A stretch of DNA of 40,044 nucleotides, taken from contig NZ_QVFV01000002.1 in assembly GCF_004212215.1 (NCBI RefSeq), forward strand, positions 1,277,326 to 1,317,369. Reading direction: 5' to 3'. This stretch comes from Leptolyngbya iicbica LK. Its GTDB lineage: Bacteria > Cyanobacteriota > Cyanobacteriia > Phormidesmidales > Phormidesmidaceae. Numbering within the stretch: the first letter of the stretch is position 1; each line of letters starts with the position of its first letter. Position numbers and translations under genes: made by a program. Of this stretch, positions 1-40,044 are shown in pieces. The notes beneath the pieces are model-generated. The model saw only the letters and a program-made list of their open reading frames with translations. It was not told where the DNA came from and did not search any database.

Positions 1-325
1 ATCTACCTCGCTATGATTCGGATTATGGTGCGACGCTTAGCCTAATTTGATACCTCGGATGAATTCTCAAACATCCTCTAAGCATTGAGCTACTACCAAC
101 AAAAGGAACTCCATATTCTGGATCATCTACCCAATATCTGGAAAACTTTGGGCCATTGTAAATTCCACCATTGTGTCCACTCGTTAAAGCTTTCAGTGGT
201 TCTTTGACGACTGATAAATCTTCAAGGATTGCTTTTGCTTCTAGAGCACCTGACATGTAAGGCTTGCTATCGAGCCTTAATCCATCACGATGCAACCATT
301 TACCTGGAATACTCTTAACTTTCAT
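1..325 (-). pseudogene. hsdS: Type I restriction specificity subunit HsdS, N-terminal fragment (broken)
   Basis: The first ~80 residues from the ATG at 325 resemble the start of a type I S subunit: a RLDSKPY motif, then GGIYNGPKFSRYWVDDPEYGVPF, the beginning of the first target-recognition domain, where the protein would help choose the DNA target. After VGSSSML the frame gives 17 unrelated residues and stops at 23. A neighbouring frame gives LEDV, stop, EFIRGIKLG, stop, so the break looks like a frameshift plus nonsense changes, or a deletion junction. Normal S subunits have about 400 residues; anything further lies left of the window. The gene starts 7 bp after the hsdM stop, the usual M-S operon order. 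Assignment to HsdS is likely; whether the rest survives outside the window cannot be seen. Confidence 0.6.
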
Positions 326-332
326 ATGAAGA

Positions 333-2462
333 TCAGACTATTACTTGTCTTCTGGGTAAACCCGGTTCGGGGTTCTGAACACGAAATTCACGATAGGCAT
401 CAGCGATTTTGGGCAGGTCATCATCGACAATTTTTTGTTTACGACTGAGGGTTCGCTTCACCTTTTCCCCACTGAGACGAATCGTTTCCGTTTCGATTAC
501 CGTTTCCACCAATTCTTCACCATCCGGGCTGCGCTTATAAAGCGTATTGCCCCGTCGGTCAAAGCCAACCTTTTCAGCCACCGCCATAAACACCGGATAC
601 TCCGTTACCTGGCCCAGGGCTTCAGCCTTCATCTCCTGATCTGTCTTCTTCTTCAAAAACAGCAGACTGGTGAGAATGTTCACATTCGCCTCAACGATAA
701 ACACCTCCACCGGCAGGTCTACACTGGCCAGCACCCAGCAGTGTTTGAGAATCCAGCTACGAATGTACTCATCCCCCGGATTGCCCAAAATGCCATCGGG
801 CAACACAATGCCCATGCGTCCCCCCGGTCTCAGCCAATCAATACTCCGCTGAATAAACAGAATCTCCGGAGCCACCGCCGTCTGGTAGCCATCCCCCCGA
901 ATAAACGAGCCATCTTCCTGACGTTTCCCCCACTTGGCCGCCAAGTCGTAATTATTCAGCACCATCGGATCGCTAATGGGAATATCTGACCCAAACGGTG
1001 GATTCGTCATCAGCACATCAATCGACCCCAGCGGAATCGCCTCCTTCGCCGGGTCATTGCCATCTAGATGCCCCTTCGGAAACGCCAACGAATCCATATG
1101 AAAGACATCCCCCTCGGCATTGGCAGACATCATCAGGTTCATCTTCGAGGTCTTCACCAGCGCCGGGTCAAAGTCTGCCCCAAACAGGTTCGTCTCCACG
1201 TACTCTTTGATTTCCTGCTTCAGCGACAAAAACTCCGCCGTAGACTCATCCGCCGGGTCAATGCCCAGCTCCTTTTGGCGCTGCTTCAGCAGATGGTTCA
1301 CCGTGCTAATCAAGAACCCACCCGTACCGCAGGCCGGGTCTAACACCCGCTCATGGGGCTGCGGATCCAGCATATCCACCATCAGCTTGATGGCTCCCCG
1401 TGGGGTGAAATACTGGCCGCGATCGCCCCGCAAGTTATCGCCCACAATTTCTTGGTAGGCCGCTCCCTTCGCGTCAATGTCCGTGCGGTTAAAGTCATAC
1501 TTCGCCAGTTCCGACACCATAAACGCCAAGGCGCGATCCGACAGCTCAATCTGCTCATTCCCCTGGAAGATGCCTGCCTGTTGTTGTTTATCGTCATCAG
1601 ACGTTTTTCCTGACGAGTCTTTGTCAAGCGGCTTAGGTCCGTATTGCTTCTTCACTTCTTCAAAGAGGGGTTCAATGCGAGCACGAATCGCCTTCCGACC
1701 TTCAGCCTCAAACTGCTCCGTTGCCCCCGCCCAGAAGCGTGGCTCATGGCCGTTACGGTTCCGCTCATCGTGCATCTTGGCAAAAATCAGATACAGGAAC
1801 TGCCGAAAGGCCACATCCTTCGACATTCCCTCATTCCCGTGAATGAAGTTGTGACAGCGCCGAAACGTCACCCGCAGCAGTTCCGGGTCCGCCTTCCGCA
1901 TCCGTGCAATAGAAGCCACATCGCGGGTGCCCAGGGTCTCATCCCCCATGGGCCAGTCCCCCACGGCCTTGAACTTCACATCAAATGTGGTGATTTTCTT
2001 ATGTAAAAAGAAGAACTCCAGGCCGTTCGTCCACAGCCCCCACTCGCAGGTTTCCCCCGCCTCTGCCATAAAGTCTTCGAGCACCTGCAGGTCTTTCTTG
2101 GCCTGGTCGTGCGATCTCATCTTGGTAATGCCCCGTCCGGTAGGCTCTTTCTCGCACACCACTACCCGCCGCACGTTCTCTAGCTCATGGGGCTAACCAT
2201 GGCGAAAGATCGCAATGCTGACTTTCTTATTGCGGCCCCCAATGGGAATCTTGAAGTCTGGCTCCATGTCTTCCACATTGATGCCGTACTCATGGAACAG
2301 CGCCCGCGCAATCCGCTGCCGCACCTGCTCTTTGCTGTTGTCTTTAACAGGCTGGTTGGTGATGTAGTCCAGCAGCTTTCCGTCAGGAATCGCTGTGATG
2401 TCGTTATCTGCTGTATCCCCCTCTGTCGAGTTCACTTGAGTTTCTACTGAACTTTCTGCCAT
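333..2462 (-). pseudogene. hsdM: Type I restriction-modification N6-adenine methyltransferase (HsdM), interrupted by an in-frame amber codon
   Basis: The gene reads as 709 codons from the ATG at 2462, with a TAG at codon 90 (2195-2193). Before the stop lies an HsdR-N-like domain (IPDGKLLDYITNQPVKDNSKEQVRQR..EDMEPDFKIPIGGR); after it the same frame continues as PHELENVRRVVVCEKEPTGRG without any gap. The methylase domain has SAM-binding motif I DPACGTGGF at about residues 375-383 and catalytic motif IV NPPF at about 487-490, both intact, so the C-terminal part would still fold around an adenine-methylase core. A GTG at 2174 could restart translation of a 613-residue product. A single base change from AAG, CAG or GAG would give the TAG. 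With S subunits the family methylates the recognition sequence. No HsdR gene is visible; it may lie to the left or be absent. The N-terminal domain is unusual for a minimal HsdM and resembles methylases fused to an R-type N-terminus. Confidence 0.8.
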
Positions 2463-3042
2463 CAAAGTCAATCCGGTACCACGAGTCAGGACACCTGCCA
2501 TGCTGACCAGCCGTCAGTTCTAGGCTGATCAGGGCAATGTGTGTCTCTATATTGTCCTCACCAACGCAAAATCGTGTCGAACAAAACAAGAACCTTAGTA
2601 ATTTCAGGCTGGGCTGATGAATTGCAGCGTTCTGGAGCGATTTGGAGGTAGAGCTTTCGCTTAGCCCACAAAAAAGCGTGTTCGAGTGATCCAGCCATTT
2701 GCTGCGTAAATGACTGCAATCCAGCCTCAGCAGACCTTTCAGCGCTATCTCAAAAAAAACATTGCCAAAATTTTTACTCAATTTTCTTCACAGGTCGGCG
2801 TAACTCACACAACCTGATCAGAGTGCCGGCAGGCCCATCACAATCCCTCACATCCGCTGAACAACAGGCAAGAGCACCCGTAGGTCAGAAGTAGTACAGA
2901 ATCACTAAGACAGTTGTATTCTGAGAGGGGATTACCGTGACCGCGATCGCACTGCCAATCATCGTGGGCTCTGAGAAGTCTTTGGTGCCATAAGGTAATC
3001 AGATCAGGACTCGCTTCAGTGAGCCAGTTTTCGTGATGCTGA
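2463..3042. other. Intergenic region between hsdM and the orphan HTH gene
   Basis: About 580 bases upstream of both divergent genes. I see no convincing gene. A 125-codon minus-strand frame at 2404-2781 overlaps the hsdM start and has no recognisable motif. One HIP1 octamer lies at about 2943. The promoters of both genes must be here, but no clear -35/-10 pair stands out. Confidence 0.5.
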
Positions 3043-3174
3043 TTGGTGAATTGCGCGTTTTATTCGTGTCCCCCCCCACTACATCATCCGTTGAAGCCAA
3101 CAAGAAAAGACGCTATTAATATTTTTATCAAGCTTATTGACTTGAATTCAGAAAATTATTTGATCATCAAATTC

Positions 3175-4107
3175 ATGAAGAAAATCTCACCTTTGAACCC
3201 AGAAAAAATTCGATTGCTTACTATAATCTGCTCTTCTAACTATGTGAAACCCTTTGCCAAGGAAAGGGCTAACATCTATTTAAGGAGCGATAAAGGTCAT
3301 ACTGCACAAGATATCGCTGAGGCCCTAGGCTGCGATAGGAAGAAGGTCTCCAAAGCGATCGATGATTGGAATGATCATGGTTATCTGGCCTTAGGTATTG
3401 ATAAAAGAGGGCAAAGTGAGAATGCTTCTATTCCTCCACGCAAGCTTAAAGACTTAAGTCTGATGCAGTTGGACTTCTGCATTGAAATAGAGCCTGAAGA
3501 AGCCTTAAAAGAAAAGCTACAGAATTGTCGAATAGCCAAACTTAAGTCAGTTGCTTTTCTTTGTTACCGCACAGCATTAGACGCTAGAAGCTTTATGAAT
3601 TTTGAGCGATCCTTCAACAAAGACTTTGACTTTCAAAATCCTTGTTTCAGAAAGGATTTTCGCAGCTTAAAAGTCTCTTTTTTGAAATCCCTCATGAGAA
3701 AAAAAGAAAGTTCAGGATTTATCGAAAATAGATTGAAGCAACTAATTTTAACGATTGAATATCTAAATACGTCGGCAGAAAAATATCGAAAACCACTTGT
3801 CAAAAGCTTTCTGAAAAAGCTTCCTGACGATATCAACGATCTAGTTACTTGGAAGAGTGACGTTCTGGATGCCCATCTTCTTGATCAGATTGCATATGTC
3901 CTTGAACCTGAATTACGGGGATGTTTACGTAAAAATTTCGGGGGTCGAAAGGAACCTGTCATGAATGAAGATTTGATGGACTTTGGGCATTGGGCCATAA
4001 CAAAAATATGGCGTCAGTCAGAAATGGATGCTGATCGTCGGTGGCGCATCCAATCTACGGACATCTATTCTCATTTCTTCCAAGGTATCAAACTCTGGTG
4101 GGACTAG
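3175..4107 (+). CDS. Orphan helix-turn-helix protein of unknown function, AT-rich
   Basis: This product of about 310 residues starts with a homeodomain-like HTH of the type found at the N-terminus of IS630-family transposases: KERANIYLRSDKGHTAQDIAEALGCDRKKVSKAIDDW, about residues 27-63. The remaining ~240 residues are basic and helical with no DDE transposase motif or other domain I recognise. I chose the ATG at 3175 (MKKISPLNPEK) because the HTH follows it closely; the frame stays open upstream to a TTG at 3043, but that extension looks non-coding. Codon use is clearly more AT-rich than in neighbours, suggesting recent transfer. It could be a DNA-binding regulator or an accessory-element protein. 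No HIP1 site occurs in it. Function unknown. Confidence 0.6.
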   Translation: MKKISPLNPEKIRLLTIICSSNYVKPFAKERANIYLRSDKGHTAQDIAEALGCDRKKVSKAIDDWNDHGYLALGIDKRGQSENASIPPRKLKDLSLMQLDFCIEIEPEEALKEKLQNCRIAKLKSVAFLCYRTALDARSFMNFERSFNKDFDFQNPCFRKDFRSLKVSFLKSLMRKKESSGFIENRLKQLILTIEYLNTSAEKYRKPLVKSFLKKLPDDINDLVTWKSDVLDAHLLDQIAYVLEPELRGCLRKNFGGRKEPVMNEDLMDFGHWAITKIWRQSEMDADRRWRIQSTDIYSHFFQGIKLWWD

Positions 4108-4177
4108 ACATCAGTCTGAACGCCACCTTCGTTTTCTTAGCCCACGCTATCAACACGTCCTTTTTACAAAATGTGAT

Positions 4178-4216
4178 AATGTCCGGTTTTTAACGAAAAC
4201 GCAAAAACCGGACATT
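4178..4216. repeat. Perfect 14-bp inverted repeat with 11-nt loop
   Basis: Arms AATGTCCGGTTTTT (4178-4191) and AAAAACCGGACATT (4203-4216) are exact reverse complements around AACGAAAACGC. It lies 70 bp after the orphan HTH gene. It lacks a GC-rich stem followed by a T tract, so it is not a classical terminator; it could be a protein-binding site or a recombination/replication site of the element. Confidence 0.7.
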
Positions 4217-4382
4217 TGAGCGTGGATGAAATCCCGACTGGGTCATCCCTTCAAAAAACAAAACCAGCGAAACTAAAAATCCCTAGTTTTCTGTCCCAAC
4301 CTCAAAACAGGCAAGAAACGCTCCGGCAGAACTTTTCAGGCTATGTTGTGAATGTGTTCGACAGAGGAGTTCTTTTGCACTA

Positions 4383-4558
4383 TGCAGCAGCTAGAGCGGC
4401 GAATAGGCATCAGATTGACGCAAGTGCAATGGCAGCAACTGGTTGACGCTGCTCAAGGCGCGGGCTTTACTCCGTCGACGGTGATTAGATCGTTCGTTGA
4501 GCAACCGGATTTGCTCATGCAGGTGATAGAGCGGATTCAGCTCTCGTCAAAAACATAG
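4383..4558 (+). CDS. Small putative DNA-binding protein
   Basis: A 58-residue product from the ATG at 4383 (MQQLERRIGIRLTQVQWQQL). The pattern of a short basic strand followed by two helices (WQQLVDAAQGAGFTPSTVIRSFVEQ) resembles small ribbon-helix-helix proteins found in plasmids and integrative elements, but no signature is decisive. A longer reading from 4352 adds ten residues. It sits between the 14-bp palindrome and the replication-like gene, so a regulator of element maintenance is a reasonable guess only. Confidence 0.4.
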
Positions 4559-4618
4559 TCGTTTTCTAAAAAATCGCCTTTGGGTTCGACAAACAGCCCA
4601 GAGAACAAATTCAACTAA

Positions 4619-4655
4619 TGCAGCAGGACAGGTGTCCAACTAATTTCCTGCTGCA
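4619..4655. repeat. Inverted repeat upstream of the replication gene
   Basis: TGCAGCAGGA (4619-4628) and TCCTGCTGCA (4646-4655) form a perfect 10-bp inverted repeat. The octamer CAACTAAT occurs twice, at 4612-4619 and 4637-4644, overlapping the repeat at a 25-bp interval. This may be an operator or attenuator for the downstream small ORF and rep-like gene. Confidence 0.5.
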
Positions 4656-4691
4656 AAAAGTAAACGCCCAACAAAGGAGGCTCAATTTGTC

Positions 4692-4778
4692 ATGCGCAAT
4701 TTTCGCCGCTGGCCACCACAAAACAAAACCTGGAGCTTCCACATAGGTTATTTACGAGTCACCCAAGGTGACCTTTAA
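4692..4778 (+). CDS. 28-codon small ORF with a strong Shine-Dalgarno
   Basis: AAAGGAGG at 4673-4680 lies 11 bases before an ATG at 4692 that opens a 28-codon frame ending in TAA at 4776-4778. The peptide starts MRNFRRWPPQNK and is basic and aromatic. It lies in the leader of the replication-like gene, 177 bp upstream of its probable start. It could be a leader peptide that controls rep translation or a small protein of the element. Supported only by the ribosome binding site and position. Confidence 0.35.
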   Translation: MRNFRRWPPQNKTWSFHIGYLRVTQGDL

Positions 4779-4955
4779 CCCTTGGTTTGAAAGGGTTTGG
4801 GGCAAGTGCTCAAATCACACTCGAAATCAACACGAACTCATCACCAATACGGCACCGATACAGACGCTCTCAACTGTTTGCGAGCTTTCCTAGAAAAATG
4901 CCTCTTCCAGGTCAGCAAACCCGAAAGAGGCTTCATTCAATTTCATTCTTCTACT

Positions 4956-6068
4956 ATGACACATCAAATTCTCGGACCCTCTAATACGGGTCAAAAATAC
5001 GAACGAATAAAGGGACCCTACTACGCGATGACGTGGCAGCGAGCCTGCCAAGCCCATCAAGATGGCATTTTGACTACTAGGGGACTCATCTACTGCTACT
5101 TCGTTATCCACCTCTCCCCTGGTTCCGAAGTGCGCGTTGATGTCACCAAACTGTGTTCCTTGCTCAAAGTTCACGAAGCGACCTATTACCGAGCCGTCGG
5201 AGCCCTCAAACAAAAGGGACGATTGAATACCCGGCGGGGGCAAATGATGGTTAGTGTCCCCGAAATCCACCCCCTGTCGGCTCAGTCGCAGTTGCGCGAG
5301 TCCGAGTCGCCATCCTGCGAGTCTGAATCGCCATCCTGCAAGTCCGAGTCGCAATGCTGCGAGTCCAATTTGCAGAGCTGCGAGTCCAACTCGCAATCCT
5401 GCGAAAACGCAAATCAAGGAAACGCCATTAATGACAAGGGCTCTCGCAGTTCTGCGAACGTACCAAAACAAAGAGATCAATTGTTAAAAAACAACAAACA
5501 GTTGGTACCCACCCACCACCCTGTTGGTTGTTTCGGAATTGACAGAGAAGGTATTGGTAGATCTTCCTCAGGAGTGCAAGGGGATCGCCTTGTTTCCCAA
5601 ACCTCTTTGCTGGAAGACCTGATAGCACTAATCCACGTATCCGGGATCCAGGCCAACACAACAATTCAAAAAACGTTGTTGGAGTTGATCAACTCCAACG
5701 ATCCTGCCGCCGCCCGTCAGATTGTGGAAAACGCCCTCAGCGCCCTCCAGGAACAGGAACAAAGGGGCCAGGTTCGCAACCCCGGCGGCTTCCTCAAAAC
5801 TGCCCTCCAGCGCGGCTTCACAGCCAATCAGGCCAAGCGCGATGCTCGTGCACAACGGCAACACCGCCAGCCCCCTCCTGATCCCATTCAAGTCTCCATT
5901 TCTATTGATCAGGCCCTTGCCAATGGTGACCAAGACTTTGCCCTATCCAAATTGCAGACCCTTTGGCATGAAGGCTGGCAAGCCGAAGTGACTGAACTGC
6001 TGAATGTCTTACGTCAGGACTGGCCCTTTGTGATCGCCGAGGAGGGAGTCCAACATGCTTGTAGATAG
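4956..6068 (+). CDS. Replication-initiator-like winged-helix protein with intragenic iterons
   Basis: A 370-residue product from the ATG at 4956 (MTHQILGPSNTGQKYERI). The first ~105 residues look like the winged-helix DNA-binding domain of phage or plasmid initiators (GLIYCYFVIHLSPGS..KLCSLLKVHEATYYRAVGALKQKGRL). Residues ~114-149 form a Ser/Glu/Cys-rich heptad array (ESESPSC and variants) encoded by 21-bp iterons. The C-terminal half has ELINSNDPAAARQIVE and RNPGGFLKTAL, the latter resembling the NPxGWL/NPxGFL motif of DnaD-like or plasmid replication proteins. The layout (N-terminal wHTH, origin repeats in the gene, C-terminal helicase-recruiting part) matches the plan of the lambda O protein. 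It is flanked by the xis/int module. The frame stays open upstream to a TTG at 4797, an unlikely start. Role inferred, not proven. Confidence 0.55.
   Translation: MTHQILGPSNTGQKYERIKGPYYAMTWQRACQAHQDGILTTRGLIYCYFVIHLSPGSEVRVDVTKLCSLLKVHEATYYRAVGALKQKGRLNTRRGQMMVSVPEIHPLSAQSQLRESESPSCESESPSCKSESQCCESNLQSCESNSQSCENANQGNAINDKGSRSSANVPKQRDQLLKNNKQLVPTHHPVGCFGIDREGIGRSSSGVQGDRLVSQTSLLEDLIALIHVSGIQANTTIQKTLLELINSNDPAAARQIVENALSALQEQEQRGQVRNPGGFLKTALQRGFTANQAKRDARAQRQHRQPPPDPIQVSISIDQALANGDQDFALSKLQTLWHEGWQAEVTELLNVLRQDWPFVIAEEGVQHACR
5296..5415 (+). repeat. Array of five 21-bp direct repeats (candidate iterons) inside the rep-like gene
   Basis: Units at 5296-5316, 5317-5337, 5338-5358, 5359-5379 and 5380-5400, with a partial sixth to about 5415. 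Four units begin GCGAGTC, one GCAAGTC; most contain a GTCGC/CTCGC core and end in ATCCT or similar. An AT-rich tract follows at about 5463-5500. Exact 21-bp phasing with tolerated amino-acid changes suggests DNA-level constraint, as expected for initiator binding sites at a replication origin. Confidence 0.65.
5463..5533. other. AT-rich tract and inverted repeat next to the iterons (candidate origin unwinding region)
   Basis: Downstream of the iterons the sequence becomes rich in A runs (5463-5500), then forms an inverted repeat AAACAACAAACAG (5489-5501) with CTGTTGGTTGTTT (5521-5533), one mismatch. Iterons followed by an easily melted segment is the usual arrangement of theta origins. It is still within the coding frame. 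Confidence 0.4.
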
Positions 6069-6230
6069 ATACAGACGACTACATCTCAAAGATTGGAATG
6101 CCTTGGCGAAGCCGCCCCAGTAGGAATGCGAAGAATTCGTCAAAGTATGTCGCTGCCCTGTTGCTGAAATCCTGTAGATGCTCAACCAGGTCAGATAGTC
6201 AGTTTTCCATCCCACCCCAACCCCACAGAC

Positions 6231-6617
6231 ATGGACAACGCACAAATCCTCACCGAAATTCGTGGCCTTCTCGAAGATAGTAGTCGTCAAATGGCTGAGA
6301 TGCGACAAGAGATACTAGCGCTCAGAGAACAAGTCGAAAGCAAGCGACCCGACTGGATCTCCAAGCAGCAAGCTTTAGAACTGTTGGGCGTCAGCGATCG
6401 CACCCTGGAGCGCTACCACAGCGCCGATTACTGCCAGCGCCAAGGCTGGACACCCCTCATCAAAGGCGTCCACAGCACTATCGCCCGCCCCGTCCGCTTC
6501 AACGGTCCACTGCTAGAAGACTGGCTGATCAACCGGTCCAATCATCGGCTTCATCAGAAAGCGATCGCCCGCTGGCAAAACCGCCTCCCCAGCTACCAGA
6601 AACGCAAAGTCAACTAG
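6231..6617 (+). CDS. Excisionase-like HTH protein
   Basis: A 128-residue product. Residues ~5-35 are predicted coiled coil (EIRGLLEDSSRQMAEMRQEI), followed by an HTH of the MerR/excisionase type (WISKQQALELLGVSDRTLERY, about residues 42-62) and a wing-like segment ending in LLEDWLINR. It converges with the integrase gene, with the two coding ends overlapping by 8 bp. Such small HTH proteins beside tyrosine integrases often act as recombination directionality factors that bend att-site DNA; a transcriptional regulator of the element is the alternative. Function is inferred from fold and neighbour. Confidence 0.6.
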   Translation: MDNAQILTEIRGLLEDSSRQMAEMRQEILALREQVESKRPDWISKQQALELLGVSDRTLERYHSADYCQRQGWTPLIKGVHSTIARPVRFNGPLLEDWLINRSNHRLHQKAIARWQNRLPSYQKRKVN

Positions 6618-7752
6618 CAGCATTTAAATCGTCGTCATTCTCTTCTTCGTCATCCCACAGGGGAGGCAACTGCGCTCCCTTTCCCGTCTTGCCTAGGTAG
6701 TTCTTGAATAAAGTTTCCTCTTTGTGGCCGGTCAGTTCCGCAACCTCAACGGGAGGAACCTTCCCATCAATCGCATGAGACACAAACGTATGGCGAGTGT
6801 TGTAAGACTTACGATACTCCACTCTCACTTCCTTCAGCACTGACTTCCAGGCCCGGTTGCGGAAGTTGTGGTCATCAATCGGTCCACCCCGCCGCGATGG
6901 AAACACCAGGTCTTCTGGGTCCGGTTTCAGCTCAGCCCTCAGCGCCTGCAATCCTTTCCGCAGTTTCGGCGTCAGCATAAATTCACGGGCTTGGTTTGTT
7001 TTGGTGCTCTTCCGCTTGCCCCGGCTGTATGTCTCACCAATCCACACGCGCTCGCACTTATCCGACAGATGCTTCCACTTCAGCCCGATTGCCTCCCCTG
7101 TTCGGCATCCCGTCGAGAGCAAAAAGAACACGAAACCGTAGTAGTAGCCATATCGCGCATGGCCGTTAAACCCTTCTAGAATCCGCTTCACCTCATTACG
7201 GCTGAATGGCTTCGGCGGTTGTTTTGGCGGCACCTTTACCTTCACCCCTGCCCACGGATTAGAGCGCACCATTCCGCGATCGCTCCCCCACTTCCAGCAG
7301 GCCCGCATGATCGATAGTCGCTCTGATGCGGTGCGCGGCGCTAGCTGCTCTAACAGCCAATCCCGAAACTCAAAGCAATTGGCTTCGGTGAGCGTCTGCA
7401 CCTGCCGATTCCTAAAGTAACTCTGCAGGTGCTTCAGCAGCCCCTCATACTTCTCCAGAGTGCGCGGATCGGGTACTTCCCGCCGCTTGTACGCCATGAA
7501 CCTCTCAAACAGTTCAACGACCGACAATCCTCCCTGGCCAATCTCGCGATATTTGCCTAGCGTTTCGTCAAATTGCCCTGAGAGCATATCGGCCTCAATA
7601 ATGGCTGCCCGCTGCTGCGCCAATGCGCGGTTCGTCACTGTATCAGGCAGACTTAGGGACATTTCGTAGCGGCGCTTCTGGTATGTCCACCGCAACCGCA
7701 GCCATCCTCTCTGCTCAGAAATGCTGACTTTACCCTTATTTGAGCGTCCCAT
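6610..7752 (-). CDS. int: Tyrosine recombinase (integrase)
   Basis: A 380-residue site-specific recombinase from the ATG at 7752; a TTG at 7794 would add 14 residues. The N-terminal arm-binding segment (KGKVSISEQRGWLRLRWTYQ) is followed by a SAM-like core-binding domain (LFERFMAYKRREVPDPRTLEKYEGLL) and the catalytic domain. Visible catalytic positions are Arg217 (TGCRTGEA), Arg320 in YNTRHTF (the first box residue is Tyr, not His), His343 (ELTGHKEE) and the nucleophile Tyr352 (LFKNYLG). The gene points away from tRNA-Val, whose 3' end is about 160 bp from the integrase start, the classic arrangement for an element inserted in a tRNA gene. It appears intact, so the element may still be excisable if both att sites persist. 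Confidence 0.92.
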   Translation of the reverse strand: MGRSNKGKVSISEQRGWLRLRWTYQKRRYEMSLSLPDTVTNRALAQQRAAIIEADMLSGQFDETLGKYREIGQGGLSVVELFERFMAYKRREVPDPRTLEKYEGLLKHLQSYFRNRQVQTLTEANCFEFRDWLLEQLAPRTASERLSIMRACWKWGSDRGMVRSNPWAGVKVKVPPKQPPKPFSRNEVKRILEGFNGHARYGYYYGFVFFLLSTGCRTGEAIGLKWKHLSDKCERVWIGETYSRGKRKSTKTNQAREFMLTPKLRKGLQALRAELKPDPEDLVFPSRRGGPIDDHNFRNRAWKSVLKEVRVEYRKSYNTRHTFVSHAIDGKVPPVEVAELTGHKEETLFKNYLGKTGKGAQLPPLWDDEEENDDDLNAAS

Positions 7753-7881
7753 TTGGCATATTCTCCCAAATCCCGTCCCCCAATTCTCCCCCAATTCTTG
7801 ACGGATAGTGACGGTAGCATGACGGTTTCAGACATTTTCAAGCTTCTGCAGATCCCCCAAAAGTTCAATCCCAGAAACGAC

Positions 7882-7907
7882 GAAACCCCGCGCAGTGGCG
7901 GGGTTTC
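7882..7907 (-). terminator. Hairpin terminator after tRNA-Val
   Basis: GAAACCCCGC (7882-7891) and GCGGGGTTTC (7898-7907) form a perfect 10-bp stem with a 6-nt loop, 7 bp beyond the tRNA 3' end. It would end tRNA-Val transcription before the integrase. The following T content on the minus strand is modest. Confidence 0.7.
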
Positions 7908-7914
7908 AAGGGAT

Positions 7915-7987
7915 GGACGTAACTGGACTCGAACCAGTGACCCCCACGATGTCAACGTGGTGCTCTAACCAACTGAGCTATACGTCC
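7915..7987 (-). tRNA. tRNA-Val (GAC)
   Basis: 73 nt on the minus strand. Acceptor GGACGTA (5') pairs with TACGTCC (3'), and the D-arm GCTCAGTTGGTTAGAGC is typical. The anticodon stem CCACG/CGTGG encloses TTGACAT, giving anticodon GAC. The T-arm ACTGG-TTCGAGT-CCAGT is perfect. CCA is not encoded. Its 3' end faces the integrase and is the likely attachment site of the element to the left. I found no second copy of the 3' portion within the window. Confidence 0.95.
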
Positions 7988-8264
7988 TAGCAGACTCATA
8001 AAGTATCACAGTTATGAAGATCGTGGCAATCAGGTAAGCAGAAATTCGGCCAATTTCGGGCGGTCTTGTGGAACAGGTCAGCAAGACTCCAGTGTTAGTT
8101 CACCCTGAGGTCACGATCGCCAGTCATCGGGTTCGCCTTTTCCCTCGCTTCAGTCAGACTGCAACATGAGGCGAGGGAGTGATCCGGATTTTTTAGCGCT
8201 GCACTGCCAGCATGAACGTTGCCTGGGTTGGCATTGGCACAACTTGGCTGACATAGACGCAGCC

Positions 8265-11200
8265 TTAGCGAGATGGATTGTCCTCTTCATCGGTGGTGTC
8301 AGGTGTCGAAAGCCCAAAACTGTCGGGAGAGTCAGCTGGAATCCCTTCCAGGGCAGCGAGCACTTCTGGTGGTAAACCATCTAATGCTGTGTCCATGTCG
8401 GGATCGGGCTCTGGAGACTCAGCAGGCATAGAGGACATGGCTGAGGGCGCTGCGGGCGCAGCAGTCTGAGGCATCACTAGGGTTTCATCCTCATCTTGAT
8501 CCGCGTTCGGCGCTGGTGCGGTGGCACTGGTGGCCATTTCTTCTTGTTCAGGGAGGTCTGACTCCCCGGCCAGAATGGCTTCGACCTCGGGGGGCACACT
8601 CACTGGATTGGTGAGCGGGGCCTCGGGGTCGGCGTCTTCAGGCTCGGCGGGCAAATCATCGATTGCTTGCAAAATCTCTTCAGGGATGGCCGTCTCTGGC
8701 GTATCAGGCAGAGGATCTGCTGGACTGATGGCGGCAGATGGGGGCTGGATGACAGTCTCCGTCGGCGGTTGATCAGCTGTGGGCAAATCGTCGATCGCGG
8801 CTAATAAGTCGGACGGCAACTCCTCATCAAAGCTAGGGGGAGGGGCCGTCTCGGCAGAGCTGAGGCCGATGGGGCCAATGGGCACGTCGGTGGGCAGATC
8901 TGGTGCCGCTGGAGAAGCCGTAGGGCGCGGAGCAGGCGGTGGCGGCGGCGCAAAGTCAGCCGTCGGGGAGGGGGAAGCGCTGTCACTGGCCGACTCGTCA
9001 GCGATCGCAAAATCGAGCGAGGGCATTGACTCCGGAGCGGGAGTAACCTCTAGGGGCGAGGAGGCCGCTCTGCTGACAGCGGGGGTGCCCAAGTCGAGCG
9101 GAATATCGTCATTCTGGCCCCCAAGGGCAGTCGCCTGTTGGAAACACTTGCGGGCTTCGGCTTCACGCCCCATTTGCTGCAGGGCTTTGCCTTTGCCTTG
9201 CCAAGCCGCAGCAAGGTTGGGATTGAGCTCGATCGCTTTATCAAAGCAAAACAAGGCTTCGTCTAGCTGACCCATCGGGATAAAGACATTGCCCTTACCA
9301 ATCCAAGCGGCAGCATCATCGGGATCCATTTCTAACGAGCGGTTGAGGCTCTTGAGGGCTTCATCTGAGCGGCCTAAGTTAGCGAGGGTGGCTCCACGAC
9401 GGGCTAACCCTCGCGCAATGACAGCGCTGGCCCCGACCAAAGTCGTCCCAGCGGCGGCAGCCTTCAGGCGTTCCATATCGGCCAACTCGATCGCTTTGTT
9501 AAAGCGATCGAGCGCCAGTTGATACCGCCCGGCGTTGCCGAAACTAACGCCTTCTTGCAATGTTTGCTTGGCTTGGGCGAGAGAGCCGTCAATGGCCTCG
9601 GTGGTTAAATCAGAGGCAAATCCAGCCAGGGGGACGGCGGCGGCAGTGGAGGAAACCGTTTCACTGGGAACCGTGGCATCGGAGCTGGACGCTGGGCTCG
9701 TGGCAAAATCGTTTGCCGAAAAGTCGTCTGCCGAAAAATCGTCCGCTGACAAGCTCTCCACCGCACCATTTGAGCCCACTGTTACCTCATTGGTCTCGTC
9801 AGTGGCGTCAGTAGGGCTGAGGTCAGACGTCACCTCGTCGTCATCATCAATATCGTCGGTCTCTTGCTGAAAGCTGCGCAGCAGCCCGAGCAGCAAAATT
9901 GCTAGCAGCGCTAGGGGAATAATCCACAAAACCTGGGGCGGCAAGCCTTGTAGCTGTCCCCACAAATTTTGCAGCTGTGGGGGCAGATTACCCGCGATCC
10001 CACTCTCGTCACCCTCTGCACCCTCGGCGTTGGGGCCGGAGGTAATGGCACCCGTGCTATCGCGTAACTGAGGCGAATCTCCCGCGCTCACCACGAGTTG
10101 TTGACCATCTGGACTGAGCGCCAGGGCTTCCACGGGAGCCCCGACATCCGTTAAGGGCTCGCCCACGGGCACACCGTCGCCTGAGAGATATTGCAGTGCG
10201 CCGGTTTCATCGCCAACGACAATGCTGTTGCCTGCGGCATTGGTGGCGATCGCCGTGACGGGACCAGAAACGGTCAGCGGCTCGCCAATGTTGGTGCCAT
10301 CCGCGGCCCATTGCCGCACGGTGCCATCGGCACCGCCAGAGAAGAAGCGACCATCGGGCAACACGGCCAGCGATCGCACCGCGCCCTGGTGTCCGGTGAT
10401 GGGCTCGCCCCGCTGGGTGCCATCGGCCAAATTCCATAGACGAATGGTGCCATCGTCACCCGCCGTAATCAGGGTGCTGCCGTCAGTACTGAGAGCGGTA
10501 TCGTGCACGGTGCCCGCATGGCCCGCCACGGGTTCCCCAACGGGATTACCCGTGGCATCCCACCGTTGCCAGGTACCCGTCTGAGTCGCGCTAATCACAC
10601 CCCCATCGGGCTGCGCCGTCAGACTGGTAACCACCGCATTGCCAGAATTACTGGGTTCGCCCACGGGGTTGCCGTCGGCATCCCACCAGCGCAGGGTGGC
10701 ATCGGCCCCGCCGCTAATCAACCGCTGTCCATCGGGGCTAAAGGTGAGCGCGGTCACGGGTCCCGTATGGGCGGGAATGGGATCCCCCACGGCGGTACCA
10801 TCCGCTTGCCGCAGGATCAGGTTGCCGTCGCGATCGCCGATCACAAACCCTTGCCCATCGGGGCGCATCGCAGAGACGTAGTCGGGTAAATCGGCGACCG
10901 CCACATCCGCCGCTTCCGCCGCTTTGGCCTCGGCCACAACGGCTTGCCCTTCGGCATCGGTCGCCAGGGCTAAAAAGGCAGACGCTGACGGGGAAAGGGG
11001 CTCACTGCCCTGGTAAACGTAGTTGCGGGGTTGCGAATAAGGATATTGCCCACTGTCGGGGGTGGTGCCATACATCGGCAGCACTCGCACATTTTCTTGG
11101 CCGAGCACCTGGCTGGCGATCGCATAACTGATGCCGTTATCCCCTAATTCCGCCACCACCGCTGCGGTGCTGTCACTATCGACCTGGATGGCTTTTTCCC

Positions 11201-11858
11201 CAGCCGTCATATCCCCGCCAAACACGTCGTATTCCCCTAAGGCGGCCCGCGTGTCACTGGTTTCGGGGCGATCAATAAAGCGAATGGGCAGATCTGGCCC
11301 CCCCACCTGATTCCAATTGGTGACGGTGCCCCAGAAAATGTTGACAAAGTCCGTGGCTTCCAACTCTCCGGAGAAGGGATTATCGGTGCCGACAATGATG
11401 GCAATTTTTTCGCGACTGACGGAAACGGGCACTAATCCTGCGGCCTGCTGTTCCGCCGTCAAAGGCCGCCCGATCGCAATCAGTTCCACGTCGCCCGCTT
11501 GCAGATTTTTTAGCGCCACATCAGCGGGTTGTTCGACCACTGTGACCGTGGCGTTGGGATATTTTTCTTCAAACGCTTGCACCAGCGATCGCGTGATCGT
11601 GGCCATGCTGGCGGTGCCCTCAATGGTCAGGCTCGCATCAGCGGGCAAGCCCTCCGCCGGGGCCTGAAACTTGGGCTCAGCGTTGGCCGCCGCCTCTGGA
11701 GAGTCTGCCGTCGGGGCCGCCTCGGCATCAGGACTATCCATGGCATCGGGATTATCGACCCCTTGAGCCAGTTTGGCTGCCTGCGTGCCCGTCAGGGTTG
11801 GGGTGGCAAACCCGGCTGCCACTAACAAAACAATGAATAAAGAGCGCTTTTGCACCAT
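8265..11858 (-). CDS. Exported PstS-like / WD40-like / TPR membrane protein
   Basis: A product of about 1197 residues from the ATG at 11858, preceded by GAGGAG at a 7-nt spacing. A signal peptide (RSLFIVLLVAAGFATPTLTGTQA) is followed by a phosphate-binding-protein-like domain (~55-320: LTIEGTASMATITRSLVQAF, NIFWGTVTNWNQVGG). About seven WD40-like blades follow (~340-600: GHQGAVRSLAVLPDGRFFSG, DGTIRLWNLADG), then a transmembrane helix (~645-665: VLWIIPLALLAILLLGLL). After it come TPR units (~770-920: AAWIGKGNVFIPMGQLDEAL) and a 280-residue acidic, Pro/Ala-rich tail. The topology would place ligand-binding and propeller parts in the periplasm and TPR in the cytoplasm, suggesting a sensor or scaffold. 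I do not know a characterised protein with this whole order. Phosphate binding is not shown; the solute-binding fold may serve another ligand. Confidence 0.8.
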   Translation of the reverse strand: MVQKRSLFIVLLVAAGFATPTLTGTQAAKLAQGVDNPDAMDSPDAEAAPTADSPEAAANAEPKFQAPAEGLPADASLTIEGTASMATITRSLVQAFEEKYPNATVTVVEQPADVALKNLQAGDVELIAIGRPLTAEQQAAGLVPVSVSREKIAIIVGTDNPFSGELEATDFVNIFWGTVTNWNQVGGPDLPIRFIDRPETSDTRAALGEYDVFGGDMTAGEKAIQVDSDSTAAVVAELGDNGISYAIASQVLGQENVRVLPMYGTTPDSGQYPYSQPRNYVYQGSEPLSPSASAFLALATDAEGQAVVAEAKAAEAADVAVADLPDYVSAMRPDGQGFVIGDRDGNLILRQADGTAVGDPIPAHTGPVTALTFSPDGQRLISGGADATLRWWDADGNPVGEPSNSGNAVVTSLTAQPDGGVISATQTGTWQRWDATGNPVGEPVAGHAGTVHDTALSTDGSTLITAGDDGTIRLWNLADGTQRGEPITGHQGAVRSLAVLPDGRFFSGGADGTVRQWAADGTNIGEPLTVSGPVTAIATNAAGNSIVVGDETGALQYLSGDGVPVGEPLTDVGAPVEALALSPDGQQLVVSAGDSPQLRDSTGAITSGPNAEGAEGDESGIAGNLPPQLQNLWGQLQGLPPQVLWIIPLALLAILLLGLLRSFQQETDDIDDDDEVTSDLSPTDATDETNEVTVGSNGAVESLSADDFSADDFSANDFATSPASSSDATVPSETVSSTAAAVPLAGFASDLTTEAIDGSLAQAKQTLQEGVSFGNAGRYQLALDRFNKAIELADMERLKAAAAGTTLVGASAVIARGLARRGATLANLGRSDEALKSLNRSLEMDPDDAAAWIGKGNVFIPMGQLDEALFCFDKAIELNPNLAAAWQGKGKALQQMGREAEARKCFQQATALGGQNDDIPLDLGTPAVSRAASSPLEVTPAPESMPSLDFAIADESASDSASPSPTADFAPPPPPAPRPTASPAAPDLPTDVPIGPIGLSSAETAPPPSFDEELPSDLLAAIDDLPTADQPPTETVIQPPSAAISPADPLPDTPETAIPEEILQAIDDLPAEPEDADPEAPLTNPVSVPPEVEAILAGESDLPEQEEMATSATAPAPNADQDEDETLVMPQTAAPAAPSAMSSMPAESPEPDPDMDTALDGLPPEVLAALEGIPADSPDSFGLSTPDTTDEEDNPSR

Positions 11859-12075
11859 TCCGAAACTCCTCACCGATTAGCCGCCGATACAGCCCGGGGC
11901 CGCTTGGGCATGGCATCCCGCACTGGATGTTCCGATAAGGATACTAAGGATATGAGATTTCGAGTGCCCAACGTTGCAATCTGTCGTAGTGCGGGGGTGG
12001 CATTTGCGATCGCCCTACGATAGGTTAAGCGCACAGGGAGGATGCTCGGGTCTGGGCTACCCCAGAAGAAGGCTG

Positions 12076-12729
12076 ATGTTGGTAACGAAAACACCCAATC
12101 GTAAAGTGACCGTCTGGTCAGCGCTGAGCTGGGGGCTCGGTCTGATGCTAGGCGCGATCGCGGCAGCCCCGAGTTGGGCATCTGACGCGGCCCCAGAGCC
12201 CTTTTTGCGGCCGCCGATGGTGTGTCCTCAGGATGTAGAAACCCTGACCACCGGACTGCTGCGCGACTTGCCCAGTTATGCCAATCGAGTGGCCCGCCGC
12301 ACCCTGGGCACCACCCCCGACGATACGCAGTTTGGCACGATGCTGGTGGCGGGGCGGGCCGAATTTGAGCCCTTACCCCTCGAATCTCTGGCGTTTGAGC
12401 CCGTTGCAGACGACGCTACGCAACAAGTCTTTTTCACCATGTTAGAACGACGCTATCTCGAGGGTGAAACCATCCGGCAGGAGCAGTATCACTGGCTATT
12501 TTTGGTCCCCACAGCGGACGGGTGGCGACTGACGTTAATGTTTTCCCGCTTGGGGGCAGCGGACCAGCCGACCCGCCCCCCCACGCCGCCCCAAGAGAGC
12601 AGCGACGGCATTATGGGTCAAGCGGTGCGTTTATGGCTGCGAGACTGCCGCGCGGGCACGCTGTTTCCCATTGAGGCAGACCCGCCAGAACCCGAGGCGA
12701 CAGACATGCCCGAACCGACCGGACGATAA
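12076..12729 (+). CDS. Exported protein of unknown function
   Basis: A product of 217 residues from the ATG at 12076 ([10 protein letters not shown]), with a signal peptide ([28 protein letters not shown]). The mature part has a [26 protein letters not shown] segment, a central beta-rich region ([38 protein letters not shown]), a proline-rich linker and a C-terminal [12 protein letters not shown] block with a second cysteine that could pair with the first. It looks like a conserved cyanobacterial hypothetical. It is divergent from the large envelope protein, sharing a ~215-bp promoter region, so a joint role is possible. Its last 112 bp overlap the end of cofH on the opposite strand. The upstream extension to 11974 is unlikely to be translated. 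Confidence 0.65.
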
Positions 12730-13844
12730 AGGGTATCGCGCTGTTGATGGGGTCGATTGATTGAGGCGATCGCCCCTTGCAAGTCATTCACCGTCATACA
12801 AGTGCCGCCTTTGGCTCCGGCCATGGTGGTGATGTGCTCTTCCATCAGGGTGCCGCCGATGTCGTTACAGCCCCAATTTAGGGCGTCAATTGCCCCCTGG
12901 AGTCCCAACTTGACCCAGCTTGGCTGATGATTGGGAATCCAGTGGCCCAGATAAATGCGGGCCACTGCCGTCAGGTGCAAGACGTCTTGCAGAATGGGCT
13001 GATCGCGGCCCACCCGGCGCCGCAGCGGTTGGGGAGCCGACTCGCCGACAAAGGGCAGCAAAATAAATTCGGTGATGCGGGCCGGTTTGCCTTGGGCGAT
13101 CGCCTGCTGCTGCAACTGCCGCAGTTTCTCAAAATGAGTGATTTGCTGGGCGGGCGTCTCGATGTGTCCACACAACATCGTGCTGGTGGTGGGGAGTCCC
13201 AACTGGTGGGCCAGCCCGACGATTTCCAGCCAGGTAGCACTGTCAATTTTTTCTGGGCACAGCACCCGGCGCACGTCATCATCCAGCACTTCCGCCGCTG
13301 TCCCCGGTAGGGAACCCACCCCCGCCGCCTTTAAGGCCGTAATCACCTCGACATAGCTCAGGCCATCTTCCCGCGCGATGAACTGCACCTCTTGGGGCGA
13401 AAAGGCATGTAAGTGTAGTTGCGGCCAGGCGTCTTTGATATTGCGCAGCAGCTGAACGTAATATTGCAGGCTGCTGCCGTTGACTTTTGCCGTGGGATTC
13501 AGGCCCCCCTGCATACAAATCTCGGTTGCGCCCTGGGCGACGGCTTCGGCGGCTTTTTCGGCCATGGCTCCCCAGTCGAGCCAAAAGGCTCCGTCGTCCC
13601 CATCGTCGCGACGAAAGGCGCAAAAACTACAGTGCTGTTCACATATGTTGGTGAAATTGAGGTTCCGGTTCACCACATAGGTCACGGTGTCGCCCGTTTG
13701 TCGCTGTCGCAACGCATCCGCCGTGGCCTGAATGGCGGCGATCGCCGCCGGGTCTGACGTGCGCAACAAAGTCAGCCCTTCATCCGGGGTCACATCGCCG
13801 CCGTCTAACGCTCGGTTCAGAATGGGGTCTAGGGAATGGGACAT
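12618..13844 (-). CDS. cofH: FO synthase subunit 2 (CofH), radical SAM
   Basis: 408 residues from the ATG at 13844 ([23 protein letters not shown]). The radical-SAM cluster motif is C68-x3-C72-x2-C75 in [14 protein letters not shown]; the GG-type SAM motif region ([10 protein letters not shown]) and [10 protein letters not shown] fit CofH. The protein joins 5-amino-6-ribitylaminouracil with a tyrosine-derived group, the second half of FO (deazaflavin) synthesis; CofG does the other half and is not in the window. In cyanobacteria FO serves as an antenna of class I photolyases. The C-terminus carries a ~35-residue Ser/Gly-rich extension ([19 protein letters not shown]) that overlaps the end of the convergent gene, beyond the usual fold. 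Confidence 0.9.
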
Positions 13845-14119
13845 AGCGGTTCTCAAAACTCAGCAACAGCGCAGCAACTCTCCCATTGTGAAGGAGAACC
13901 CCGTTGGTTAACCAGCCTGGTTCTCAATGGGATGAATGGACTACTCGGCCAGGGAGCGTGTAGGGGGGAGGGTCGCTCTTGGGGGCAAGCATTACCCGCA
14001 TCGGGATTGAGATTATGGCTGCCCTCACGAATCTGTATAAAAACTCTGTCCAACGAGCGATCGCCCTGCCTTTACAATGACAACAGGTTTACCGACTATT
14101 TTTAAACTTTGAAGAGCTC

Positions 14120-14461
14120 ATGTTGAAATCAACCACTCGCCATGTCTTGATTTACGCCGCTGAAGTTGTTGACGATGAGTTAGTGCCCAGCGACTCGGTG
14201 CTGACGCTGGATATTGACCCCGACAATGAGTTTCTCTGGAGTGATGAAGCGCTCAAGAAAGTCAATGATGAATTCGATCGCCTGGTGGCCGCCGCCGGCA
14301 ACTGCGAACTCACGGACTACAATCTGCGCCGCATCGGCTCTGACTTAGAACACTTCATCAAAGAGCAGTTGCAGAACGGCGAAATCAGCTACAACCTGAA
14401 AACTCGTGCCCTAAACTACAGCATGGGACTCCCCCGCGTCGTGAGCGAAGCCGAAGGGTAA
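14120..14461 (+). CDS. ndhM: NAD(P)H-quinone oxidoreductase subunit M (NdhM)
   Basis: 113 residues, the usual length. LKSTTRHVLIYAAEVVDDE at the start, DPDNEFLWSDEALKKVNDEFD in the middle and LKTRALNYSMGLPRV at the end match cyanobacterial and chloroplast NdhM. It is a peripheral subunit on the stromal/cytoplasmic side of the photosynthetic NDH-1 complex, which accepts electrons from ferredoxin for cyclic flow and CO2 uptake. It appears monocistronic, with a 275-bp upstream region. Strong evidence for a cyanobacterial source. Confidence 0.95.
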   Translation: MLKSTTRHVLIYAAEVVDDELVPSDSVLTLDIDPDNEFLWSDEALKKVNDEFDRLVAAAGNCELTDYNLRRIGSDLEHFIKEQLQNGEISYNLKTRALNYSMGLPRVVSEAEG

Positions 14462-14529
14462 AGCCGATCGCCGATTCACCCGCTGGCGATCGCCGCTGGG
14501 TGGAACTGACGTGCTTCCCCCATCCCCCC

Positions 14530-14548
14530 CCGGAAATCACATTTCCGG
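14530..14548. terminator. Hairpin downstream of ndhM
   Basis: CCGGAAAT (14530-14537) and ATTTCCGG (14541-14548) form a perfect 8-bp stem with a CAC loop, 69 bp after the ndhM stop. There is no T tract, so intrinsic termination is uncertain. Confidence 0.35.
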
Positions 14549-14564
14549 CCTCATGCAATCTGCA

Positions 14565-14670
14565 GTCAGGTGTCGAGAGCCCAAAAAATTAAAGCATGGG
14601 CATTTAATCTTCAGTGTGGGCAGCCGAGACGGCTGCCCGACAAAACTTGGAGTTTATAAAATCCGGTTTT
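14565..14670 (+). repeat. Dispersed repeat, copy A
   Basis: This segment starts with the CAGTCAGGTG...GAGAGCCC block, continues with TTAAAG(C)ATGGGCATT(T)AATC and AGTGTGGGCAGCC, has a GGCAGCCGAGACGGCTGCC hairpin, then ACAAAACTTGG. The reverse complement of 36285-36417 shows the same blocks in the same order, with a longer centre. No coding frame is present. It may be a non-autonomous mobile repeat. Confidence 0.65.
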
Positions 14671-14808
14671 CTCAACCCCTCATTGCCTGCTGAGAGATGA
14701 ACGGAGCTATCTGCGCAATGCTAAAAGCAAGTAGCGTGGGAACATCTAGGAACCGTGATTGCCAAAGCAAGCGGTCGTTGACCACCGAGCGATCGCGGCG
14801 GCCTGCCA

Positions 14809-15906
14809 TCACGGTGCAGTCAACAAAGTGCCATCCTGCTTGATGAAACCCCAACCTGACTCCAGTCGCACCCGGGCTAACCCCTCAGCAAACGGGCCAG
14901 CATTTTGAAAAGTAGGCGGAATCACGGCATCGCCCGCCAGGTTGATGTAGCCATACTGCCCGGCGATTTGCACGGCGGCCATACCCTCAGAGAAATCGGC
15001 AGCGTAGTCAAACTCGCCCGCGATCGCGACCTCTCCGGTGCGATCAATGTATCCCCACTGCCCCCCTTGCAGCGCCACCGCGTGACCTTCGGCAAAGTCG
15101 GAGGCATAGTCCAAGACCGGCTCAATCACCCACTCGCCCTGGGTGTCGATAAAGCCCCACTTTTGTCCCTGGCGCACCCGGGCTAACCCTTCGGAAAAGT
15201 TGAATGCCCCGTCAAAGGTGAGGGGAATCGCGATGCTGCCATCTGGGGCAATGTAGCCATACTGGCGATCGACTTTCACCACCGCCCGACCTTCCGAAAA
15301 CTGCCACGCATCTTTGAACTGGGGCGCAATGACGAGGTCGCCCTCCCGATTCACATACCCGTAGACGCCGTCTTGTTTGACCACGGCCAATCCTTCAGTA
15401 AAGCTTTCGACCAGGGCAAACTCTGGCTCAATGACCCATTGGCCTTGGGTATTGATGAAGCCATATTTCTGGCCGCCCTGCACCGCTGCCAAGCCCTCAG
15501 AAAAATCCTTGGCTTGCTTAAACTGCACATTGATGGCCCATTCGCCCGAAGGGTCAATATAGCCGTGATAATCACCCGCGCGCGCCACCGCCAACTGTTC
15601 TGAAAACGCGCCCGCCACTTCGACATTGGCGTCGGCGATCGTTGTCACCCACTGCCCAGTGGTGTCGATATAGCCTAGTCGCTCGCCCAACCGGACGGCT
15701 GCTGTACCTTCGGCAAAGTCAGTGGCACTCTCAAAAACTAACGGTTCCGGCATGACCTGAGCAGTCTCGATCGCAGTGGGACTTATGAACTCTACCACCA
15801 CGGCTGTCGGTGGGGCCGACCCTTGGGCGGCGGGCAGACCACACCCCGCGATCGCCCAGACACCGCAACTCATCATCATTGGCCCCGTCCAGTGTGGAAA
15901 TATCAT
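14809..15906 (-). CDS. WG-repeat lipoprotein
   Basis: 365 residues from the ATG at 15906 (MIFPHWTGPMMMSCGVW). The N-terminus has a lipobox (AIAGC), so the mature protein is probably lipid-anchored from Cys20. Nine WG (KWG) repeats fill the rest, each of the form FxEGLAxVxxGxxxGYIDxxGxWV: for example FSEGLAAVQGGQKYGFINTQ, FSEGLARVRQGQKWGFIDTQ and FAEGLARVRLESGWGFIKQD. WG repeats make a beta-rich scaffold, often in surface or periplasmic proteins, with no defined enzymatic role. A pair of 13-bp direct repeats lies upstream. Exact function unknown. Confidence 0.85.
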   Translation of the reverse strand: MIFPHWTGPMMMSCGVWAIAGCGLPAAQGSAPPTAVVVEFISPTAIETAQVMPEPLVFESATDFAEGTAAVRLGERLGYIDTTGQWVTTIADANVEVAGAFSEQLAVARAGDYHGYIDPSGEWAINVQFKQAKDFSEGLAAVQGGQKYGFINTQGQWVIEPEFALVESFTEGLAVVKQDGVYGYVNREGDLVIAPQFKDAWQFSEGRAVVKVDRQYGYIAPDGSIAIPLTFDGAFNFSEGLARVRQGQKWGFIDTQGEWVIEPVLDYASDFAEGHAVALQGGQWGYIDRTGEVAIAGEFDYAADFSEGMAAVQIAGQYGYINLAGDAVIPPTFQNAGPFAEGLARVRLESGWGFIKQDGTLLTAP

Positions 15907-15978
15907 GGCCCGAGAATGCGGCTGCGCCTTCAAATACTGCTGTCTTTAACCTGACAGGAGAAAATTGCATTCGGGGCG

Positions 15979-16011
15979 ATCCGTCACAATTTGGGCCAAT
16001 CCGTCACAATT
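15979..16011. promoter_or_regulatory. Two 13-bp direct repeats upstream of the WG-repeat gene
   Basis: ATCCGTCACAATT occurs at 15979-15991 and 15999-16011, exactly 20 bp apart, about two helical turns. It lies 73 bp upstream of the WG-repeat gene start and beyond the TetR gene end. Spacing of this kind is typical of tandem response-regulator sites, but the binding protein is unknown. Confidence 0.45.
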
Positions 16012-16078
16012 CGCAGCAACTGGCTGCCGCAGCGCTGCCATGGGGCAGGGGCGGATTGGTTCCCTCAGCGCCAGTCCG

Positions 16079-16765
16079 CTACGGCTCAGCAGGGGGCGCA
16101 CTCTCACGCCGGAGGGTTTCGAGCCCAGCCAGCAGGAGATTGAGGCCAAATTCAAAGTCATGGAGGCCAGTGTGTTCGCCGCTCATGACTTGTTGCGTCA
16201 GGCGATGCAGATAGGGGTACCGCTCTGGGGGCACCATCGCCACATAAGCTTGGGCCGCTTGGGCGTATTCGTCCGCCTCAAAGGGAAAGTTCAGCGCTTG
16301 CAATGTGAAGCCGTAAATGTGGCTATCCATCGCATTCCACGCATAATCCGCCAGGGGATACGAGAACCCGGCTTCGACCAAACAGCCCAACGTCGCGTCT
16401 ACATAACGCAGCATCGCTGGCCCCACATTCACCCTCGACATCAGCGCCAGCGTGGCCCAGGAATGGCGCAACAGCACCGCATGGGCGGACGTGGCCCGCT
16501 GCCGCATGGCGGTTTGCCAATCGACCGTCAGGCTCGGCAGGGCGATCTCCGCGACCACCAACTCGACCATGCCATCGATCATGTCGTCTTTATTCGCCAC
16601 GTGATTGTAGAGGGACATGGCCTTGACCCCTAACGCCTGGGCCAACTTGCGCATCGATAGGGCGGCCAATCCCTCGGCATCGGCCTGCTGCAGCGCCACC
16701 TGCAAAATGCGATCTCGACTCAGGGGCAGCACCCCCAGCGATTCCGTCGATGTCGATTTAGCCAT
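16079..16765 (-). CDS. TetR-family transcriptional regulator
   Basis: 228 residues. The N-terminal HTH is clear: RDRILQVALQQADAEGLAALSMRKLAQALGVKAMSLYNHVANKDDM (about residues 19-64), with the LYxHxxxKxxL signature of the family. The C-terminal domain (SLTVDWQTAMRQRATSAHAVLLRHSWATLAL and later GLNLLLAGLE) resembles the TetR_C_1 type. It is divergent from an oxidoreductase gene, and two identical-armed palindromes lie in the shared promoter region. It probably represses that gene and itself until a small ligand binds. The ligand cannot be read from the sequence. Confidence 0.9.
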   Translation of the reverse strand: MAKSTSTESLGVLPLSRDRILQVALQQADAEGLAALSMRKLAQALGVKAMSLYNHVANKDDMIDGMVELVVAEIALPSLTVDWQTAMRQRATSAHAVLLRHSWATLALMSRVNVGPAMLRYVDATLGCLVEAGFSYPLADYAWNAMDSHIYGFTLQALNFPFEADEYAQAAQAYVAMVPPERYPYLHRLTQQVMSGEHTGLHDFEFGLNLLLAGLETLRRESAPPAEP

Positions 16766-16846
16766 TGCAACCTTTCGTTACCTTTCCAAAAACATCGCCG
16801 CCGCTCTCGTTTGACGACTGGTTGACTATCGTGACCGTCTTCCATA

Positions 16847-16886
16847 TTGACAAACTTACGCCGTAAGTTAAACTTACACTGTAAGT
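16847..16886 (+). promoter_or_regulatory. Promoter with two TetR-type operators
   Basis: Two palindromes ACTTAC-N3-GTAAGT lie at 16854-16868 (spacer GCC) and 16872-16886 (spacer ACT), centres 18 bp apart. A TTGACA (16847-16852) and TAAACT (16869-16874) with 16-bp spacing form a candidate promoter for the oxidoreductase, with operator 1 filling the spacer. This explains repression by the divergent TetR protein. Confidence 0.7.
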
Positions 16887-16939
16887 CGAAGAAATGCGAC
16901 TGCATCCTATCCAATACGGTTGCCATGGGAGGTGACTCG

Positions 16940-17956
16940 ATGACTGCAATAGCTGCTGTAATGTCTGATGTTGGAGTGCAAACGATGAAAGCGATCGCGC
17001 AAACGGAATACGGTGCCCCAGAGGTGCTGGAACTGGTGGAGGTAGCCAAGCCCACCCCCGAGGCCAATGAGGTGTTGATCAAGGTGCAGAGCGCGTCAGT
17101 AGATGCCGGGGTTTGGCATCTGATGCGGGGCACGCCGTTTTTAATTCGCTTGATGTACGGTGGCCTGCGGCGGCCCAAGCATCCCATTTTGGGCAGCGCG
17201 ATCGCAGGCGAAGTCGAGGCCGTAGGCACCAACGTGACCCAATTTCAACCTGGCGATCGCGTCTTTAGCGACCTGTCCGAATCGGGGTTTGGCGGCTTTG
17301 CCGAATACGTCTGTGCGCCGGAGACAGCAGTCGCCCCCCAGCCCACCAACCTCACCGCCGAGGCTGCCGCCACGGTGCCCGTTTCTGGCGTGTCTGCCCT
17401 GCAAGCCTTACGAGATGTGGGACAACTGCAAGCGGGCCAGCGAGTTTTAGTCATTGGCGCGGCGGGAGGGGTCGGTTCCTTTGCGGTACAAATCGCCAAA
17501 GCATTGGGCGCTGAGGTCACGGGAGCCTGCAGTGCGCATAAGGCCGAACGGGTGCAGCAACTGGGAGCCGATCGCGTCATTGACTACACCCATCCGGAGT
17601 TAACCCAGCCCGCGCAGCCCTACGATTTGATAATCGACACCGCCGCCTATCGAAATTTTGCCGATTATCTCCCCGCGTTGAAAGCGGGCGGTACTTACGT
17701 CATGGTGGGCGGCTCAACGTCAGCATTCTTTCGAGCGATGCTGCTGGGGCCTTGGCTGGGCAAGCGGCGCGATCGCCAAATCAAATGCCTCACCGCTACT
17801 CCGAAGCAGGCCGATTTGCTTGCCCTGAAAGCGATGATCGAAGCCGGTCAAGTGACGCCGTTGTGCGATCGCACCTATCCCCTCAGCCAGGTGCCCGACG
17901 CCATCCGCGCGTTAGAGCAACGCCAGGTGACCGGCAAAGTGGCGATCGCGATTTAA
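16940..17956 (+). CDS. NAD(P)-dependent medium-chain oxidoreductase (quinone reductase-like)
   Basis: 338 residues from the ATG at 16940, with GGGAGGT at a good distance; an internal ATG at 16985 (MKAIAQTEYGAPEVLEL) is a second option and matches the usual start of the family. GroES-like domain first, then the Rossmann fold: AGQRVLVIGAAGGVGSFAVQIAKALGAEVTG, then HKAERVQQLGADRVIDYT. The zinc-binding residues of true alcohol dehydrogenases are lacking, which fits the QOR/zeta-crystallin group that reduces quinones or reactive enones with NADPH. The divergent TetR gene and operators indicate induction, perhaps by an electrophile. Substrate unknown. Confidence 0.88.
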   Translation: MTAIAAVMSDVGVQTMKAIAQTEYGAPEVLELVEVAKPTPEANEVLIKVQSASVDAGVWHLMRGTPFLIRLMYGGLRRPKHPILGSAIAGEVEAVGTNVTQFQPGDRVFSDLSESGFGGFAEYVCAPETAVAPQPTNLTAEAAATVPVSGVSALQALRDVGQLQAGQRVLVIGAAGGVGSFAVQIAKALGAEVTGACSAHKAERVQQLGADRVIDYTHPELTQPAQPYDLIIDTAAYRNFADYLPALKAGGTYVMVGGSTSAFFRAMLLGPWLGKRRDRQIKCLTATPKQADLLALKAMIEAGQVTPLCDRTYPLSQVPDAIRALEQRQVTGKVAIAI

Positions 17957-17971
17957 ATGCCCCAGCACAAA

Positions 17972-18032
17972 ACCCCGGTTTCACGCTGTCCCCAGCCACC
18001 AGACTGAGTGACCGATCAGCTAAAACCGGGGT
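17972..18032. terminator. Inverted repeat between convergent genes
   Basis: ACCCCGGTTT (17972-17981) pairs exactly with AAACCGGGGT (18023-18032), 41-nt loop, between the end of the oxidoreductase gene and the convergent RHH-type gene. It may act as a bidirectional terminator. Confidence 0.5.
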
Positions 18033-18063
18033 GATCAGGTTTCTCAACGACACCTTGGCAGAC

Positions 18064-18561
18064 CTACTCCGCTTCGACTTGGTCTTTAATCATCTCCCAA
18101 ACCGACAGCACGCCATCAATCCATCCCTGGCAAAAGAGAATGCGCGATTGGGGGCTCACTTCCAGCAAATGGGCAAAATCCGCATCATGGGTGCGGGCCG
18201 TTGCGGGATAGCCGCGCTGATCGAGATAGTCCCACAGATACTCCAACACGTCTTCATCAAAGCTGGCAGCGAGCGGCTGGACTCGACTGAAGTGGTTGAA
18301 GTCGCGATAAGAGAGCTTCGACGCCGATCGCACGCCCAGTTCATAGCCTTCTTGCTGCACCTTGTTCAACAGCACCTGCTTTTCAGTGCGGAGCCGCTCG
18401 ACAAACTCATCATCAGACATGGATTGCAGTTTGATTTCTTCATAAGTAACAGCCATATCTAAAGCCTCCTGGCAAATTGCGGATATGTTGAGGTGATTTT
18501 TGACGGGTTGCAATCGTTCGAATAACGACTCTGGAACGGCAATGGTGACTCGTTTGCTCAC
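18064..18561 (-). CDS. Ribbon-helix-helix-type DNA-binding protein
   Basis: About 165 residues from the GTG at 18561, preceded by AAAGGT; a TTG at 18597 would add 12 residues. The start (SKRVTIAVPESLFERLQPVKNHLNISAICQEALDMAV) has the beta strand and two helices of a ribbon-helix-helix (CopG/Arc) domain. The rest (YLWDYLDQRGYPATARTHDADFAHLLEVSP..FCQGWIDGVLSVWEMI) is a C-terminal domain I do not recognise. No toxin gene is adjacent, so a simple antitoxin role is not supported. A near-perfect inverted repeat lies upstream and could be its own operator. Confidence 0.65.
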   Translation of the reverse strand: MSKRVTIAVPESLFERLQPVKNHLNISAICQEALDMAVTYEEIKLQSMSDDEFVERLRTEKQVLLNKVQQEGYELGVRSASKLSYRDFNHFSRVQPLAASFDEDVLEYLWDYLDQRGYPATARTHDADFAHLLEVSPQSRILFCQGWIDGVLSVWEMIKDQVEAE

Positions 18562-18605
18562 GACCTTTACCCGAGATTTCTGTGTACCCTTATACAATAA
18601 CCGCC

Positions 18606-18651
18606 TTAATTATGTAATCCATGACCTTTAAGCAAAATGTTACGTAATTAA
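18606..18651. promoter_or_regulatory. Inverted repeat upstream of the RHH gene (candidate operator)
   Basis: TTAATTATGTAA (18606-18617) and TTACGTAATTAA (18640-18651) are reverse complements at 11 of 12 positions, separated by 22 bp. The position just upstream of the RHH gene fits autoregulation. Confidence 0.5.
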
Positions 18652-19100
18652 CAGAATTACAGATAAGAGTATGTAGTTGCTATTGATGAGGCTACATTTA
18701 TTAACCGCAGCGGTTGATGCTGGAGTAGCGCTAATGCCTGCGCTGAGAGGCTTTTAGGATAGAGGGTTGAAGCTGATCAGTCATTAATAAACCAGCAGTG
18801 ATCTACGGGAATTGCGGTTCCGGCAAAGGCTACAGCGCTGATTTCGGTAGAAAGCAAGTATGTAATGTCTGAATTCCAAGGCTTGAGTTACGTAACGCCC
18901 GGCAATTATCCATGACGCTGCCGCGCCACGCCAAACGATAAAAGGGGGGAGGGGACGGGTCCCTTAGCCGATTTCTGGCCATTCTGATTAGGCCGACAGG
19001 GACCCGTCCCCTGAGGGCGCTATTTTCAGGCCACGGGCTCATGATGCTGGCGCGAGGCTCTAGACAATCAACAGGGGCGTTGCGGATGACAGTCGCCTCA
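18652..19100. other. Intergenic region with a long hairpin
   Basis: No gene is evident. The main structure is an inverted repeat: GGGGACGGGTCCCT (18951-18964) and AGGGACCCGTCCCC (18998-19011), a perfect 14-bp match (15 with the flanking A-T pair), loop 33 nt. It lies 90 bp beyond the cdsA stop and could be its terminator or a dispersed palindromic element. Confidence 0.5.
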
Positions 19101-19964
19101 TCATTTGGCCAGGAGCGGCAGCAGCAGCGTCACAAAGTAGTAAACGATGGGCGCAGTGAAGACGTAGCTGTCGGTGCGATCAAGAATGCCGCCGTGCCCC
19201 GGAATCAGATCGCCAGAATCTTTGACCCCAGCATCCCGCTTCATCAAGGATTCGGTGAGGTCGCCGAGCAAACTGGTGATGCCAATAAACGTGCCCAAAG
19301 TCCCCCCAGAAAGCGGACTAAACGGCCACCCCAATAGTTGCGACCCGGCCATACCGACCAGGATGCTGACGACTAGCCCCGATACCGCACCCTCGACCGT
19401 CTTCTTCGGGCTGATGTTGGATAGGGGCGTTTTGCCGAATAATCGGCCAATAATGTAAGCCCCAATATCGGCTCCGATGATGCAGGCAAACGCCAGCAGG
19501 GTCGCTGTGAGGCCCGTTGGCAATGTCGCCATTTGCAGTGGCCAGCTCGGCCAAAATCCTTCTAGTGGCAGGGTCGAGAGGGAATCAAGATCGCGCAGGC
19601 GAATCCAATAGCTGGGCAGATAACCGCCGTAAAACAGTCCCAGAATGGACGCCGCCACATCAGCGATCGTGGCAAATTTGGGCTGAAACAGGAGATAAAA
19701 ACAAATGAAGGTGCCCCCCAACGGCAACACTGCATTCGCCAGGGGAGGAGACACATGGGCAAAGATGAGGAGCAGTTGACTCACAAACAAGGTGATTTTG
19801 GCAGCAGGCAAAATGCCCTTAGCCTGCACCAATTGAAAAATTTCGCGTTGCCCCAAAAACACAATCACCCCGAAGGCCAGGGTGAAATACCAGCCCCCTA
19901 AGACCACAATGAGGAAGGCAAATACAATGGCAACCAGCGCGCTAATCGTTCTTGTCAAGGGCAT
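19101..19964 (-). CDS. cdsA: Phosphatidate cytidylyltransferase (CdsA)
   Basis: 287 residues from the ATG at 19964 (MPLTRTISALVAIVFAF); the 50-codon upstream extension looks untranslated. About eight transmembrane segments. The family signature is complete near the C-terminus: SLMKRDAGVKDSGDLIPGHG followed by GILDRTDS, holding the metal-binding acidic residues. It converts phosphatidic acid and CTP to CDP-diacylglycerol in the inner membrane, the precursor of phosphatidylglycerol, which photosystem II requires. It appears monocistronic. Confidence 0.95.
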   Translation of the reverse strand: MPLTRTISALVAIVFAFLIVVLGGWYFTLAFGVIVFLGQREIFQLVQAKGILPAAKITLFVSQLLLIFAHVSPPLANAVLPLGGTFICFYLLFQPKFATIADVAASILGLFYGGYLPSYWIRLRDLDSLSTLPLEGFWPSWPLQMATLPTGLTATLLAFACIIGADIGAYIIGRLFGKTPLSNISPKKTVEGAVSGLVVSILVGMAGSQLLGWPFSPLSGGTLGTFIGITSLLGDLTESLMKRDAGVKDSGDLIPGHGGILDRTDSYVFTAPIVYYFVTLLLPLLAK

Positions 19965-20430
19965 AGGGTGGGGCAGACGAGCAATGAAAATTTGAGGGTA
20001 TGGTTGGCCCGGTCTTGAAGAGAAAGCGAGCCCCAAGAATGGTTGCATACTCAGGTTAATGATATTAGACCGAATGATGATGGTTGTGCCAATCTCTCGG
20101 GGAATCGGTGCCATCTACTGGTCAGAGGGACTGTCCTGCGATCGCTCCCACAAGATGGGCTCGTCAAATTTGCTGCGGATCCCGCTGGAGAATCCGCGAT
20201 CGCTCCATGGGGCAGGGTTCACATCAATTTTGGTGCGCGTATAAGGCGGCGGTGTCAACCATGGCGATCAGGTGAATTTTAAGAAGAGGATCCTAATTGT
20301 GCCTGCTACCGATGCCGGGATTTTCGATAAGCTGAATACAGTTATTGAGTGATGAAGCGCTCACATTTCCCCTTCAAGGACACGATGTTGGGGGATACTG
20401 GAAACTCGGCTCTGGATATCATCAAAGTTT
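19965..20430. other. Intergenic region between cdsA and the DAHP synthase gene
   Basis: About 465 bases between divergent genes. Only short overlapping frames without motifs are seen. A few partial or complete HIP1 sites occur. Promoters for both genes must be here but are not obvious. Confidence 0.5.
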
Positions 20431-21501
20431 ATGCATAAGACTCAAGATCTTCACGTTGTTGAAACCCGCCCGCTCGCGAGTCCCGCGTTGATTCACCACG
20501 AACTGCCTCTCACAGAGACGGCGGCGGATTTGGTGACCAAGACCCGCGATCGCATTCGCAACATCCTCTACAACGAAGATCGCCGCTTACTGGTGATTGT
20601 GGGGCCGTGTTCGGTGCATGATGTTGACGCCGCGCTGGACTACGGACAGAAGCTCGCGCCGCTGCGGGATGAGCTGTCAGACTCCTTAGAAATTGTCATG
20701 CGGGTGTACTTCGAAAAACCCCGCACCAACATTGGGTGGAAAGGGCTGATCAATGATCCCCATCTGGACAACAGTTACGACATCAACACCGGGTTGCGCT
20801 TAGCCCGCAAGCTGCTGTTAGATTTGGCCCACTTGGGGCTACCGGCGGCGACTGAGCTGCTTGACCCGATTACGCCCCAGTACATTGCCGATGTGATTGC
20901 CTGGACGGCGATCGGGGCGCGCACCACCGAGAGCCAAACTCACCGCGAAATGGCTTCGGGCCTATCGATGCCCATTGGCTTCAAGAACAACACGGACGGC
21001 AGTTTGCTCGCCGCCATGAACGCAATGTTGGCCGCGAGCGGTTCCCACCATTTCTTAGGCATCAACCATCACGGCCTGGCGAGTATTGTGACCACCACGG
21101 GCAATCCCGACGGACACTTGGTTTTGCGCGGGGGCAAGCATGGTCCCAACTATGACATCACTCACGTTGAGCAGGCGGCGAATGAGCTGGCTGAGCTGGG
21201 CCTCAATCCGCGCATGATGGTGGATTGCAGCCACGCCAACTCGCAAAAAGATCACCGCAAGCAGCTGGATGTGCTGGATAACATCGCTGAGCAGGTCAAG
21301 GCGGGCAGCCGTCATATCCTGGGCGTCATGGTTGAAAGTCACCTCTTGGAAGGGAAACAACCCATTCCTCAGGATTTGTCGCAGCTGAAGTATGGTCAGA
21401 GCATTACGGATGCCTGTGTCAGCTTTGATCAAACTGCCACGATGTTGAGAAAATTGGCTTCAGCGATCGCCCCCTTCACCTCTCAAGCGGTGACTCGCTA
21501 G
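20431..21501 (+). CDS. aroF: 3-deoxy-7-phosphoheptulonate (DAHP) synthase, class I
   Basis: 356 residues, the usual length of the AroF/G/H type. Visible motifs: LLVIVGPCSVHD (PEP and metal region), YFEKPRTNIGWKGLINDP, SGLSMPIGFKNNTDG, GKHGPNYD, MVDCSHANSQKDHRKQ and GVMVESHL. These are the active-site blocks of the class I enzyme joining phosphoenolpyruvate and erythrose 4-phosphate, the first step to aromatic amino acids. The feedback type (Phe, Tyr or Trp) is not resolved by inspection, so the exact symbol is uncertain. Converges with fumC. Confidence 0.93.
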   Translation: MHKTQDLHVVETRPLASPALIHHELPLTETAADLVTKTRDRIRNILYNEDRRLLVIVGPCSVHDVDAALDYGQKLAPLRDELSDSLEIVMRVYFEKPRTNIGWKGLINDPHLDNSYDINTGLRLARKLLLDLAHLGLPAATELLDPITPQYIADVIAWTAIGARTTESQTHREMASGLSMPIGFKNNTDGSLLAAMNAMLAASGSHHFLGINHHGLASIVTTTGNPDGHLVLRGGKHGPNYDITHVEQAANELAELGLNPRMMVDCSHANSQKDHRKQLDVLDNIAEQVKAGSRHILGVMVESHLLEGKQPIPQDLSQLKYGQSITDACVSFDQTATMLRKLASAIAPFTSQAVTR

Positions 21502-21512
21502 CGGGTACTCTC

Positions 21513-21550
21513 GCTGCTCCAGACTTGGTCAACCTCATATTTGGAGCAGC
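21513..21550. terminator. Bidirectional terminator-like hairpin
   Basis: GCTGCTCCA (21513-21521) and TGGAGCAGC (21542-21550) form a perfect 9-bp stem with a 20-nt loop in the 66-bp gap between the convergent DAHP synthase and fumC genes. Confidence 0.55.
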
Positions 21551-21567
21551 TGTGCGGCCTGACTTTT

Positions 21568-22947
21568 TCAGACCATTTGGTTAGGCTGCACCTGGCGATC
21601 GAACTCTTCCCCGGTCAGAAAGCCCAACGCCACGCAGGCCGATCGCAGCGTCGTATTCTCTACATACGCCTTCTTCGCCACCTGCGCCGCTTTGTCATAG
21701 CCGATCGCCGGATTCAGCGCCGTCACCAACATCAGCGAGTTCTCCAAAAACTGTTGGATTTGCTCCCGGTCCGGCTCTAGCCCCACCACCAAAAAGTCCG
21801 TAAAGGCGCGGCAGGCATCCGTCAGCAGGCGAATAGAATGCAGCAGGTTGTGAATCATCACCGGCTTAAACACATTTAGCTCAAAGTTGCCCTGGCTCGC
21901 AGCAATGCTGATGGCGGCGTCATTGCCCATCACCTGAACACACACCATCGTCATCGCCTCACACTGAGTTGGGTTCACCTTCCCCGGCATGATGGACGAG
22001 CCCGGTTCATTGGCGGGCAGCTTCAGTTCGCCCAGGCCACAGCGGGGACCAGAACCCAGCCACCGCAGGTCATTGGCGATCTTCATCAGAGCGGCGGCGA
22101 GGGTTTTCAGGGTGCCGCTAGTAGCAGCAATGCCGTCGTGGGCGGCCAGGGCGGCAAACTTGTTGGGGGCCGAGACAAAGGGCAGTTCCGTGTAGCGGGC
22201 AATTTCCGCCGCCACTTGCTCGGCAAAGTCGGGGTGAGTGTTCAGCCCGGTGCCCACGGCGGTGCCCCCCAGGGCCAATTCATACAATTCCGGTAGACTC
22301 TCCTCAATGCGGTAAATCGCCTTGTCGAGCTGCGCCACATACCCGGAAAATTCCTGCCCCAAGGTCAAGGGAACGGCATCCATCAGGTGGGTGCGGCCAA
22401 TTTTGATGATGTCGGCAAAGGCTTGGGCTTGGGCATCCAGAGCATCGCGCAACCGTCGCACCGACGGCAATAGCTGATGGACGAGTTGCTCTACTGCGGC
22501 AATGTGCATCCCGGTGGGAAACGTGTCGTTGGAGGACTGCCCGCAGTTCACATGGTCGTTGGGGTGAATCGGCGTCTTGCTGCCCAACTCGCCCCCTGCC
22601 AGTTCGATCGCCCGATTGGCGATCACCTCATTGGCGTTCATATTCGTTTGGGTGCCGCTGCCCGTCTGCCACACCCGCAAAGGAAAGTGGTCGTCCAAAG
22701 TCCCCGCAATTACCTCATCCGCCGCCTGCACAATCAACTCGGCCTTAGCCGCGTCTAGCTTGTCCAGGTTGCGATTCGTCACCGCCGCCGATCGCTTCAA
22801 AATGCCAAAGGCCCGAATCAGCTCGCGGGGCATCACGTCATCGCCAATGTCGAAATGGTGGAGCGATCGCTGGGTTTGCGCGCCCCAATAGCGATCGCTG
22901 GGCACCGCGATCGGCCCCATACTGTCGGTTTCTGTGCGAGTAGTCAT
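21568..22947 (-). CDS. fumC: Fumarate hydratase class II (FumC)
   Basis: 459 residues, full length. The superfamily signature [11 protein letters not shown] is at 316-326; [12 protein letters not shown] at 97-108 and GRTHLMDA around His187 supply the other active-site blocks. The first residues ([25 protein letters not shown]) match the class II start. It is an oxygen-stable, cofactor-free tetramer that hydrates fumarate to malate in the cytoplasm. No partner genes of a TCA operon are adjacent. Confidence 0.96.
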
Positions 22948-23063
22948 TGGTAGTGCGCGGCAAAATCACAATTTTTGACAGTAGCAGATGACTTCGACTC
23001 GCGATCAGCATCCGGCAGAAATTGCGATAATCCTGACAATTACAAGCTGTTTTGTCCGTCTGT

Positions 23064-23354
23064 TCAGAAAGGCAGATTAGCCGATTCCAGTAGGTCGGAG
23101 AGAACGCGAATGGCGCGTTGCCCGAAGCGAGCGGCCAGGAGACCCGCCACGAGGGGAATCGCGATCGCTCCCACCAACCGCCCGGTTTCCAGCGCCGCCC
23201 AACTGCCATAGGTCATATCGACCGACAACCAAAGATAGGCCAAGACGGGAATGCCGCTCAATACCGCGCCCAGCAAAAAATATCGGAGAGCGATCGCGAC
23301 TCGCTGAGTTTTCGAAATTTCGGACTCTGGATTATTCGATATTTCAGCCGCCAT
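23064..23354 (-). CDS. Small membrane protein of unknown function
   Basis: 96 residues from the ATG at 23354, which follows AAAGGAG at good spacing. Two hydrophobic helices are visible (YFLLGAVLSGIPVLAYLWLSV and GRLVGAIAIPLVAGLLAARFG), with a polar N-terminus and a basic, amphipathic C-terminus. The pattern is common among cyanobacterial conserved hypotheticals. No function can be read. Confidence 0.7.
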   Translation of the reverse strand: MAAEISNNPESEISKTQRVAIALRYFLLGAVLSGIPVLAYLWLSVDMTYGSWAALETGRLVGAIAIPLVAGLLAARFGQRAIRVLSDLLESANLPF

Positions 23355-23643
23355 GGTCACTCCTTTGAGCCAAATTACAAGGGCAGAAAAGCTGACTCCA
23401 GGATAGCCAAGGGCTAGGATTTATGGGGACAGCGATCGCCCTCCTGCCCCATTGCCACCCAGCTAAGCTGTTAGCTTTTTAATTTGCACAATTGATTCAG
23501 TTTCAGGTGCGATTGGACAGGCGAGGACGCCTATCCGACGAGTTTTTCCGGCTATCCAAAAATATGCAAATTAGGTGATTTACGCTTACCCAGCCACCCA
23601 GCCACCCAACTTCCCCTGAAACCTTCTTTCCCAGGCACTTTCC

Positions 23644-24681
23644 TTATTGCAGTGCATGGTCAATCGCTGGCGACTCCCGCCGCGTTTCTTCAACCGTTTG
23701 GGGCGATCGCTGCAAGCAATAAGACACCAATACGCAAAATAGCACCGTGCCCGTCGCGTACTTCACCACATTAGGAATCAGAGGACTGGGAGAAAAGAAA
23801 CCCTCGATGATGCCCGCAATGATGAGCATCGGCACAATGCCATACACCAGCTCCGCCGCCTGCCGTCCATAAACCTGCAACGCATCGATGCGGCGATACT
23901 TCCCCGGCAGCAAAATCGCCCGCGCCAACAGCAACCCTGCGCCCCCCGCAAAAAAGATGGCGGGCAATTCCAACGAGCCGTGGGGAAAGACAAACGCCCA
24001 GAGGTCGTAAGCCAAGTCAGTTTGCGCAACTAGCGTCGCGACTGAACCAATCATCAACCCGTTGAACACCAGAATATAGACCGTGAACACGCCCGGCGGC
24101 GTGATGATCGGCACCTGGGGTAAAAAGAACGCCACCCCGCCAAAAATCGCGTTAAAGCAAACGGCAATGTTGTTCACCATGATGGCGCTAGAGGCCACCG
24201 GCTCCTGCCCCAAAATCGATACGGTCCAGAGTTCTTCGCTCTCTTGCACTTCGGCCACAAAGCCGGGGCCGAGCACTAGCGACATAAATGACGGGTCTTG
24301 CCACGCATACCACCAGGCAATGAAGCCGCTGATGACGAAGAGCGCCGTCGAGATCGCAATGTAGCCCCACGATCGCCGCACCGCTGCCGGAAAGCCATAT
24401 TGATAAAACTTAATAACCGCCTGCCAGTCTTGCCGTCGGGAACCTTGATAAATCTGACTGTAGCTACGAGACGTCAATCCTTGTAGGTCGCGAATCAGCG
24501 CTTCGCCCACATCTTGGGTGCGGGCCCGTGCCAAATCGGCAGAAACCGAACGATAGAGGCTGGCTAGAGTTTTGATTTCTTCCGTTGTGAGGGTGTCAAG
24601 CCCTTTGGCCTCAGCTCGGTTGAGCAACTCATCGAGCCGGCGCCAACTGGCCTCACGTCTGGCAATCCAACGTTGAATGTT
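23644..24681 (-). CDS. SpoIIM-family (stage II sporulation protein M-like) membrane protein
   Basis: 345 residues from the ATG at 24681 (MNIQRWIARREASWRRLDELL). The soluble N-terminal ~85 residues (SLYRSVSADLARARTQ) and the following membrane part (IMVNNIAVCFNAIFGGVAFF, PGVFTVYILVFNGLMIG, FPHGSLELPAIFFAGGAGLLLARA) have the conserved E-x-P and PHGxxELPA patterns of the family. In non-sporulating bacteria SpoIIM homologues are found beside RDD-domain and other membrane genes; their biochemical role is unclear. The divergent pair at 24.9-26.6 kb completes such a cluster here. Confidence 0.88.
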   Translation of the reverse strand, partial: NIQRWIARREASWRRLDELLNRAEAKGLDTLTTEEIKTLASLYRSVSADLARARTQDVGEALIRDLQGLTSRSYSQIYQGSRRQDWQAVIKFYQYGFPAAVRRSWGYIAISTALFVISGFIAWWYAWQDPSFMSLVLGPGFVAEVQESEELWTVSILGQEPVASSAIMVNNIAVCFNAIFGGVAFFLPQVPIITPPGVFTVYILVFNGLMIGSVATLVAQTDLAYDLWAFVFPHGSLELPAIFFAGGAGLLLARAILLPGKYRRIDALQVYGRQAAELVYGIVPMLIIAGIIEGFFSPSPLIPNVVKYATGTVLFCVLVSYCLQRSPQTVEETRRESPAIDHALQ

Positions 24682-24899
24682 CATAACAATCAGGGGCGAT
24701 CGCGAAGGGCTCACCTACGATGTGGGCAGATTAATCAAACGAAGCCGATTAATCACAATCATCTATGCCAACGGTATACTCTCTCGCCAATTTTCGGTAT
24801 GGGGTGGGCTCATCCCGGCCAAGCTCTAAACCAGACGGTTCTGATCTTGGTCGTCCCATCGTGCCCCTGTTCTGTCGTCTCTCATTTCCCTAATTGCTC

Positions 24900-25810
24900 A
24901 TGGCCTCTCAATCCTCCCCCCCGATCCGACCGCTGAATGTCGGCGACGTCGTTAGTGCCGCGATTAGCCTCTTCCGCACGAACTTTGGCACCTACATTGG
25001 CCTCAATCTCAAATCGGTGTTGTGGTTTATGGTGCCGGTTTACGGCTGGGCTAGAGGGCTGATGATTCAGTCACAGATTGCCCGGCTTGGCTTTCGCGAA
25101 CTGAACCGACAGCCAGAGACGGTCGATCAATCTCTACAGGCGATCGAACCGCGCCTGTGGACTTTTTTGGGCATTGGCTTGCTGGTCTGGCTGATTCAAG
25201 CGGCGGTCGGTTACGCCGTTTCCTTTGCCATGACGATTGTGACTACGCCGTTTCCTTTGCCATGACGATTGTGACCTTTCCCATTTCCATCATTGGCAGT
25301 GCGGGCGGCGAGGCTGCAGCGGCCCTATCGGCCTTAATGTTGGTCGTGGTGCAATTGGTGGTGCTAGCCGCCCAACTGTGGATACAAGCCCGCCTGTATC
25401 TGTGGAATTTGATCTTGGCCATGGAGTCAGAAATTGAGTCCACCACGGCCATCAACCGTAGTTGGGAACTGACCAAAGGCAACGGCGTACGGGTTTTGTT
25501 TTCATTGCTGATTGCCTATTTGGTGATGTTGCCGCTGTATGCGCTGATGATCGTCATTCCCGTGCTCATTGCCATTCCCTTTTTAGGCGGTCTGCTAGAA
25601 AGCGAAGCCCCGAGTGCAGCCGCAGTAGTAGGAATTCTGCTCGCAGTTTTTGTCTTTCTGGTGTTAGCGATCGTCGTGGGCATTTTTACAGCCCCCTTCT
25701 TTCAGACGATTAAGTCGGTGCTGTATTACGACCTCCGCAGCCGCCGCGAAGGGATGGATATTCAGTTTCGCGATCGCCCCCGTGATCAGCGTGAGCCCAG
25801 AGATTCATGA
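24900..25810 (+). pseudogene. Multi-pass membrane protein, frameshifted by a 32-bp tandem duplication
   Basis: Reading from the ATG at 24900 gives MASQSSPPIRPLNVGDVVSA and a membrane protein whose frame ends at 25265. The rest (FPISIIGSAGGEAAAALSALML ... SVLYYDLRSRREGMDIQ) continues in another frame to 25810. The cause is an exact 32-bp tandem duplication at 25212-25275; with one copy removed, the whole gene reads as 292 residues without a break. The restored protein has about six transmembrane helices and resembles families next to RDD genes (glycerophosphodiesterase-membrane-domain-like; NRSWELTKGN is a typical internal segment). Its end overlaps the RDD gene start by ATGA. Truncation in this genome, slippage-based switching, or a sequencing/assembly artefact are all possible. 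Confidence 0.8.
25212..25275. repeat. Exact 32-bp tandem duplication inside a coding sequence
   Basis: Units 25212-25243 and 25244-25275 are identical, each starting TACGCCGTTTCC and ending GATTGTGAC. Because 32 is not a multiple of 3 the duplication shifts the frame of the membrane-protein gene. Both copies being identical suggests a recent event. Confidence 0.95.
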
Positions 25811-26613
25811 GCCTATTCAAAACCATCACCATTCAAACCCCTGAGAGTGTGGAGCTGGAATTCACCCTCGCCGGTATTGGTAACCGCGCCCTCGCCCTGC
25901 TAGTGGATTATCTGCTGGTGTTTTTGCTGCTGTCGTTGGTGGCGATTTTCAGTGCATTCATCAGCGAACAGCTGACCGGGGTCTTTTTGGCGTTCGGAGG
26001 CAATGCCGATGGCCTCAACCTGTGGCTGGTGGCGATCGCCTTCCTCGCCACAGCGGCTATTTACGGTGGCTACTTCGTCGGGTTCGAAACTTACTGGCAA
26101 GGCCAAACCCCCGGCAAACGCTGGACCAAAATTCGCGTCATTAACGACAATGGCAAACCCGAAGGCATCTTCCAGGCGACACTGCGCGCCCTCCTCCGTC
26201 CTGTCGATGACATTCTCTTCCTCGGCTTTTTCTGCATTATCTTCAGCGACCAGGAAAAACGCCTTGGCGATTGGCTGGCAGGCACTCTTGTGGTGCAGTC
26301 AGAAACGGTCGTCGGTGACGCCCAGGTAAAGGTTTCACCAGCCGCGCAAACCCTGGCCAGTGAGTTGATGGGCCAAGCCCAGATTGGCAATCTCTTGCCC
26401 GATGACTTTGCCACCCTGCGCGCCTATCTGCTGCGTCGCCAGGTCCTCACCACCGCCGCCCGCAAACAGCTCAGCGTGCAACTGGCGCAGCAACTGCAAA
26501 CCATGGTTGAACTTGCAGAACTGCCCCAAGCTGAAATGCCCGCCGAACAGTTTTTGGAAGCTATCTATGTGGCGTATCAAAAGGAGTTTGGCGATCGCCG
26601 TCGCGCTTACTAA
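25807..26613 (+). CDS. RDD-family membrane protein
   Basis: 268 residues starting MSLFKTITIQTPESVELEFTLAGIGNRALALLVDYLL, where GNRALALLVDYLL holds the first R/D positions of the RDD domain. Two or three helices follow, with QGQTPGKRWTKIRVINDNGKP and RLGDWLAGTLVV (the later Asp region). The C-terminal ~90 residues are soluble and Gln/Leu-rich. The gene overlaps the previous stop by four bases, indicating translational coupling. RDD proteins may act in transport or as membrane scaffolds; no specific role is evident. Confidence 0.88.
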   Translation: MSLFKTITIQTPESVELEFTLAGIGNRALALLVDYLLVFLLLSLVAIFSAFISEQLTGVFLAFGGNADGLNLWLVAIAFLATAAIYGGYFVGFETYWQGQTPGKRWTKIRVINDNGKPEGIFQATLRALLRPVDDILFLGFFCIIFSDQEKRLGDWLAGTLVVQSETVVGDAQVKVSPAAQTLASELMGQAQIGNLLPDDFATLRAYLLRRQVLTTAARKQLSVQLAQQLQTMVELAELPQAEMPAEQFLEAIYVAYQKEFGDRRRAY

Positions 26614-26843
26614 ACGCCCTACACAGCGGGACATCACCGACTTGTTGATAGCAGAACCCGGACTCAGGTTAGTCAACAGTACTTCTCTTCACAAACTTCG
26701 TCCTTACTTTTACGGAGTCAAGGCTACTGAGGCTTTACATAAGCTTTAACTTCGCCGCTGAAGTATGAAGTGTCAGAGAATAGAACCGATGAAAGCTTCG
26801 GCATCCGGCCTTTTGTTTCTAGGATTACACTGTGAAATCAATC
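26614..26843. other. Intergenic region after the RDD gene
   Basis: No convincing gene. An out-of-frame reading through the RDD end to 26749 has no motif. The following segment holds the decayed frame described at 26844-27132. Confidence 0.4.
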
Positions 26844-27132
26844 TTAATGGGAAATGCCATACCGAATTCTACGGATGCGCCTTTGAGCAATCGTCAGGTT
26901 ACTGTCTCCAGTAATAGCTGTTGCCAGAATTAACCAACCTATCCAGCGTAGTGGTAAAGCTGGGCGGCCACCTTTGGTAACTTGATCGGCATCTCTCCCT
27001 TTGATGATCGGCAAGCAGTTAACATGGCTGGATAAGAGAAAAACGATGTGCTTGAGTCACTCGAAAATGCTGGCTAATATTCATCAACAGCTCAGCGATC
27101 AGGTGGCTAAGACTGAATTTCATCCCTGCCAT
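26844..27132 (-). pseudogene. Decayed coding remnant, unidentified
   Basis: Two minus-strand frames look coding and abut with one frameshift near 27050. Frame 1 starts at the ATG at 27132 (MAGMKFSLSHLIAELLMNIS). Frame 2 runs 27056-26844 for 70 codons (VFLLSSHVNCLPIIKG, GGRPALPLRWIGWLILATAI, IAQRRIRRIRYGISH, stop) without a start codon of its own. The joined product would be about 95 residues and could be part of a lost transposase or another protein; I do not recognise the family. It lies just upstream of the polysaccharide genes. Confidence 0.35.
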
Positions 27133-27200
27133 AATGTTTCAAGGATATAAGCGGTCACAGGCTGAACTATGCAATTGTTTAAGAGTCAAGGGGTCTAGAC

Positions 27201-28610
27201 ATGCAGCAGATTAGACATATGAATCGCTCTATTCGTGAATCTGGGCTGTTAGCGATCGGCGCATTTACAGCCTGTGTAGCGCTATCAGTCTTTGCCTCGA
27301 CCAGGGTCAAGCCAACCTACACCGCCGACGCTAAGCTGCTTTTCACAAAAGAAGATACGACCTCTGCCTTCACAGATTTTGCTGGCGGTGGTGGTGATCG
27401 TCTCGAATCTTTGCTAAATGACCAAACGCCGCTGACCACTCAGATGCAGGTCATCCAGGCGCGGCCCATTTTGCAAGAAACCGTGGAGATTCTTGGCTTA
27501 CAGGATGAAGAAGGCGAGTTACTAACTGCTGATTCGCTCCGAGACGGTTTGGAAGTTGGCATTGTCAGCGGCACTGACGTACTTGAAATTAATTACGTTA
27601 GTGAAGACCCCGATACATCTGCTGCTGTAGTCAATACGATTATTGATCGCTACCGAGAGTATTCAATCACTCAAAATCGAGCCGAAGCTAGTGAAGCTAA
27701 GGAATTCTTGCTGGCTCAGTTACCGCAATCAGAGCTCGCTGTTCGCCAGGCTGAAACAGAGTTACGCGACTTCTTAGAGCAAAACAATATTGGTGTACTT
27801 GAGGACGAGGCTATCTCCCTCGTAAACCAGATTGAGCGATTGGCCGGAGAAGCGGCCACTGTGCAATCAACCTTAGAGGGCACCCGAGCTCAGGCCAATG
27901 CCCTCCAGAGTAAGCTCGGCCTGACCGCTGACCAAGCCTTTTTAGTGGGCACAATTCGCCAGAATCCTGGCGTCCAAGAAGCTTTGCTCGATTTGCAAGA
28001 AGTGGAAAGGGAAATGGCTGCAGAAGGGGCTCAATTCAAGCCCAACAGCCCGGTAATGAGGCAACTGCAGTCTCGCAAAGATTCACTAGAAGGGTTCTTG
28101 AGAGAACAAATCGCCCAAGCCGGTGGTGGTTCGCGGTTTTCACTTAGTGCAATTCAAGGAGCCGGGGCGGCTGGCGACGACATTGCTCAAGTGCTCATTC
28201 AAGACTTTGTGAACACAGAAGTTTCCTACATCGGCCTGGAGCAACAGCTTGCTACTTTACGTAATGCCCAAGCCACTTATCAGCAGCGGCTCTCCAGCAT
28301 TCCTTCGCTGAGTGCTCAAAAGCGCGCTCTTGAGCGTCGTGTGGCCGTTGCCGAAGATACCTACAGTGCACTACTTACTCGCGTTCAAGAGCTCCAAGTT
28401 CAAGAAAACGAAGCCACTTACAACACCAGAATCATTGAACCGGCGACCCCGCCATTGACGCCCGATGGGGGCTCAAAGAAAAAGTATCTTGCCGTGGGTG
28501 TCTTCGCTGGGGCGGTCGTGGCCCTGGCAATTGTCATTGGCTCCCAGGTGTTGTCTTCTCCCTTAGTTAAGCCGTCTAAGCAGCGAGAGTTAGCCAAAAC
28601 TCAGCATTAG
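27201..28610 (+). CDS. Polysaccharide chain-length regulator (Wzz/GumC-type co-polymerase)
   Basis: 469 residues. Two terminal transmembrane helices (SGLLAIGAFTACVALSVFAS near residues 13-32 and YLAVGVFAGAVVALAIVIGSQV near 428-450) flank a large periplasmic part with coiled coils (residues ~170-310 and 345-410). Conserved blocks are the Wzz start (VKPTYTADAKLLF), KPNSPVMRQLQSRKDSLEG and the pre-TM2 Pro-rich EPATPPLTPDGGSKKK. There is no C-terminal tyrosine kinase domain, so it is the co-polymerase part alone. It would set polymer length or assist export of an exopolysaccharide, together with the ligase/polymerase-like gene downstream. Confidence 0.88.
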   Translation: MQQIRHMNRSIRESGLLAIGAFTACVALSVFASTRVKPTYTADAKLLFTKEDTTSAFTDFAGGGGDRLESLLNDQTPLTTQMQVIQARPILQETVEILGLQDEEGELLTADSLRDGLEVGIVSGTDVLEINYVSEDPDTSAAVVNTIIDRYREYSITQNRAEASEAKEFLLAQLPQSELAVRQAETELRDFLEQNNIGVLEDEAISLVNQIERLAGEAATVQSTLEGTRAQANALQSKLGLTADQAFLVGTIRQNPGVQEALLDLQEVEREMAAEGAQFKPNSPVMRQLQSRKDSLEGFLREQIAQAGGGSRFSLSAIQGAGAAGDDIAQVLIQDFVNTEVSYIGLEQQLATLRNAQATYQQRLSSIPSLSAQKRALERRVAVAEDTYSALLTRVQELQVQENEATYNTRIIEPATPPLTPDGGSKKKYLAVGVFAGAVVALAIVIGSQVLSSPLVKPSKQRELAKTQH

Positions 28611-28955
28611 AATACTGTTCAAGTGGGAGGGTCCGTAACCTGTCGATACCGTCGAAAAGTGAGTTAGTTTACTTCGAGCTAGATGACAAAAGTCGGTTGT
28701 TCGTCAGTTAGCGTCTACCTATCAACTGACTAATAACTTACTAGGTAATGGGTTGGTCGGTTCATTATTGACGCAACGTATCGTTCCTGACAGCTTCTTC
28801 AGCGGTCACCCTCTTCCAAAAAACTACCACTCTATTTTCTAGCTATTAGTTGGTTAATCAAGTGATGGTATTTGCAGTCGTCAGTGCATAATGCTTAGCC
28901 AGATTCAAGATACGGTTCGTACTGCTCTTATTGTCCCAACCCCTTATATTCAAAA
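28611..28955. other. Intergenic region between the two polysaccharide genes
   Basis: About 345 bases with no gene, clear hairpin or repeat that I can support. The length suggests the downstream gene has its own promoter. Confidence 0.45.
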
Positions 28956-30326
28956 ATGATTCCTGCATTCACATTTGTTCAAGATGTCACGCGACCTGTT
29001 TTTGACTTCGCAAAGACTGATTTATTTAACAAATTAGAAAAATGGCTGATTCTCACTTATCTAGTCCTCTTTTCTAGGGGCATTGTGACCCTTGTGATGA
29101 CAGGTGGGGCCTCAGAAGGTGGTGGCGGAGGTGAGTTTGATTATGGTTTTCTGACTCTATTATGGTTGCTCAACTATCTTATTACTGCTTGCCTTTGCGT
29201 ATTAAAGTGGGATGCAATCAAAGATAGGTTGCTAGCAATCATTTCTAGCAATTATTTTTATTGGGTTTTCCTGATGTTCATTGGGCTGTCTACTATTTGG
29301 TCTGAGAAGCCAGATGAGACAGTGAAAGCCACTATCGGCATGGGGGGAACCGTTCTGTTTGGCTCTTATATTGTCTGTCGCTACAGCATAAAAGAACAGT
29401 TCAACCTATTAGTTACTTTCTTTAGCATTGTGCTGGTAAGCAGCTTATTTTTCATGTTGATTCCCGGATACGGAATTGACTTTGCCAAACATGCTGGAGC
29501 TTTCAGAGGTATATATAGTCACAAAAATATCTTTGGACCGATCATGAGCATGGGTACCTTTACCTTTCTCATTTATTCAAAAACGAATTTTTGCGTCAAC
29601 AAAAAACTTGCTTATTTAGGGTTTGCTGCCAGCTTCTTCATGGTTGTGGGCTCTAGATCTTCATCATCGCTGCTTTATACCTTACTGCTCATTTTTCTCG
29701 TGCATGCGATTCAAGTTTTACGCTTGCGTGGGCAATTATTTGCCTGGTCCTTGATGGCATTGGCGAGTCTGTACTTCTTCATCACCACTTGGCAAGAGAC
29801 GATTAAAGTGACTGTTCTTAATTGGCTAGGCAAAGATCCGACTTTGACGGGCCGTACTGACATTTGGGATGTCATTCTGGATAAAATTCAGGAGCGGTTA
29901 TGGCTGGGATATGGATTTGATGGATTTTGGCACGGAATTTATGGTGAATCATTCTATGTGCGAAACGCTGTCAGATGGGACTTACCTAACGCCCATAACG
30001 GTTATCTAGATCTGGCTTTGGAAATTGGCATCGTTGGGGTGGCGCTATTGATGCTGGTGATGTGGATATCCTTTGTCAAGGGGTTGGCTATTCTGAAAAA
30101 TGATTTTTCGTGGCCTCAAGTTTGGCCACTCGTATTTATTTTCTACACTCTAATGATTAATATGAGCGAGAGCTCATTGGCGAATCAAAATAGCTTTCAG
30201 ACGATCATGATGACGATCGCGTTTACATCTGTATCGCTTGAATTTAATAAGTATTTTAAGGCGACTGCGGCTCTTCCTGATGACCTGCCAAGTGCTCAAG
30301 GAGAGCTCGTGCAGCGTCAACTTTGA
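28956..30326 (+). CDS. O-antigen ligase / polymerase family membrane protein
   Basis: 456 residues with about eleven transmembrane helices. The Wzy_C/O-antigen-ligase pattern is clear: GAFRGIYSHKNIFGPIMSMG in the central part, the large periplasmic loop DPTLTGRTDIWDVILDKIQERLWLGYGFDGFW, then LPNAHNGYLDLALEIGIVG. The conserved His of AHNGYLDL is present. Such proteins transfer or polymerise undecaprenol-linked glycans on the periplasmic face. Following a Wzz-like gene, it likely acts in exopolysaccharide or surface-polymer assembly. Glycosyltransferases are not in the window. Codon use is somewhat more AT-rich than in the neighbours. Confidence 0.88.
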   Translation: MIPAFTFVQDVTRPVFDFAKTDLFNKLEKWLILTYLVLFSRGIVTLVMTGGASEGGGGGEFDYGFLTLLWLLNYLITACLCVLKWDAIKDRLLAIISSNYFYWVFLMFIGLSTIWSEKPDETVKATIGMGGTVLFGSYIVCRYSIKEQFNLLVTFFSIVLVSSLFFMLIPGYGIDFAKHAGAFRGIYSHKNIFGPIMSMGTFTFLIYSKTNFCVNKKLAYLGFAASFFMVVGSRSSSSLLYTLLLIFLVHAIQVLRLRGQLFAWSLMALASLYFFITTWQETIKVTVLNWLGKDPTLTGRTDIWDVILDKIQERLWLGYGFDGFWHGIYGESFYVRNAVRWDLPNAHNGYLDLALEIGIVGVALLMLVMWISFVKGLAILKNDFSWPQVWPLVFIFYTLMINMSESSLANQNSFQTIMMTIAFTSVSLEFNKYFKATAALPDDLPSAQGELVQRQL

Positions 30327-30671
30327 GCAGATGCTTGGGGACTCTCATAGCAAATTCTTAAGCGATCGCTGGCGGCTGAGATGCCCTGTAATTTTACATG
30401 GCCGCAATTTAATAGACTGGCATCTTTGGGCTCAGAGCGTTGTATCGCTGTAACAGCTTGAATTTTCATCATCACTGTGTAGAAGGCACCGCAGTCTAGA
30501 TTGGTTCGACAATCATTTTGTCTAGCTCGTTCCTCCGCGCTTACACGCTCGCTGCACCGGGCTGGTAAAGACATCGGTAGAATGACTGCCATAATGGCAG
30601 GTCTTATGATCGCTACTTAGACGCAAAATTCTGTTCTTTGCCCAAAGCTGACCCTTGAGTTTACAAAATTG
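30327..30671. other. Intergenic region
   Basis: About 345 bases; a minus-strand frame at 30317-30592 has no motif and I regard it as noise. No hairpin strong enough to call. Confidence 0.4.
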
Positions 30672-31931
30672 ATGCCTCACCCTTTTGTGACTGCTCCAAC
30701 GACCTTAGATCTCGATTTTGTGCGATCTCACTTTCCCGCCCTTGATCAAGGCTGGACATTTTTTGATAATGCTGGAGGTTCGCAGATTTTGCGCCCGGTG
30801 GTGGAGCGTATCACTGAGTTTTTGTATCACTCAAACGTGCAGTTGGGAGCCTCTTACGAGGTGTCACAGGTCGCCTCAGATCGGGTCAACCAGGGAACAG
30901 CCGCGATCGCTCAGCTAATCAATGCTCCCGAGCCCGATACCGTTGTTCTTGGTCCCAGCGCCTCAGCGTTATTTCGCATGTTGGCGCACTGCTTAGGGCA
31001 GACACTGCAACCCGGCGATGAAATTATTGTGACCAATAGCGACCACGAGGCGAATATAACCCCGTGGATGGAGCTGCAGCGGCAGGGCATCATCGTCAAG
31101 ATTTGGCCGGTCGATGCAGCTTCTTTAGAATTACGTTTGGCAGATTTGACCGCGTTACTGACCCCCCGGACACGGTTAGTGGCGGTGACTCACACCTCTA
31201 ACGTGTTGGGCACCATCAACCCCATTCGCGCGATCGCCGATTGCGTTCATGCTCACGGGGCATTGATTTGCGTCGACGGCGTTGCTTTTGCGCCCCATCG
31301 TCAAGTAGACGTGCAAGCGCTGGATGTCGATTTCTATGCCTTCAGTCTGTACAAGGTCTATGGCCCCCACTTGGCCATGCTGTATGGCAAACGTGAACAC
31401 CTATTAGCTTTGCCGAGTTACAACCACTTTTTTATCGAACCGACGGCCATTCCTTACAAGTTTCAGCCGGGGGGGACGAGTTATGAATTGAGTTATGGGC
31501 TCACAGCGATTCCCGAATATTTGCAGGCGATCGCCCGGCACCATGCACAAGAGGCTATACCTCAGACGCCTTTTGCCCAAATGCAACAGGCTTTTGACCT
31601 GATTCAGCAGCATGAGGCCGCTCTGAGCGATCGCCTGCTCTCCTTTCTCCGCGCTAAATCTAATGTTCGGATCATTGGTTGTCCCGAAGCAGACGCCACC
31701 CGGCGCGTACCCACGATTTCTTTTGTGGTAGATGGCATTGCCAGCGATACGCTGCCGCCACGTCTTGATCCCCATCAGATTGGCATCCGCTATGGCCACT
31801 TTTACGCCCTGCGGCTCATCGAAGACCTCGGCCTCATGCCCCAAAATGGGGTGGTGCGGGTAAGCATGGTGCACTACAACACGCTGGAAGAATGCGATCG
31901 CCTGATTGCCCTGTTAGACGACCTTTTTTGA
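30672..31931 (+). CDS. Class V aminotransferase, cysteine-desulfurase-like
   Basis: 419 residues from the ATG at 30672. Fold-type I PLP motifs: TFFDNAGGSQI at the start, NSDHEANITPWMELQ (His125, ring stacking), VDGVAFAPH (Asp202, PLP nitrogen) and SLYKVYGPH with the Schiff-base Lys228. The usual start of SufS/IscS-type proteins and a late GIRYGHFYALRLIEDLG block fit the cysteine-desulfurase-like subfamily often annotated VC1184-like. No clear catalytic cysteine loop is seen, so sulfur mobilisation is not certain; other class V activities are possible. No suf/isc genes adjoin. Confidence 0.82.
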   Translation: MPHPFVTAPTTLDLDFVRSHFPALDQGWTFFDNAGGSQILRPVVERITEFLYHSNVQLGASYEVSQVASDRVNQGTAAIAQLINAPEPDTVVLGPSASALFRMLAHCLGQTLQPGDEIIVTNSDHEANITPWMELQRQGIIVKIWPVDAASLELRLADLTALLTPRTRLVAVTHTSNVLGTINPIRAIADCVHAHGALICVDGVAFAPHRQVDVQALDVDFYAFSLYKVYGPHLAMLYGKREHLLALPSYNHFFIEPTAIPYKFQPGGTSYELSYGLTAIPEYLQAIARHHAQEAIPQTPFAQMQQAFDLIQQHEAALSDRLLSFLRAKSNVRIIGCPEADATRRVPTISFVVDGIASDTLPPRLDPHQIGIRYGHFYALRLIEDLGLMPQNGVVRVSMVHYNTLEECDRLIALLDDLF

Positions 31932-32351
31932 ACTCCCAACCCCAAGAGGTTTCTCCGTTGTTTAACAGACGCTGCACGATTGGACACTGCAAACTTGACG
32001 ACGGGCATCCGAATCATCTCTCATAGACCGGATGAACCAGGGGTAGTCCCTAATAAGTAAGGATAGCTATAAATAGCTCCACACAGGGCTTTCAGCGCTT
32101 GGATGACTTTGCGAGAGCTCAAGTAAACCGCTCACTTTCACCCGTTGGGTAGCAATATGGCTTGGATATCCACGAAATAATCAACGTTAGGCTCTTTGCC
32201 TTTAGTCAATACTGAGATGCTTTCACCCATATAGCAATTCGACCAAACTATTGCAGTTAGGGAGTTTCAAGTGTCCTTACACGTTTAGGACTACCGAACC
32301 AGGCTTTGAAAGCGGTGTGATCGCTGGTCGCCGTTGCGGTTTGTGCGAGCC
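31932..32351. other. Intergenic region between convergent genes
   Basis: About 420 bases between the convergent aminotransferase and glucosidase genes. I see no gene, and no clear terminator hairpin. Confidence 0.4.
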
Positions 32352-33998
32352 TTAGCAGAGGTTGGCAAAGTAGACGCCGTAGGGGGGCAGTTCCAATGTG
32401 TGGTGAAAGCTGCGATCGCTAAACACATTTTGTGCTGTCGGTTCGCACTGAGGAAAGCGGGTCATGTCTTGATAGACCGTATCGGCACTGAGGTTGAATA
32501 GACAGAGCAACTGCTGCTCGTCGCAGGCGCGAATGAATCCGACCAGGGGTTCGGCGTCCAGCTTCAGCAGATGTAAGTCACCGCCCTGGAGAGCGGGCTG
32601 CAACCGCCGCCAGTGAATCAACCGGCGATAGCGGTGCAGCAACGAACTGGGGTCCGCTTCTTGCACATCGACCGCGTAGGGCAGGTGCTCCTCGGGAATC
32701 GGCAGCCAGGGTTCTGCAGCCTTGGTGAATCCGGCCTGGTACGCCGCTTGGCGCCAGGGCATGGGCGTACGCGAGCCATCCCGCCCAAGTACCTGCGGAT
32801 AGCCTTGAATGCCGAAGGGATCCTGCATTTTTTCGTGGGGAATGTCGGCCTGGGTAAGCCCCAGTTCGTCGCCCTGATAAATGCAGCAGTTCCCTTTCAG
32901 AGAAATGATCAACGCCGCAAACATGCTGTCAAAGGCATCCCGCAGGAACTCTTCGGTGGGCTGGTACTTGCTCCAGCGACTCTTCAACCGGGGAAAATCG
33001 TGGGTGCCTGCCGTCCAACAAATGACACCATCATCAAACAGGGTATCGACCTGGTGGATCAGATGCTTGACTCGCTGAGCAGTGAGCGGTTCGTCGGTCA
33101 TGAGCGACGAGTTGTACGCCGTATGCAGGCGATCGCGCCCTCTGACGTAATCGCTAGAGGTAGACAACGCATCTTCGGCGCTGCTGATTTCCGCTAGGGT
33201 GGTGGCGTCGTATTCATCCATCAGTTGGCGAATCGGTTTGAGCAGCTTCAGCGTTTCGGCCTGACAAAAGTTGTAGAGATTGACCTGGGAAAAGAACGGA
33301 TCCGTGGGGGAAGCGCCGGCGGGTCGTGGCTTATCGGCTGGCCGCATGGGATTGTCTTGCAGAGAGCGATCGTAGGTAAAGAAATTCACCACATCAAGGC
33401 GGAAGCCATCGACCCCCATCTCTAGCCAAAAGCGGGCCGTATCGAGGATGGCGTCCAACACGTCTGGGTTGTACCAGTTCAAATCGGGCTGACTGTCGAG
33501 AAAGTTGTGGAGATAGTATTGCTGCCGTCGCGGTTCCCAGGTCCAGGCGCTGCCGCCAAAGGTCGAGAGCCAGTTGTTGGGGGGCGTGCCGTCGGGTTTA
33601 GCATCCACCCACACATACCAGTCGGCCTTGGGATTGTCGCGGCTCAGGCGACTTTCTTCAAACCAGGGGTGTTGGTCCGAGGTGTGATTCCACACCTGGT
33701 CGATGAGTACCTTGAGGCCGCGATCGTGGGCCGCGTGCAGGATGTCTTTAAAGTCATCCAGGGTGCCAAAGATAGGATCGACGTCGCGATAGTCGGAAAT
33801 GTCGTAGCCAAAGTCTTTCATCGGCGACTTAAAGAAGGGCGAAATCCACACGGCATCCACTCCTAAGCTCGCTACATAGTCGAGCTGTTGCAAAATGCCA
33901 GGCAGATCGCCAATGCCATCCCCCGTACTATCCATAAAGCTGCGGGGATAGATCTGGTAGATGACGGCACTGCGCCACCAGGCGGAAGAGGAAGTCAT
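32352..33998 (-). CDS. GH13 alpha-glucosidase-type glycoside hydrolase
   Basis: 548 residues from the ATG at 33998 (MTSSSAWWRSAVIYQIYPRS); 52 codons upstream are open but overlap the previous gene. The GH13 TIM barrel has LIDQVWNHTSD (region I), GVDGFRLDV with nucleophile Asp202 (region II), TLAEI with acid/base Glu270 (region III) and GTHD with His333/Asp334 (region IV). SFMDSTGDGIGDLPGI and FKSPMKDFGYDISDY match oligo-1,6-glucosidase/alpha-glucosidase subfamilies. The expected activity is hydrolysis or transfer of alpha-glucosyl units from short oligosaccharides in the cytoplasm. It follows a paralogue by 52 bp, likely one operon. No signal peptide. Confidence 0.9.
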   Translation of the reverse strand: MTSSSAWWRSAVIYQIYPRSFMDSTGDGIGDLPGILQQLDYVASLGVDAVWISPFFKSPMKDFGYDISDYRDVDPIFGTLDDFKDILHAAHDRGLKVLIDQVWNHTSDQHPWFEESRLSRDNPKADWYVWVDAKPDGTPPNNWLSTFGGSAWTWEPRRQQYYLHNFLDSQPDLNWYNPDVLDAILDTARFWLEMGVDGFRLDVVNFFTYDRSLQDNPMRPADKPRPAGASPTDPFFSQVNLYNFCQAETLKLLKPIRQLMDEYDATTLAEISSAEDALSTSSDYVRGRDRLHTAYNSSLMTDEPLTAQRVKHLIHQVDTLFDDGVICWTAGTHDFPRLKSRWSKYQPTEEFLRDAFDSMFAALIISLKGNCCIYQGDELGLTQADIPHEKMQDPFGIQGYPQVLGRDGSRTPMPWRQAAYQAGFTKAAEPWLPIPEEHLPYAVDVQEADPSSLLHRYRRLIHWRRLQPALQGGDLHLLKLDAEPLVGFIRACDEQQLLCLFNLSADTVYQDMTRFPQCEPTAQNVFSDRSFHHTLELPPYGVYFANLC

Positions 33999-34050
33999 AA
34001 CATCGGTCCTTGGTTTCGACAGTCGAAATTGGGGGCGTGGCGATCGCCCT

Positions 34051-35895
34051 TCATTCCTTGTTTTGACGGCTAGCGGTGGCAGAACGGTGGCCCACCGGGA
34101 GCAAATCGGCCTCGGCCCCCGCTCCGGCCCCATTGGGATGTGCCTCGGCCTCATTCGCCGCCGTCGATTGGGATTGGCTGGCGTCAGCGGCTGTGGCCTC
34201 TGCAGGCTCAGATGAGCTAGTTAACTGGGTTGGCGGCGTGAGATTGCCAAAGAAATAGCCATAGCCCCGCAGACGCAACATGCCATCGTTGCGCTTAGCC
34301 GCTGGTTTGGCCCCAGTGGCGGTGATACACGGCAGCCAATCTTCGTGCAGATCAAAGTGGGCCGTATCCGGACTCAGGTTAAAAATGCACAGCAGTCGCT
34401 GCTGGGGAGCCTCGCGGATGAACGCAAACACGGGCTCATCCGTATCCAAAATTTCGCAATCGCCCTGCATCAAGGCCGGCTGATGTTTACGCCAGTGCAG
34501 CAGGCGTCGCCAGGTGTTGAGCAGTGAGCTGGGATCCTGGGTTTGGGCATCGACGGCCCGCGATCGGTGGACGTCGGGAATCGGCAGCCACGTATCTTCG
34601 TGGGTCGAGAAGCCGGCACTGACGGCGGTCGCTTGCCAGGGCATGGGGGTGCGGGAGCCGTCGCGTCCGACCACATCAGGATACAGCGCCTTGCCAAAGG
34701 GATCTTGAATTTGGTTCACCGAAATGTCTTCGGGAATGCGGGCTTCGGTCAATCCCAACTCGTCGCCTTGATACAGGCAGAGGGCACCGGGCATGGTCAC
34801 CAACATGGCCGCCGCCTGGTGATAGAAGGTTTCGGGATAGGGGGTGCCGGTGGCATCCTGGCCCAACCAGCGACTCCGCAGCCGCCCATAGTCGTGATTG
34901 CCCACAACCCAGCAGTTGCCGCCGTCAGTAAAATACTTGTCCACTTTTTCGAGGGTGCGGCGCATGAGGGTGGCGCTGATGGGTTCTTCGACCAATAACG
35001 CACTGTTGTAGGCGAGGTGCGATCGCCCCTCCCCCTGCACATATTCACTGGATAGGGCGATGGAATCTTCGCACAGCGTCACCTCGGCCAGGGTCACCGT
35101 ATCGGGATATTGATTCACCAGTTCTCGAATCGGGTTCAACGCATCCAGCGCTTCGGGACGGCAAAAGCTGTACTTAAACATCATTTTGGCCATCGGATTT
35201 TCAGGATCAATGCCGTCAGGATGGGGGCTGCCCTCGGGGCGCATCGGCTCGTCCCGCAGCTCCGGGTCGTGGATGAAAAAGTTCGGCGCGTCAATGCGAA
35301 ACCCGTCAACGCCGCGATCAAGCCAAAACTTGGCCCGCTGCAAAATGGCGTCTACCACTTCCGGGTTGTCCCAATTCAATTTGGGCTGGCTGCGCAAAAA
35401 GTGGAAGAGAAAATACTGTTCCCGCTTGGGTTCCCACGCCCAGGCCGAGGCTCCATTAAAGGCCGACAGCCAGTTGTTTGGCGGCGAACCATCCGGCTTT
35501 GGGTCCGCCCACACGTACCAATCCGCTTTGGGATTATCGCGGCTTTCGCGACTTTCCAAAAACCAAAAGTGGCGATCGCTAGTGTGGCCCCACACCTGGT
35601 CCACCACCATCCGCAAACCCCGAGCGTGGGTCAGCGCCAGCAGTTTGTCGAATACATCCAGATCACCAATGACCGGATCGATGTCGGTCATGTCCGTAAT
35701 GTCGTACCCCAGATCATCCATCGGTGACTCGTAAATCGGGGTCAGCCAAATCGCGTCAACGCCGAGTGCCGAGATGTAATCCAGCTTTTCGATGATGCCG
35801 TACAAATTGCCCCGGCCATCACCATCGGTATCCAAAAAGCTCCACGGCACAATCTGATAAATTACGGCGTTTTGCCACCATTCCACAGTTTGCAT
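34051..35895 (-). CDS. GH13 alpha-glucosidase-type glycoside hydrolase, paralogue
   Basis: 614 residues. Same architecture as the next gene: VVDQVWGHTSD, GVDGFRIDAPNFF (Asp202), TLAEV (Glu271), GNHD (His333/Asp334), so all catalytic residues are kept. The first 300 residues align almost column for column with the downstream protein; differences such as PWSFLDTDGDGRGNLYGI and PIYESPMDDLGYD suggest another substrate preference. Residues from ~560 form an Ala/Ser/Glu-rich tail absent from the paralogue and probably disordered. The pair probably arose by tandem duplication. Confidence 0.9.
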   Translation of the reverse strand: MQTVEWWQNAVIYQIVPWSFLDTDGDGRGNLYGIIEKLDYISALGVDAIWLTPIYESPMDDLGYDITDMTDIDPVIGDLDVFDKLLALTHARGLRMVVDQVWGHTSDRHFWFLESRESRDNPKADWYVWADPKPDGSPPNNWLSAFNGASAWAWEPKREQYFLFHFLRSQPKLNWDNPEVVDAILQRAKFWLDRGVDGFRIDAPNFFIHDPELRDEPMRPEGSPHPDGIDPENPMAKMMFKYSFCRPEALDALNPIRELVNQYPDTVTLAEVTLCEDSIALSSEYVQGEGRSHLAYNSALLVEEPISATLMRRTLEKVDKYFTDGGNCWVVGNHDYGRLRSRWLGQDATGTPYPETFYHQAAAMLVTMPGALCLYQGDELGLTEARIPEDISVNQIQDPFGKALYPDVVGRDGSRTPMPWQATAVSAGFSTHEDTWLPIPDVHRSRAVDAQTQDPSSLLNTWRRLLHWRKHQPALMQGDCEILDTDEPVFAFIREAPQQRLLCIFNLSPDTAHFDLHEDWLPCITATGAKPAAKRNDGMLRLRGYGYFFGNLTPPTQLTSSSEPAEATAADASQSQSTAANEAEAHPNGAGAGAEADLLPVGHRSATASRQNKE

Positions 35896-36284
35896 ACAGA
35901 CTTCCCTTCCCAGATTGCAAAGAACAACTGCCGAATCATTTGCGGACTCAAAGCAGTGATGAAGGAGATACCTCTAAGCCACCAAGAGCCACGTAGAGAA
36001 GATCCAGCGACGAGGGGTGTTGTGGACTAGTCCATCCAGTCTGCTAAACGTATGGCGAAGTATCTACTACGTAATTTTTATTGTGAGCGTCCCGCCAAAT
36101 TGCTACATCTATCCGGTGAAAGAGGCGGGGACTCGACCACTGACAGAATTCGTGAGGGGCTGAAGAGCCACCAACTTCAGCGGGGGGCGGCTCAGCAGCC
36201 GGTCACCTTGTCTCCAAAATGTATAGCGTTGCTCAGATAGCTCCGTTCATTAATTTGACGGAAAAACGAGGAGCTTAGGTTAGG
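35896..36284. other. Intergenic region
   Basis: Upstream of the GH13 pair. A 62-codon plus-strand frame at 36052-36240 shows no motif. Nothing else to call here; the next segment is the dispersed repeat. Confidence 0.4.
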
Positions 36285-36417
36285 AAGCAGGATTTTTCAA
36301 ATCCAACCCAAGTTTTGTTGAGCAAGCATCTTGCTTGCCCCAGGACAGCCGAGACGGCTGTCCACACTTCGATTCAATGCCCATACTTTAAACTTTTGGG
36401 CTCTCGGCACCTGACTG
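36285..36417 (-). repeat. Dispersed repeat, copy B (inverted relative to copy A)
   Basis: On the minus strand it begins CAGTCAGGTGCCGAGAGCCC and runs through a TTAAAGTATGGGCATTGAATC block, the GACAGCCGTCTCGGCTGTC hairpin and ACAAAACTTGGG. It matches copy A at 14565-14670 over both flanks. Copy B has an additional CAAGCATCTTGCTTG hairpin (36323-36337) after the first. The stem bases differ between copies but pairing is kept. Confidence 0.65.
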
Positions 36418-36702
36418 GGGATGGCTATACGCCCAATGGAGTTCCACAGCAGTCCGATGTGATTACAGAGACTTTTTGAATTGAACACACAAAGCTCCGC
36501 CCCAAACGCCGCGAGCCCCGCTGGCGAAAGGGAGGTCTAAGTGCTCAGTGCTGATGGAATGGCAGATCTTAGGCAGACTGCAAGTCAGTGAACTTGGCGT
36601 AGCCATCAGACTTTGCTGGAGTGAAAGGAATGTCAGCTTCTCAGAAGGGAATATTAATCCTTTAATTCTGGAAAAATAAGCCTTTGATGGAAAGTTGAGA
36701 AT
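36418..36702. other. Intergenic region before the tRNA-Ala array
   Basis: About 285 bases without a supported gene. An 87-codon minus frame (36463-36726) runs into the first tRNA copy and is spurious. Confidence 0.4.
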
Positions 36703-36719
36703 GGAGAATAGGAGATTCG

Positions 36720-36744
36720 TTGGCACAGCTCCTCTGTAAGAGGC
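36720..36744 (-). repeat. Insert in T-loop of copy 1
   Basis: 25 bases replace one T (net +24). On the minus strand it contains the hairpin CCTCT-TAC-AGAGG followed by AGCTGTGCC. It occupies the same T-loop site as the insert in copy 2 and shares its layout. Confidence 0.65.
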
Positions 36745-36767
36745 ACTCCTGACCTCTGCGGTGCGAT

Positions 36768-36791
36768 TGTCCGCCGGACACCCTACGGGAA
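36768..36791 (-). repeat. 24-nt insert at anticodon loop of copy 1
   Basis: On the minus strand two adjacent hairpins: CCC-GTA-GGG and TGTCC-GGC-GGACA. It lies between the 5' anticodon stem CTGCG and the loop base A32, splitting the HIP1 octamer GCG^ATCGC. Identical to the insert at 36909-36932. Confidence 0.7.
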
Positions 36792-36860
36792 CGCAGCACC
36801 TCTACCAGCCAAGAGAATTCCCTTAATTGAATGAGTTAAAAATGGAGAATAGGAGATTCG

Positions 36861-36884
36861 TTCGCGGAGCGTCTCCAGGGGAGA
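36861..36884 (-). repeat. 24-nt insert in T-loop of copy 2
   Basis: Minus strand: hairpin TCTCC-CCT-GGAGA followed by CGCTCCGCGAA. Same position and layout as the copy 1 T-loop insert, with changed stem bases that keep pairing. Confidence 0.7.
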
Positions 36885-36908
36885 AACTCCTGACCTCTGC
36901 GGTGCGAT

Positions 36909-36932
36909 TGTCCGCCGGACACCCTACGGGAA
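36909..36932 (-). repeat. 24-nt insert at anticodon loop of copy 2
   Basis: Identical in sequence and position to 36768-36791: two small hairpins, CCC-GTA-GGG and TGTCC-GGC-GGACA on the minus strand. Confidence 0.7.
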
Positions 36933-36983
36933 CGCAGCCCCTCTACCAACTGAGCTAATTCCCCGAATTGAATGAGTTGAAAT

Positions 36984-37055
36984 GGAGAATAGGAGATTCG
37001 AACTCCTGACCTCTGCGGTGCGATCGCAGCGCTCTACCAGCTGAGCTAATTCCCC
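36984..37055 (-). tRNA. tRNA-Ala (CGC), the intact copy
   Basis: 72 nt. Acceptor GGGGAAT pairs with ATTCTCC (one G-U). The D-arm is GCTCAGCTGGTAGAGC; anticodon stem CTGCG/CGCAG encloses ATCGCAC, giving anticodon CGC for Ala GCG codons. T-arm AGGAG-TTCGAAT-CTCCT. CCA is not encoded. The stem-loop contains the HIP1 octamer GCGATCGC. It is the only uninterrupted member of four tandem copies. Confidence 0.93.
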
Positions 37056-37090
37056 AGGTTTTGTGGATGGGGTAGCGCAACGGCGCACTT

Positions 37091-37157
37091 CTGAGGTGCG
37101 AATGGCCTTCGGCCAGGCTCTGCCTACGCAGCGCTCTACCAGCTGAGCTAATTCCCC
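37091..37157 (-). pseudogene. tRNA-Ala copy 4, 5' half with a 24-nt insert, 3' half lost
   Basis: From 37157 the sequence matches the intact tRNA 5' half (GGGGAATTAGCTCAGCTGGT to CTGCG), then has a 24-nt insert (37103-37126), then TTCGCACC. After that the anticodon 3' stem, T-arm and acceptor are replaced by unrelated sequence (CTCAGAAGTGCGCC). It is therefore a truncated, non-functional copy, first in the direction of transcription. Confidence 0.7.
37103..37126 (-). repeat. 24-nt insert at anticodon loop of copy 4
   Basis: Minus strand: AGGC-AGA-GCCT followed by GGCC-GAA-GGCC. Same position and length as the anticodon-loop inserts of copies 1 and 2 but different sequence, again two tandem hairpins. 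Confidence 0.7.
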
Positions 37158-37213
37158 CTATCGAATTGCTATCCTAGCAGAATCCGATGCTGGCAAGGAA
37201 CGCAATTCCCTTT

Positions 37214-37873
37214 ATGGTCAACAGTTTGCAGTCCTTACAAATATCCATCGAGCGGGAACTGTTGCCTCATCTCAAGCTAGAGAGCATAGAACCCTACAAT
37301 CCCGTGGTGGTGCATCAGGTGCCGTATCCGTGGAAATGTTTGGGATCCGGGAATTACGCGGCAGTGTTGGCGCATCCTGACTATTCAGAGCAGGTGGTCA
37401 AGGTATATGCACCGGGGCGACCAGGCATTAAAGAAGAGGCCGAAGTCTATCGGCGATTGGGCCATCATCCAGCGTTTTCTGAATGTTATGCCAATGGCGA
37501 AAACTTTTTGGTGCTAAAGCGACTGCGCGGAGTGACGCTGTACGACTGCGTGAACCAGGGTATCCCCATTCCGCCGCAGGTGATTCACGATATTGATGCC
37601 GCGCTAGAGTTTGCCCGGAGTCGCGGATTGCATCCCCATGATGTGCATGGGCGGAATGTGATGATGAGCGAGGGACGTGGTCTGGTGGTGGATATTTCAG
37701 ACTTCCTAAATGCTGCACCGTGTCGCGCCTGGGAAGATGTGAAGCGGGCTTACTGGTGGGTCTATCGGCCCGTCCTGCGATCGCTACAGTTGCGCGTACC
37801 TTACGCTTTGCTGGACGGGGTGCGGGCGGGGTATCGCCTCTTTCGGCGGTTTTGGCCCTGGCAAGGAATATGA
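37214..37873 (+). CDS. Atypical protein-kinase-like protein
   Basis: 219 residues from the ATG at 37214 (MVNSLQSLQISIERELL). Kinase-like landmarks: glycine loop CLGSGNYAAVLAH, VVKVYAP (ATP-binding Lys), EEAEVYRRLGHHP (helix C Glu), FLVLKRLRGVTLYDCV, HDVHGRNVMM (HxDxxxxN-like catalytic loop, though with His-Asp-Val-His order) and VVDISDF for the metal-binding Asp. It is short (no large C-lobe), similar to RIO/lipopolysaccharide-type small kinases. The substrate is unknown. It starts 57 bp after the tRNA-Ala array, divergently transcribed from it. Confidence 0.65.
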   Translation: MVNSLQSLQISIERELLPHLKLESIEPYNPVVVHQVPYPWKCLGSGNYAAVLAHPDYSEQVVKVYAPGRPGIKEEAEVYRRLGHHPAFSECYANGENFLVLKRLRGVTLYDCVNQGIPIPPQVIHDIDAALEFARSRGLHPHDVHGRNVMMSEGRGLVVDISDFLNAAPCRAWEDVKRAYWWVYRPVLRSLQLRVPYALLDGVRAGYRLFRRFWPWQGI

Positions 37874-38090
37874 GTGAAGGTTCAGCGCCTGACTCCTTGC
37901 TGAGTTTGCCCTATATCCCCACCTGAGGGATGGGCTTGAAATAAACGTACTGGCTCCTCGTGGGCCTTGGTTCCACCTACTCACCGCCTCACCTACTTAT
38001 CACCACCGAGACCTTAATTTCCCGCCAATCTCTTACCTACCCATCACTACCGGAATTCTACCTCGCCCGCCGATCCCGACGCCCTTTGCC

Positions 38091-38609
38091 TCAAGACTCA
38101 CTGTTGGGCCTGGTGGGTAGATCGAGTCGAGCGATGATAGCGGCGACGATTTGCTTTGGGGTCTGGTTGTTGCCAATATCAACAGCGATCGCATCCTCGG
38201 GCTCCTCCAAAATTGCGAGTTGGCTATCGAGCATCTCAGCCTGCATGAAATGGTCTTGACGCTGTTGGAGCCGCGATCGCAGCATGGCCGCCTCACCCTT
38301 GAGATAGACAAACTGAATCGCCTCATCGCCATCAGGGCGCAAAACGTCTCGATAGCGCTGCTTCAGGGCTGAGCAGGTGATAATCGCTGATTTTCCTTGT
38401 TGCTGTAGCGCGACGATCTGGGCTCGCAGGGCTCGGAGCCAAGGCCAGCGATCGCGCTCTTCTAGCGGCACTCCCTGGCTCATTTTGGCCACATTGGCCG
38501 GACTGTGAAAATCATCCCCCTCGACAAAGCGCCAGCCCAAATGAGCCGCCAAGCATTGCCCTACGGTGGTTTTGCCGGAGCCAGCGATGCCGATCAAGAT
38601 CACAATCAT
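38091..38609 (-). CDS. gntK: Gluconokinase
   Basis: 172 residues, the normal size. P-loop GIAGSGKTTVG at 7-17, then RFVEGDDFHSPANVAKMSQGVPLEERDRWPWL, the substrate-binding block of thermoresistant gluconokinases, and IITCSALKQRYRDVLR. FVYLKGEAAMLRSRLQQRQDHFM is the lid region, MLDSQLAILEEP the conserved end. It phosphorylates D-gluconate to 6-phosphogluconate, feeding the oxidative pentose phosphate pathway. Divergent from the flavoprotein gene, with a 70-bp gap. Confidence 0.95.
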   Translation of the reverse strand: MIVILIGIAGSGKTTVGQCLAAHLGWRFVEGDDFHSPANVAKMSQGVPLEERDRWPWLRALRAQIVALQQQGKSAIITCSALKQRYRDVLRPDGDEAIQFVYLKGEAAMLRSRLQQRQDHFMQAEMLDSQLAILEEPEDAIAVDIGNNQTPKQIVAAIIARLDLPTRPNSES

Positions 38610-38679
38610 GGTTACTTTGTAGACTTTCCAAAATCTTGTATTGTTATCTATCTATAGAACATATAGATTTTGCAAGCAC
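38610..38679. promoter_or_regulatory. Divergent promoter region (gluconokinase / flavoprotein)
   Basis: The 70-bp gap is AT-rich and contains ATCTAT...ATAGAT half-sites around CTATAG (about 38647-38670), a possible regulator site. No single promoter can be fixed. Confidence 0.3.
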
Positions 38680-39807
38680 ATGTTCACAACTTTATCCACT
38701 TCCCTACCGCCTCTCACCTTAGGGGCTAAAACCGCTCACTATCCGATCATTCAGGGGGGCATGGGCGTCCGCATTTCAGGCGCTAACTTAGCGGCTGCGG
38801 TGGCTAATGCCGGTGGCGTCGGGGTGATTTCATCCGTCGGCTTGGGGCTCCGAATCCTGGAAGCCAACACCGACGACGCCCGAGGCAGCTGGAGCGATCG
38901 CTACTTTGAGGCCACCAAGCAGGCGCTCATCGCCGAGATTCAAACGGCCCGAGCCCTGTCTCCCCAGGGCGTCATCGGCATCAACACCATGGTGGCCGAT
39001 CGCCATCACGACGCTTTGATGCAAGCGATCGCCGACCAGCCGATTGACTTCATCATTGCGGGGGCGGGGTTGCCCCTGAGTTTGCCGCGTCTCGTGCAAC
39101 CGTCTCCCCATATCGCCCTCATTCCCATTGTCGCCAGTGTGAGAGCGGCCCGAGTCCTCTGTCGCAAGTGGTCACAGCAGTATCAGCGCTTGCCCGATGG
39201 TTTCATTGTGGAAAGTCCCGGCGCTGCCGGCGGACACCTGGGCGCCAAGTTGGCGGAAGTGGACGACGTCGCCCACTCGGTGGAAGCAGTCGTGCCCCAA
39301 TTGGTCAACTACATTCGGGATGAACTGCAAGCGGAGATTCCCGTGATTGCCGCTGGCGGCATTTGGGATCGAGCTGACATTGACCGCATGTTGGCACTTG
39401 GGGCCAGCGGGGTGCAACTCGGCACTCGCTTCATCACCACCGAAGAGTGTGATGCCGACGATCGCTACAAGACCTACCATCTCCAAGCTCGGGCAGAAGA
39501 TGTCATGCTGGTGCCCAGCCCAGTCGGATTGCCAGGTCGCGCGATCCGAAATCCTTTCATTGAGAAAGTGATGGCGGGCGAATCGCTCCCCAAAACTCGC
39601 TGTGTGAATTGTTTGGTGCGCTGCAAGTACCGTGACCAGAAAGAGACCTATTGCATTCTCCATGCTTTGAATCGCGCGGCGAATGGAGACGTGGAAAACG
39701 GTCTGATTTTTGCGGGCAGCAATGCGGGGAAGAGCGATCGCCTGCGTTCTGTGGCTGACTTGATGCAAGAACTGGTGGGCGATGCTACACCTCAGGCAGC
39801 GGTTTGA
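38680..39807 (+). CDS. Nitronate monooxygenase / 2-nitropropane dioxygenase-like flavoprotein
   Basis: 375 residues from the ATG at 38680 (MFTTLSTSLPPLTLG). TIM-barrel FMN enzyme motifs: YPIIQGGMGVRISGANLAAAVANAGGVGVISS at the start, IDFIIAGAGLPLSLP, FIVESPGAAGGHLGAKL, PVIAAGGIWDRADIDRMLALGASGVQLGTRF (phosphate-binding loop). Similar proteins include nitronate monooxygenases and the enoyl-ACP reductase FabK. The C-terminus has four cysteines (CVNCLVRCKYRDQKETYC), possibly a metal site, as seen in a subgroup of the family. Substrate not resolved. Confidence 0.85.
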   Translation: MFTTLSTSLPPLTLGAKTAHYPIIQGGMGVRISGANLAAAVANAGGVGVISSVGLGLRILEANTDDARGSWSDRYFEATKQALIAEIQTARALSPQGVIGINTMVADRHHDALMQAIADQPIDFIIAGAGLPLSLPRLVQPSPHIALIPIVASVRAARVLCRKWSQQYQRLPDGFIVESPGAAGGHLGAKLAEVDDVAHSVEAVVPQLVNYIRDELQAEIPVIAAGGIWDRADIDRMLALGASGVQLGTRFITTEECDADDRYKTYHLQARAEDVMLVPSPVGLPGRAIRNPFIEKVMAGESLPKTRCVNCLVRCKYRDQKETYCILHALNRAANGDVENGLIFAGSNAGKSDRLRSVADLMQELVGDATPQAAV

Positions 39808-39846
39808 TGGACGTGCTGCAGTGACGGCAAGCTAGGGAACTGCCCC

Positions 39847-39877
39847 GTTCTGAGGATCATGACTCGATCCGCAGAAC
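39847..39877. terminator. Hairpin after the flavoprotein gene
   Basis: GTTCTGAGGATC (39847-39858) and GATCCGCAGAAC (39866-39877) pair at 11 of 12 positions, loop of 7 nt. Forty bases after the stop; no T tract. Confidence 0.4.
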
Positions 39878-39950
39878 AGGTTATTGAGCCGAAGCGCGAT
39901 CGTCCTTGTTGAGCGTGCCGCTTTAGTCCGGGATGGCATCCCCTCCTGGG

Positions 39951-40043
39951 CTAATCTTGTAGGGGTTTAGAAACAGCTGCAGCGCCCTGTTTGACAAAGA
40001 AGAAACGTTCAATGGCAGTGGCCAATACGTTGACACCTGGCAA
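39951..40043 (-). CDS. C-terminal end of an unidentified gene (partial)
   Basis: An open minus-strand frame enters from the right edge and ends at TAG (39953-39951), giving 30 residues that look protein-like: LPGVNVLATAIERFFFVKQG, then AAAVSKPLQD. Too short to name. The stop is followed on the minus strand by a small palindrome (GGGATGCCATCCC, within 39929-39943). Confidence 0.4.
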   Translation of the reverse strand: MPGVNVLATAIERFFFVKQGAAAVSKPLQD

Positions 40044-40044
40044 G

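Follow-up and report, generated by a model that had tools for sequence, protein, structure and literature searches.

The window, a 40,044-nt stretch of the Leptolyngbya iicbica LK genome (genome code G000; other genomes are cited by codes of the same kind), includes a tandem array derived from tRNA-Ala(CGC), the members of which are designated A to D. B is the intact gene, A lies upstream of it and C and D lie downstream (Table 1). The first-pass annotation had described four tandem tRNA-Ala copies, one of them intact. One copy, B, is indeed intact, but the rest are two damaged full-length copies and one half copy, the 3′ half of A being no longer tRNA-Ala. B, C and D are separated by 18-19 bases, and the acceptor stem of C can still pair. 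At the position corresponding to the tail of A, several relatives have a GCACC...GGTGC hairpin. No promoter or terminator for the array was found by consensus. A single Rfam family covering the whole array was considered and rejected, as nothing in the window beyond its two intact tRNAs reached the threshold.

Table 1. Features of the tRNA-Ala(CGC) array, in window positions. For inserts, the strand is the one on which the given sequence is read; a caret marks the point of insertion.
Feature	Position	Strand	Basis or remark
Whole tRNA-Ala(CGC) array	36702-37157	minus	Order in the tRNA direction: A, B, C, D
Copy A, 31-nt tRNA 5′ half	37127..37157	(-)	31/31 identical to the 5′ half of B
Insert in A, TGGCC TTC GGCCA GGC TCT GCC TA, then CG, preceding base A	37103..37126	(+)	Sequence
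Tail of A, tRNA-Ala identity lost	37056..37102	(-)	Sequence
Copy B, intact tRNA-Ala(CGC), sole insert-free copy	36983..37055	(-)	ARAGORN and Rfam, 66.2 bits in Rfam
HIP1 octamer GCGATCGC, anticodon arm of B; anticodon insertion site without insert	37020..37027	(.)	Sequence
Copy C, full-length tRNA-Ala copy, two inserts, D stem damaged	36843..36964	(-)	Sequence
Anticodon insert in C, TGTCC GCC GGACA CCC TAC GGG AA, in GCGAT^CGC	36909..36932	(+)	Sequence
T-loop insert in C, TCTCC CCT GGAGA CGC TCC GCG AA, in GTT^CGAATC	36861..36884	(-)	Sequence
Copy D, full-length tRNA-Ala copy, two inserts, acceptor and D arm altered	36702..36823	(-)	Sequence
Anticodon insert in D, same sequence as the anticodon insert of C	36768..36791	(+)	Sequence
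T-loop insert in D, CCTCT TAC AGAGG AGC TGT GCC AA, preceding base G	36720..36743	(-)	Sequence

The earlier description of five inserts, each of 24 nt, located at two fixed sites, was borne out by the sequence. All five consist of two hairpins, the first with a stem of 5 bp and the second with one of 3 bp, each closed by a 3-nt loop, and of two further bases (5+3+5+3+3+3+2, or 13 + 9 + 2 = 24), the final two bases being AA except in A, where they are TA. CG follows directly in all five cases. Three inserts are preceded by T, that of copy A by A and the T-loop insert of D by G; the last of these also has, as judged by eye, one mismatch in its short stem. The layout is read on the plus strand in the three anticodon inserts and on the minus strand in the two T-loop inserts, that is, on opposite strands. 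The five constitute one structural family, a point that goes beyond the first-pass annotation. The four inserts in which all eight pairs are Watson-Crick are the sole perfect eight-pair matches to the layout in the 40-kb window, and all four stand before CG.

The three anticodon inserts are located after base 31 of the anticodon stem and split the HIP1 octamer between its bases 3 and 4, while the two T-loop inserts lie within a sequence that is not HIP1. SDR5, which Elhai et al. reportedly described in 2008, is said to be a small dispersed repeat (SDR) of Nostoc-type cyanobacteria found only within HIP1. A later source states that SDR5 inserts precisely between bases 3 and 4 of HIP1, an octamer whose role is there called unclear (PMC4390886). 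The anticodon inserts have this same insertion point, and the likeness to SDR5 is one of site. The array inserts differ from SDR5 in that they are located in tRNA genes, in that exact patterns and a 400-kb sample placed them, within their own genome, at one locus only, and in that the restriction to HIP1 does not hold for them, the T-loop inserts lying elsewhere, though closely similar modules also occupy HIP1. The anticodon arm of tRNA-Ala(CGC) is itself a HIP1 site, which ties the octamer to a tRNA gene. The TTCGA of the T-loop is a second T^CG beside the HIP1 of the anticodon arm. A tRNA gene offering two T^CG targets could thus be entered by an element that needs no knowledge of tRNA.

The distribution of such modules was analyzed with exact sequence patterns. 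The pattern embedded in HIP1 had matches in 50 of the 291 genomes of the class, three of which (G000, G021 and G079) had them, by coordinates, in the array only. In the family, it matched 104 times in 43 of 63 genomes, and 17 of these 104 matches were placed in tRNA-Ala arrays by coordinates; this share is far above the expectation for a few sites per genome, with the reservation that the copies are related by descent and not independent. The T-loop-type pattern was found in 45 of the 291 class genomes and 18 of the 63 family genomes, and the reversed-pattern control gave no match in any genome. Matches to the two patterns overlap on opposite strands in G040 (C1:1492136-1492167), G110 (C42:31986-32017), G017 (C9:93534-93565) and G228 (C1:2705775-2705806), which indicates that the T-loop and anticodon inserts belong to a single family, read from either strand. 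The closely similar modules in the HIP1 sites of other genomes make the inserts look like SDR-type elements.

In the L. iicbica genome itself, the exact patterns, which would miss divergent copies, gave two HIP1-type matches and one T-type match, all inside the array. A sample of 400 kb of this genome (20 stretches) contained 10 perfect eight-pair shapes, one of them before CG, compared to 15.6 and 0.7 in shuffled sequence of the same size (10 shuffles). The perfect shapes of the array are therefore far above chance. No other module was found at HIP1 in this sample, which has 674 intact HIP1 sites. The 400-kb scan and the exact patterns together led us to reject the view that this genome is generally rich in SDRs. 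The search of the same genome for the 24-nt modules, proposed in the first-pass annotation, thus found them in the array only (exact patterns, and shape scan of 400 kb), and a restriction of the 24-mers to another conserved RNA, which that annotation had named as a refutation, was not seen. In a smaller scan of four relatives, covering 80-120 kb each, G012 had eight elements in its array and a weaker one at another place, G011 had three elements, of which one belonged to the array, G005 had a single element, located in a displaced tRNA half, and G016 had none. In G011, two twin-hairpin modules away from the tRNA-Ala array, at position 18376 of L138 and position 12679 of L139, are located between CTA and CG.

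The tRNA-Ala(CGC) locus was read in 41 of the 63 family genomes. No more than 10 or 11 candidates per genome were scored in this search, in which absence from a genome is not proof. Inserted extra copies were present in 26 of the 41 loci, a fraction biased towards arrays because mostly best-scoring matches were read; 24 were recognized by script and two, those of G005 and G002, failed the script's flank rule and were counted from a separate reading. By the scripted count, 43 units carry an insert, which is 24 nt long in 39 of them, 23 nt in two, 25 nt in one and 48 nt in one; another 39 units are insert-free, and no locus has more than one of these. Outside the 43 stand three rows, of 96 and 73 nt (overlapping counted units) and 49 nt (an unrelated chance match), as well as compound inserts such as that in the second copy of G011; the intact copy of G069 is cut by a contig end. 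The comparison of this locus among relatives, also proposed earlier, therefore showed no more than one insert-free copy in any locus read, where a locus spans a few kb.

Units upstream of the intact tRNA keep the 5′ half of the gene and those downstream mostly the 3′ half, with the exception of cut-short downstream copies in G070 and at the last position in G013 and G031. G012 has eight consecutive upstream units of 104 bp each, and the full A-B-C-D order is found in G068, which belongs to another genus. The upstream 31 nt have 0-2 changes from the reference in most genera (the exceptions are G031, with 7, and G071, with 6), while the tail varies. In several genera, the upstream unit, composed of the 5′ half, the insert and often the GCACC...GGTGC hairpin, is located directly before the intact tRNA. 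It is absent or reduced to a remnant in 18 of the 41 loci, namely 15 without any inserted copy and those of G011, G013 and G079, which have downstream copies only. Close relatives differ in this respect: G023, G072 and G073 have no upstream unit, G016 and G035 have a remnant, and G028 and G067 have the unit. A literature search, to which most subscription papers were closed, found no report of SDRs in tRNA genes.

The age of the insertions was considered on an rpoC1 tree of 50 genomes, whose deep branches are weakly supported and which does not include G027, G031 and G008. Arrays occur in genera g1 (that of L. iicbica LK), g7, g8, g9, g11 and g12; among the matches listed, a single tRNA was found in G007 (g3), G010 and G020 (g6), G018 (g14) and several g12 genomes. 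G015 (g11) and G002 (g1) both have a nested insert of 48 nt, very similar in the two, and the same T-to-G change precedes a related CCTC-type T-loop insert in copy D of L. iicbica and in G003 (g1), G027 (g7) and G068 (g12). The anticodon inserts read have one orientation throughout, although HIP1 is palindromic; this uniformity fits inheritance and says nothing of recent mobility. Taken together, the nested inserts and flank changes common to several genera and the single orientation point to old insertions that were inherited and to disappearance of the array from some lineages, such as those of G016, G035 and G063, where only a remnant of the upstream unit is left. The first-pass reading of a minute mobile element inserting repeatedly into tRNA genes is supported as to the mobile repeat, which agrees with the site, the length, the layout and the HIP1 modules of other genomes, but has to be amended as to repetition, since several insertions predate genera. 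Unusual T arms set G013, G011 and G031 apart; in these three genomes, the four C copies compared match the intact copy of their own genome at all 42 outer bases, which suggests recombination between them.

Covariation was assessed in the 27 distinct anticodon inserts of exactly 24 nt, leaving out those of 23, 25 and 48 nt. Pairing was found in 96.8% of the 216 cells versus 78.4% in shuffles, and 32 cells were changed on both sides versus 10.4; neither value was reached in any of 500 shuffles. Double changes affected four of the eight pairs (reached by 95 of 500 shuffles), and eight further pair types were present (reached by 44 of 500); these two weaker measures do not decide the matter. These counts are inflated by kinship, as the inserts are related by descent. 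The compensatory changes could result from selection on the structure or from template-switch repair, that is, correction of palindromes, and either would be sufficient. The first-pass statement that stem bases change while pairing is kept is therefore in agreement with a covariation above that of shuffles, but its corollary, that structure seems selected, loses its exclusiveness because template-switch correction could have the same effect. The predicted fold of the copy C transcript was no better than those of shuffles (z −0.08), and that of A plus B did not reach significance (z −1.70; 11 of 200 shuffles folded at least as well). In the best A plus B fold (window 36983-37160), the 5′ half of A has as its pairing partner the 3′ half of B, and the upstream unit could disturb the folding of the working tRNA.

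SDRs are repeats of 21-27 nt with predicted hairpins that show compensatory changes and, for some, nested insertions; an RNA intermediate has been proposed for their movement. To our knowledge, few smaller mobile elements have been proposed, and the way in which SDRs move is not known. The inserts agree with SDRs in general in their length, all but four of the 43 inserted units having one of exactly 24 nt, and in their hairpins with compensatory changes. Many dispersed copies were not found in their own genome by the exact patterns or by the 400-kb shape scan, and a low number is dispersed in relatives.

We consider it likely that the locus is an old tandem tRNA-Ala(CGC) array with one working copy, the other copies being pseudogenes that were colonized by SDR-type elements inserting at T^CG and that were homogenized with the working copy. 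This reading starts from direct observations: the sites, the layout, the compensatory changes, the similar HIP1 modules in other genomes, the arrays in several genera and the absence of a second insert-free copy from every locus read. An SDR-type element of 24 nt would have entered through the two T^CG targets, the HIP1 of the anticodon arm and the TTCGA of the T-loop, and would have been tolerated only in spare copies. The spare copies would then have been inherited and multiplied by unequal crossing-over, and their similarity to the working gene may have been kept by recombination over the shared 5′ half, in the case of the upstream units, or 3′ half, in that of the downstream units. Some facts sit less easily with it, among them the two downstream copies of G011, which are nearly intact apart from their inserts. 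That a mobile element should be confined to one locus in its own genome is odd, and it must be a fossil there, or else the locus is special. Insert-free duplicates were not seen; perfect duplicates may collapse quickly, or the element and the duplication may be linked.

A more demanding proposal, which we regard as doubtful, makes the tRNA-Ala(CGC) locus a home for SDR-type elements whose special status is due to selection or to mechanism. The extra copies, which in the loci read always have the twin-hairpin module, would owe their persistence to it, and element and duplication would be causally linked, either because insertion makes or stabilizes the duplicate or because the hairpin-bearing half-tRNA leader is functional. 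The related possibility that the flanking copies act as a functional RNA leader and trailer, with the upstream unit kept by selection, for example for steering the processing or folding of the precursor, would account for its place directly before the intact tRNA in several genera, for an upstream 31 nt mostly within 0-2 changes while the tail varies, and for the preserved insert structure. It is nonetheless unlikely, since the unit is missing or a remnant in 18 of the 41 loci, close relatives included, the tail sequences are strongly divergent, the conserved 5′ half is explained by recombination with B, and the A plus B fold was not significant. The other reading of the first-pass annotation, in which the inserts behave as unusual introns that are lost from the RNA and C and D also yield tRNA, proved very improbable. 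The two fixed sites in tRNA loops, the structured inserts, the pairable acceptor stem of C and the two downstream copies of G011, nearly intact apart from their inserts, would be expected of introns. However, the upstream copies have no tRNA 3′ half, and inspection of 14 downstream copies by eye showed the acceptor or D stem to be altered or lost in 11 (two each in G000, G013, G031 and G068 and one each in G004, G027 and G079); the other three are that of G070, without a 3′ half, and the two nearly whole copies of G011. Removal of the inserts would therefore not restore a tRNA. Moreover, similar modules occupy HIP1 sites elsewhere in other species, and the C transcript folds like shuffles. A collapsed or expanded repeat created by assembly is almost certainly not the cause: array units do lie at contig ends in the draft relatives G002, G004, G069 and G081, but the L. 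iicbica contig is 1.57 Mb long, the copies differ from one another, and arrays are found inside large contigs of G012, G011, G005 and G082.

The extra copies could also derive from integrative elements that use tRNA-Ala(CGC) as their attachment (att) site, the partial copies being left-over att sites. Displaced tRNA 3′ halves are indeed found at seven loci outside the array, preceded by a conserved sequence with ATCTACC or similar at its end: L219 and L234 (both G005), L220 (G002), L221 (G066), L222 (G071), L232 (G064) and L235 (G062). The half at L221 starts with ATCGTGCC and the other six with ATCGCACC, and four of the seven have a T-loop insert. In addition, a Pfam search of seven genomes located tyrosine-integrase genes in two, G028 (C41:168193) and G063 (C1:62840), in both cases on the downstream side of the intact tRNA and at a distance of about 0.75 kb. 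The displaced halves and these integrases indicate that tRNA-Ala(CGC) is probably an integration site, one whose boundary coincides with the anticodon insert site. As the origin of the array, however, integration appears improbable. A, C and D hold 5′-half sequence in tandem, which att duplication would not bring, and B, C and D are 18-19 bases apart. No integrase gene lies beside the L. iicbica array, the nearest being about 30 kb off, near a tRNA-Val gene, and the Pfam search found none close to the G005 array or to either of its displaced halves. Inspection by eye of the ORF lists beside the displaced halves of G005 and G064 also gave no integrase. The tyrosine-integrase domain of the L. 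iicbica window (6694-7203, G000:C2:1284019-1284528) is located about 0.7 kb from the tRNA-Val(GAC) gene at 7914-7987 and may mark an integrated element.

Short repeats inside genes for structured RNAs have a precedent in cyanobacteria, as STRR/SDR insertions occur in the RNase P RNA gene of heterocystous species. There the interrupted RNA is the working one, whereas in the array the inserts are in spare copies only. REPIN palindromic repeats are likewise small, non-coding and hairpin-forming and spread through the genomes of bacteria, but they are longer than the array inserts and tied to a transposase. With tRNA introns the inserts share a place near the anticodon loop; they differ in lying between bases 31 and 32, in having a second site in the T-loop and in being hosted by mostly broken genes. 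The array offers a fixed place for such elements in copies of one tRNA gene across several genera, with an insert-free control in the same locus, and this control makes the age, orientation, nesting and structure of the inserts comparable. Elsewhere in the window, a 21-bp tandem repeat of 5.2 copies at 5296-5404 and a perfect 32-bp direct duplication at 25212-25275 were also observed.
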